Below, piece after piece: positions 1-44,208 of a stretch of DNA of 44,208 bases (its first letter is position 1; each line of letters opens with the position of its first letter). The stretch is from an uncultured Actinomycetes bacterium. Its GTDB lineage: Bacteria > Actinomycetota > Thermoleophilia > Miltoncostaeales > Miltoncostaeaceae. The notes beneath the pieces were generated by a model. That model ran no database searches, was not told the origin of the DNA, and saw nothing but the letters and a program-made list of their open reading frames with translations. Both the position numbers and the translations under genes were made by a program. The stretch covers positions 1 through 44,208 of the forward strand of contig CAITWD010000026.1 of NCBI GenBank assembly GCA_903896045.1, in the 5' to 3' direction.

Positions 1-168
1 AACGCCCTGCATCGTACGCCCCGTTGCATCGCGTCGCCGTCGCCACTGCGCGCATCGATGTCGGGACGTGTGGTATTCGGCATCTGCGAACATACCCCCA
101 CGCATCTGGCAGGGCCCAACACGCCAGGGCGTCCTTCGCACGACTCGCATGCTCATGAAAGGGCACCC

Positions 169-1644
169 GTGACCGAACACTCAGATCAGCGCCGTTGGAT
201 CGTCCTTACGCTATTGAGTTTGACGCAATTTATTCTTGTCATCGATGTCTCGATCGTGAATGTCGCGCTGAGTTCAATCCAGCAGGCGTTGAACTTCTCT
301 GAATCTAATCTGCAGTGGATTTTGAGTGCGTACACACTGACCTTCGGTGGCCTTTTGCTGCTCGGGGGTCGTGCTGCTGATCTGTTGGGGCGCAGGCGTG
401 TGTTTATGGCCGGGCTCGTCGTGTTCACCGTCGGATCCGCCGCCTGTGGATTTGCGCAGTCCGAGGTGATGTTGATTCTCGCCCGCGCATTCCAAGGAAT
501 TGGCGCTGCGATCATTTCCCCCGGTGCGCTCTCGATCCTGATGACCACATTTCCCGAAGGCAGTGAGCGCAATAAGGCACTCGGAATCTGGGGCGCGATC
601 GCGGGTGTCGGGGGTGCCGTTGGCGTTTTGGCAGGCGGCATCCTGGTGCAATATCTGAGCTGGCGCTGGATATTTCTGGTGAATGTGCCAATCGGAATTG
701 GCGTGCTGATCGCGACGCCGAAATTCATCAAGGAATCTCGGGGCGCGCAAAAGACCAAGCTCGACATCGTGGGATCGGTGTCAATCACTGGCGGATTGGC
801 GCTCTTGATTTACGGCCTTACCCACGCGCAAACCTCGTCCTGGTCAAACACCACGACGATTGCCACATTGGCCGCATCTGCAATTCTCATTATTGGGTTT
901 GTGGTAATCGAGTCGATGGTTAAAGACCCGATCTTGCCGCTCGGGATTTTCAAGAACCGAAGCGTGAGCGGTGCGAATATCGTCGGCTTCCTGCTGGGCT
1001 CATCAATCTTTGCGACCTTCTTTTTCCTGTCGCTCTATATGCAGCAGGTGCTTGGGTACGACGCACTCAGTGTCGGCGTCCGCTATCTCTTGCTTGCCGG
1101 AGTCATCATTGTTGCTGCGGGTGTCTCGCAAGGGCTTGTCACTCGCTTCGGAGTGCGGCCGATTCTCGCCATTGGAATGCTGCTGTTGTGTGCGGGGCTC
1201 TTGTACTTCACACAAATTCGGGTAACGGGCAACTACCTCGTCGATCTTGTGCCCGGATTCATTCTCACCGGTATCGGACTGGGTTTTGCATTCGTTCCGG
1301 TGTCGATAGCCGCCTTACAAGGAGTCACTGGCAAACTTGCAGGTGCCGCGTCGGGTTTGATCAATACCTCCCAGCAGGTGGGTGGCGCCGTCGGCATTGC
1401 CGTGCTCTCGACAATCGCGGGGACCGTCACCGCCAACCATCTGGCCTCTGCGGCGCACAACGTTCCTGCAGGCGCAAATCCCGCGACGGTTCAGCACGAC
1501 AGTCTCCCGGCTGCACTTGTCGCAGGCTTTCACGGTGCGTTCTACGTGGGTGCGGCGACCGCAATTATCGGCGTGATCTGCGCCGTGCTGTTCTTGCGCA
1601 AAGGAGGGTATGTCCAAGTACATGCCGAGGAGGGTGACGCGTAG
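169..1644 (+). CDS. MFS drug/solute exporter, DHA2 (EmrB/QacA) family, 14 TMS
   Basis: This is a proton-coupled multidrug or solute efflux permease of the inner membrane. The protein shows the DHA2 N-terminal signature TQFILVIDVSIVNVALSSIQ, a motif A-like GGRAADLLGRRR loop after TMS2, and an SWRWIFLVNVPIG segment typical of EmrB/QacA transporters. Hydrophobic segments fit 14 TMS. I chose the GTG at 169, preceded by GAAAGGG, because the TM1 signature follows it within about 15 residues. The frame stays open back to an ATG at 58, but that extension is polar, His/Pro-rich and unlike the family. No efflux partner or TetR regulator is adjacent. The substrate cannot be inferred. Confidence 0.88.
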   Translation: MTEHSDQRRWIVLTLLSLTQFILVIDVSIVNVALSSIQQALNFSESNLQWILSAYTLTFGGLLLLGGRAADLLGRRRVFMAGLVVFTVGSAACGFAQSEVMLILARAFQGIGAAIISPGALSILMTTFPEGSERNKALGIWGAIAGVGGAVGVLAGGILVQYLSWRWIFLVNVPIGIGVLIATPKFIKESRGAQKTKLDIVGSVSITGGLALLIYGLTHAQTSSWSNTTTIATLAASAILIIGFVVIESMVKDPILPLGIFKNRSVSGANIVGFLLGSSIFATFFFLSLYMQQVLGYDALSVGVRYLLLAGVIIVAAGVSQGLVTRFGVRPILAIGMLLLCAGLLYFTQIRVTGNYLVDLVPGFILTGIGLGFAFVPVSIAALQGVTGKLAGAASGLINTSQQVGGAVGIAVLSTIAGTVTANHLASAAHNVPAGANPATVQHDSLPAALVAGFHGAFYVGAATAIIGVICAVLFLRKGGYVQVHAEEGDA

Positions 1645-1655
1645 CAACACCCATC

Positions 1656-1691
1656 GATGCGCGTGGTGATTTCGATGCAGCCACGCGCATC
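1656..1691. terminator. Inverted repeat after the MFS gene, possible terminator
   Basis: A perfect 11-bp stem, GATGCGCGTGG (1656-1666) against CCACGCGCATC (1681-1691), encloses a 14-nt loop and starts 12 nt after the MFS stop codon. No T-tract follows, so this is either a GC-rich U-less terminator or an mRNA 3' stabiliser. Confidence 0.45.
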
Positions 1692-1715
1692 AGACGCTCA
1701 CCATTCCTCGGGCGG

Positions 1716-1721
1716 TACAAT
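1716..1721 (+). promoter_or_regulatory. Candidate -10 element for the mutase-meaB operon
   Basis: TACAAT lies 35 nt before the mutase ATG and just after the hairpin ending the previous transcript. No good -35 hexamer is visible at 16-18 nt upstream, so the assignment is weak. Confidence 0.28.
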
Positions 1722-1756
1722 CACTGCTCGAGAGGTAACGGCACCTGGAGACCCGA

Positions 1757-3916
1757 ATGGCGTCTGATTCGCACCCACCAACGCGTGAAGATTGGGAGAA
1801 GGCAGCGATCCGCGAGATTGGCGGGCGGCCAATCGATGAGCTGACATCGGTGACTCCTGATGGCATTCCCGTCCAGCCGGTTTACACCGCAGCCGATCTT
1901 GAGGATGTCGAGATCGACGGGAGTTTGCCTGGGTTTGCCCCATATCTCCGCGGCGTGCGGGCGACGATGTACGCCAACCGCCCATGGACAATCCGGCAAT
2001 ACGCGGGCTTCTCGACGGCAGAAGAATCAAATGCCTTTTATCGCCGCAACCTTGCCGCTGGACAAAAGGGGCTCTCGGTCGCGTTCGACTTGGCGACCCA
2101 TCGAGGCTATGACTCTGATCACCCTCGAGTCGAAGGCGATGTGGGAAAGGCCGGCGTCGCAATTGATTCTGTTGAGGATATGAAGGTGCTCTTCGACGGG
2201 ATTCCGTTGGACGAGATGTCGGTGTCCATGACGATGAATGGCGCGGTACTTCCCATATTGGCGTTCTACATCGTGGCCGCGGAGGAGCAGGGCGTACCGA
2301 TCGAGGCGTTGTCGGGAACGGTCCAAAACGACATTCTCAAAGAGTTCATGGTGCGCAACACCTATATCTATCCTCCTGCACCGAGCATGCGGATTGTTGC
2401 GGACATCATTGCGTTCACCGCGGAGCGGATGCCGAAGTACAACTCGGTCTCGATTTCTGGCTACCACATGCATGAGGCTGGGGCGACCGCGGTGCAGGAG
2501 CTCGGGTTTACGCTGGCAGACGGTCTGGAATATGTGCGAGCGGCGCAAACGCGCGGACTGGATGTCGATGCCTTCGCGCCGCGGCTCTCGTTCTTTTTTG
2601 CGATTGGTATGGATTTCTTTTTGGAAATCGCGAAACTGCGGGCTTCGCGGGTCTTGTGGGCGCGGATCATGGAACAGTTCGCCCCAAAAAATCCCGCATC
2701 CATGATGCTACGGACCCATTGCCAGACCTCCGGCGTATCACTGACCGAAAAAGACCCGTACAACAACGTGGTGCGCACAGCATTCGAAGCGCTCGCGGCG
2801 GTGCTCGGGGGAACGCAGAGCCTTCACACGAATAGCTTTGACGAAGCGATCGCGCTCCCCACAGAAATGTCGGCACGTATCGCTCGCAACACGCAGTTGA
2901 TTCTGGCGGAGGAAACCGGCGTCACGCGGGTGGTCGATCCACTCGGTGGGTCCTACTTTGTGGAATCACTCACGGCATCGTTGGTCACGCATGCATGGGA
3001 GCTCATCCAAGAGGTCGAAGACCTTGGTGGGATGACCGCCGCGGTGGCATCGGGGATGCCGAAACTGCGGATCGAGGAAGCCTCAGCGAGGCGACAAGCG
3101 CGCGTCGATCGGGGAGAGGACGCGATCATTGGGGTCAATCGATATCAACTCGAGCACGAGCCCACCATCGACATCCTTGAAGTTGACAACCGTGCGGTGC
3201 GCGAGCAACAGATCTCGCGCTTGACAGCACTGCGTACGGCCCGCAGCGATGATGATGTGACGGCGGCACTTGATGGCGTGCGCGCAGCAGCGACCGGTGA
3301 TCGGAATCTGCTTGATGCATGTGTGGACGCGGCGCGGGCGCGGTGCACACTCGGCGAAATCTCCGCCGCACTTGAAGAGGTGTTCGGCCGCCACACCGCA
3401 ACGACGCGTAGCATTTCTGGTGTGTACGGAGCGGCATATTCCCAAGATCCAGAATTTGTTGAACTTGCAGCACGTGTTGGCGCGTTTGCCCAGCGAAGCG
3501 GTCGTCGGCCACGAATGCTGGTCGCCAAAATGGGACAGGACGGGCACGATCGGGGAGCAAAGGTCATCGCAACCGCCTTCGCGGATATCGGTTTTGACGT
3601 TGAAATCGCCCCTCTTTTTCAGACGCCTGTTGAGGTCGCACAACAGGCAATCGACGGCGATGTGCACGTTGTGGGTGTGTCGACGCACGCCGCCGGTCAC
3701 AAAACACTGATCCCACAACTGATCGATGCATTGAGAGCCAACGGCGCGGCGCACATTCGGGTGATCTGCGGGGGAGTGATTCCGGCACAGGACTATGCAT
3801 TTCTTGCAGCACATGGTGTCAGCGCAGTGTTTGGTCCCGGAACGCACATCATCACCGCCGCACGCGACGTGCTCGATCTTCTCGACAGCGATTTGACCGC
3901 CCGCGCGCCACGCTGA
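1757..3916 (+). CDS. scpA: Methylmalonyl-CoA mutase, single-chain catalytic subunit (719 aa)
   Basis: This adenosylcobalamin enzyme interconverts (R)-methylmalonyl-CoA and succinyl-CoA in propionate, odd-chain and branched-chain catabolism. The N-terminal TIM barrel (about residues 40-560) contains RQYAGFSTA with the substrate-contacting Tyr, and [12 protein letters not shown] with the Arg that separates methylmalonyl-CoA from isobutyryl-CoA mutases. The C-terminal cobalamin domain has DGHDRG (D595-G600) with His597 as the expected lower axial ligand. The length is that of the family's large chain, and no small MutA-like subunit is nearby, so it is probably homomeric. GGAG lies 6 nt before the ATG. 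The stop overlaps the start of meaB (TGATG), implying coupled translation. The epimerase is not in this window. Confidence 0.95.
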
Positions 3917-4902
3917 TGCCCGAGGATCTTGACGGTGCGGTTGCAGGAATCATCGCTGGTGATCGGCGCGCGCTTGCCGAGGCAATCACCCTCGTGGAAT
4001 CCACGCTCCCCGAGCATCAGGAGCAATGCGCCAAGTTATTGACGGCGCTACCGGTGCAGGAGCACATTGGCACCCGAATCGGTGTAACGGGGGCACCCGG
4101 CGTGGGCAAAAGCACCTTGATCGAGGCAATGGGCATGCACATGGTGCGCGACGGGCGCCGCGTTGCGGTGTTGGCCATCGACCCGTCGAGCGAGCTGCAT
4201 GGGGGGTCGATTCTCGGCGATAAGACCCGTATGACCGATCTCGCCCGGCATCCCGATGCATTCGTGCGTTCATCGCCGTCGTCGGGAACTTTGGGCGGAC
4301 TTGCACGGCGCACCCGCGAGGCAATCAAGCTGTGCGAAGCCGCAGGCTATTCGGACATCATCATTGAGACGGTGGGCGTTGGGCAGTCAGAAACCGCGGT
4401 CGCGGGGGTCAGCGATGTGTTTCTGCTGCTCGTGTCACCGGGTGGGGGCGACGAGCTTCAAGGGATTAAACGGGGCATCATGGAGCTCGCCGACATCGTG
4501 ATCGTGACCAAGAGCGACGGTGATCTGGCGCTCCGGGCCACCCAGTCGGTTGGTGAGTACCGCAGTGCGTTGAGTTTCTTGATACCGCGCTATTCGGGAA
4601 TGCCATCGCAGGTGGTGCCGGTGAGCGCACATTCGGGAGATGGCGTTGATGTGTTGATAGGGATAGTGCGCGATCGTTGGGCGCGATTGCATTCCTCTGG
4701 GCTACTCACACAGGTCCGTGCAACTCAATTGGTCGATGAAATGTGGGTCGCAGTCCAAGATGGACTCATCGAGGCTGCGCGGGCGACGGACGCGCTCTCG
4801 CTTGATGTACTCACGCACGACGTTGCGCGCGGGACAACATCACCGCACGCAGCTGCGGCCATGATCATTCAGGCCGTCAAAAGAAATACATCCTCCGCCT
4901 AG
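3916..4902 (+). CDS. meaB: MeaB/ArgK-type GTPase chaperone of methylmalonyl-CoA mutase
   Basis: This G3E-family GTPase gates adenosylcobalamin delivery to methylmalonyl-CoA mutase and protects it from inactivation. The P-loop is GAPGVGKST (residues 59-67), followed by a DPSSELHGGSILGD region, ETVGVGQSE switch region and VTKSDGD as the base-specificity motif. The 328-aa length is typical. Its ATG shares a base with the mutase stop codon, so the two are one translational unit. Homologues were first named ArgK for a putative arginine transport kinase; context makes the mutase chaperone role much more likely. The stop codon overlaps that of the convergent channel gene at CTAG 4899-4902, leaving no intergenic space. 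Confidence 0.95.
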   Translation: MPEDLDGAVAGIIAGDRRALAEAITLVESTLPEHQEQCAKLLTALPVQEHIGTRIGVTGAPGVGKSTLIEAMGMHMVRDGRRVAVLAIDPSSELHGGSILGDKTRMTDLARHPDAFVRSSPSSGTLGGLARRTREAIKLCEAAGYSDIIIETVGVGQSETAVAGVSDVFLLLVSPGGGDELQGIKRGIMELADIVIVTKSDGDLALRATQSVGEYRSALSFLIPRYSGMPSQVVPVSAHSGDGVDVLIGIVRDRWARLHSSGLLTQVRATQLVDEMWVAVQDGLIEAARATDALSLDVLTHDVARGTTSPHAAAAMIIQAVKRNTSSA

Positions 4903-5939
4903 AGCGACATATCGGTCACAGCGGCCACGGGTCCTAACACCACGATGATGTCGCCGGCCCGCAAGAGATGATCTTCGCGGGGGGCCGTATGCATCATCGG
5001 CGACGGACTCGCATCAGATTTGACCGCGAGCACATTGGCACCCGGATATGCGTGGCTGACATCTCCCACCCGCATGTCCACCAACACCCCACGCTCTGGG
5101 ATCTCCAGCTCCTCGAGTCGCAGATCGGGATTGATGCTGACCATATCCAGGAAATCGATCACTGCGGGTCGCATCGAAAGCGACGCGAGCATGCGGCCTG
5201 AGATTGCGTAGGGCTGAATAACACGGTTTGCACCTGCGCGAGACAGTCGATCGATGGACTCAGAATCACTTGCGCGTGCGACGATTTGCAAATCTTCACG
5301 AAGCGCACGTGCGCTCAAGGTGATGTACACATTCCGCTCGTTCGTATCCAGCCCGCAGACGAGACCTCGCGCGCGCAGGATGCCCGCCTGGATAAGTGTT
5401 GCTTCACGGCTTGCATCGGCAATCAGATACGGAATACCGAGCTGCTCGAGTTCTGCGGCATATCCCTCTTTTTGGTCAATCACCAGCACCTTGGCGCCCT
5501 CGCGGCGGAACTCTTCTGCTGCGGAACGGCCCACCCGACCATAGCCGCACACGATGTAATGCGCGTAGAGCGCATCAATCTGGCGCTTCATGCGATTTCT
5601 CCTGACGCTGCGTTCAAGTTCACCGGAAGTGATGAGTTCGGTTGTTGCTGCGAGGATCGAAAATACGGCGATTAATCCGAGAACAATCAGGATGCCTGTA
5701 AAAATCTCTCCGCCCGGACCGAGTGACCGGTTTTTGTCGAAACCAATTGTGCTCAGTGTGATGATGGTAAAGAACGCTGCATCTCGGAGGCTCCATCCAA
5801 GAAATAACACGAATCCACCGACACCGAACACGCCAATGCACAATAAGAGAAATACCGGCAAGCGGAACCGGCGAAAAAGCACCTGAAGGCTTGTGGATGG
5901 GCGTGGTTGCACCAGAAAAGCATCACAGGTCCAGACCAC
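4899..5939 (-). CDS. Two-TM potassium channel with cytoplasmic RCK (TrkA-N/TrkA-C) domains
   Basis: This is a ligand-gated K+ channel subunit of the MthK/GsuK type (346 aa). TM1 is near residues 28-48; the pore helix and filter follow (TLSTIGFD, residues 61-68), then TM2 near 82-100. An RCK_N Rossmann domain starts with CGYGRVG (131-137) and binds nucleotide, and a TrkA_C domain ends the chain. The filter reads T-I-G-F-D, not T-V-G-Y-G: the second Gly is Asp. This resembles TVG[YF]xE-type variants in actinobacterial TrkA-N channels, and conduction of K+ is not assured. The gene is convergent with meaB and divergent from the RpiR-type regulator. I used the ATG at 5939; no strong Shine-Dalgarno settles the start. 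Confidence 0.85.
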   Translation of the reverse strand: MVWTCDAFLVQPRPSTSLQVLFRRFRLPVFLLLCIGVFGVGGFVLFLGWSLRDAAFFTIITLSTIGFDKNRSLGPGGEIFTGILIVLGLIAVFSILAATTELITSGELERSVRRNRMKRQIDALYAHYIVCGYGRVGRSAAEEFRREGAKVLVIDQKEGYAAELEQLGIPYLIADASREATLIQAGILRARGLVCGLDTNERNVYITLSARALREDLQIVARASDSESIDRLSRAGANRVIQPYAISGRMLASLSMRPAVIDFLDMVSINPDLRLEELEIPERGVLVDMRVGDVSHAYPGANVLAVKSDASPSPMMHTAPREDHLLRAGDIIVVLGPVAAVTDMSL

Positions 5940-6080
5940 AAATGCAGCCGCGCAGGACGAAAATTCCGCAAAGAAATTCCGTCGACCGGCGCAACCGAAG
6001 GATCGTTAGGTCGCCCAACCCTGGAAATCTTTTCTCTTCGGGGTAGGGGAGCGCGCGAGCGCGGCGAACTCTACCGCTGC

Positions 6081-6932
6081 ATGAGTACACCATCGGATAT
6101 CGAAACACTGCGTGAGCGCCTGCGTCGAGACTATGAATCCTTTAGTCCGGCACAACAGGCACTCGCGCGTTATGTGGCAGATCACTTGGCCGATCTCCCG
6201 CTGATGTCGGCGCATGAAGTTGCCCGTGCCGCGCACTGCAGCCCGGCGACCGTGGTGCGTTTCGCGCAGGCCCTTGGCTACAACGGCTACCCCGATCTTC
6301 AGCAGCTGGTGCGCCGCAATCAGCGTCCATGGTTGCCTGTCGCGGCGCGCGAGCATCCGTTCGGTCTGATTGGTGGGGCAGATCCCGTGACTGCAACACT
6401 TGCCGCAGAGCGTCACGCACTCGAGGACACCGCCGACCGTCTCGGTCAGCGCGGCCTCGGTCCGCTTGCCCAAGCGCTCGCGGGACGTCGCCCTGTCGTC
6501 GTTGCCGGCGACGGCCACGCGCGTATCGTTGTGAATCTTTTGGTCGACCGACTCGCACGTGTTGGTGTCCCCGCAGTCGCGGTCATGGCGCTTGATCTTC
6601 CCGATCGCGCATGGCTCGAAACGCTATCGCCGACAGGTGCGGTATTGGCAGTGAGCATCGGAAGAGAAGCTCGGGTTGCGCAAGCGGCAATCGATGCTGC
6701 GCTCACCGCAAAGGTTCCGGCCGCTGCGTTAGTCGATTCTAGTCTTTCTGCCCTGGCCCGTCTGCCGCTCGCCCGTGTCGTGCCGGCGGATGTGCGATCT
6801 GGTTCGCCGAGTCTTGTGGCACTCATCGCCGTCGCGCAATCCCTCGTTGTGGCCGTGGAATCGAACCTTCGCCGCAGCGCAACTGCGTCCTCCGACGAGG
6901 GCGCATTGGAATTGAACGCTCTCAGCGCGTAG
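6081..6932 (+). CDS. RpiR/MurR-family transcriptional regulator (HTH_6 + SIS domain)
   Basis: This DNA-binding regulator typically senses phosphosugars. The N-terminal HTH_6 domain (about residues 10-85) has SFSPAQQALARYVADHLAD and HCSPATVVRFAQALGYNGYPDL, hallmark RpiR sequences. A C-terminal SIS fold (about 130-260) begins near RRPVVVAGDGHARIVVNLLV. The SIS part lacks the classic Ser/Thr-rich sugar-phosphate loop (IGREARVAQ where SGxTxE is usual), so its ligand may be unusual or lost. I chose the ATG at 6081 because the HTH begins just after it; the frame is open to 5907 but that stretch has no family features. No sugar operon is adjacent, so the targets are unknown. It could regulate the divergent channel gene or pdxST. 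Confidence 0.82.
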   Translation: MSTPSDIETLRERLRRDYESFSPAQQALARYVADHLADLPLMSAHEVARAAHCSPATVVRFAQALGYNGYPDLQQLVRRNQRPWLPVAAREHPFGLIGGADPVTATLAAERHALEDTADRLGQRGLGPLAQALAGRRPVVVAGDGHARIVVNLLVDRLARVGVPAVAVMALDLPDRAWLETLSPTGAVLAVSIGREARVAQAAIDAALTAKVPAAALVDSSLSALARLPLARVVPADVRSGSPSLVALIAVAQSLVVAVESNLRRSATASSDEGALELNALSA

Positions 6933-7008
6933 CCCTCTGCAGAGCGGCCCCGATCGTCTAAACTCCTTTATTCCTGAAACTTATTAGTGAATTCACAAAG
7001 GGGAATCG

Positions 7009-7914
7009 GTGGCAGAGTATTCCGCACCTGAGGCACGTACAGGAACGCTGCGCGTCAAGTCTGGGCTCGCGCAAATGCTGAAAGGCGGCGTCATCATGGA
7101 CGTCGTGAACGCTGAACAAGCGCGTATCGCCGAGGAAGCCGGAGCCTGTGCCGTGATGGCCTTGGAGCGAATTCCCGCCGATATCCGTGCAGACGGTGGT
7201 GTTGCGCGAATGAGTGACCCCGACCTGATCAACGAAATCAAGAACGCTGTCACGATCCCTGTCATGGCCAAATGCCGCATTGGTCACTTTGTTGAGGCGC
7301 AGATTCTTGAAAGCCTCGAAATCGATTACATCGACGAGTCGGAAGTGCTGACGCCCGCCGATGAGGCTAATCACGTCGACAAGCACGCCTTTCGCATCCC
7401 ATTTGTGTGCGGCGCGACCGATCTCGGGGAGGCATTGCGACGCATCAACGAAGGCGCCGCAATGATCCGCACCAAGGGCGAGGCCGGAACCGGGAACGTC
7501 GTGGAGGCTGTCCGGCACATGCGGGCCATCCATGGGGGCATTGCACGTTTGCGTGCCGCGCGCGAGGATGAGCTCTACGCCGCGGCAAAGGAACTTCGTG
7601 CACCGTATGAACTCGTCGTCTCTGTGGCCAAAACTGGCGCACTTCCCGTCGTCAATTTCTCCGCCGGTGGAATCGCCACACCTGCTGATGCAGCATTAAT
7701 GATGCAGCTCGGCGCCGATGGCGTCTTTGTGGGCAGTGGCATCTATAAGAGTGAGGATCCGCCAGCTCGAGCGCGGGCAATCGTCGAGGCTGTGACCCAC
7801 TTCAACGAACCGGATGTCCTGGCTCGAGTATCGGCGGGTCTCAAAGAGGCGATGCCAGGTATCGAGATCAGCAGTCTTCGCGAGTCTGAGCTTCTGCAAA
7901 GCCGCGGCTGGTAG
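7009..7914 (+). CDS. pdxS: Pyridoxal 5'-phosphate synthase, synthase subunit PdxS
   Basis: PdxS forms PLP from ribose 5-phosphate, glyceraldehyde 3-phosphate and ammonia supplied by PdxT (DXP-independent route). The sequence is highly conserved: [17 protein letters not shown] at the N terminus, the catalytic Lys in [13 protein letters not shown] (about residue 82), and [16 protein letters not shown] with [11 protein letters not shown] phosphate-binding loops of the barrel. The 301-aa length is usual. The start is GTG with AAAGGGG 5 nt upstream. pdxT follows after 8 nt. The arrangement pdxS-pdxT-yebC-ruvC matches many actinobacterial genomes. No MocR-like PdxR gene is in the window. Confidence 0.98.
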
Positions 7915-7922
7915 CACAGCGG

Positions 7923-8558
7923 GTGGCGGGGAAAATCTGCATCGGTGTGGTGGCCGTTCAAGGTGCATTCGTCGAGCATGAATCGATGTTCGCCCGCCTC
8001 GGCGCCGCCACCCGGCGGGTACGCACCTCCGAGGATCTTCTGGGGCTCCATGCCATCACAATCCCCGGCGGAGAGACGACGACATTACGTCGTATCGCGG
8101 GTGATTCAGGCCTGATTGATGGATTGCGAACAGCGCGTCAGGCGGGGGTGCCGATGCTCGGTACCTGTGCAGGGCTTATTTCGCTTGCCGATGCGATCTC
8201 CGACGGAAGCGATCCGATTATCGGCGGTCTGGACATCACCGTACGCCGCAATGGGTATGGGCGGCAGATCGCGTCATTCGAGGCGGAGGTTTCTGTGACC
8301 GCCATTGGCGAGGATGCTCTCGTCGAGGCGGTGTTCATACGCGCCCCAATTCTTGAGCGTGTTGGAGACGATGTCGTTGTGCACGCCCTGTATCAGGGGG
8401 ACCCGGTTGCGGTGAGCTCCGGGGAATGTCTTGGCGTAACATTCCATCCGGAGTTAACATCGGATCATCGCTTCCATCAATGGCTGTACGAGCGTGCTGT
8501 GGGGTATGCCAATGCCCACCGCACGCGTTCACAGGAGGATGTCAGTGTCAGGGCATAG
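7923..8558 (+). CDS. pdxT: Pyridoxal 5'-phosphate synthase, glutaminase subunit PdxT
   Basis: This class I glutamine amidotransferase releases ammonia from glutamine and channels it to PdxS in a 12+12 complex. Visible features are IPGGETTT (oxyanion/PdxS contact), the nucleophile Cys82 in MLGTCAGLI, and the His/Glu pair in VTFHPELTSDHRFHQW. The length (211 aa) is slightly above the common ~190-200. GTG is the start. The 3' end carries the AGGAGG used by the next gene and overlaps its coding region by 14 nt, suggesting coupled expression of yebC. Confidence 0.97.
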   Translation: MAGKICIGVVAVQGAFVEHESMFARLGAATRRVRTSEDLLGLHAITIPGGETTTLRRIAGDSGLIDGLRTARQAGVPMLGTCAGLISLADAISDGSDPIIGGLDITVRRNGYGRQIASFEAEVSVTAIGEDALVEAVFIRAPILERVGDDVVVHALYQGDPVAVSSGECLGVTFHPELTSDHRFHQWLYERAVGYANAHRTRSQEDVSVRA

Positions 8559-9294
8559 TAAATGGGCCACCATCAAGCGCAAAAAGGGTGCGGCGGATGC
8601 AAAACGCGGTGCACTTTTTTCGAAGCTGGCACGAGCGATCATTGTGTCGGCGAAAGAGGGTGGACCGGACCCGGAAGCGAACGCGGCCTTGGCCAATGCG
8701 GTGCAGAAGGCGCGCGACAACTCTATGCCCAAAGACAACATCGAACGGGCCATTGCACGTGGTGCAGGGGCAGGCGATGGGGAGAACTACGAAGCGATCG
8801 CGTATGAGGGATACGGTCCTGGTGGAGTCGCGATCTTGTGTCACATCCTGACCGATAACCGCAACCGGGCCGCCTCCGACGTCCGACACTGTTTTTCTAA
8901 GCATGGTGGTGCACTCGGCACGCCGGGGACGGTCGCCTGGCAGTTTGAGCGCAAAGGGATCATCCTCATTGATGCGGAACGCGTCGACGAAGAAATCGTG
9001 ATGGAAGCAGCCCTTGAGGGTGGCGCAGAGGACATCTCGCTCGACGGGAGCCAGTGGCAGGTGACGACTGCCCCCACTGAATTCACAACGGTACGTGAAG
9101 CCCTCGAGGCCGCAGGTCTCGCATACGAATCAGCGGAACTCACGATGGTTGCCAAGAATACCGTCGCGCCGAATGAAGCAGAGGCCCGGCGACTCCTGAA
9201 ACTGATCGATGCGCTCGAGGACAGCGACGATGTCCAAGAGGTGTTTGCCAACTTTGATATCTCCGAGGAGATGCTCGAAGCCGTCGCGGCGTAA
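8545..9294 (+). CDS. yebC: YebC/PmpR-family protein (TACO1 family)
   Basis: This conserved cytoplasmic protein is described in different bacteria as a transcriptional regulator and as a factor easing ribosome stalling at proline stretches. The sequence begins SGHSKWATIKRKKGAADAKRG and contains the EGYGPGGVAILCHILTDNRNR core; it ends with SDDVQEVFANFDIS. I chose GTG at 8545: it gives the canonical MSGHSKW start and lies 6 nt after a perfect AGGAGG (8533-8538), whereas the ATG at 8539 directly abuts that motif. The product is 249 aa. It overlaps pdxT by 14 nt and precedes ruvC, its usual neighbour. Confidence 0.96.
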   Translation: MSGHSKWATIKRKKGAADAKRGALFSKLARAIIVSAKEGGPDPEANAALANAVQKARDNSMPKDNIERAIARGAGAGDGENYEAIAYEGYGPGGVAILCHILTDNRNRAASDVRHCFSKHGGALGTPGTVAWQFERKGIILIDAERVDEEIVMEAALEGGAEDISLDGSQWQVTTAPTEFTTVREALEAAGLAYESAELTMVAKNTVAPNEAEARRLLKLIDALEDSDDVQEVFANFDISEEMLEAVAA

Positions 9295-9309
9295 TACTGA
9301 GTCTCCACG

Positions 9310-9801
9310 GTGATCGTCCTCGGAATTGACCCAGGCCTCGCCTCCACTGGCTACGGCGTCGTCGAACGTGAAAACAGCGTCTACCGAGTCCTCACCCATG
9401 GGGTGATTCGCACCACACCGACCACCCCACATGCCGAACGGCTTCTTGAGATTCATGATCACATTCGCGACGTGCTCGGCACATTTGCCGTACAGGGCGC
9501 AGCAATTGAATCCTGGTTTATTCATCCGGTCAGCAAAGCGGCGATGGGCATGGCCGAAACCCGTGGGGCGATTCAGATTGCCGTAGCGGCCGCGGGTGTG
9601 CCGATTACCGAATTCTCGCCGAACACCATCAAGCAGGCGGTCACTGGGAGTGGGCGAGCCAACAAGGATCAGGTGCGCAGCATGATTCAGCGAATCACGG
9701 GCGTTACCCCTGAGACCGACCACGCGGCAGACGCTATTGCTGCGGCGATCTGTCATATCTCAAGCTCTGGTCTGTCCCGGGCTATCCGGCAGTCCCGTTA
9801 G
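9310..9801 (+). CDS. ruvC: Holliday junction resolvase RuvC
   Basis: RuvC cuts Holliday junctions held by RuvAB during recombinational repair. The RNase H-like fold shows GIDPGLASTGYGVV with catalytic Asp7, AAIESWF with Glu67, and TDHAADAIAAAICH with His138/Asp141, matching the D-E-H-D set of bacterial RuvC. At 163 aa it is normal length. The start is GTG 15 nt after the yebC stop. ruvA and ruvB follow, so the whole resolvasome is encoded together. Confidence 0.96.
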   Translation: MIVLGIDPGLASTGYGVVERENSVYRVLTHGVIRTTPTTPHAERLLEIHDHIRDVLGTFAVQGAAIESWFIHPVSKAAMGMAETRGAIQIAVAAAGVPITEFSPNTIKQAVTGSGRANKDQVRSMIQRITGVTPETDHAADAIAAAICHISSSGLSRAIRQSR

Positions 9802-9812
9802 CCTCGAGCGCG

Positions 9813-10403
9813 ATGATTCGCTCTCTGCGCGGCACCCTGGCAACGCTTTCTTCCGACGGCATCGTGATCGATATCGGTGGGGTCGGGATGCTTGTGCACG
9901 TCTCGGCCGGCACACAACTTGGGTTGCCTCCTGCCGGAAGTACGGTGCAGCTCGAAACGCATCTTGTTGTGCGCGAAGACGCCCTTGATCTCTTTGGCTT
10001 TCTCGATACTGCAGAACGCGAGCTCTTTGTGGCGCTGACGGGCGTCAGCGGTGTCGGGCCGCGTACGGCGTTGGCTATTTGTGGCCTTGGGGGCGCGAGT
10101 GAGGTTGCCGGATTTATCGCGAGCGGCGACGTCGCGTCGCTCCAACGGGCGCCCGGGATCGGCAAACGCACAGCCGAACGCATTGTTTTGGATCTTCGGG
10201 ACCGCGTGGGTGGTGTCACCACCCCAGGGGTGCCGGGGAATCCTTCCCTGATCGCTGTGTCAGCAGATCTGGAGGTCCGCACCGCGCTTCTGGGTTTGGG
10301 ATTTCGTGATGATGAGATCTCGCACGCCCTTCTTGGTGTAGACACTGACGCTCCGGTCGACGAACGGGTCCGCCACGCTTTGAGTCAGTTGCGGACCCGC
10401 TAA
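9813..10403 (+). CDS. ruvA: Holliday junction branch-migration protein RuvA
   Basis: RuvA tetramers bind four-way junctions and load RuvB. Domain I is an OB fold ([23 protein letters not shown] start), domain II has helix-hairpin-helix motifs ([15 protein letters not shown] and [18 protein letters not shown]), and domain III (about residues 140-196) is the RuvB-contacting helical tail. The stop TAA overlaps the ruvB ATG (TAATG), so the two are translationally coupled. Confidence 0.97.
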
Positions 10404-11419
10404 TGGATGATGCGCGCCTGACGGATCCCGACGAAGGAATACGGGAGCGGGATTTTGATCGGGCGCTGCGCCCGTCCTCTCTTGCTGCATTCATCGGGCA
10501 ACATGATGCGCGAAAAAAACTTGAAATATTCCTTCGCGCAGCACGCGAACGAGAAGAAGCGCTTGATCACGTCCTTCTCGCCGGACCACCGGGACTTGGA
10601 AAAACTTCGCTGGCTCGAATCATCGCGACCGAACTCGGTGTGGGGTTCCACTCGACCAGTGGTCCGGTGATTGAGCGAAAAGGCGATCTGGCCGCAATTT
10701 TGACGGCGCTGCAACCCCATGACGTCCTGTTCGTCGATGAGATTCACCGGCTCGGAATCGCTGTTGAGGAGGTGCTTTATCCTGCGATGGAGGATTTCTC
10801 GCTCGATTTGGTCACCGGGCAAGGGCCCTCCGCAAATATTCTGAAAATCCCGCTGCCGCCATTCACGTTGATCGGCGCAACGACCAGAACCGGGTTGCTC
10901 TCGGCGCCACTGCTTGATCGCTTCGGTGTCGTAGAACGCCTCAACTATTACTCCTCTGAAGACCTCGCCCAAATCGTGCAGCGCTCAGCGAACCTTCTTG
11001 GCGTTTCGATTTCCTCAGATGGCGCGTCTGCCATCGGCGCTCGTTCGCGTGGGACCCCTCGGATCGCGAACCGACTCGTTCGGCGGATTCGCGACGTCGC
11101 ACAAGTCGATGGGATCACCAATATTGACGCCACGCATGCCGCACATGCGCTTGACGTGTTGTCGGTTGACTCACTTGGTCTCGAAGATCTCGACCGACGA
11201 ATCCTCGGCATTCTGACGAAGGGGTTCGAGGGGCGTCCTGTGGGGCTTGGCACGCTTGCCGATAGCGTCGGCGAATCTCCCGACACGATTGAAGATGTCT
11301 ACGAGCCCTATCTGCTCCAGGAGGGACTTATCGCGCGGACGCCTCGGGGGCGTATCGCAATGCCGAAGGCCTATCGTCACCTGGGGCTCGAGCCGCCAAG
11401 CGACGGGACGCTGTGGTAA
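10403..11419 (+). CDS. ruvB: Holliday junction branch-migration ATPase RuvB
   Basis: This AAA+ motor drives branch migration with RuvA. Walker A is GPPGLGKT (61-68), Walker B is VLFVDEIH (108-115), sensor 1 is IGATTRTG and the arginine-finger region is SAPLLDRFG. The C-terminal winged helix (about 255-338) includes [15 protein letters not shown] and ends in the typical [17 protein letters not shown]. Length 338 aa is standard. No T-tract terminator follows on this strand; the next gene cluster is convergent. Confidence 0.98.
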
Positions 11420-11495
11420 CTGTCTGACCTGATCGGCGGTGTGATGTGGCCATGCCCACAGCCGGGGTGACGACACCGATGGGCGATCACGCAAC

Positions 11496-11526
11496 AAAAA
11501 AGCCCCCGCCGATATCGACGGGGGCC
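11496..11526 (-). terminator. Intrinsic terminator of the His-rich protein gene
   Basis: On the reverse strand the sequence reads GGCCCCCGTCG-ATATC-GGCGGGGGC followed by TTTTTTG. The GC-rich stem with a six-T run lies 37 nt after the stop codon of the reverse gene. It is the clearest classical rho-independent terminator in the window and, for ruvB on the other strand, lacks a T-tract. Confidence 0.8.
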
Positions 11527-11562
11527 AGTGATCACGCCGTGGCGAGAGAATTGGTGCGCGCG

Positions 11563-12489
11563 TTAACGCCGACGCTTGTTTTTTGGGAGACGGCCAGTTG
11601 GGACCGGCGCGGGAGCCGTATCGAGGGCGAGCGCGATGCGCTGGCCAATCAATCCAACTGCAACTGACGCAGGAATATAGGCAAGTGCGGCTGCATCCTG
11701 GATTGCGGCCTGTTCGGCGGAAGCGTATGCGGCAGCTGGTTCCTTCGCGTCCTTGAGTTCTATCATCGCAAGGCGCAGGGCTTGCACCTGCGCAGTGTCC
11801 TCGCACTTGGACATACCCAAGTGCTGGAGCTGATGCGCGATTTCTTTTTGTTGCGGGTCAATTGTCGCAGGCCCCGAGGTGAATGCCTCGTGAAGCAGCA
11901 TCAGGCCCGAGCGAGATGTGAACGTTCCCCCAGCTTGGCGCGCAATACGCCAGGCAATTTGGGCTTCCCAGGTATTCAGCGCCTCAGCATGCTGGCTGTA
12001 GACGACCTCGAGTAGCGCCTTATTGTGGGAATGCTCTTCCTCGTCATGATCGTGGTCATGATCGTGGTCATGATCGTGCTCGTGGTCATGTGCGACGGCG
12101 TCACGACAGACCGCACAGCCGCCTGGCAACCCGAGCGCCTCATGGGCGATGTCGTACAGCGGAGCGATTTCCTCGTCGTCGGCGTCATCATCGTCGCCGT
12201 CATCGGGTTCTGGTGATTCCGCCTCTGCGCGCAGCAAATCAAAGGCCTTTTCGATATCAAGGCGCTGATCGTCGCCACACGCATCATCGAGAAGGTCGGC
12301 TAACACCGGCGCAACATCAAGAGGCGTGCCGGCGGAGAGGCGCGCAATATCTCCATCGAGACTGCGCAGATTACGGAGAAGCGTCGGGGGGGCAGCGTCA
12401 AGACGGTTCAATAGATCGCCGCCAGGGGTGACTCCGGTCTGTTGCGCCAAGGAGCGCAGCAACCATTCCGCCAAAGACCATTCTTCCAA
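11563..12489 (-). CDS. Unrecognised His/Asp-rich, putatively metal-binding protein (308 aa)
   Basis: I do not recognise this family. The N-terminal third is helical (EEWSLAEWLLRSLAQQ). Residues 93-107 form an acidic stretch, C125-C128 is a CAVC motif, and residues 134-155 are a His/Asp tract (HDHEHDHDHDHD type) that would be expected to bind Zn, Ni or Co. The C-terminal 140 residues are Ala-rich and helical, end in basic KNKRRR, and show no signal peptide or TM segment, so the protein is probably cytoplasmic. The His tract is encoded by a 12-bp tandem repeat. The gene is reverse to ruvCAB and has its own terminator. His tracts also occur in metallochaperones and CDF transporters, but no other feature of those families is present. 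Confidence 0.72.
   Translation of the reverse strand: MEEWSLAEWLLRSLAQQTGVTPGGDLLNRLDAAPPTLLRNLRSLDGDIARLSAGTPLDVAPVLADLLDDACGDDQRLDIEKAFDLLRAEAESPEPDDGDDDDADDEEIAPLYDIAHEALGLPGGCAVCRDAVAHDHEHDHDHDHDHDHDEEEHSHNKALLEVVYSQHAEALNTWEAQIAWRIARQAGGTFTSRSGLMLLHEAFTSGPATIDPQQKEIAHQLQHLGMSKCEDTAQVQALRLAMIELKDAKEPAAAYASAEQAAIQDAAALAYIPASVAVGLIGQRIALALDTAPAPVPTGRLPKNKRRR
12043..12090 (+). repeat. 12-bp tandem repeat encoding the His-Asp tract
   Basis: GTCATGATCGTG occurs three times exactly at 12043-12054, 12055-12066 and 12067-12078, followed by a degenerate half-copy pair (CTCGTG GTCATG) to 12090. On the reverse strand each unit encodes His-Asp-His-Asp. Being a multiple of three, copy-number slippage would change tract length without a frameshift. 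Confidence 0.9.
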
Positions 12490-12617
12490 CGTAACCCTCC
12501 GTCACGATATTTACGAACCCATCGCCTGCAGATGTCCAGGCCGATCCCATGGTGTCACACGACACACCTGGCAAAGAAGTTCCCCGCTCAACGACGATCA
12601 CCTGCCGCACCTAGCCG

Positions 12618-13817
12618 CTACTGCTGCACATCCGCGTCCAGAGAGAGGTCAACGCCTTTGCTTTCGAGCACTTCGCGGTAGATCGCCTCGACACGCTCGG
12701 CGACGATCGGCCAGGAGTAACGCGTTTCCGCGATCATCCTCCCTTGCGCGCCCCATTCGCGCTGCAATCGACGGTCTCCCAACACTTTTGTGAGGCCATC
12801 GGCAAGCGCGGTTGGATCGTCACCGGTGACAAATTCGCCAGGCGCGCCATCCCTGATCACCTGTCGAAATCCGATGTTGTCCGCACAGACGATCGGGATC
12901 CCGCTCGCAAAGCCTTCCAGCAGAACCACACCAAACGATGCGAGCGTGCAGGGCGCAGCAAGCACCGTCGCATTTCGGTAGATCTCCGGACGCTCCTCGT
13001 TGAGGAGTCCCAGCCATTCGATCCGATCCCACACGCCAGCGCGGCGTGCTTGGCGCTCGTACATCGGGCGGGCCGGCCCATCACCAATCACCTGGACACG
13101 AAAGTCAATTCCGCGATCAACGAGGATTCGCGCTGCATCGATCAACGTTCCGAGACCGTTCCGGGGATCGAACCGGCCAACAAACAGAATCCGGGGGGTC
13201 TCCTGTGTTTCGGGAACGTCATGGCGCGGCGAAAAGAAATCAATGTCGATGCCATTGGGAACAATGTCGAAGTCCTCATTCGGAAAATATTGCTCCAAGG
13301 AGTCAATGCAGGCCCGCGACACGGCGATTTTGCGATCCATGTTGCCCAATGCGGTTGCCACATATTGATGGAGCACCCTGTAGGCAATGTGTCCGCCGTC
13401 AAAGTATGTGTGAAAGGTCCCCACCGTGCACAACGCCTTGGATGACCGCAGCGACCACAACGGCAGGCATGGCGCCGCAAGACCCTGTGCATGCACGACA
13501 TCCATAGGAGCCTGCACCCGCGCCAGACGACGTTTCAGTGCGGGTCCGGCAGAGACTCGTGCAATTGACCCATTCGAGACGACGGGGAGCGAGCGACCGA
13601 TGCGGACGGTGCGATACCCGGCGTCCTGCGCATGGGCCCGATCGATCACGTCCTCATCATGGCGATGTTTGCGATGTTGCCGGGACGTCACCACGGTGAC
13701 GTCGTGGCCACGATGGGCGAGTTCACGTGACAGGAAATGCACGTGCTCAGAAATACCACCAAGTACTGGATAGGCGTATTCGGTCACCATCGCGATGCGC
13801 AACGGGCGGATCATCAT
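12618..13817 (-). CDS. GT4-family glycosyltransferase, PimA-like
   Basis: This retaining GT-B glycosyltransferase probably uses a nucleotide-sugar donor and a lipid or envelope acceptor at the inner membrane face. The N-terminal acceptor domain has MVTEYAYPVLGGISEHVHFL and TVGTFHTYFDGG; the middle has IVPNGIDIDFFSP and ILFVGRFDPRNG; the donor site has EGFASGIPIVCADNIGFRQVI with the E-x7-E-like acceptor loop of GT4. The overall pattern resembles phosphatidylinositol mannosyltransferases (PimA). The start is one of two consecutive ATGs (13817 or 13814) after AAGGA, and overlaps the stop of the upstream PAP2 gene, so the two are coupled. The open frame reaches 13928 but that part has no family features. 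Acceptor identity is inference. Confidence 0.85.
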   Translation of the reverse strand: MMIRPLRIAMVTEYAYPVLGGISEHVHFLSRELAHRGHDVTVVTSRQHRKHRHDEDVIDRAHAQDAGYRTVRIGRSLPVVSNGSIARVSAGPALKRRLARVQAPMDVVHAQGLAAPCLPLWSLRSSKALCTVGTFHTYFDGGHIAYRVLHQYVATALGNMDRKIAVSRACIDSLEQYFPNEDFDIVPNGIDIDFFSPRHDVPETQETPRILFVGRFDPRNGLGTLIDAARILVDRGIDFRVQVIGDGPARPMYERQARRAGVWDRIEWLGLLNEERPEIYRNATVLAAPCTLASFGVVLLEGFASGIPIVCADNIGFRQVIRDGAPGEFVTGDDPTALADGLTKVLGDRRLQREWGAQGRMIAETRYSWPIVAERVEAIYREVLESKGVDLSLDADVQQ

Positions 13818-14674
13818 TGTCCTTGACTGGAGGTAGGAGCATCGCCGAGGGTATCGACCGGTTCGGACCCCGAGATTGTTTGCCAGGGGCGCAACACGTC
13901 CCGGCCTGTCAACGCGTGGACGATCCACAGCGCGATGAGCACAGTCGCAATCCCGCCAACACCATCAAGCAGATAATGGTTGGCGGTCGCCATGGTGACC
14001 CATGCCATCCATATGGGAAGTAGCCACCACAAATATTTGCGAGATCCGGGTCGGTGCGTCAGGAGCACAAGCGCGCATGCAAACAAGAACGATTGCCCGA
14101 TGTGAAGCGATGGCATCGCGGCATAGTCGTTACGCAGAGACTGAAACCAATTCAGCGCCCCACCGAGGCGCAGCGCATGCTGGGTTGTGTCGACCACACC
14201 ATTGAGTGCAAACCGCGGCGGCGCCAGTGGGGCCACCCAAAACACGGTAACGGCGAGGATGTGGGTGGTCCAAAACCAATTGCGCAAAAATGCATAATGC
14301 GCGCGCCAGCGGAACCACACCACAACAAAGAATGCGACAAACAAGGGGGTATACGCCAGGGTGTAGTACCACGTCGTCGCGAACCGGCCCCCGGGGATGG
14401 AGTCGGTGAGCTGCTGCACGCCCGATTCAATGGCGATATGCATGAACTTCTCTGCAGAAACGATGTGGTGTGCGGAAGAAAAGGCCGATTGCACCCGCTG
14501 ACCATGAGGGGCCACCAAGAGCCGCAGGCCCTCATAGACAAGGTCCAGAACCACCATGAAGATGATCTCAAGGGGCAATGGCCATGCTGCGCGCGCGGCC
14601 CGTGCGCGCAGTGAAAGCGCAGGCGTATCCATTGCGTTGGAAACTAGCAGTGCCCGTACCGGGTCTGCGTCCAC
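13814..14674 (-). CDS. PAP2-superfamily membrane protein (Aur1/inositolphosphotransferase-like)
   Basis: This integral membrane phosphatase or phosphotransferase has about six hydrophobic helices. It contains AAMPSLHIGQS (PSxH, motif C2) and TANHYLLDGVGG (H-x3-D, motif C3), but no KxxxxxxRP motif C1, the pattern of the PAP2_3/Aur1-like branch that transfers lipid phosphate headgroups. The helix just before the PSLH motif is preceded by PLAPPRF, also usual in this branch. It is coupled to the downstream glycosyltransferase by a 4-nt overlap, which suggests a joint role in glycolipid or phospho-lipid headgroup synthesis. The start (GTG 14674 or ATG 14632) is not settled. It is divergent from yajC. 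Confidence 0.8.
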   Translation of the reverse strand: MDADPVRALLVSNAMDTPALSLRARAARAAWPLPLEIIFMVVLDLVYEGLRLLVAPHGQRVQSAFSSAHHIVSAEKFMHIAIESGVQQLTDSIPGGRFATTWYYTLAYTPLFVAFFVVVWFRWRAHYAFLRNWFWTTHILAVTVFWVAPLAPPRFALNGVVDTTQHALRLGGALNWFQSLRNDYAAMPSLHIGQSFLFACALVLLTHRPGSRKYLWWLLPIWMAWVTMATANHYLLDGVGGIATVLIALWIVHALTGRDVLRPWQTISGSEPVDTLGDAPTSSQGQ

Positions 14675-14792
14675 GACGATCCGCGCCGAACAGTCACAAT
14701 GCCGATGTCATCCCATACCCAAGACCAGGGAGATATCGAGACCCTCTGCTATCTTCCGCACGTCAACATCCCCTTAAACGAAGGCCGTGCAC

Positions 14793-15107
14793 GTGGGCGG
14801 ATCGACCCTCATTATTGTCTATATCGCAATCTTCGTCGGGATTATTTATCTCTTCGCGGTGATGCCACAACGACGTTTGCGTCGTGCACAAGCACAACTG
14901 ATGACCAAGCTGCATGTCGGAGTAGAGATCATCACCACTGGTGGTCTCTATGGGACAGTGACGGAGATTGAGGATGGAGACACCCTCTTGATCGAAGTCG
15001 CCGAAGACACCGAAGTGCGTATCGCCAAAGCCGCGATCTCACGGATTCTCGACGACGCGTCGGTTGCGTTGTCGCCGCCATCCGAGTCATCAGAATCGCC
15101 TGAATAA
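14793..15107 (+). CDS. yajC: Preprotein translocase accessory subunit YajC
   Basis: YajC is a small single-pass membrane protein found with SecDF and SecYEG. It has an N-terminal TM (STLIIVYIAIFVGIIYLFAV), then MPQRRLRRAQAQ and the conserved VGVEIITTGGLYGTVTEI core. GTG at 14793 lies 9 nt after GAAGG and is preferred; GTG at 14787 in the same frame is only 3 nt after it. The C-terminal tail is Ser/Pro-rich. secDF starts 3 nt downstream, so they form one operon. Confidence 0.93.
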   Translation: MGGSTLIIVYIAIFVGIIYLFAVMPQRRLRRAQAQLMTKLHVGVEIITTGGLYGTVTEIEDGDTLLIEVAEDTEVRIAKAAISRILDDASVALSPPSESSESPE

Positions 15108-15110
15108 CCG

Positions 15111-17951
15111 ATGGCTCGCCGCCGGCGCTCACTTCTCCTTTTACTCCTCGTCGTTGGGCTCACGCTCGGATCGCTCGTGGCGATCGCAGTGCGACCAGTC
15201 GTACTTGGCTTGGATCTGCGGGGCGGCGTGCAGGTCATCCTGCAAGGACGCCCGACCGTCGACTCCCAAGTGAATGCCGCATCGATTCAGCGTTCGGTAA
15301 ACATCATCACCAATCGTGTTGATGCATTTGGTGTTGCGTCGCCGACGATTCAAACTCAGGGCACCGACCAGATCGTGGTGCAACTTCCCGGGGTCAAGAA
15401 CCCGAATCAAGTGGTCACCGATCTGATCAAGCCGGCGCAACTGACCTTTTATGACTATCAAAACAATGTCGTTGCAGGCACGCCATCTCCGAGTCTCTAC
15501 AAAGAAGTTCTGCAAGCGCAGAAAACTCATGTCAACGCAGCCAGCCAAGGTGCTGAGACCCTCTTCGCGTTTGACCGCCACACGCATCTGCTCACCGCGG
15601 GCCCTGAGCCGATTACCGTGGGACAAACCAGAGCCCAAGCGATTGCAGCCCTCAGAGATAAGGTCGAGTCCGGAAACCTGAAGTTCTCGAATCAGATCAT
15701 CGAATCCGTACCAAAGGGTTTGACGATTGTCAGTCAGGTACAGACGCTCGGCACCGGTGCGACTGCGTCATACACCTCGTATTCCATTTTCCAGGATCGT
15801 CCCGCGCTGACGGGGGCGGACATCAGCTCCGCGTCGGTCCTCGCCAACCTTGGTAACGGGGGTTCTGGTCAACCCGTCGTGACAATGCAATTCACCAGCG
15901 CCGGGGCGCAAAAGTTCCAAAATGTCACTCGGACGCTTGCCATCCGCGGCAAATTAGTCCAGCAGCTCCAATCCTTTGCGGTAGTGCTTGACGGCACGCT
16001 AGTGACGAATCCCACCATCGATTACAACCAATATCCGCTCGGGATTGATGCCAGCAATGGGGCCCAGATCGAAGGAAACTTCTCCCAGTCTCGCGCCCAA
16101 ACGCTCGCCGATCAGCTGAATTCCGGTGCGATTCCGATCCGTCTTGATGTGATCAGCGAGAGCCAGGTCTCTGCCACGCTCGGCGCGCAATCACTGCACG
16201 ATGGACTCGTGGCGGGGATTATTGGCCTGGCGCTGGTGCTGATCTTTTTACTTGTGTACTACCGCGCGCTCGGCGTGATTGCTGCGCTTGGGCTGTTGAT
16301 CTATGCAGCGCTCTTCTACGCCGTTGTCGTCTTATGGCCGATTACCCTCACCCTCCCAGGTATTGCTGGTGTCATCCTCACGATTGGTATCTCGGCAGAT
16401 GCCAACGTGGTGATCTTTGAACGCGTGCGGGAAGAGGCGCGTTCTGGTAAATCTGCCTACGCAGCACTGTCGGCCGGATACCGCCGAGGTCTCGCGGCCA
16501 TCATCGACGCCAATGTCGTGACCCTCTTTACGGCAATCATCGTGTTCATGTTCGCCACCGCAGGCCCGAAGGGATTTGCTTTCACCCTCGGCGTTGGTGT
16601 GCTCTTGTCGCTGTTTACTGCAGTGATTGCCACCCGGGCAATCTTCGGGATCATGCTCGAGACCTCGATCATCGGTGAAGAGCGTGTCATGGGCCTCAAA
16701 CAAGGCCGCGTCTTTACCTTCGATTGGGTGAGCCGTTGGCGCTGGTGGCTGGCCATCTCAACGATCCCGGTCGGCATCGGCTTGATCTGGCTCAGCGTGT
16801 TCGGTCTTCATCTAGGACTGGACTTCACGAGCGGGACACGCATCAGCGCGACGCTTAATCAAGCCGCATCAGTGGAGAATGTTCGCAAGGTCGTGACAAC
16901 CGCTGGTTTCCCCGATGCGAATGTTCAGACGACAACACAGGTCGTGCGTGGGAAGACGGTCGATGGGATTCAGATTGAAACCAAGGCCCTGACTCCGAAA
17001 CAAGAGACGGTTTTGCGTCAATCGCTCGACGCAAAATTTGGCGTCAATAACGCCACCTACTCACTCACCTCCGTTGGGCCCACATTCGGCCGCGAGGTGA
17101 TCAAGAACGCCATCTACGCAATCATTCTCAGCTTTATTGTGGTGCTTCTATATCTGGCGATTCGGTTTGAATATCGCCTTGCACTACCCGCGATGCTTTC
17201 CGTTGTGCACGACGTCGCCTTGACGATTGGTGTCTATGCGATTACCGGACGACAGGTCACCAGCGATACCGTCGCCGCATTGCTGACGATCCTCGGGTAT
17301 TCCCTCTACGACGTCGTGATCGTGTTTGACCGGCTGCGAGAAAACACACCGCTGATGCGCGGGTCCCGTTACAAGGATGTCGTGAACCGTTCGATCAACG
17401 AAACAATCACGCGTTCTGTCATCACATCGCTGATTACCTTAATCCCGGTACTCTGCCTCTACATCTTTGGAGGCCCGACGCTTGGCGATTTTTCGTTCGC
17501 GCTGCTCGTTGGAATCCTGTCCGGAGGTGTGTCATCGATCGTAATTTCCGCTCCGCTTGCGTCCTATTGGAAAGAGCGCCAGCCGGACGCCAAAAAGCGC
17601 CAGGCACGTCAAGCGCGTAAATCGCAGCGGATCGATCGGGATTCCGATGTGGTCGATACCGCCGCGCTCGCACGGGCCGAACAAGAGGTCGCCGGACTGC
17701 CCGAGCTTTCGGCGGCGCCGCCGATGCAGATCGAACCAGCTGCACAGACGCCACAATCCATCGTCGAGGCAGTCGAGGTTGAAACTCTTCCAGCGCTGCC
17801 GCAGATTTCTGCACAGGAGACCACGGCAACTGAATCTGAGGAGGTGTCCAATACCTCTGCACAGGACGACGGGACACCCGTGCCTCCACTTCCGCCGACC
17901 GCTCCGCGCGAGCGCCGGCACCATCGAGCACAGGAGCGCAAGCGGCGGTAG
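15111..17951 (+). CDS. secDF: Protein translocase SecDF, fused single chain (946 aa)
   Basis: SecDF uses proton flow to pull preproteins through SecYEG on the outer membrane face. The SecD half starts with an N-terminal TM and VLGLDLRGGVQ (residues 31-41), followed by a large P1 domain and TMs 2-6 near 365-520 with GIAGVILTIGISADANVVIFERVREE. The SecF half begins near residue 540 with LHLGLDFTSGTRIS at about 565-578 and its own TM set with LTILGYSLYDVVIVFDRLREN. Residues about 830-946 form a hydrophilic, Ala/Pro/Glu-rich tail ending in basic ERRHHRAQERKRR, longer than usual. Fusion is known in Bacillus, whereas most actinobacteria have separate secD and secF. No frameshift or internal stop separates the halves. 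Confidence 0.96.
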   Translation: MARRRRSLLLLLLVVGLTLGSLVAIAVRPVVLGLDLRGGVQVILQGRPTVDSQVNAASIQRSVNIITNRVDAFGVASPTIQTQGTDQIVVQLPGVKNPNQVVTDLIKPAQLTFYDYQNNVVAGTPSPSLYKEVLQAQKTHVNAASQGAETLFAFDRHTHLLTAGPEPITVGQTRAQAIAALRDKVESGNLKFSNQIIESVPKGLTIVSQVQTLGTGATASYTSYSIFQDRPALTGADISSASVLANLGNGGSGQPVVTMQFTSAGAQKFQNVTRTLAIRGKLVQQLQSFAVVLDGTLVTNPTIDYNQYPLGIDASNGAQIEGNFSQSRAQTLADQLNSGAIPIRLDVISESQVSATLGAQSLHDGLVAGIIGLALVLIFLLVYYRALGVIAALGLLIYAALFYAVVVLWPITLTLPGIAGVILTIGISADANVVIFERVREEARSGKSAYAALSAGYRRGLAAIIDANVVTLFTAIIVFMFATAGPKGFAFTLGVGVLLSLFTAVIATRAIFGIMLETSIIGEERVMGLKQGRVFTFDWVSRWRWWLAISTIPVGIGLIWLSVFGLHLGLDFTSGTRISATLNQAASVENVRKVVTTAGFPDANVQTTTQVVRGKTVDGIQIETKALTPKQETVLRQSLDAKFGVNNATYSLTSVGPTFGREVIKNAIYAIILSFIVVLLYLAIRFEYRLALPAMLSVVHDVALTIGVYAITGRQVTSDTVAALLTILGYSLYDVVIVFDRLRENTPLMRGSRYKDVVNRSINETITRSVITSLITLIPVLCLYIFGGPTLGDFSFALLVGILSGGVSSIVISAPLASYWKERQPDAKKRQARQARKSQRIDRDSDVVDTAALARAEQEVAGLPELSAAPPMQIEPAAQTPQSIVEAVEVETLPALPQISAQETTATESEEVSNTSAQDDGTPVPPLPPTAPRERRHHRAQERKRR

Positions 17952-18164
17952 CTCGTGCTGTTTTGCACCGTTTTTGGTCGCGTCGCACAGCGCAACCCCT
18001 CCCGAGGTGGTGGTAATGATGGCTACTTGCTTGGGGTAACACTGGACCTTCCGGCGGGCGACAACGTCGCGAGGCGCCGCCATAATGCCGGTGAGTAGTC
18101 CGAGCACTTCACAAACTGCGTCGTAGAGCGGCGCAGCTGGGATGAGGTGCTCACCGAGGGAAAG

Positions 18165-19133
18165 ATGCAATCGATGGCAGAGCCTGACGCGTCACACGGA
18201 GTGAATGGATCCAACGGAACACCGACTCCGTTCTCTTCAAAGCGCGTTGATGGGCTGAGCGGATCCCCGACGGACGCCGTCGATACGCCGCAGACCCCGA
18301 TGAGCGGCGACGCATCATCGGCGACGTGGCCACCGCCAGCAGGGGCCGACGAGAGAAATTGGTGGGCCCAGCACTCCGCACCCAGGGCGGGCACCGTGCC
18401 GGCTGCGACACCCGGGGGAGACCTTGGCAGCGGACATGGAGGCGTCTCGGCCAACAGCGACTGGTGGTCGGTTGATGTGCGAGTGAATCTTGTTGATGTC
18501 TCAGCGGCCGCTGCTGCGCCTGAGCAGACACACCCCGACAGCGACGATGCGCATTCTGTACTGACTCCAAAATCTGATGCTGACGCCTGGTGGTCCGAGG
18601 GCCCTGAGTCAGACCTTGCCGGTGATCAATGGTGGGCAGATTCCAGCACCGTCTTACAGGACGGTGCCGAGCCTGAGGCCAATGCGACAACATCGCTCCA
18701 CACGGCATCCAGTCCCCATTTCGTCGTCACCGCCGAAGCGGTATCTCCCGCGAGGTCGACCGAGTCCCACGGGCGCCCCCCGTTATCTGCGCTCCCCCGG
18801 ATCGGTGATACGCACGACGGTCATCTTGTTGTCGGGCATTTTTCGGTTGCCGGTACCGCAACGCGCGCCGACGACGGCGTGATGACCCGGGTGTCGTTTG
18901 ATTCCCCATTGACGGGTCCGCTTCTTGGATGGTGCCTAGAGGGCAACGAGCAAGAGGGCCCGTACGTGCTTGAGATCTCGATCGAAGCAGCGTTGAACTG
19001 CGGCGGTCGCGACATCGATATCTATCTCGAGGACGAACATCCACAGACGCCGTCTGGTTTTACATTGACGCTGCGCGCGCGCAGCGGCGGCCCCTATGCG
19101 CTCAGTGGGATTTACCGGGTGCGCACCAGCTAG
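18165..19133 (+). CDS. Unrecognised protein with four Trp-Trp motifs and a C-terminal beta-rich domain
   Basis: I do not recognise this family. Residues 1 to about 200 are low-complexity, Ser/Thr/Pro/Asp-rich and likely disordered, but carry four spaced WW motifs: NWWAQ, DWWSV, AWWSE and QWWAD, roughly 34, 42 and 14 residues apart. The last ~115 residues look folded and beta-rich (DGHLVVGHFSVAGTATR, MTRVSFDSPLTGP, FTLTLRARSGGPYALSGIYRV) and include two Cys. There is no signal peptide or TM. ATG at 18165 follows GAGGG; GTG 18147 and ATG 18174 are alternatives. It lies between secDF and an AarF-like gene on the same strand, so it may be co-transcribed with either. Confidence 0.68.
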   Translation: MQSMAEPDASHGVNGSNGTPTPFSSKRVDGLSGSPTDAVDTPQTPMSGDASSATWPPPAGADERNWWAQHSAPRAGTVPAATPGGDLGSGHGGVSANSDWWSVDVRVNLVDVSAAAAAPEQTHPDSDDAHSVLTPKSDADAWWSEGPESDLAGDQWWADSSTVLQDGAEPEANATTSLHTASSPHFVVTAEAVSPARSTESHGRPPLSALPRIGDTHDGHLVVGHFSVAGTATRADDGVMTRVSFDSPLTGPLLGWCLEGNEQEGPYVLEISIEAALNCGGRDIDIYLEDEHPQTPSGFTLTLRARSGGPYALSGIYRVRTS

Positions 19134-19174
19134 GCGCGTGCCGCACAGGGGGAGACCCCTGGTACGCTCGATGC

Positions 19175-20818
19175 ATGATGGTGTCCGAACGTCGATCCCA
19201 CATGCGTCGCGTACGGGAAATCGCCCAGATCGCTGCGCGGTACGGATTCGCACAGCTTTTGAGTACACCAATCCGCCATCGACGCGACGCAGAAATAATC
19301 AGCGGAACGCGGGGAGAGCGTCTACGCAACATGCTGGATGAGCTCGGGCCCACGTTTGTTAAATTCGGACAAATGGTCGCGACCCGTCCCGATGTGGTTC
19401 CCGCAGATATCGTGGACGAGCTCAGGCTCCTGCAAGACCAGGCGGCACCCGAGGCGATCACCACCATCAAGACGGTCATCGCACAGGAGCTCGGGCAAGA
19501 TGTCGAGACGCTTTTTGCGCAGTTTGATGGTGTCCCGATCGCGAGCGCATCTATTGGCCAAGTTCATCGCGCCACGCTGCATGACGGACGAGATGTGGTG
19601 GTCAAGATTCAGCGACCAACCGCCGCCCGGACGATTGCCGCCGATATTGCTCTGCTTCGTCATCTTGCGCCAATCCTCCACGACCAGGTCGATCGATTGG
19701 CATTCATCGATCTTGATGCGTTGGTCGATGAATTTGCACACACCATCCGACAGGAACTCGATTACGGCGTCGAAGGCCGCAATATCGACATCTTTCGACA
19801 GCGATTCATCGACGACCCCCATGTCCGAATTCCGCAAGTGATCTGGGAATACTCGACAGCCCAGGTTCTGGTGATGGACTACATCGACGCGCCCACTCTC
19901 CGTCAACTCGACATCGCAGCATGGCCCGCGGGTGACCGGCGCCAACTCGCCACCCGGATCGCCGAAACCTGGATGCAGATGGTGTTCCAACATGGCGTCT
20001 TTCATGCGGATCCCCATCATGCAAACATCATGGTGATCTCACCAAACACCATCGGTCTGGTCGACTTCGGCATGATCGGGCGGCTTTCAGATACCGACCG
20101 CGATGCAGCGATCTGCCTACTGATTGACCTTCTCGACGCACGGGCCGAGCGGCTTCCTCGGCGGCTTCATGATCTCGGTGTTCGATATCCGCGCGATCGT
20201 GAGCAAGAACTTGCGGATCAACTGGCAAGTGTGTTGGCGCGATATGGCGGACAAGCGATGGGGGATATCGATGCGCGTGCGCTGCTGGCCGAAGTGTTCG
20301 AGACCGTCTATCGCATGCATCTCACACTCCCGACTCGATGGGTGCTCCTCGACAAGACGCTTGCCACCCTTGCAGGAGTGACATTGGAGGTGTCACCTGA
20401 CTACAACGTGTTCGCCTCAGCGCGGCCGTATGTCGAGGCAATCACTGCTGATCGCATGCGCCCCGAACATCTCGCGCGACACGCATTCAACGACATCGAA
20501 GCTTCAGTGCGCCGTGCGCGCGAATACCCACACCTCATCGGCGATATTCTCGACACAATCCGCTCAGGGGACATGACACTCGGTGTCGAATCGCGTCAGG
20601 GCGCTGTATTCATCGATCGTGCCGAACGTGCAACGAACCGCTTCGTTTTGGCAGTGGTGGCGATCGGTTTGATTTTGGCATCGTCGATTATTGGTGCGAT
20701 CTCACATAGCGGCACGACGGTATTCGGGTTTCAGGTTCTGGGAATCATTCCCGGAATCATTGGTGCTGCGCTTATCGGCTGGATCGTTCTTGGCATTGCG
20801 CGATCGGGGAAGTGGTAG
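19175..20818 (+). CDS. AarF/UbiB/ABC1-family atypical kinase
   Basis: Members of this family are membrane-linked protein-kinase-like ATPases connected to isoprenoid quinone or lipid handling. Visible features are the KxGQ signature FVKFGQMVATRPD, the Ala-rich nucleotide loop SASIGQVHRATLHDGRDVVVKIQRP with the ion-pair Lys, the catalytic-loop-like HADPHHANIMV and the DFG-like VDFGMIGRL. Two C-terminal hydrophobic helices (about residues 490-545) would anchor it. Length 547 aa is normal for the bacterial type. ATG 19175 is used; ATG 19202 is possible. Its stop overlaps the recJ start. No ubiquinone or menaquinone genes are nearby, so its substrate is open. Confidence 0.9.
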   Translation: MMVSERRSHMRRVREIAQIAARYGFAQLLSTPIRHRRDAEIISGTRGERLRNMLDELGPTFVKFGQMVATRPDVVPADIVDELRLLQDQAAPEAITTIKTVIAQELGQDVETLFAQFDGVPIASASIGQVHRATLHDGRDVVVKIQRPTAARTIAADIALLRHLAPILHDQVDRLAFIDLDALVDEFAHTIRQELDYGVEGRNIDIFRQRFIDDPHVRIPQVIWEYSTAQVLVMDYIDAPTLRQLDIAAWPAGDRRQLATRIAETWMQMVFQHGVFHADPHHANIMVISPNTIGLVDFGMIGRLSDTDRDAAICLLIDLLDARAERLPRRLHDLGVRYPRDREQELADQLASVLARYGGQAMGDIDARALLAEVFETVYRMHLTLPTRWVLLDKTLATLAGVTLEVSPDYNVFASARPYVEAITADRMRPEHLARHAFNDIEASVRRAREYPHLIGDILDTIRSGDMTLGVESRQGAVFIDRAERATNRFVLAVVAIGLILASSIIGAISHSGTTVFGFQVLGIIPGIIGAALIGWIVLGIARSGKW

Positions 20819-23436
20819 TGGGCTGGAAGGCGTCCCGAGTGGGCTTCGATGCCGTCCAAAACCTCGAGCGCACACTCGATGTTCCGGAAATCGTTGCCTG
20901 GACTCTTGTGCGCAGGGGACTTGACACACCCGAACGCGCTCGGGAGTTCATGGCAGTCGATGGACCACTCGACGCACCCGACGATATTCCGGGGGTCGTT
21001 GCAATTGCAGAGCGCCTCCTCGAGGCAATTCGCCGACAACAGCGCATCGCGATTCATGGTGATTACGATTGCGACGGTGTCTGCGCCACCGCGATCCTCG
21101 CGCACACATTGCGACTTCTCGGCGCCGAAGTCCGCACATTTCTCCCGAGTAGATTCACGGATGGATACGGGGTGCGCAGCGAAACGGTTGAACGACTCGC
21201 CGAAGACGGAATCGATGTCCTCGTGTGTGTGGACTGCGGCACCACGGCAACTGATGCACTCGAACGGGCAGTTGAGCTGGGGATTGAGCCACTCATCTGT
21301 GATCACCATCTCGCGGGTGGTGTGCGGCCCCCAGGGCTGATGGCCAATCCGGCACTTGGACGCATTCGCGACGATGCGCCGGCCGCCGTTGGCGTCGTCT
21401 TCTCGGTCATCCGCGCGATCAGCGAACGGTGCGACGGAGTGTTGGCACCAGATCCGACACACGAGATTGATCTCGTTGCGCTCGCAACAGTCGCAGACGC
21501 AGTGCCGCTCATCGGTCAGAATCGCCGCTTTGTCGCGCGCGGCATCGCGCAGATGCGGCGAGAACCTCGTATGGGCATCCAAGCTCTTTGCCGTGCCGCG
21601 GGGCTCGATCCACGGACGATCGATGCACGGAATCTGGGGTACACGCTCGCCCCCGTCATCAATGCTGCAGGACGACTTGGGCATCCCGATGATGCCTTGG
21701 CACTTCTGCTCTGTGACGATCAGAGAGAAGCAGATCGACTCGCAGCAGCACTCTGGCAACAAAACGCGGATCGCCGCGACCTCGAACAACAGGTCACCGA
21801 AGAGGCGATCGCGCAAATCGATGCATCACCTTCGGGAATCCGAGATGCACACATCACCGTGGCGATCGGCGATGACTGGCACGAAGGTGTTATTGGGATT
21901 GTCGCCTCGCGTCTGGTCGAGCGATTCGATCGGCCCGCTCTCGTCCTAACCCGCGGGGAGGACACCACCAAGGGTTCAGGAAGGAGCCTTCCCGGGATTG
22001 ATCTTCATGATCTGCTGGGATCAGCGGCAACCCACCTCACCAGATGGGGCGGACATGCCGGAGCGGTGGGACTTCAATTGGCAAATGCGGATGTACACGA
22101 GTTTCGCGCCGATCTCATTGCCGCTGCGGACCATCTCGGTCCAGCACTCCATCGTGCACGAATCCGCGAGGTCGACGCCATTGTCGGAGCACGGGACATG
22201 AGCCTCGCAACTGCAGAAGCATTCGAGCCGCTCGCTCCGTTCGGCCGTGGGAACCCAGCCCCGCTCTTCGTTGTACCGGCCGCGTTTCTTGAAAAGCCAC
22301 GGACAATGGGATCTCAGCGCCAGCATCTCGAGGTACGCCTCCACAGCGGGGGGGCACATACCCGCGCCGTCGGGTTCGGCCACGGCCATCGCGCACGCGA
22401 TCTCACCTCTGGCACGCGTGCCGATGTCATCGCGCGGCTGGGGATTGAGCGGTATCAGGGACTCACCGGCCCGCGGGTGACTGTGGAGCGGCTTGAATCG
22501 CTCGACGGTGCGTCGTCAGCGACCGGTGGGTGCTGTCCGGCGTGTGACGCCACATGCACCATGCGCCGTCCCCTACTCGACATCCAAGAGGCGCTCACGC
22601 GCAGTGTTCAGCCGCGTGGCGCCCCGTCGCCGGGCCGGCCGAAGTCGGTCACCGACCATCGCGGCGCAGGCACAGGGATGATTCGTGCAGTTGCGCTCGC
22701 GAATGCGGATAACGGCGTGGCAATTGTTGTCGCAGATGTTGCGTTACGCCGCGCCGCGCTGATCGACACGCTCGCGCCTCAGCGCATCGGCTCAGAGACA
22801 ATCGTGCTCGTCAGCGCTCGATGCGCACCACAACTGGCCAACCAGCGTGCGCACATGCTCCTCTCGAGACCAGGAGTGCTCATCATCGATTACGACTCGC
22901 TTGCACGGACTACGATCCCGGACGGGGTGCATCTTCTCGCACTCGATCCACCCGCGAGCGAGGAGGATGTTCGCGCGTTTGTGGCCGCCAGCGCGAATCG
23001 CCATGTGCATTTGGAGTGGGGAGCGGCGGAAACCGCATTCGCACGCACAGTTGCCGAACAGCGCTTTCAACTCCGCGGTGTGGCGACCCAGATATGGCGT
23101 GCACTCTCTGTCCGCGATCGCTGGGAGTGGGACAGTGATTTAGATCTCGCGCTCGCCGGATCTGCACGCCCGTCGCCGCGTCCTGATGCAATCATCGATG
23201 TCCTGACTGCGCTCGGCGAACTCGGATATTGCACGATCTCCGATTCAGGACTCGGGTGCCGCACTCCCGATCCCGCCCCGCCGCTTGCACACGCACCCCG
23301 CATACAGCTGGCCGAGACGCGCGGCGCCGAGGCGCGCAACTATCTCAACATGGCACAGACGATTGATCTGTTCGATACCGGAGACATCCACACGATCGAT
23401 GTCGCCACGGCCTCGGTTCAAGATATGCGCACGTAA
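20818..23436 (+). CDS. recJ: Single-stranded-DNA 5'-3' exonuclease RecJ, long form with C-terminal extension
   Basis: RecJ degrades ssDNA 5'-3' in RecF-type recombination, mismatch and base-excision repair. The DHH phosphoesterase core has HGDYDCDGVCATAIL, CVDCGTTATDAL, CDHHLAGG and the DHHA1 region GGHAGAVGLQL. An OB-type domain follows (LEPLAPFGRGNPAPLF region). Around residues 568-580 is a Cys-rich CCPACDATC stretch, then a further ~300-aa Rossmann-like C-terminal region (about 600-872), comparable in position to the RecJ_C extension of Firmicutes. GTG 20818 is 7 nt after GGGGAA and shares its first base with the upstream stop (TAGTG); GTG 20812 is too close to that motif. relA follows after 22 nt. 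Confidence 0.93.
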   Translation: MGWKASRVGFDAVQNLERTLDVPEIVAWTLVRRGLDTPERAREFMAVDGPLDAPDDIPGVVAIAERLLEAIRRQQRIAIHGDYDCDGVCATAILAHTLRLLGAEVRTFLPSRFTDGYGVRSETVERLAEDGIDVLVCVDCGTTATDALERAVELGIEPLICDHHLAGGVRPPGLMANPALGRIRDDAPAAVGVVFSVIRAISERCDGVLAPDPTHEIDLVALATVADAVPLIGQNRRFVARGIAQMRREPRMGIQALCRAAGLDPRTIDARNLGYTLAPVINAAGRLGHPDDALALLLCDDQREADRLAAALWQQNADRRDLEQQVTEEAIAQIDASPSGIRDAHITVAIGDDWHEGVIGIVASRLVERFDRPALVLTRGEDTTKGSGRSLPGIDLHDLLGSAATHLTRWGGHAGAVGLQLANADVHEFRADLIAAADHLGPALHRARIREVDAIVGARDMSLATAEAFEPLAPFGRGNPAPLFVVPAAFLEKPRTMGSQRQHLEVRLHSGGAHTRAVGFGHGHRARDLTSGTRADVIARLGIERYQGLTGPRVTVERLESLDGASSATGGCCPACDATCTMRRPLLDIQEALTRSVQPRGAPSPGRPKSVTDHRGAGTGMIRAVALANADNGVAIVVADVALRRAALIDTLAPQRIGSETIVLVSARCAPQLANQRAHMLLSRPGVLIIDYDSLARTTIPDGVHLLALDPPASEEDVRAFVAASANRHVHLEWGAAETAFARTVAEQRFQLRGVATQIWRALSVRDRWEWDSDLDLALAGSARPSPRPDAIIDVLTALGELGYCTISDSGLGCRTPDPAPPLAHAPRIQLAETRGAEARNYLNMAQTIDLFDTGDIHTIDVATASVQDMRT

Positions 23437-23458
23437 ACAAACGGAGTAGCCTGTCACC

Positions 23459-25666
23459 ATGACATCACGGCCCCGTCTCGACCGACTGCAGCAGCAGCAA
23501 CAGGCCGATTTCCGGCCCCAGCTTGACGAGCTGCTCAGCGAGCTTGTCGCGAGGCATCCCGGGGCAGATATCGGAGCGGTCACACGTGCGCTGGATTTCG
23601 CGCACATTCATCACTCGGCACAACTTCGGCAGTCGGGTGAGCCGTACATCATCCATCCAATCGGATGCGCCCGAATCGTCGTCGATGTCGGCATGGACGA
23701 CGTCTCAGTTATTGCCGCGCTGCTCCATGACACTGTCGAGGACACCAGTGCATCTCTCGATGAAATCGAGCGGGAATTTGGCCCCGCCGTTGCCCACATT
23801 GTCGACGGCGTCACCAAGCTCTCCAAAATACATTTCGATTCAAAAGAAGAGCATCAAGCGGAGAACTACCGCAAACTCATCATCTCCATGTCCGACGACA
23901 TCCGGGTACTCATCGTCAAGCTGGCAGACAGGTTGCACAACATGCGCACCCTGACCTATATGACCAAGCAAAAGCAGATCCAAAAGGCGCGTGAAACACT
24001 CGAGATTTACGCCCCCCTTGCACATCGCTTGGGTATTCAGTCCCTGAAATGGGAGCTCGAGGACCTCGCATTTGCGGCACTCCATCCCCGTCGATACTCA
24101 GAGATCCAACAGATGGTGAACCAGCGGCGAGCCGATCGAGAGTCATTTGTCGCTGAATCAGGCAGCTACTTGCTGGGTGAACTCACCACGGTGGGGATTA
24201 CCGCCGAAATCACTGGACGTGCCAAGCACTTCTATTCGATTTACGAAAAGATGACCCGCAAGGGCAAAGAGTTCAACGAAATCTTCGACCTCACGGCAAT
24301 GCGGGTGTTGGTCGACTCGATGAAGGATTGCTACGGGGCGATTGGCATCATTCACTCGCTCTGGAAGCCGATGCCCGGGCGTTTTAAGGACTACATCGCG
24401 GTGCCCAAACCCAACATGTATCAATCACTGCACACAACAGTGGTTGGACCAGAGGGCCAGCCTCTCGAAATTCAAGTCCGGACCCACGAGATGCACCGCA
24501 CGGCCGAATACGGCGTTGCCGCCCATTGGCTCTATAAGGATGCACACACGAGCTCGATGCCGTGGCTCAATGGAATGATGGATTGGCAGCGCGACACAAC
24601 CGATCCATCGGAATTTCTCGATTCGTTGCGCAACGATCTCTACGGAGACGAAGTGTTCGTCTTTACGCCAAAAGGGGAATTGCGCAACCTTCCCACCGGG
24701 GCGACCCCAGTCGATTTCGCCTATGACGTTCACACCGACGTCGGTCACCGTTGTGTGGGCGCAAAGGTCAATGGTCGGATCGTGCCACTGACCTACACAC
24801 TCAGCTCCGGTGATTTCGTCGAGATTCTCACGTCGAGTCAGCCCCGCGGTCCATCGCGGGATTGGTTGCAATTGGTGACCTCCACCAAGGCACGTTCCAA
24901 TATCCGCGCATTCTTTCGCAAGGAACAACGTGAGGATGCGGAGCATCACGGGCGTGAAGCTCTCCAGGTGCAACTCCGCAAAGCGGGTCTGCCCAGTCAG
25001 CGCGTTGCCGGATCGCCCTTGCTCCTGGAGGTCATCAAAGAGATGGGATTCCGAAAGGCCGAGGATTTCTACATCTCAATTGGCAGCGACAAGACCTCGG
25101 CCCAAATGGTGGTCAACAAAATCCTCGCCCGACTCAAGGCTGGCGAGGCCGTCACCGAGGAACGTCAAACAGCCGCTGCGTCGCGAGGTCGACGGACGGT
25201 CGTTGCACAAGCCTCGGGCGATATGGGCATCGAGGTGGAAGGACTCTCCGATGTCCTCGTGCGGCTCGCCAAGTGCTGCAAGCCGGTCCCGGGGGACGGA
25301 ATCTTGGGCTATATCTCCCTGGGGCGCGGTATCACGATTCACCGAGACGACTGTCCAAATGCGCGGGCGCTCCTGAAAAACCCAGAACGCTTCACTCCGG
25401 TCAATTGGGGTGGGGAACATCGTAGAAGTTTTCGCGTCGAGATCGCGATTGACGCATGGGACCGGCCACGGCTGCTCGAGGAGTTATCGCGCAGCTTCGC
25501 CGAATCTGGAGTCAACATCATCTCTGCAAATTGCCATATGGAGAATCAAATGGTCCACGACCGGTTTGTTGTGGATGTGGGGGACATCGACACCCTCAAA
25601 TCAGCGATCAGCGCGCTTCGGAATGTGGAATCAGTTTTTGATGCGTATCGGGTAGTCCCCAATTAG
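23459..25666 (+). CDS. relA: Bifunctional (p)ppGpp synthetase/hydrolase Rel
   Basis: Rel makes and degrades the stringent-response alarmone. The N-terminal hydrolase HD domain has YIIHPIG and ALLHDTVEDT (His90/Asp91). The synthetase domain has GRAKHFYSIYEKM, FDLTAMRVLV and RFKDYIAVPKPNMYQSLHT; the RFKD motif is of the bifunctional type, as opposed to the acidic motif of monofunctional RelA. TGS (EVFVFTPKGELRNLPTG) and C-terminal ACT (RVEIAIDAWDRPRLLEELSRSFAE) follow. Conserved Cys-Cys CCKPVPGDGILGY is present. At 735 aa it is full length. The usual upstream apt gene of many genomes is absent and recJ takes that place. Confidence 0.97.
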   Translation: MTSRPRLDRLQQQQQADFRPQLDELLSELVARHPGADIGAVTRALDFAHIHHSAQLRQSGEPYIIHPIGCARIVVDVGMDDVSVIAALLHDTVEDTSASLDEIEREFGPAVAHIVDGVTKLSKIHFDSKEEHQAENYRKLIISMSDDIRVLIVKLADRLHNMRTLTYMTKQKQIQKARETLEIYAPLAHRLGIQSLKWELEDLAFAALHPRRYSEIQQMVNQRRADRESFVAESGSYLLGELTTVGITAEITGRAKHFYSIYEKMTRKGKEFNEIFDLTAMRVLVDSMKDCYGAIGIIHSLWKPMPGRFKDYIAVPKPNMYQSLHTTVVGPEGQPLEIQVRTHEMHRTAEYGVAAHWLYKDAHTSSMPWLNGMMDWQRDTTDPSEFLDSLRNDLYGDEVFVFTPKGELRNLPTGATPVDFAYDVHTDVGHRCVGAKVNGRIVPLTYTLSSGDFVEILTSSQPRGPSRDWLQLVTSTKARSNIRAFFRKEQREDAEHHGREALQVQLRKAGLPSQRVAGSPLLLEVIKEMGFRKAEDFYISIGSDKTSAQMVVNKILARLKAGEAVTEERQTAAASRGRRTVVAQASGDMGIEVEGLSDVLVRLAKCCKPVPGDGILGYISLGRGITIHRDDCPNARALLKNPERFTPVNWGGEHRRSFRVEIAIDAWDRPRLLEELSRSFAESGVNIISANCHMENQMVHDRFVVDVGDIDTLKSAISALRNVESVFDAYRVVPN

Positions 25667-25735
25667 CAGCTGCGCCGCCGGGAGGCGCTGTGTGAGCTCA
25701 CCGGCAGTCGGCTCGGCCTGATAATCTCGTTCACC

Positions 25736-26515
25736 GTGTCCTGGTTGAACCTCCTCACACCGACGGCAGCAGTCCTTGCCGTGTTTCTCGCCGCAGCGGC
25801 ACTCCTGCAGAGTATCCGCAATTCACGGGCACTCAGATCAATTCACGATCGACTTGCTGACGCCGGCTTTGCCGCAAAAGAGGTTGAGGTTGCGGCGCTC
25901 AAGAAGATCGGCGATGTGCCGACTGCAACCGCGGCAGCCGCTGCGAGCAGCGGGGAGGATCGCCCGCAAAGGGAGCCGCGGCCGAAGAGTTCACCGCTTC
26001 GCACCTCGTGGATCGTTGGTGCGATCATCATCGTCGGACTCATCGCCGTCGGATGGATTCTCTTTGGCGGTAACTCTTCCTCATCCGGATCGACGGCAGC
26101 AACACCCGCGACAAACACCACCACAACCCCTGGACTGGGGACTGGCACGACTCCCCCCACGCACCCTGTTGTCGTGACCGCATGCAGCCATGTCACTCCG
26201 GTGGCGTCACCTTCTTCAGTGACGGTGTCGGTGTACAACGGCAGCGGTGTGGCTGGTGCAGCCGGACAGATCGTCAGTCCCAAATTGTCGTCGGTCGGCT
26301 ATGCAATTGGCGTGATTGCCAACGCGCAAGAGACCCAGCCGCTCACGACGACCGCGATCCAGTACGCCAAAGCCCGAGATGCAAATGCGGCATGCAATGT
26401 CGCGGCGGTCCTCGGCGTCAAGGGGTCCCATGTTGTCCTGATGACCCCAGCGCAGCGGACACAGGCAGGCACCAGCAACGTCGCAGTGCTCGTCGGCACG
26501 GACATCGCCCACTAG
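25736..26515 (+). CDS. Membrane protein with LytR C-terminal (LytR_C) domain
   Basis: This 259-aa protein has a hydrophobic N-terminal segment (about residues 6-25), a cytoplasmic-type charged linker, and a TM near 90-112 (SWIVGAIIIVGLIAVGWILF). A Thr/Pro/Gly-rich linker (about 115-145) leads to an extracytoplasmic LytR_C domain (about 160-255) starting TVSVYNGSGVAGAAGQ. LytR_C usually follows the LCP phosphotransferase domain of cell-wall glycopolymer ligases, but no LCP domain is here, so this is a stand-alone carrier. A role in envelope assembly is inference. The GTG start lies 69 nt after relA. Confidence 0.8.
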   Translation: MSWLNLLTPTAAVLAVFLAAAALLQSIRNSRALRSIHDRLADAGFAAKEVEVAALKKIGDVPTATAAAAASSGEDRPQREPRPKSSPLRTSWIVGAIIIVGLIAVGWILFGGNSSSSGSTAATPATNTTTTPGLGTGTTPPTHPVVVTACSHVTPVASPSSVTVSVYNGSGVAGAAGQIVSPKLSSVGYAIGVIANAQETQPLTTTAIQYAKARDANAACNVAAVLGVKGSHVVLMTPAQRTQAGTSNVAVLVGTDIAH

Positions 26516-26573
26516 CGCAGACGCGTTTTGGCGTGTCCCATAGGTACGAGCCGGGGTGCTGTGGGCTGCCCAC

Positions 26574-26604
26574 TTGCAGACTACGTGACAATTGGTACTA
26601 TAAG
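26574..26604 (+). promoter_or_regulatory. Candidate promoter of the zinc-ribbon gene
   Basis: TTGCAG (26574-26579) is 16 nt before TACTAT (26596-26601); an overlapping alternative -10 is TATAAG (26599-26604). A small palindrome TTGT-T-ACAA follows at 26610-26618, close to the expected start site, and could be an operator. This AT-rich island stands out from its surroundings. Confidence 0.4.
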
Positions 26605-26644
26605 GATCATTGTTACAAACGATACGAAGTGGGGGGTGAAGACA

Positions 26645-26941
26645 ATGGCAACGCTCTATCCAGCACGAGCAGCTGCAGAATCACGCGAGGCAGCGCAACG
26701 GATCCGATTGACCCATCGGCATGTGTATTCCTGTCGGTTCTGTCATGAGTCAGTCACGGTCACCAACGACTCGGCGCTCCCCGCTGTATGCCCGTCCTGC
26801 CACGCATCCACCTGGGAAGACGACGGACGCTGCGGGGCATGGAACGACTGCAGCGCAGAACATCGTGATGACGGCCATCATCACGCACATTGCCCGTCCT
26901 GCGGCTACAGCATTTGGGCACCCGTCGAACGCGGAGACTAG
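26645..26941 (+). CDS. Small zinc-ribbon protein (98 aa), function unknown
   Basis: The protein has a short basic helical N terminus, then two paired-Cys knuckles CRFC and CPSC (as in CRFCHESV...CPSCH), an inserted Cys/His-rich segment (CGAWNDCSAEHRDDGHHHAHC) and a final CPSCG. This suggests one rubredoxin-like zinc ribbon plus a further metal site. ATG 26645 follows a GGGGGTGAAG stretch; the frame extends to 26528 but runs across the likely promoter. It ends 9 nt before the stop of convergent hyuB. It could be a zinc-dependent nucleic-acid-binding or regulator protein, but nothing specific is visible. Confidence 0.72.
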   Translation: MATLYPARAAAESREAAQRIRLTHRHVYSCRFCHESVTVTNDSALPAVCPSCHASTWEDDGRCGAWNDCSAEHRDDGHHHAHCPSCGYSIWAPVERGD

Positions 26942-26950
26942 CCTCCGCGA

Positions 26951-28492
26951 TCATTCGGATCTGATGTCCGGCGGTGGCGGGCCCCAGCCCCCACCGCCGG
27001 GGGTATCGATCGCCAGAATGTCGCCGGGCTCGACGTGACCCTGCCATTTCGCAGGAAGCAGATCCCCATTCAAGGTATTCCGGCCAACATGTCCGTTCTC
27101 GCCACCCGCGCTGCCGTGCGGCGCAAGAGCACGTCGCTCTGAGATCACGCTGACATATGCGGGCGCACGCATGCGAAATGATCGAGACACCCCGTCACCG
27201 CCCACATGCATGCCACGGCCGCCAGTTCCTGGGCGGCATCGGTAATGCTCCACGCGCAAGGGATAGGTGATCTCAAGTACCTCGACGGGGGTATTGAGGG
27301 TATTACTCATCGCGACATGCACGCCAGACGGCCCTGGCCCATGCGCGCTTGCCCCTTGACCACCGCCAATGGTTTCGTAATAGGTGAATGCCTCGGATCC
27401 AATCGTGACGTTATTCATCGTGCCCTGACCGTGTGCGGGCACCGCGATTGCCTGCCCGAGGGCCGAAAACAGCACATCCACGATCCGACTCGATGTTTCG
27501 ACATTTCCCGCTGCGACCGCTGAGGGAAATTGCGCATTCACAACTGCACCGTCCTGGGCGACGACTTCGATCACGTCGAATGCGCCGGAGGATGAGGGAA
27601 TGTCGGGGTCGGTCAGACATCGAAACACGAAATACACTGCGGCCTTGGTCACCGAGAGCGGGCAATTGAGATTCCCTGCAACAGCTGGTGCAGTCCCAGA
27701 AAAATCGACACACACATGGTCACCAGCAACCACCACAGTCACCTGAATCGGGATCAGATCATCGCTGATCCCATCCCCTTCAAGATAGTCGATGGCCTGG
27801 TAGATCCCGTCTGGAATGGCGGAGATTGCTGCGCGCATCCGACGACTCGCATATGCGAGCAATTCATTGCACGCTTTCTGCAGCACGGGTGCGCCCCAGC
27901 GCCCACAGACCCGCTCATATTCACGTGCCGCAACGATGTGGCTCGCCAGCTGCGCGCGCAGATCACCGACACGCTCATGGGGCGTTCGGGAGTTGCGCAC
28001 GATGATGGCTTCGATGTCACTGCGGTGTTCTCCGGCCGCAATCAATCTCACCGGCGGAAGAATGAGCCCTTCCTGGACAAGCTCCCGGGAGCCGGCAGGC
28101 ATCGATCCCGCCGCACTACCCCCGACGTCCGCATGATGGGCGCGTGAGATGGCGTAGCCCAACCGCACACCATCGATATCAAGCGGGCTCACCATCGTCA
28201 GATCCGGCAGATGGCTTCCGCCCTGATACGGATCGTTGAGCACCCAGACGTCTCCCGGCTCCGGTTCGCAGGCGATCACTGCCTCCAACGCGGCAGGCAT
28301 CGCTCCAAGGTGCACAGGAATCGAGGCCGATTGGGCGATCATCCTGCCAGTGGCATCGCAAATGGCGGTGCTGCAGTCTCGGCGCTCGGTGATATTGGGG
28401 GAGTACGCCCCTCGTACCAGTATGGCTTCCATTTCCTCTGCGATCCCACGCAACTGATGGCCGATGACATGGAGTGTGATGAGATCGATCAC
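26951..28492 (-). CDS. hyuB: Hydantoinase B/oxoprolinase-type subunit (HyuB)
   Basis: This is the partner subunit of ATP-dependent hydantoinase, 5-oxoprolinase or acetone/acetophenone-carboxylase-like complexes. The sequence is typical: N-terminal LITLHVIGHQLRGIAEEM, ITERRDCSTAI, VHLGAMP, WVLNDPYQGGSHLPDLTMV, HHADVGG and a Gly-rich C terminus. Length 513 aa is typical of HyuB. Its ATG overlaps the hyuA stop by 4 nt (ATGA), so the two are made together. HyuA/HyuB pairs act on several cyclic amides or ketones and sequence alone does not fix the substrate. Confidence 0.92.
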   Translation of the reverse strand: MIDLITLHVIGHQLRGIAEEMEAILVRGAYSPNITERRDCSTAICDATGRMIAQSASIPVHLGAMPAALEAVIACEPEPGDVWVLNDPYQGGSHLPDLTMVSPLDIDGVRLGYAISRAHHADVGGSAAGSMPAGSRELVQEGLILPPVRLIAAGEHRSDIEAIIVRNSRTPHERVGDLRAQLASHIVAAREYERVCGRWGAPVLQKACNELLAYASRRMRAAISAIPDGIYQAIDYLEGDGISDDLIPIQVTVVVAGDHVCVDFSGTAPAVAGNLNCPLSVTKAAVYFVFRCLTDPDIPSSSGAFDVIEVVAQDGAVVNAQFPSAVAAGNVETSSRIVDVLFSALGQAIAVPAHGQGTMNNVTIGSEAFTYYETIGGGQGASAHGPGPSGVHVAMSNTLNTPVEVLEITYPLRVEHYRCRPGTGGRGMHVGGDGVSRSFRMRAPAYVSVISERRALAPHGSAGGENGHVGRNTLNGDLLPAKWQGHVEPGDILAIDTPGGGGWGPPPPDIRSE

Positions 28493-30405
28493 TGTGCCGC
28501 CAGATCTCGCCAGACGTAATAACTTCCGTCATCTCGCTGTTGGAAGCACCAACCCGCGGGGACCCACATGGTCGCGCCATCCAGCATGACCGATACGTCG
28601 CCAGACGAAATCACACCGTACGGCTGAGGCGGAGCAATCGCCGTCGCATTCTCGCGGACGGCCGTGATCCGGACCGATACGACTTCAATGGGGGTCGAAG
28701 CATCCTCGACACCCAGCCGCATTCCGTGCTCGGCGCGAAATAACGGGTCAATGTCGCCCGCCACGGCCCCACTGGGCCACGCGATGGCACGAGTGTGGGT
28801 TTGCCCACGAAATCGGCAATCGAGCGTCACATATACCGCAGCCTGCGCATCTTGATCTCGTGCAACTGCAGTCATCTCAGCAAGGACCTGCGTGAGGGTG
28901 ATCTCATCAGTCAGGGGACACAGGATGGTACGCACCCAGTCGCGCCGCACATCTGCCATGACGGCCCCGATCGCGGCGAGAGCACCCGCGCAGGCGGGCA
29001 CGAGCACCCGAGTGATGCCGACCGCGTCCGCCACGCTGCAGGCATGAAGGGGCCCAGCGCCACCGTATGCACAGAGGGTTGCATCCCCGGGGTGAATGCC
29101 GCGTTCGGTCGACATCACTCGCAGCGCTCGCGCCATCTCCACGTCCACCAATCGGAGGATGCCCTGTGCACAGGCCTCGGGCGTCATTCCCAGCTCCACC
29201 CCGAGCGCGCCGACGACAGCACACGCGGCGTCGCGATCGAGGCGCACGAGGTGATCCTGCGTCCCGATCTCGACAAAATGACCCAACACGACATGGGCGT
29301 CTGTCACCGTCGGATGCTGTCCTTTGTTTCCGTAGGCCGCAGGACCCGGTCTGGCGCCCGCAGAGTGTGGCCCGACACGCAATGCGCCACCGGAATCGAC
29401 CCACGCAATGCTCCCTCCGCCGGCAGAAACTGTCGCAATGTCAAGCATCGGCATCCGGATTGAGTGGCCGCCAATCACGGTGTCGGAGCGAAAAAGCGGT
29501 GCGCCGTCCACAATGATCCCGACATCACACGATGTTCCACCCATATCGAATGTGAGCATGTGCGCAGTGCCTTCGGCGCGCGCCCATGCACACGCGCCTT
29601 GGACGCCTGCAGCGGGGCCCGACAGGACTGTTTTTACCGCGTGGGTCGCTGCATCATCGATCTCAAGTAGCCCGCCGTTGGACTGCATAATGAGTGGACG
29701 GGGCGCACCCAGCATGTCTGCACGCATGGCCAGACGCCCAAGGTATGCACTCACAACTGGACCCAGTGCAGCGTCGACGACTGTAGTTGCCGCACGCTCG
29801 TATTCACGAAACTCGGAAAGGACGTCTGAGGAGATGCTGATCGACAGCTTTGGATACGCCGCGCTGAGCGCGTCGCCAATCATGCGCTCATGGTCTGGGT
29901 AGCGAAATGAGAACAACAGACATACCGCGACCGCTTCCACATCCAATACGCCGATAGCATCCACGATGCGCTGACATTCAGATGCGGTCAAAGGAATCAC
30001 CACCCCATCGGGATCACATCGCTCTGCGACCTCAATCACATGATCCCGACCGACGAACGCTGGGGAGTGGTGTACCTCCAGCCGGTACATATCGGCACGG
30101 TTCTGGCGCCGCAACTCCAACATGTCGCCAAAACCGCCGGTCGTAATGAATGCGCAGCTGGCGGTAGTGCCCTCAAGGAGGGCGTTCGTCCCGACCGTTG
30201 TGCCGTGGGCAAGGCGAGCAACGCGAGATGGCTCTGCACCGATAGATGCCAACACCGCCGTCAGCGCATCGACGAACCCGACGCTTTGATCACTTGGGTT
30301 TGTGGGGACCTTGGCGGCAATAATCCTGCCGTTATGACGCACGGCGGCATCGGTGAACGTGCCGCCGACGTCGATACCAATCTCAAGAATTTCCTTAAAG
30401 GTCAT
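28489..30405 (-). CDS. hyuA: Hydantoinase A/oxoprolinase-type ATPase subunit (HyuA)
   Basis: HyuA is an ASKHA-fold ATPase that activates the substrate by phosphorylation. IGIDVGGTFTDAAV (residues 9-22) is the phosphate-1 motif; LAHGTTVGTNALLEG, LSGPAAGVQGA, TFDMGGTSCDVGI and a GGAGPLHAC C-terminal motif are all present. The 638-aa length is a little below the common ~680-700, mainly at the C terminus, which is short but still ends in the usual beta-rich region (VWVPAGWCFQQRDDGSYYVWR). ATG 30405 follows GAGG at 2-3 nt. No hydantoin permease, racemase or carbamoylase is adjacent, so a full hydantoin operon is not supported. Confidence 0.92.
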   Translation of the reverse strand: MTFKEILEIGIDVGGTFTDAAVRHNGRIIAAKVPTNPSDQSVGFVDALTAVLASIGAEPSRVARLAHGTTVGTNALLEGTTASCAFITTGGFGDMLELRRQNRADMYRLEVHHSPAFVGRDHVIEVAERCDPDGVVIPLTASECQRIVDAIGVLDVEAVAVCLLFSFRYPDHERMIGDALSAAYPKLSISISSDVLSEFREYERAATTVVDAALGPVVSAYLGRLAMRADMLGAPRPLIMQSNGGLLEIDDAATHAVKTVLSGPAAGVQGACAWARAEGTAHMLTFDMGGTSCDVGIIVDGAPLFRSDTVIGGHSIRMPMLDIATVSAGGGSIAWVDSGGALRVGPHSAGARPGPAAYGNKGQHPTVTDAHVVLGHFVEIGTQDHLVRLDRDAACAVVGALGVELGMTPEACAQGILRLVDVEMARALRVMSTERGIHPGDATLCAYGGAGPLHACSVADAVGITRVLVPACAGALAAIGAVMADVRRDWVRTILCPLTDEITLTQVLAEMTAVARDQDAQAAVYVTLDCRFRGQTHTRAIAWPSGAVAGDIDPLFRAEHGMRLGVEDASTPIEVVSVRITAVRENATAIAPPQPYGVISSGDVSVMLDGATMWVPAGWCFQQRDDGSYYVWRDLAAQ

Positions 30406-30597
30406 GACCTCGCCAGACTACCGCCCACGGCCGCTCCAAACCCACACAGAGCATCGGCGTGCATGCGGATTGCGCCTGATCAGACAACGCCGCCGGCCTT
30501 CGGTCTGGAAGGAATGCCCTAACATCCACTAGCTCGAGGAGTGAACGCCCGCCGCAGACGAGTAAAAGTGCGGTCTGCGTCGACTGGGAAGGACCAT

Positions 30598-31488
30598 GTG
30601 ACACGGCATTTCGTAACGGGATCGACCAGTGTGCTCGGACAGGCCCTTCTCGCTGATCTCATCGCGCGGGGGGAAGATGTCTCTGCACTCGTCCGCGCGG
30701 CCAACGACATGGAGCCATTGCGTGCACACGGCGTACGGCCCGTTTTCGGAGATCTGACACGTGCCGGGGAGTGGCAGCACGATTGCGCCGAGGCGGATGT
30801 TGTGTGGCATCTCGCTGGTCCGCGGGTAAGTGCGCCCTTACGGCCTCGTCATGTACGCACCGGAATCCGTCATGCGATGCGGGTAGCCCAGCATCTGAAT
30901 GACACCGTCTCGCCCCATCAAGAATTCATTGTCGCCTCAAGCCTGTGCGCGGCGGTTCCCGATCCCACGAGCCGCGACGCGACGCCGCCCACACGGCCAG
31001 TCGGGACAGGCCACTGGGCCCTGACCCAAGAGGGCGTGATCAGCCGTGAATCTGCGCGGATTGTCCGCATGGGCTGGATCTACGGCCCCCAAGGGATGTT
31101 TCCCGGATTGATCACCGCAGTCCGACAACGCCGGTTCCGCGTGATTGGTGCAGGCGGCAATGTGATGCCGCTTGTCAGCGCCACGGATGCCGCACGGGCC
31201 CTCTGGGACGCACGAGACGTCACTCCGGGGATCTATGCCGCATACGAGCCCGAAAGCCCGACCCAGGAAGAGCTGATCCATCACATCTGCGCGGAAACTG
31301 GGGCGCGGCGGACCGACAAAATCTCTCCGCGGCTTGCAGCGTTTTCACTCGGCGGGCCGATGGCTGATGCACTTTGCGCGTCGATCCCCGGCGATCAGGC
31401 CGGGAATACCGTTCCCGGGTGGATTCCCGTGCGCTCGTGGCGCACGCAGATGATCGAGGACGCTACTGGGTCTCACCCGTTGCGGTAA
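30598..31488 (+). CDS. Atypical extended SDR (NAD(P)-binding epimerase/dehydratase-like), degenerate active site
   Basis: The protein has an N-terminal Rossmann fold with FVTGSTSVLGQALL, where the family TGxxGxxG loop is TGSTSVLG (middle Gly replaced by Ser). D(L)T follows beta3 (FGDLTRAG) and VVWHLAG corresponds to the NAG-like motif. At the YxxxK position the sequence reads HWALTQEG, so the catalytic Tyr and Lys are replaced by Trp and Gln. The C-terminal half resembles extended SDRs (MGWIYGPQGMFPGLI, DAARALWDA). GTG 30598 follows GGAAGGA at 4 nt and puts the Rossmann strand at the N terminus; GTG 30541 is the longer alternative. It likely binds a nucleotide or acts as a regulator or chaperone, but catalysis is doubtful. 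Confidence 0.78.
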   Translation: MTRHFVTGSTSVLGQALLADLIARGEDVSALVRAANDMEPLRAHGVRPVFGDLTRAGEWQHDCAEADVVWHLAGPRVSAPLRPRHVRTGIRHAMRVAQHLNDTVSPHQEFIVASSLCAAVPDPTSRDATPPTRPVGTGHWALTQEGVISRESARIVRMGWIYGPQGMFPGLITAVRQRRFRVIGAGGNVMPLVSATDAARALWDARDVTPGIYAAYEPESPTQEELIHHICAETGARRTDKISPRLAAFSLGGPMADALCASIPGDQAGNTVPGWIPVRSWRTQMIEDATGSHPLR

Positions 31489-31780
31489 ACGGGACATTGG
31501 TGACCCATTGCTGGGCGCCGTCACGCATGAATTGCAGATCCAGTGCGTCACCTTTCAGATCTCCGTAGACGCCGACGCCAAAACTCAGCAGCATCTTTGC
31601 CCCGAAAGAGGTTCCCAGAGGCACTCGCAACGGCGGGTCGAAATAAATACGGCCTCCTTCGATACGAATGCCATCACCCTCGACGCGTTCGGTCCCATTG
31701 ACGTATGCCCGAATCGGTGACGCAGCACTGTCGGGAACCGAGACCCAATGCGCAAGAGACGGAGTCCGCGTACGCGCCAT
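31463..31780 (-). CDS. Unrecognised small protein (105 aa)
   Basis: I do not recognise this protein. It is compact, beta-rich and without TM or signal sequences, with a conserved-looking core GIRIEGGRIYFDPPLRVPLGTSFGAKMLLSFGVGVYGD followed by QFMRDGAQQW. ATG 31780 (MARTRTPSLAH) is preferred; the frame extends to 31810. Its last 26 nt overlap the convergent SDR gene, an unusual tail-to-tail overlap. The coding frame keeps a steady amino-acid pattern, which supports a real gene, but the evidence is moderate. Confidence 0.6.
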   Translation of the reverse strand: MARTRTPSLAHWVSVPDSAASPIRAYVNGTERVEGDGIRIEGGRIYFDPPLRVPLGTSFGAKMLLSFGVGVYGDLKGDALDLQFMRDGAQQWVTNVPFTATGETQ

Positions 31781-31950
31781 GTGTGACCCATCTGTTGTGA
31801 ACCGAACCAATTACAGGGTAGCGAAGAGCACCACCTTCGCGTCGCCCTCTTCGGAATCACCCGGATATCAAGGCGCCCGCGCGCAACATTCGGCACAATC
31901 TGACATGGAACCCGAGTGGTATTCGACAACGCACTGAGTGGGGGATGCGC

Positions 31951-32976
31951 ATGAATATTGTGATTTGTGGCGGCGGAATGGTGGGCATGACCCTCGCACG
32001 ACTGCTGCGTCTGAGAGGCCAAGAGCCAATCGTTCTGGAACGCATGCCCGAGGGTGCGTTCATTCCGCGCGGTTACATGTTGCCGTTTCAAGGCTTCCCG
32101 CCGCTTGAGGAAATCGGAATTCTCTCCGAGCTCCGCAGCGAAGGATGGGACATCGCGCCACGCGAAGATGGATCGAGCGTGGCGATATGTGTGCAGGTTG
32201 GCAAGATTCTTGGCGCGTTGGCACGCGACCTGCCGGTTGAATACGGACACACCGTGACGGAATTGGTCCATGATCCAACGGGTCGTGTGGTCGGCGTCGT
32301 TGCCGAGGGACCCGATGGGATGCGCACTATTCCCGCCGACTTGGTGATTGCGTGTGATGGATTCGGGTCTCCGGTGCGCCAGATGGCAGGTCTTGATGCA
32401 GAGATCGAGCCACTTGCCGACGCTGCATTGAGTTTCATGAGCCCGGAACCGGGCGGCGTTTCGTTCGCGATGGCCTACACCTCGGATGGGGGTCACATTG
32501 GCACCCTCGGATGGCCCGAAGGCTCGGCCGGGTGGCGCAGTTGCGACCGTGTCGGTGCGGAGGCAGCTCTTGCCCCCGGCGTCGATGCAATTAAGAAGAT
32601 GTGGGTAGAGCTGCTGCCCGAATCAGAAAAGGCAATCTCTGGGGTGACGTCGATCGATCAGGTGCGCTACAGCGAACCGTCGCTTCTGAGATGTGCGGAA
32701 TGGTGGAAGCCGGGCGTCCTCTTGATCGGGGACTCCGCACATTTCTTTGGTCCGGAAACCGGTGTGAGCTCCGGGATCGGCATGGGAGACGCGCACGCGC
32801 TTGCAGAGGCAATCCGGCAACACCCGGATAACTCAGATGCTGCAGCACAGAGCTTCATCACATGGCGTTCCCCGGTTGTGCGCCCATATGAAGCGATGGA
32901 TCCGGGTCGTCAACGCAAGTTCACGATCGGGGACCGGGAACCTGGTCCGGGCGAGGCTTGGCCTCCGCGCAGCTGA
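31951..32976 (+). CDS. FAD-dependent monooxygenase (PHBH-type), short
   Basis: This flavoprotein hydroxylase family oxidises aromatic or related substrates with NAD(P)H and O2. MNIVICGGGMVGMTLARLL is the dinucleotide GxGxxG motif; LVIACDGFGSPVR is the DG motif; VLLIGDSAHFFGPETGVSSGIGMGDAHALA is the GD motif that binds the FAD ribityl chain. Length 341 aa is at the short end of the group and lacks the extra C-terminal thioredoxin-like domain of phenol hydroxylases. ATG 31951 is 6 nt after AGTGGGG; ATG 31945 abuts it. The gene is monocistronic and ends at a hairpin. No ring-cleavage genes are near, so the substrate is unknown. Confidence 0.85.
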   Translation: MNIVICGGGMVGMTLARLLRLRGQEPIVLERMPEGAFIPRGYMLPFQGFPPLEEIGILSELRSEGWDIAPREDGSSVAICVQVGKILGALARDLPVEYGHTVTELVHDPTGRVVGVVAEGPDGMRTIPADLVIACDGFGSPVRQMAGLDAEIEPLADAALSFMSPEPGGVSFAMAYTSDGGHIGTLGWPEGSAGWRSCDRVGAEAALAPGVDAIKKMWVELLPESEKAISGVTSIDQVRYSEPSLLRCAEWWKPGVLLIGDSAHFFGPETGVSSGIGMGDAHALAEAIRQHPDNSDAAAQSFITWRSPVVRPYEAMDPGRQRKFTIGDREPGPGEAWPPRS

Positions 32977-32991
32977 TCCCTCCTGAACTAC

Positions 32992-33020
32992 ACATCGGGC
33001 GCCGTTGAGGCGCCCGATGT
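32992..33020. terminator. Hairpin between convergent genes, terminator candidate
   Basis: A perfect 12-bp stem, ACATCGGGCGCC (32992-33003) against GGCGCCCGATGT (33009-33020) with loop GTTGA, lies 16 nt after the monooxygenase stop and 28 nt before the convergent gene's stop. TGTTCGTGT follows on the forward strand. It could stop transcripts from both sides. Confidence 0.65.
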
Positions 33021-33047
33021 TGTTCGTGTCACTACTTCAGCTCGAGA

Positions 33048-33341
33048 TCAGTCGTCGTCTTCGTCTTCATCACCAGCGTCGAGCACCTGCGCGAGCGCCT
33101 CATAAAAGGCTTCCTCAAGCTCGTCACCAATTTCAACGTTAATCGCGACGACGTGCATGTGGGTACCGTGAGAATGCGCTTCGGTGCGAATGGATGCACC
33201 GGCAAGCACATACGCAGGCAAGAGGCTCAGCTCGTCGATTTCATCGTCCACCGCGGGGTCGACGCCGAACTCCCCGAGCAAATCCACAAGGCGTTCTGAA
33301 TACTGCGAACCATCATCTGTGATCTTCATAATCAATGTCAT
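33048..33341 (-). CDS. Unrecognised acidic small protein (97 aa)
   Basis: I do not recognise this family. The protein starts [18 protein letters not shown] and has an acidic C-terminal tail (about residues 85-97 are almost all Asp/Glu plus Ala/Gly). The centre has [22 protein letters not shown], a short His-rich beta strand, and [19 protein letters not shown] predicts a helix. There is no TM. GAGG precedes the ATG at 33341 by about 10 nt; the frame is open to 33401. It is divergent from ahcY, and a hairpin downstream serves as its likely terminator. Confidence 0.6.
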
Positions 33342-33517
33342 GGAGCTATCCTCGCCGATCTCGCTACAGATCGCTAGGGGCGCTGGCACCCGAGCGCGCA
33401 CGGATCATCGTCTGTTACGCCGGTCGACAGCTGCAAGAATGGCTAACATCGGCGCGACGACGCCAATCGGGAACGAGTGCATGGCGTGCGACGACCCGCA
33501 TCAATAATGGAGTGTGC

Positions 33518-34975
33518 ATGACGAACCGAGACAAACTCGCCCCAGACGACTTTAAGGTCGCGGACCTTTCGCTGGCAGAATTTGGCCGAAATGAAATTCG
33601 GCTTGCCGAGCACGAGATGCCTGGACTTATGTCCGTGCGGGAAGAATTTGCCGATAGTCAGCCACTCGAAGGAGCCCGCATCACCGGCTCCCTGCACATG
33701 ACAGTGCAGACGGCGGTGCTGATCGAGACCCTGACCGCGCTCGGTGCACAGGTCCGCTGGGCCTCTTGCAACATCTTCTCGACGCAAGATCATGCAGCAG
33801 CAGCCATCGCCGTCGGACCGTTCGGTACCCCGGAAGATCCACAAGGCGTCCCCGTCTTCGCCTGGAAGGGGGAGACACTCGATGAATATTGGTGGGCGAC
33901 AGAGCAGGTGCTCCGTTGGCCTGATGGGGGCGGGCCCAACATGATCCTCGACGATGGCGGCGACGCGACGATGCTGGTCCATAAGGGTCGTGAGTACGAA
34001 CTCGCCGGCGAGGTCCCCGACCCGGCGACTGCAGAGTCAGAAGAGTTTGCCGTGGTGCTGGAGCTCTTGCGGCGATCCCTGCGGGAGGATCCCACCCGCT
34101 GGATCAAGATCTCTGAACACATCCTCGGCGTCACTGAGGAAACCACTACCGGTGTGCATCGTCTCTATCAACTCGCCGAGCAAGACGCGCTGTTGTTCCC
34201 TGCAATTAATGTCAATGATTCGGTCACAAAATCCAAGTTCGACAACTTGTACGGCGTGCGGCACTCATTGATTGATGGCATCAACCGTGCCACTGACGTG
34301 ATGCTCGGCGGTAAGGTTTCTGTCGTCTGCGGATTTGGTGATGTGGGTAAGGGTTGCGCCGAATCTCTGCGTGCGCAGGGCTCACGGGTCATCGTCACCG
34401 AGATCGATCCTATTTGCGCGCTTCAAGCAGCGATGCAGGGATATCAGGTCGCGACCCTTGACAGCGTGATTCGCACCGCAGATGTGTTCATCACGGCAAC
34501 CGGAAACAAGAACATCATTACCGCCGCCCACATGGCCCAGATGAAGCATCAGGCGATCGTCGGCAACATTGGACATTTCGACAATGAAATCGACATGGCA
34601 GGCCTCACGAACTTCCCTGGCGTGCGGCGCAACACCATCAAACCGCAGGTCGACGAATGGATCTTCCCAGATGGACACGCGATTATCGTGCTGTCGGAGG
34701 GGCGCCTCTTGAACCTGGGTAATGCAACGGGACACCCATCCTTTGTGATGTCGAACTCGTTTACAAATCAGGTCATCGCGCAGATCGAGCTCTTCACCAA
34801 AAATGACACGTACGAGCGCCAGGTCTACGTGTTGCCGAAGCATCTCGATGAGAAGGTTGCGCGTCTGCACCTTGATGCACTAGGAGTCAACCTCACCGAG
34901 CTCACCGAAGAGCAAGCGGGCTACATCGGTGTGTCAGTGAATGGACCGTACAAGCCGGATCACTATCGGTACTAA
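33518..34975 (+). CDS. ahcY: Adenosylhomocysteinase (S-adenosyl-L-homocysteine hydrolase)
   Basis: The enzyme reversibly cleaves S-adenosylhomocysteine to adenosine and homocysteine, removing the product of methyltransferases. It is NAD-dependent. Visible features are [22 protein letters not shown], the active-site [13 protein letters not shown], a conserved [16 protein letters not shown] region with the Asp-rich motif, [16 protein letters not shown], and the Rossmann nucleotide loop [16 protein letters not shown] (about residues 270-284). The C-terminal PDHYRY ending is the family's NAD-contacting tail. ATG 33518 follows GGAG at 5 nt and gives 485 aa, the normal length for the bacterial form with a ~40-aa insertion. 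The frame extends to 33335 but the extra part overlaps a divergent gene and has no family features. Confidence 0.97.
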
Positions 34976-34990
34976 GCGGTCGGTAGGCAG

Positions 34991-35014
34991 CCCGGGAGGC
35001 GAGTGCTTCCCGGG
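34991..35014. terminator. Hairpin between ahcY and the convergent desaturase gene
   Basis: CCCGGGAGGC (34991-35000) pairs with GCTTCCCGGG (35005-35014), a 10-bp stem with one G-T pair and a GAGT loop. It touches the stop codon of the reverse gene directly and lies 15 nt after the ahcY stop. No T-tract follows. It likely serves both genes as a bidirectional 3' hairpin. Confidence 0.55.
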
Positions 35015-36112
35015 TTACGCCCCTGCGGGATGCTCCGCGGCGCGGTGACCCATCTCGCGCAACCAACGGGTGTGCGAGCGTAGCGCAGACCACGCCGTTG
35101 AATGGCGATGGTAGGCAATCCCGTAGCGATCACAGACGCCGCGCACCTCGACGCTCAAGGTGCGGTAATGCACGTGGCAGATGCGCGAGAACAGGTGATG
35201 TTCAATCTGATGATTGAGCCCACCGAGATACCACGATAAGAAACGATTCTCGGTCGCAAAATTTGCGGTCACGGCAAGCTGATGACGCGCCCACTCGACC
35301 GGTTCGGCATCCGCCATATCACTGCCACTCATTACCGCGGCATCCTCAACACAGTGGGCAAGCTGAAAGGTGATCGCAACCGTAAACGCCATCACAAAGG
35401 ACGCAATTGCAAAGCCGAAGAGTGCGGCGCCGAACGGTCGCACCACGAGGGGGATCACGATCGCCCAGGCCACGAAGATTGCCTTTCCGACAACAACACC
35501 GACCAGATCGCGGCCCCGGGGACGTGCAAACGACGTACCCTCTATCTCGCCCATCGCGAGATAGGTGATATCGCCAAAGAGCTGCCATTTCACCGCAAAC
35601 AAACCGTACAAAGGCCACACATAGATGTGCTGCGCGCGGTGAAACCACAATCTGCGTTGATCGGGTGCGAGACGTAAAAACGGAAGTTGGCCAATGTCGG
35701 AGTCCACCCCCGACACATTGGTGAAGGTGTGGTGAATCACGTTGTGCTTCACCCGCCACACGTACGAGCTTGCACCAATCACATCAAGTGAATATCGCAG
35801 CGCTCGATTGACACGGGGGGAGGGGGAAAAGCTGCCGTGATTGGCGTCGTGCGTCACATTAAATCCGATCCCGGCGATGGCGAGTCCCAGGGATACGGCA
35901 AGCGCGGCCCCCGTCCAAAGGCTCGGTGCCCAGAACACCAAAAGCCACCATGAGGCGATCGCCCACATCGAGATAATCACGGTCTTGAGATACATCGCCG
36001 AGTGATGACGCCGGTCGGCACCATCGAGCACCGCCACGCAGGCGCGGATGTCACCCGAAAAGTCACCGTTCCCCCGAAAGCGAATCGTTGGGGCAGCACC
36101 TGCCGTGCTCAC
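35015..36112 (-). CDS. Front-end-type fatty acid (acyl-CoA/lipid) desaturase
   Basis: This is an integral membrane di-iron enzyme that inserts a double bond in fatty acyl chains. Three His boxes are visible: HDANH (about residues 88-92), HNVIHH (123-128) and QIEHH (302-306). The Gln in the last box is the signature of front-end (delta-5/6) desaturases and their bacterial homologues. No cytochrome b5 domain is fused. Four TM helices are present in two pairs. GTG 36112 is preceded by a GAGG about 9 nt upstream, which I prefer; ATG 36139 gives 374 aa. The gene is divergent from the secreted protein gene. Electron donors are not in the window. Confidence 0.88.
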   Translation of the reverse strand: MSTAGAAPTIRFRGNGDFSGDIRACVAVLDGADRRHHSAMYLKTVIISMWAIASWWLLVFWAPSLWTGAALAVSLGLAIAGIGFNVTHDANHGSFSPSPRVNRALRYSLDVIGASSYVWRVKHNVIHHTFTNVSGVDSDIGQLPFLRLAPDQRRLWFHRAQHIYVWPLYGLFAVKWQLFGDITYLAMGEIEGTSFARPRGRDLVGVVVGKAIFVAWAIVIPLVVRPFGAALFGFAIASFVMAFTVAITFQLAHCVEDAAVMSGSDMADAEPVEWARHQLAVTANFATENRFLSWYLGGLNHQIEHHLFSRICHVHYRTLSVEVRGVCDRYGIAYHRHSTAWSALRSHTRWLREMGHRAAEHPAGA

Positions 36113-36475
36113 CGGACACCGCCTCGGGCATACCTGCACTCATTATCCAGCGCACACGCTGTCATCTCACGTACGTCCTTCGGGTGGGGGCAACCGACGG
36201 GGGCAGCCTCTCGCCATACACCCCAAGAAGGCTGGGATGACGGGCGCGTCGAAAGAACGGCGTCCGAAACTATCGTAGCAGCCACCCCTCGTGCGCACGG
36301 GAGTGCAACGCAGCTCGTATCCACCACACAGGCGCCCCCCGAAGGAATAACCTTGAGAATGTCACCCCCCTTTGGGATGGCGTAAATCCTCATCGTCTGA
36401 CTAGTTCGCAAGCACTCCAGCCCGGACTAGCCTCTCCATATGTCAGCACCACCCCCATTTGAGGAGTAGCTCGGT
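36113..36475. other. Divergent intergenic region, 363 nt
   Basis: This space separates the desaturase and the secreted HExxE/Ig protein. I see no ORF with family features, no riboswitch I can match and no clear sigma-70 pair. A TACGAT -10-like hexamer reads toward the desaturase (reverse strand, near 36272-36277) but has no -35 at proper spacing. The length suggests regulatory sites for both directions. Confidence 0.5.
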
Positions 36476-38674
36476 ATGACTATTCGGACGGGCACACGAC
36501 TGCACACAGCCATACGAAGGGCTGCTCTCGGGCTCCTCGCGGGTGGGGTCGCCCTCCTCACACCGGCAGTGGTGCAGGCTGCGCCAAGCAGGGCCCATGT
36601 ACAGATCACCGGCAACGACTATCTCGTGCGACACGGGGTCGTTCCGCCCGTGGATGGCATGCCGATGGCAGGTACCGCACTCCTCGCAAACACTGCCAAC
36701 TCTTACGACCTCTCCTACCAGGGCGGCGCACCTGGCGCCGGAGTTGATGTGGGCGCCCCCAAGGTGTACCTGGTCTTTTACGGATCACAGTGGGGCACAG
36801 CGTCGACGTCGAGCTCAAGCGGAGTCACGCTGACAACATTCGCCAATGACCCAAGTGGCATGGCTCCTGCGTTGCAAAATCTGTTCATCGGCTTGGGGAC
36901 CAACCAGGAATCCTGGAGCAACACGATGACCCAGTACTGCGAGAGCACGAGCCTCGTGACGGTGCCGGTCGGTGCGATCGATTGCCCGACAGGCGCAGCC
37001 CATGTCGGCTATCCCACCGGCGGAGCGCTCGCTGGCGTGTGGTATGACAACTCCGTCGCTGAGCCGACAGTCGCCAGTCAAAGCGATCTCGCGACCGAAG
37101 CTCAACTCGCTGCGTCTCATTTTGGCAACACCACCAGCGCCGCGAACGCCAACGTGCAATACATGATCGTCTCATCCACCGGATTGAATCCCGGCGGCTT
37201 CAATGCACCGCTGCAGTGGTGCGCATGGCACAGCGACACCGGTGGAACCAACGGCACCGTGGCCTATACGAATATGCCGTATCTGACCGACGTGGGATAC
37301 AGCTGTGGTCAGAACTTTGTCAACGCCAACGGAACACTCGATGGGGTGTCGATGGTGGCGGGTCATGAGTATGGCGAGACCCTCACCGACAAGTACCCGG
37401 CAGGCGGTTGGTACAACGCAAGCTACGGGGAAACCGGCGACCTCTGTGAATGGAACGCAAATGGCGGTGTGTCGGCGAATGTGTCGTTGGTCACTGGCCT
37501 CTTCGCGATGCAGCCAATGTGGTCAAACTCCGCCAATTCTGGTGCTGGCGGGTGCGCAATGTCAACACCCACAACTGTGACGAACACCGTCACGTTTTCG
37601 CCGATCGCACCGCAATCCTCGACAATCAACGGCGTCATCACCGCTCCCGCGGTCAGCGCAACCGATTCGGACACCACCCAAAAACTCACCTACTCAGTAA
37701 CCGGTTTGCCGCAGGGCCTCTCGATCAATGCGACCTCGGGAGCAATCACCGGCACACCCACACAGGCAATCTGGAACGCGGCGGTCACCGTCACGGCAAC
37801 TGACCCATCAGGGGCCACGGGATCAACGTCATTCACCTGGACCGTGACGAACACCAGTGCCAACACGATCACATTCCCGGCGCAATCGGCCAAATCATCA
37901 CCAATTGGCCTTGCAATTTCGCCGACGAGCTTCGCTGCCTCCGATAATCAGCTCAATCAGAGCCTGAGCTACTCCGCGACGGGCTTGCCCGCAGGGCTCT
38001 CAATCAGCAGCACGGGCAAAATCACCGGCACGCCGACAACGGCAGGAACGACATCGGTCACCGTGACCGCAACCGATCTTTCCGGCGCGCAAGGTGCGGT
38101 GACATTCAATTGGACCATCACTGTTCCGCCAAGGATGTCGATTACACCGTTGAGCGCATACACATTCTCACCATCCACCACGATTCCGTCGATTCAGGTG
38201 GTCGCCTCCGACGGCACTGCGAATGCGTTGTCGTATGCGGCATCAGGATTGCCGTCAGGACTATCAATCTCCGCGACAACAGGAATCATTTCCGGCAAAA
38301 CGGGCTCGACGAAAACTTCCTATAACGTCAACGTCACCGTCACCGACTCGACCGGTGGCGCGAGTGCCACGGCGTCAGCAACATGGAAAGTGGTCGCAAA
38401 CACGATCACCGTCACGAAGCCATCGACGCAAACGACCCTTCATTCGACAACTGCGACACCACTGCAGATTGTGGCGAAGGACTCCCAAACTGTTGGGGCA
38501 CCGACATTGAGCTATTCGGCGTCAGGTCTTCCCACCGGATTGTCGATCTCAAGCTCAACGGGAGTGATCAGCGGGAAAGCGGGAACCACCGCAAGGTCCT
38601 ACAGCGTCTCGATCACCGTGCGTGACCAAAGCGGGGCGAGCGGCACGACCTCGTTCACTTGGACGATTAGTTAG
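36476..38674 (+). CDS. Secreted EXORDIUM-like HExxE protein with four putative Ig (He_PIG) repeats
   Basis: This is a 732-aa exported protein. The N terminus is a signal peptide (RR-containing, hydrophobic core, AQA|AP cleavage near residue 35). The N-terminal domain (about 40-360) contains PKVYLVFYGSQWG and VAGHEYGETLTDKYPAGGW (HExxE at 297-301), followed by GETGDLCEWN. This arrangement resembles bacterial proteins related to plant PHI-1/EXORDIUM, with possible metal binding. Four ~90-aa putative Ig repeats follow from about residue 366, each with LSYSATGLPAGLSIS-x-TGxITGTP and a TVTDxSG...TxTW strand. Ig repeats of this type act in adhesion or spacing. GAGGAG lies 10 nt before ATG. There is no LPXTG or TM at the C terminus, so it is released or held non-covalently. 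Confidence 0.8.
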   Translation: MTIRTGTRLHTAIRRAALGLLAGGVALLTPAVVQAAPSRAHVQITGNDYLVRHGVVPPVDGMPMAGTALLANTANSYDLSYQGGAPGAGVDVGAPKVYLVFYGSQWGTASTSSSSGVTLTTFANDPSGMAPALQNLFIGLGTNQESWSNTMTQYCESTSLVTVPVGAIDCPTGAAHVGYPTGGALAGVWYDNSVAEPTVASQSDLATEAQLAASHFGNTTSAANANVQYMIVSSTGLNPGGFNAPLQWCAWHSDTGGTNGTVAYTNMPYLTDVGYSCGQNFVNANGTLDGVSMVAGHEYGETLTDKYPAGGWYNASYGETGDLCEWNANGGVSANVSLVTGLFAMQPMWSNSANSGAGGCAMSTPTTVTNTVTFSPIAPQSSTINGVITAPAVSATDSDTTQKLTYSVTGLPQGLSINATSGAITGTPTQAIWNAAVTVTATDPSGATGSTSFTWTVTNTSANTITFPAQSAKSSPIGLAISPTSFAASDNQLNQSLSYSATGLPAGLSISSTGKITGTPTTAGTTSVTVTATDLSGAQGAVTFNWTITVPPRMSITPLSAYTFSPSTTIPSIQVVASDGTANALSYAASGLPSGLSISATTGIISGKTGSTKTSYNVNVTVTDSTGGASATASATWKVVANTITVTKPSTQTTLHSTTATPLQIVAKDSQTVGAPTLSYSASGLPTGLSISSSTGVISGKAGTTARSYSVSITVRDQSGASGTTSFTWTIS

Positions 38675-38691
38675 TCGCTCACAGTGCTCGT

Positions 38692-38723
38692 CTCGAGGGA
38701 ACGGCTCGCGCCGTTCCCTCGAG
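38692..38723. terminator. 14-bp perfect hairpin after the secreted protein gene
   Basis: CTCGAGGGAACGGC (38692-38705) pairs perfectly with GCCGTTCCCTCGAG (38710-38723) around a TCGC loop, 17 nt after the stop codon. No T-tract follows. This is the longest perfect stem I found and probably ends or protects the transcript. Confidence 0.7.
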
Positions 38724-38824
38724 CGATGCCGGGCACCAAGCAGCACTGTTGCCGCGGGCCCCGGCACCAAGGAATGTCCTCCTTCGCGCGTAACATTGAG
38801 TCACATTACGTCAGGTAAGGGACT

Positions 38825-40147
38825 ATGAAACGGCAGATCTGTGCAGCGGCCACCTTCGTGGCACTCGGTGCGACGGCGTTCATCGCGAATGCGGGAACAC
38901 AATCCTCATTGCCCGGCTCATCCGCAGCACTCAACGTCACCCCAGTCCAGGCACTGATCATCGGCGGCGGGCGCTACCCCGTCCAGGTGACTGTCGCCAC
39001 CGCGGCGAATGTCACTGTGACGGTCGCCGGAGCAAGCCACCAGTCCTCGATCACGCAAAACATCCCTGTCGGCACCAGTCTGCTTGCACCGCAGCTCACC
39101 GATCCCAACGGGCATCCGTTTCCCAAGGGCCTGTACACGGCGAGCATCTCAACCGACGCCCCCGGACCAATTGCGCCCATCACGACGACGTTGCAGTTAG
39201 GGAAGGGGTCGACTGCCCCGCGCATTGACCTCACCCCGGCGACTCTGCAACGCATCTCGTCGCATTCGCGCATTACGGTCGATTTTTCACAGCCAATTGC
39301 AGGAATCTCCAAGTACCTTCCCGTGATCACACCCCGCGTGACGGGATCGTGGTCCACGGCGACCCCATACTCCGAAACTTTCACGCCAAGTGGCAACGGA
39401 TTTGCGCCCGGTACACGCGTGACTTTGCGCGACACTGCCATCTGGCAGTCCAATGGGACACACGTGCGCTCCGTTGCTGTTGCACCGGTCACGCAAGCTC
39501 GCATCGACGAGGTCCTTGCCCAACTCGGGTACCTCCCACTGACATTTACGCCGACCGGACATGTGATCCCTGAAACCACCACGACCGTCCCCGGTACGTT
39601 CGCGTGGCGTTACCGTAATATCCCTGCAGATCTGCGACACACATGGGTTCGACACCGCGCCATCATGCGCGCGGGCGCCCTCTCTGCATTTGCGAGCGAT
39701 CACGGCCTGTGGACCTCGAACACTGACACGCTGTGGCCCGCCCTCGTCCACGCACTCACTCATCACAAATTCAACCGATTTGGCTATTCATTCGTGCGGG
39801 TGTATCGATCGCTGCCGCAATATTTGGTCGTGTGGCACAACGGGGCCTACCTCGACAGAGAACCGGTAAATACCGGCATTCGGAGTCGCCCCACCAATCG
39901 TGGAATTTTCCCGATCTATCTGCGCCAGGCATCGGGCACCATGACCGGGACCAATCCCGATGGGAGCCACTACAACGACTCAGGGATTCGCTGGATCAGT
40001 TATTTCAGCGACGGCGACGCGTTGCACCAGTTCTCGCGCAGCAGCTATGGCTCCCCGCAGAGTCTCGGCTGTGTCGAGATGAACGAATCAAGCGCACATC
40101 GGGTGTGGCGCCTGACCGAACTCGGGACCCTCGTCGACACCCAATAG
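38825..40147 (+). CDS. Secreted YkuD-type L,D-transpeptidase
   Basis: This enzyme type makes 3-3 peptidoglycan cross-links or attaches proteins to the wall, outside the membrane. The N terminus has a signal peptide (MKRQICAAATFVALGATAFIANA). Two beta-rich Ig-like domains (about residues 35-130 and 130-225) precede a YkuD domain (about 300-440). The catalytic Cys416 sits in SLGCVEM, matching the SxGC motif of the family, although the usual SHGC has Leu in place of His. A His upstream (HQF, about 400) may complete the site. The domain order, two Ig-like domains before YkuD, is that of actinobacterial Ldt proteins. It lies behind the Ig-repeat protein, suggesting both act on the envelope. Confidence 0.87.
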   Translation: MKRQICAAATFVALGATAFIANAGTQSSLPGSSAALNVTPVQALIIGGGRYPVQVTVATAANVTVTVAGASHQSSITQNIPVGTSLLAPQLTDPNGHPFPKGLYTASISTDAPGPIAPITTTLQLGKGSTAPRIDLTPATLQRISSHSRITVDFSQPIAGISKYLPVITPRVTGSWSTATPYSETFTPSGNGFAPGTRVTLRDTAIWQSNGTHVRSVAVAPVTQARIDEVLAQLGYLPLTFTPTGHVIPETTTTVPGTFAWRYRNIPADLRHTWVRHRAIMRAGALSAFASDHGLWTSNTDTLWPALVHALTHHKFNRFGYSFVRVYRSLPQYLVVWHNGAYLDREPVNTGIRSRPTNRGIFPIYLRQASGTMTGTNPDGSHYNDSGIRWISYFSDGDALHQFSRSSYGSPQSLGCVEMNESSAHRVWRLTELGTLVDTQ

Positions 40148-40166
40148 CGCGGGATAGCCAGCTGCA

Positions 40167-42131
40167 CTAGTACCAAATATGCGCGAACCACAGAACGATG
40201 CTTGCGGGAAGAAAGGCGACAAGAATGAGCCCCACAAGGCTCACGCCAATCCACGGAAGTATCGTGATCGACAGGCGCTCGACGCGCACTTTCGCGATGC
40301 TGCCCACCAAAAACAGGACAAGTCCTACCGGTGGATGGATCAGTCCGAGCACTAAGCTCAGCACGACCACAAGCGCGAATTGCACTGGGTCGATGCCATA
40401 CACGCTCGCGGCGATCGGCGCCAGAAAGGGCGCGAACATATAGAGCGCCGGAAGCGGCTCGACGAACACCCCGATTACGAGCAGCAGCACCATAACGATC
40501 GCCAAAAACAGGTACTTATTGGTTGTGACCCCAGTCACCCATGCCTGGAACGACGACCCAAATCCATCGATGTATAAAAGATTCGAAAGAATTGCGGAGT
40601 CTCCAAGTAAGAGCATGACAATCCCAGTCTCCATCGCGGCGACAAGCGTCGCTTTGAGAAGTATTCGCACAGAGATCGATCGAAAACAGCTTCCGATAAC
40701 TAACGCGACGGCAAGGGCCACGGCCGCTGATTCGGTTGGGGTGAAATATCCACCCAAAATTCCGCCAATGATGATCACGGGAATCATCAAGACCGGGAAC
40801 GCATGTAGTCCCGATCGGCCAACTTCGCCCCATCCACGAAATGCATGGGGTGGCACCATTTTGCGTCGTCGGGCCACAAACGCCACTGCGCCTGCCTGTA
40901 GGAACAAAAGTCCGATCACCAAGACGACGCCCGACAAGAGCATCTGGTTAATCGGGGCTTGTCCAACGCCAGACACGATGTAGCCATATGCGATGAACAT
41001 CACTGAGAGTGGCCCTACTGGTCCCTTAATCGATGCCCCGGCAACAACCGCCGCGGCCATATCGCGGTCGTAGCCTTCCTCCTCCATGGCAGGCACCAAT
41101 AGCGGGGTCATGATCGCCGCATCCGCCTGCGCTGAGCCCGATATGCCGGACAAAAGGGCAGAGGTTAATTGGCAGACAAATGCCATTCCACCACGAAAAT
41201 GGCCGACGAGTGAGCCCGCAAAGCGGATAAGGCGCTCGGACAAGCCTGCGCCATTCATCACCTCTGCGACCATCAAAAACAAAAAAATCACCACAAGCTC
41301 GCCGCCGGATGAGAGCCCCATCGCACTTTGTGTTGTCCGGAACGGAAAGAGCGGATCACCTGACGCGAACGCGAAAAACTGCAAGCCGAGAATTGAGCTT
41401 GCGCCCAGGATCCCCACAAATGACAACATAAAGACGACGGGCATTCCCGACAGCGTCAACGCGACAAAGACAATCGCAAGCGGCACAAGCGGTGCGACGC
41501 CTGCCGAAAGTAACCCAAAGCACATGGCCCACATGACGATTCCAATTGCGATGCCACCAGAAATCGAGACGGCCGGTGTACGCCACGCCCGTGGCCCTGC
41601 ATCGCGCAGCGAATCGATTGCCCGCGACGCCTGATAGAGGTAATGAACCGCGATGCAGGCGTAGCCGACGGGCATTGAAAGGACTGCAATCCACATCGGC
41701 CACCCGAGCGCCGGACTCGTGGAGCGGACGGACTCCTGTGAGAACACATATTGGGTCGAGCGAATACATGCGTAGACAATCAGAAGGGTCAAGGCCGTCA
41801 TTGAAAATCCTCGCAAGGCGAGTCGCCACCACTGTGGACCATGTGAGATCCCAAGCGTGAGCACGGTGACCGCTCCGCGTCGAACGGCCATCGACACGCC
41901 CATCCAAATCAGCCACAAGAAGGCAAAACGGGCAAATTCGTCAGAGCCAAGGATCGAGTGGCCCGTAAATTCGCGATCCAACACATTTGCGAGCACGGCA
42001 ACAAAAATGCCAATGCCGGCAAGGACAGCGACAATCGCGGCGCCGACATATACGCCCTGCGATAGCCAGCCAAGAACGCGCGATCGCGCGCTCATCGTGG
42101 GCTGAAGGGGGGCCGTGGACATCGGCATCAT
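40167..42131 (-). CDS. TRAP transporter permease, fused DctQ-DctM (654 aa)
   Basis: This is the membrane part of a tripartite ATP-independent periplasmic transporter, driven by a sodium or proton gradient. The N-terminal ~165 residues are the small DctQ-like four-helix part (GSDEFARFAFLWLIWMGVSMAVRRG is a typical DctQ motif), and the rest is the DctM-like 12-helix part with LSGISGSAQADAAIMTPLLVPAM, GPVGPLSVMFIAYG and GYFTPTESAAVA. The C terminus is ILPWIGVSLVGLILV...FLPASI, typical of DctM. ATG 42131 and 42128 are both possible. It follows the binding protein gene on the same strand by 51 nt with a hairpin in the gap. Substrate is not determinable from the permease. Confidence 0.92.
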   Translation of the reverse strand: MMPMSTAPLQPTMSARSRVLGWLSQGVYVGAAIVAVLAGIGIFVAVLANVLDREFTGHSILGSDEFARFAFLWLIWMGVSMAVRRGAVTVLTLGISHGPQWWRLALRGFSMTALTLLIVYACIRSTQYVFSQESVRSTSPALGWPMWIAVLSMPVGYACIAVHYLYQASRAIDSLRDAGPRAWRTPAVSISGGIAIGIVMWAMCFGLLSAGVAPLVPLAIVFVALTLSGMPVVFMLSFVGILGASSILGLQFFAFASGDPLFPFRTTQSAMGLSSGGELVVIFLFLMVAEVMNGAGLSERLIRFAGSLVGHFRGGMAFVCQLTSALLSGISGSAQADAAIMTPLLVPAMEEEGYDRDMAAAVVAGASIKGPVGPLSVMFIAYGYIVSGVGQAPINQMLLSGVVLVIGLLFLQAGAVAFVARRRKMVPPHAFRGWGEVGRSGLHAFPVLMIPVIIIGGILGGYFTPTESAAVALAVALVIGSCFRSISVRILLKATLVAAMETGIVMLLLGDSAILSNLLYIDGFGSSFQAWVTGVTTNKYLFLAIVMVLLLVIGVFVEPLPALYMFAPFLAPIAASVYGIDPVQFALVVVLSLVLGLIHPPVGLVLFLVGSIAKVRVERLSITILPWIGVSLVGLILVAFLPASIVLWFAHIWY

Positions 42132-42136
42132 CCTAT

Positions 42137-42165
42137 GCCTTGGACCTACGACACAGGTCCAAGGC
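42137..42165 (-). promoter_or_regulatory. Intercistronic hairpin between TRAP binding-protein and permease genes
   Basis: On the reverse strand GCCTTGGACCT pairs perfectly with AGGTCCAAGGC over 11 bp around a 7-nt loop. The 3' arm carries AAGG, the likely Shine-Dalgarno for the permease, and ends 5 nt before its ATG. The stem could stabilise the upstream binding-protein mRNA, attenuate transcription, or mask permease translation, giving more binding protein than permease. Confidence 0.6.
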
Positions 42166-42182
42166 AGACGGATACGTCCGTA

Positions 42183-43253
42183 CTACTTGGCGGTACATCC
42201 CGCCGGGTACGGCTTCGGTGCGGCTGGTGGCGCCAAGGACGCCTTGATTGCCTCAATATCTGAGACAAACTTCCCAGTCGTTGGGTCTGCGGTGTACTTG
42301 GTATATACCGGTGCCTCTGCTGCCTTCAGCGCAGCAATTGCTTCAGGAGTTGCCGTTGCAAACTTCATACCGGTGGCGCAGATATTTGCCACCAATGGGC
42401 TCGCAGGGTTCGACACGATCGCGAGCGATTCAGCAGGAAGCTTGTCTGCAGCAGCGCTGATCCATCCCTGCTCTTGGGCGGTCAATCCATCCCATGTCTT
42501 ATGGTTGATCGACAAAACGGAGGGGAAGGGCCAAAAGTTGACATTGCCGGTGATGCACTTGGCAACCTCGTAGTACTTGTTGGTGTAGACCAAACCAAGA
42601 TTCGCCTCAAGCGCGTTCACGGTGCCGTTCTTCAGGGCGAGGTACACCTCGCTCAATGGCAACGCCTGTGGTGATGCCCCGAGTGCAGCGAGGCTGTCGG
42701 TCAACAGGCTGGATTGCACCGAACGAATCTTGACACCGTTAAAGGCTGCAAGATTGGTCAAACATGCGCCTGCAGATACAGGCTTGCGCAGGCCACCTTC
42801 GTGAATCGCCAAGCCATGGAGGCCGAGCGCTTCGGTACCGGCGAGCATTTGCTGCTGGATCGAGCTCGCAAGCACCGCGCCTTCGAGCTTGTAGCTCGAC
42901 ACCAGGAACGGCATCTGCAGCGCCTCAAACGACGTGACACCTTCCGTGCCCCACACTGCTGCAGACACAGAACCCATGCTGACGACGCCACCCTTGATGT
43001 CGTTCAACAAGTTGATGTCATTCCCACCGGCATACACCGGAAGGAGATCGATCTTGAGCTTTCCACCTGACGCCTTATCAACCTGGGCTGCAAACTGTGT
43101 CAGCGCGAGCCCATACGGGTGCGTCGGACCTGTCACATAGCCCAGCTTGAGGGTTTTGGTGTTTGAGCTACTTCCGCAACCTGCGAGCGCGAGACCGACG
43201 CCGACAATTATCAGCGCCAACACCACACCCAAAAACCGCCGCGTGGAACGCAT
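42183..43253 (-). CDS. TRAP transporter solute-binding lipoprotein (DctP family)
   Basis: This extracytoplasmic receptor captures the substrate for the TRAP permease. It has a lipoprotein signal peptide with lipobox LALAGC (Cys at about residue 25), so it is membrane-anchored as expected for an organism without a classical periplasm. The mature part shows the DctP pattern LKLGYVTGPTHPYGLALTQFAAQV, GGKLKIDLLPVYAGGNDINLL, and the substrate-site region KPVSAGACLTNLAAFNGVKIR then LPLSEVYLALKNGTVNALE. ATG 43253 follows GAGGGGGGG at 5 nt; the open frame reaches 43433 without family features. Length 356 aa is normal. It is divergent from the RraA-like gene. Confidence 0.93.
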   Translation of the reverse strand: MRSTRRFLGVVLALIIVGVGLALAGCGSSSNTKTLKLGYVTGPTHPYGLALTQFAAQVDKASGGKLKIDLLPVYAGGNDINLLNDIKGGVVSMGSVSAAVWGTEGVTSFEALQMPFLVSSYKLEGAVLASSIQQQMLAGTEALGLHGLAIHEGGLRKPVSAGACLTNLAAFNGVKIRSVQSSLLTDSLAALGASPQALPLSEVYLALKNGTVNALEANLGLVYTNKYYEVAKCITGNVNFWPFPSVLSINHKTWDGLTAQEQGWISAAADKLPAESLAIVSNPASPLVANICATGMKFATATPEAIAALKAAEAPVYTKYTADPTTGKFVSDIEAIKASLAPPAAPKPYPAGCTAK

Positions 43254-43287
43254 TTTGCCCCCCCTCGTCAATGCGAAGAATGATGTG

Positions 43288-43316
43288 AATCTACGGGGTA
43301 CTGCACGAGGTTGCAA
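43288..43316 (-). promoter_or_regulatory. Candidate sigma-70 promoter of the TRAP operon
   Basis: On the reverse strand TTGCAA (43316-43311) is 17 nt before TAGATT (43293-43288), both 4/6 matches to consensus with ideal spacing. Transcription would start near 43281, giving a leader of about 28 nt containing the strong GAGG-rich Shine-Dalgarno. Confidence 0.5.
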
Positions 43317-43498
43317 CAATAGATACAAGGATATTTCGAACGCTATTCTGAGACCTGCAACACGCCGTGTCTGCGCCTTCCCGCCGACCGTGAAGGGAGA
43401 CGCGCGCGACGTTATGCGTTTGACCACCGACACCCGCCAGCATCGCCTGCGCGATCTACGGGCGGCAAGTCACACAACTGCGATCATTGAAAGACGAA

Positions 43499-44164
43499 AT
43501 GCCATCAGGAGACCCAACACGACGTGACATCTCCGGAGTGAGTTGCTCCGCAATTGTCGATGCCATCGGCGAGCGTTTTCAGCATCCCGCGCACATCATT
43601 GACCTCGTAAGCCCGACGCCAGGGGCATCGGTCTTTGGTCCTGCAATCACCATCGCATTCGCCCCGGTGCGCGACGACCACCGCGACGGCATCCTTCACG
43701 ATTTTGCCGCCCAATTTTATCGCGCACACCAGAATGCACCGTCCGGGGCAATCGTCGCAATGTCGAATGGGGGCCACCCGGACGCCGCACTCGCAGGTGG
43801 GCGAAAGCTTGCCCGTTTGCACCACACAGATGTCGCTGGGCTGGTGACCGATGGTCGTCTGCGCGATTTCGATGAAATCGCCGACTACGACTTCGTCGCC
43901 TATGCCCGCGGGGAGCAAATCCGCCAGGCGACCGGCCTGGTCGTTCCCGTCGCGGTGAATGTGCCAATCGCTGTCTCGGGGGTCGCGATCTACCCCGGTG
44001 ATTACATTTATGCCACATCCAGTGGTGTCGCAGTGATTCCTGCGAGTGCAGTTGACGACGTCATTGTGGCCGCAAGGGCACGCGAGGCACGTGATGGGGT
44101 GCGCATGAACGTAATCGCAGACGAGGATCCGGACGACGTGATGCGCAACGGTGAGCCCACGTAA
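43499..44164 (+). CDS. RraA-like protein (HMG/CHA aldolase or oxaloacetate decarboxylase family)
   Basis: This fold includes 4-hydroxy-4-methyl-2-oxoglutarate aldolases, oxaloacetate decarboxylases and the RNase E regulator RraA. Visible features are the metal and substrate motif GLVTDGRLRD, preceded by GAIVAMSNGGHPDAALAGGRKLARL, where the middle matches the GGxxAxxG(E/G) pattern of the aldolase type, and VNVPIAVSGVAIYPGDYIYATSSGVAVIP near the C terminus. Length 221 aa is typical. ATG 43499 is used; TTG 43487 is an alternative. Because it is divergent from a TRAP transporter, a catabolic aldolase is more likely than the RNase E inhibitor role. The N terminus of the family normally starts with a similar SCSAIVDAIGERF helix, which is present. 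Confidence 0.85.
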   Translation: MPSGDPTRRDISGVSCSAIVDAIGERFQHPAHIIDLVSPTPGASVFGPAITIAFAPVRDDHRDGILHDFAAQFYRAHQNAPSGAIVAMSNGGHPDAALAGGRKLARLHHTDVAGLVTDGRLRDFDEIADYDFVAYARGEQIRQATGLVVPVAVNVPIAVSGVAIYPGDYIYATSSGVAVIPASAVDDVIVAARAREARDGVRMNVIADEDPDDVMRNGEPT

Positions 44165-44180
44165 GACGCAATTCGCACGA

Positions 44181-44208
44181 CGCGCGCGGCAGGATTTGAA
44201 CCTGCGAC
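44181..44208 (-). tRNA. 3' end of a tRNA gene, truncated by the window edge
   Basis: On the reverse strand the sequence reads GCAGG-TTCAAAT-CCTGC, a standard T-arm (stem 5 bp, TTCAAAT loop), followed by CGCGCGC as the 3' acceptor strand and G as discriminator at 44181. CCA is not encoded (TCG follows). The anticodon lies outside the window, so the isotype is unknown. Confidence 0.88.

What the first reader, a model, noticed from the sequence alone, without database searches (positions are those of the whole stretch)
12618..14674. Coupled PAP2-GT4 pair inserted between ruvB and yajC: possible glycolipid module
A PAP2_3/Aur1-like membrane protein and a PimA-like glycosyltransferase overlap by 4 nt, so they are co-translated. 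In Mycobacterium, pimA with pgsA lies close to pdxST-ruvCAB, so this could be a rearranged remnant of a phosphoinositol-lipid locus, with the PAP2 protein in place of a CDP-alcohol phosphatidyltransferase. The joint function is inference.
Basis: partly seen in the sequence, partly recalled or inferred. Interest (0 to 1): 0.55.

Follow-up and report, generated by a model that had tools for sequence, protein, structure and literature searches.

The report
PAP2 enzyme coupled to PimA-like glycosyltransferase
Two overlapping genes in an uncultured actinobacterium encode a membrane phosphotransferase-type enzyme and a sugar transferase related to, but distinct from, the enzyme that starts mycobacterial inositol glycolipids; relatives carry a similar pair fused into one protein, which points to a glycolipid-making unit whose product is still unknown.

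Summary
The pair is real: PAP2_3 (13814-14632, -) and a GT4 (12618-13817, -) overlap by 4 nt, kept in relatives. Judged by relatives, the host is a thermoleophilian, order Miltoncostaeales. The GT's closest solved relative is PimA, but it lies outside the PimA clade, in a group seen only in Thermoleophilia, where PimA's diphosphate-binding Lys202 is Asn and the first Glu of the EX7E motif is Ala (24 of 24 distinct proteins); other site residues are kept. A pgsA-pimA remnant is not supported: PIP-synthase-like and inositol-phosphate-synthase genes lie on another contig, and grouping the GT with the class's PimA proteins is rejected (AU p 0.0015). The GT is the resident gene beside yajC (25 of 26 named loci); PAP2* accompanies it in 8 of 26, so the partnership is dispensable. 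Unexpectedly, a different PAP2_3 is fused to a canonical PimA-like GT in three relatives, and PAP2_3 sits beside PIP synthase in 10 of 12 PAP2_3-bearing class genomes outside the family. Best reading: a membrane glycolipid module, probably on inositol phospholipids, whose GT has a rewired donor site; the chemistry is inferred. New variant of a known kind.

The parts
12618..13817 (-). GT*: GT4/GT-B glycosyltransferase, 399 aa, related to PimA but outside its clade
   Evidence: Pfam GT4 domains; PimA top solved structure; model pLDDT 84.3, Foldseek matches MshA, PimA and BshA; own clade in trees
13814..14632 (-). PAP2*: PAP2_3 (Aur1-type) membrane protein, 272 aa
   Evidence: PF14378 116.7 bits; H177, H219 and D223 invariant in 13 of 13 aligned orthologs
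13814..13817 (-). ATGA overlap, stop of PAP2* and start of GT*
   Evidence: recurs
13158..13160 (-). GT* N220, at the position of PimA K202 (pyrophosphate-binding Lys)
   Evidence: alignments; role of K202 from PMC3898925 (passage)
12939..12941 (-). GT* A293, at the position of PimA E274 (first Glu of the EX7E motif)
   Evidence: role of the motif from PMC3898925
14641..14649 (-). TGCTAGTTT, extended -10-like element just upstream of PAP2*; TGCTAGGTT at the like place in two congeners
   Evidence: by eye, inference
11563..12489 (-). His-rich ORF of unknown family downstream of GT* on the same strand; third gene of the run in 5 genomes, the window's included
   Evidence: no Pfam or NCBIfam hit at E 0.001
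10403..11419 (+). ruvB, flank
   Evidence: synteny reference
14787..15107 (+). yajC, flank; GT*, alone or with PAP2*, borders it in 25 of 26 named loci

Best explanation
A membrane glycolipid module. GT* is a peripheral GT4 enzyme related to the PI-mannosyltransferase PimA but with a changed donor site (Lys to Asn at the diphosphate-binding position, first Glu of EX7E to Ala), so it most likely adds a sugar from a donor other than GDP-mannose to a membrane acceptor, probably an inositol phospholipid. PAP2* is an Aur1-type His-His-Asp phosphotransferase or phosphatase that makes or further processes that lipid. Shown: the genes, their conserved overlap, the residue changes, the phylogeny, a parallel PAP2_3-PimA-like fusion in relatives, and a PIP-synthase-like gene cluster in the same genome. 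Inferred: the acceptor, the donor, the reaction of PAP2*, and that both act on one lipid. It is not a displaced pgsA-pimA locus.
For: PimA is the closest solved relative over the full length. Equivalents of active-site H118, R196 and E282 are kept while K202 is N and E274 is A in 24 of 24 distinct proteins of the clade, against K and E in 36 of 36 PimA-type rows. GT* is constrained: dN 0.165 against 0.403 for PAP2* in the same genome pair (dS 2.5 and 2.0, near saturation), and dN 0.036 with dS 0.33 against 0.046 with 0.21 in a closer pair; identity to congener L048 is 77%, RuvB 76%, SecDF 72%. 4-nt overlap in 10 of 10 adjacent pairs. Rosetta-stone evidence: another PAP2_3 and a canonical PimA-like GT are one ORF in G014, G021 and G017 and overlap by 4 nt in G015. 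PAP2_3 lies beside a PIP-synthase-like gene in 10 of 12 class genomes outside the family that have a PAP2_3 match. A PIP-synthase-like gene matches in 39 of 41 genomes, the window's included. PI is the main polar lipid of Conexibacter woesei (PMC3035278, passage), a genus listed under Thermoleophilia in an abstract seen.
Against: PAP2* is missing from 18 of 26 named GT* loci and no true ortholog was found elsewhere in those 18 genomes. PAP2* occurs without GT* in 3 genomes and away from it in G009. Across 25 family genomes co-occurrence is not significant (11 both, 3 PAP2* alone, 5 GT* alone, 6 neither; Fisher p 0.115). Five genomes with both genes lack inositol-phosphate synthase (G005, where the hit is 20 bits, G008, G009, G016, G017), though all five keep a PIP-synthase-like gene. 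In the window's own family PAP2_3 is not next to the PIP-synthase-like gene in the 4 loci read for that (L258-L261), nor in the window's genome, where PAP2b is several genes away. No PIP-synthase or inositol-phosphate-synthase match reaches its curated cut-off (0 of 41 each). Neither protein of the pair passes an NCBIfam cut-off among the matches shown. Two changed active-site residues could mean loss of catalysis.
Confidence: 0.45

Rival explanations
1. The pair works on a non-inositol lipid: GT* glycosylates diacylglycerol or a polyprenyl phosphate in envelope glycan synthesis, and PAP2* recycles or dephosphorylates the lipid carrier. Adjacency to yajC-secDF is incidental.
For: PAP2 proteins often act on polyprenyl diphosphates (recalled). 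Five of the 11 family genomes with both genes lack inositol-phosphate synthase. GT* is outside the PimA clade. PimA H94-E95-P96 is Q-G-L in GT*: Q and L in 18 of 18 rows, G in 16 of 18.
Against: PAP2* is PAP2_3 (116.7 bits) and scores under the general PAP2 cut-off (24.9 against 27.2). The parallel fusion is to a PimA-type GT, and other PAP2_3 of the class sit with a PIP-synthase-like gene.
Confidence: 0.3
2. GT* is a conserved pseudo-glycosyltransferase: it binds lipid or nucleotide but no longer transfers sugar, and serves as a scaffold or regulator at the membrane, with PAP2* as the only enzyme of the pair.
For: Two donor-site residues that are otherwise near-constant in the GT4s aligned here are replaced in 24 of 24 proteins. 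In GnaT, Ala at the first Glu of EX7E gave near-total loss of activity (PMC12856342, passages).
Against: H136, R215, R219 and E301 stay fixed, unlike the drift of the GT in the PIP-synthase row of the same genome. WsaF, an active GT4 rhamnosyltransferase, also lacks the first Glu (PMC3898925 section 14).
Confidence: 0.15
3. One reading: a rearranged remnant of the actinobacterial pgsA-pimA-pdxST-ruvCAB locus, with PAP2* standing in for the CDP-alcohol phosphatidyltransferase.
For: PimA does sit on the pdxS side of yebC-ruvCAB in other actinobacteria (13 of 20 PimA loci read hold pdxS), and GT* is a PimA relative on the ruvB side of the same block.
Against: The PIP-synthase-like and inositol-phosphate-synthase genes lie elsewhere in the genome. 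Holding GT* together with the class's PimA-type proteins is rejected (p 0.0015), and so is holding it with PimA apart from the cluster GTs (p 0.012). In the loci of the sister proteins that I read (L163, L165, L249-L251) no ruvB was found.
Confidence: 0.07

Closest known systems
PimA, GDP-mannose-dependent PI alpha-mannosyltransferase (GT4; PDB 2gej, 4n9w)
   Same: Full-length GT-B homology, 31% identity to M. smegmatis PimA for the window protein; active-site His, Arg and second Glu kept
   Different: Outside the PimA clade; K202 is N, E274 is A, H94-E95-P96 changed; not beside PIP synthase, and on the ruvB-yajC side instead of the pdxS side
Aur1 / BT_1522 phosphoinositol (dihydro)ceramide synthase
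   Same: PAP2_3 with a conserved His-His-Asp set (that this is the Aur1 triad is recalled); BT_1522 lies in a cluster with PIP synthase and inositol-phosphate synthase (PMC9246714, passages), as PAP2_3 does in Thermoleophilia outside the family
   Different: No NCBIfam match for PAP2*; only its paralog PAP2b matches NF052609, at 32.6 bits against a cut-off of 480
PAP2_3::PimA-like fusion of relatives (L157, L209, L215)
   Same: Same order, PAP2_3 then GT4
   Different: One ORF; GT with canonical K and E; its PAP2_3 is a separate clade
WsaF, GT4 rhamnosyltransferase
   Same: Also lacks the first Glu of EX7E yet is active (PMC3898925 section 14)
   Different: Has Pro in a Pro-rich stretch there and keeps a positively charged pair, R249 and K302 (passage)

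Membership tests
PimA | Best full-length homology among solved GTs | tested here: met
   185-186 bits against 106.5 for the next; by Foldseek MshA ranks above PimA by E-value
PimA | Position inside the PimA clade | tested here: not met
   A branch at 99/97 in 67 rows and 99/96 in 75 rows parts PimA plus cluster GTs from GT* plus other GT4s; AU p 0.0015 and 0.012 (groups named after the first tree was seen)
PimA | R196/K202 pyrophosphate-binding pair | tested here: not met
   R kept, K is N in 24 of 24 distinct proteins
PimA | EX7E motif E274/E282 | tested here: not met
   First Glu is Ala, second kept, 24 of 24
PimA | Mannosylation of PI from GDP-mannose | not testable with these tools
   needs an enzyme assay
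PAP2_3 superfamily (PF14378) | Score over the curated cut-off with conserved His-His-Asp | tested here: met
   116.7 bits against 27; residues invariant in 13 of 13
PAP2_3 superfamily (PF14378) | Fold match to a solved PAP2 structure | tested here: inconclusive
   model pLDDT 52, no match at E 0.001; no sequence hit in the PDB at E 1
Phosphoinositol dihydroceramide synthase (NF052609) | Match to the curated model | tested here: not met
   no hit for PAP2* at E 0.001
Actinobacterial pgsA-pimA-pdxST-ruvCAB locus | PIP synthase next to the GT, GT on the pdxS side | tested here: not met
   PIP-synthase-like gene on contig C4; GT* on the ruvB-yajC side

The most novel reading that the evidence does not exclude
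Thermoleophilia hard-wire Aur1-type PAP2_3 enzymes to PimA-family glycosyltransferases, twice independently (PAP2*-GT* and the PAP2_3::PimA-like fusion), as units that make a so far undescribed family of inositol glycolipids. PAP2_3 would be either the missing PIP phosphatase of actinobacterial PI synthesis or a transferase that hands the glycosyl-inositol-phosphate head group to a new acceptor, and GT* would be a GT4 enzyme with a rewired donor site that uses a donor other than GDP-mannose.
Probability: 0.3. Interest if true: 0.75.

Novelty: new variant of a known kind. Interest (0 to 1): 0.5.

Why it matters
The phosphatase that turns PIP into PI in mycobacteria was called yet-unidentified in 2019 (PMC6506517, passage). 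PAP2_3 proteins fused to PimA-like enzymes, and placed beside a PIP-synthase-like gene in much of a sister class, give concrete and testable candidates. The GT* clade is a natural case of a GT4 with two donor-site residues replaced and fixed, useful for learning which donors such a site accepts.

Tried and rejected
PF07994 found no inositol-phosphate synthase in the genome, but C. glutamicum did not ring in that control either. The protein on contig C4 matches PF01658 (133 bits) and TIGR03450 (537 bits, cut-off 638; C. glutamicum rings there), so the first negative was a false one. The PIP-synthase model NF045883 rings in 9 of 14 controls, E. coli among them, over the cut-off in 1, so a weak match means little; the matches counted here score 108-155 bits except a partial one of 50 bits in G018, while the genome's own PgsA scores 33. 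In the window's genome the archaetidylinositol-phosphate synthase model scores about the same as NF045883 (125 and 124 bits).

A first synteny table from longest ORFs mis-assigned frames in high-GC genomes and was replaced by tblastn. A motif table by regular expression mis-hit in several rows and was replaced by alignment columns. The regular expressions show the Asn form in 12 of 13 and ASFG in 13 of 13 GT*-type loci (L262-L274, several repeating earlier genes); the odd one, L262, is the gene read as L253.

Considered and rejected: PAP2 in place of a CDP-alcohol phosphatidyltransferase (three such matches exist in the genome); PAP2* moved rather than lost in the 18 loci without it (best score there 136.9 bits against about 400 for true orthologs; completeness of those genomes is not told). 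The PAP2* model was too poor to use.

Rows left out of trees; 7 of 74 (two partial cluster GTs, three partial others, two GT* thinned); 15 of the 83 rows at hand (six GT* and the repeat L253 thinned, M. smegmatis PimA itself, two own GT4s, and five degenerate cluster GTs, the window genome's own among them), 7 new rows added. Long branches were flagged in both. The AU groups were named after the first tree was seen. The trees are unrooted: 'sister of PimA' takes the other GT4s as outgroup.

One paper search was too broad to use. No paper in the listings (10 of 223 shown) and 94 looks to describe this pair or the fusion, judged from titles and abstract starts alone; that is a narrow search of an open-licence library.

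Full report
Observation. The two genes exist as described. PAP2_3 runs 13814-14632 on the minus strand and the GT4 12618-13817, sharing ATGA. Pfam scores are far over the cut-offs. I call them PAP2* and GT*. The window is a whole contig (C26) of a 1.67 Mb genome, 99.85% complete. That the host belongs to Thermoleophilia, order Miltoncostaeales, is inferred from the titles of the named records nearest to GT*, several titled Thermoleophilia and two Miltoncostaeales.

Synteny. Of 28 loci returned by the genome-contig scan, two were weak GT4 hits from other phyla (27-28% identity) and were dropped; 26 are GT* orthologs. GT*, alone or with PAP2*, borders yajC in 25 of 26 (not L079). ruvB is in the locus in 21 of 26, in L085 about 6 kb away; L101 and L102 end first, and L079-L081 show none. 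PAP2* stands between GT* and yajC in 8 of 26. In the 18 without it no true PAP2* was found elsewhere. Among 25 family genomes both genes occur in 11, PAP2* alone in 3 (in G018 in two contig-end pieces), GT* alone in 5 and neither in 6 (Fisher p 0.115). They are adjacent in 10 of the 11, the exception being G009. So GT* is the resident and PAP2* the variable partner, the reverse of an 'inserted pair'.

What the GT is. The best solved relative is PimA, over the full length. The AlphaFold model (pLDDT 84.3) is GT-B; Foldseek ranks MshA, PimA and BshA close together, so fold alone does not single out PimA. In a 67-row tree the 16 GT* rows are one clade (100/100), joined at 100/99 by two proteins of other families of the class, and a 99/97 branch parts PimA and the cluster GTs from GT* and the other GT4s. 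A 75-row tree agrees, with 21 rows of the new type one clade at 100/99. Holding GT* with the class's PimA-type proteins is rejected (p 0.0015), as is holding GT* and PimA together without the cluster GTs (p 0.012). Among 396 genomes of the phylum, 17 have a hit over 300 bits to the GT* profile, all in the window's class; the next best is 231 bits, and the 13 next loci read carry PimA's ESFG form. The one-contig family member G014 holds two better PimA matches (205 and 199 bits) besides GT* (119 bits).

Active site. The equivalents of PimA H118, R196 and E282 are kept in GT*, but K202 is N and E274, the first Glu of EX7E, is A in 24 of 24 distinct proteins of the clade, against K and E in 36 of 36 PimA-type rows (25 rows, of which L253 repeats L082); R201 is kept in the 18 rows. 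R196 and K202 are assigned to the pyrophosphate leaving group and the first Glu to O3 of the donor sugar; WsaF lacks that Glu and is active (PMC3898925, passages and section 14). In GnaT, Ala at the first Glu nearly abolished activity (PMC12856342, passages). So the donor site is changed, and either a different donor or loss of catalysis is possible. The other fixed residues and the low dN (0.165 against 0.403 for PAP2* in one pair with dS near saturation; 0.036 against 0.046 in a closer pair) favour a working protein.

What PAP2* is. PAP2_3 with H177, H219 and D223 invariant in 13 of 13 aligned orthologs; that these match the Aur1 triad is recalled. Its structure model is too poor to use. In the PAP2_3 tree PAP2* is one clade (98/96), apart from PAP2b (contig C4 in this genome) and from the fused PAP2_3.

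Parallel fusion. In G014, G021 and G017 another PAP2_3 and a PimA-like GT with canonical K and E form one ORF of 643-670 aa with both Pfam domains over their cut-offs; in G015 they are two genes overlapping by 4 nt. I met this while measuring the gap between what I had taken for two genes. These are 4 of the 25 family genomes, among the PAP2_3 loci that I read; not every PAP2_3 locus was read. It is independent evidence that PAP2_3 and PimA-family GTs can share a pathway. Against a wider rule, none of the 20 PimA loci of other Actinomycetota that I read (3-17 kb each) showed a PAP2_3 by a profile built from PAP2* and PAP2b.

Inositol lipids. The genome encodes an inositol-phosphate synthase of the mycothiol INO1 type (537 bits, cut-off 638), a PIP-synthase-like protein (124-140 bits, cut-off 170) and a GT/PHP-like protein in one run on contig C4. 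Outside the family, 12 of 16 class genomes have a PAP2_3 match; it lies upstream of the PIP-synthase-like gene on the same strand in the 9 that I read (hits 0.15-0.6 kb apart) and by coordinates in G040, while G027 and G037 have the two on different contigs: 10 of 12. In the window's family this adjacency is absent in the 4 loci read (L258-L261). PIP-synthase-like matches occur in 39 of 41 genomes, none over the cut-off, G018's partial. Inositol-phosphate synthase is convincing in 34 of 41: five have no match, and G005 and G038 match only at 20 and 19 bits. Five of the 11 genomes with both GT* and PAP2* lack it. PI is the main polar lipid of Conexibacter woesei (PMC3035278, passage). In Bacteroides the Aur1-like BT_1522 is the PI-dihydroceramide synthase and BT_1525, of the PgpA type, most probably the PIP phosphatase (PMC9246714, passages), so a PAP2_3 in such a cluster may be a transferase rather than a phosphatase.

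Verdict. I think it most likely a membrane glycolipid unit with a GT4 of altered donor site; the inositol acceptor is the leading but unproven choice.

Noticed in passing
L157:9753-11702 (-), L209:1047-2978 (+), L215:5656-7668 (+); split form at L225:5721-7573 (+): PAP2_3 and a canonical PimA-like GT4 fused in one ORF in three relatives, and overlapping by 4 nt in a fourth.
   Followed up: partly
L004:12427-14055 (-) (contig C4 of the window's genome): The GT in the run with inositol-phosphate synthase and the PIP-synthase-like gene has a C-terminal metallohydrolase-like part (26 bits, under the cut-off of 80; PHP by eye) and a degenerate GT active site; at the same position in other families the site ranges from near-intact to degenerate.
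   Followed up: partly
G005, G008, G009, G016, G017, G018: Inositol-phosphate synthase missing or negligible in six of 25 family genomes that keep a PIP-synthase-like match (partial in G018).
   Followed up: no
window:11563-12489 (-): Unknown protein with a His/Asp-rich run; found in 7 of 41 genomes, at the GT* locus in 5 of them and on other contigs in G005 and G016.
   Followed up: partly
L084, L097, L102: Public MAG records titled Bifidobacterium breve carry GT* beside yajC with 60-61% GT* identity; the titles look wrong.
   Followed up: no
e.g. L086:9984-9992, upstream of the GT* start: TGGTAC[CG]GT within the 60 nt before the GT* match in 17 of 18 loci without PAP2* (not L082), often 8 nt before the start codon, like an extended -10 of a leaderless transcript (counted by eye).
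   Followed up: no
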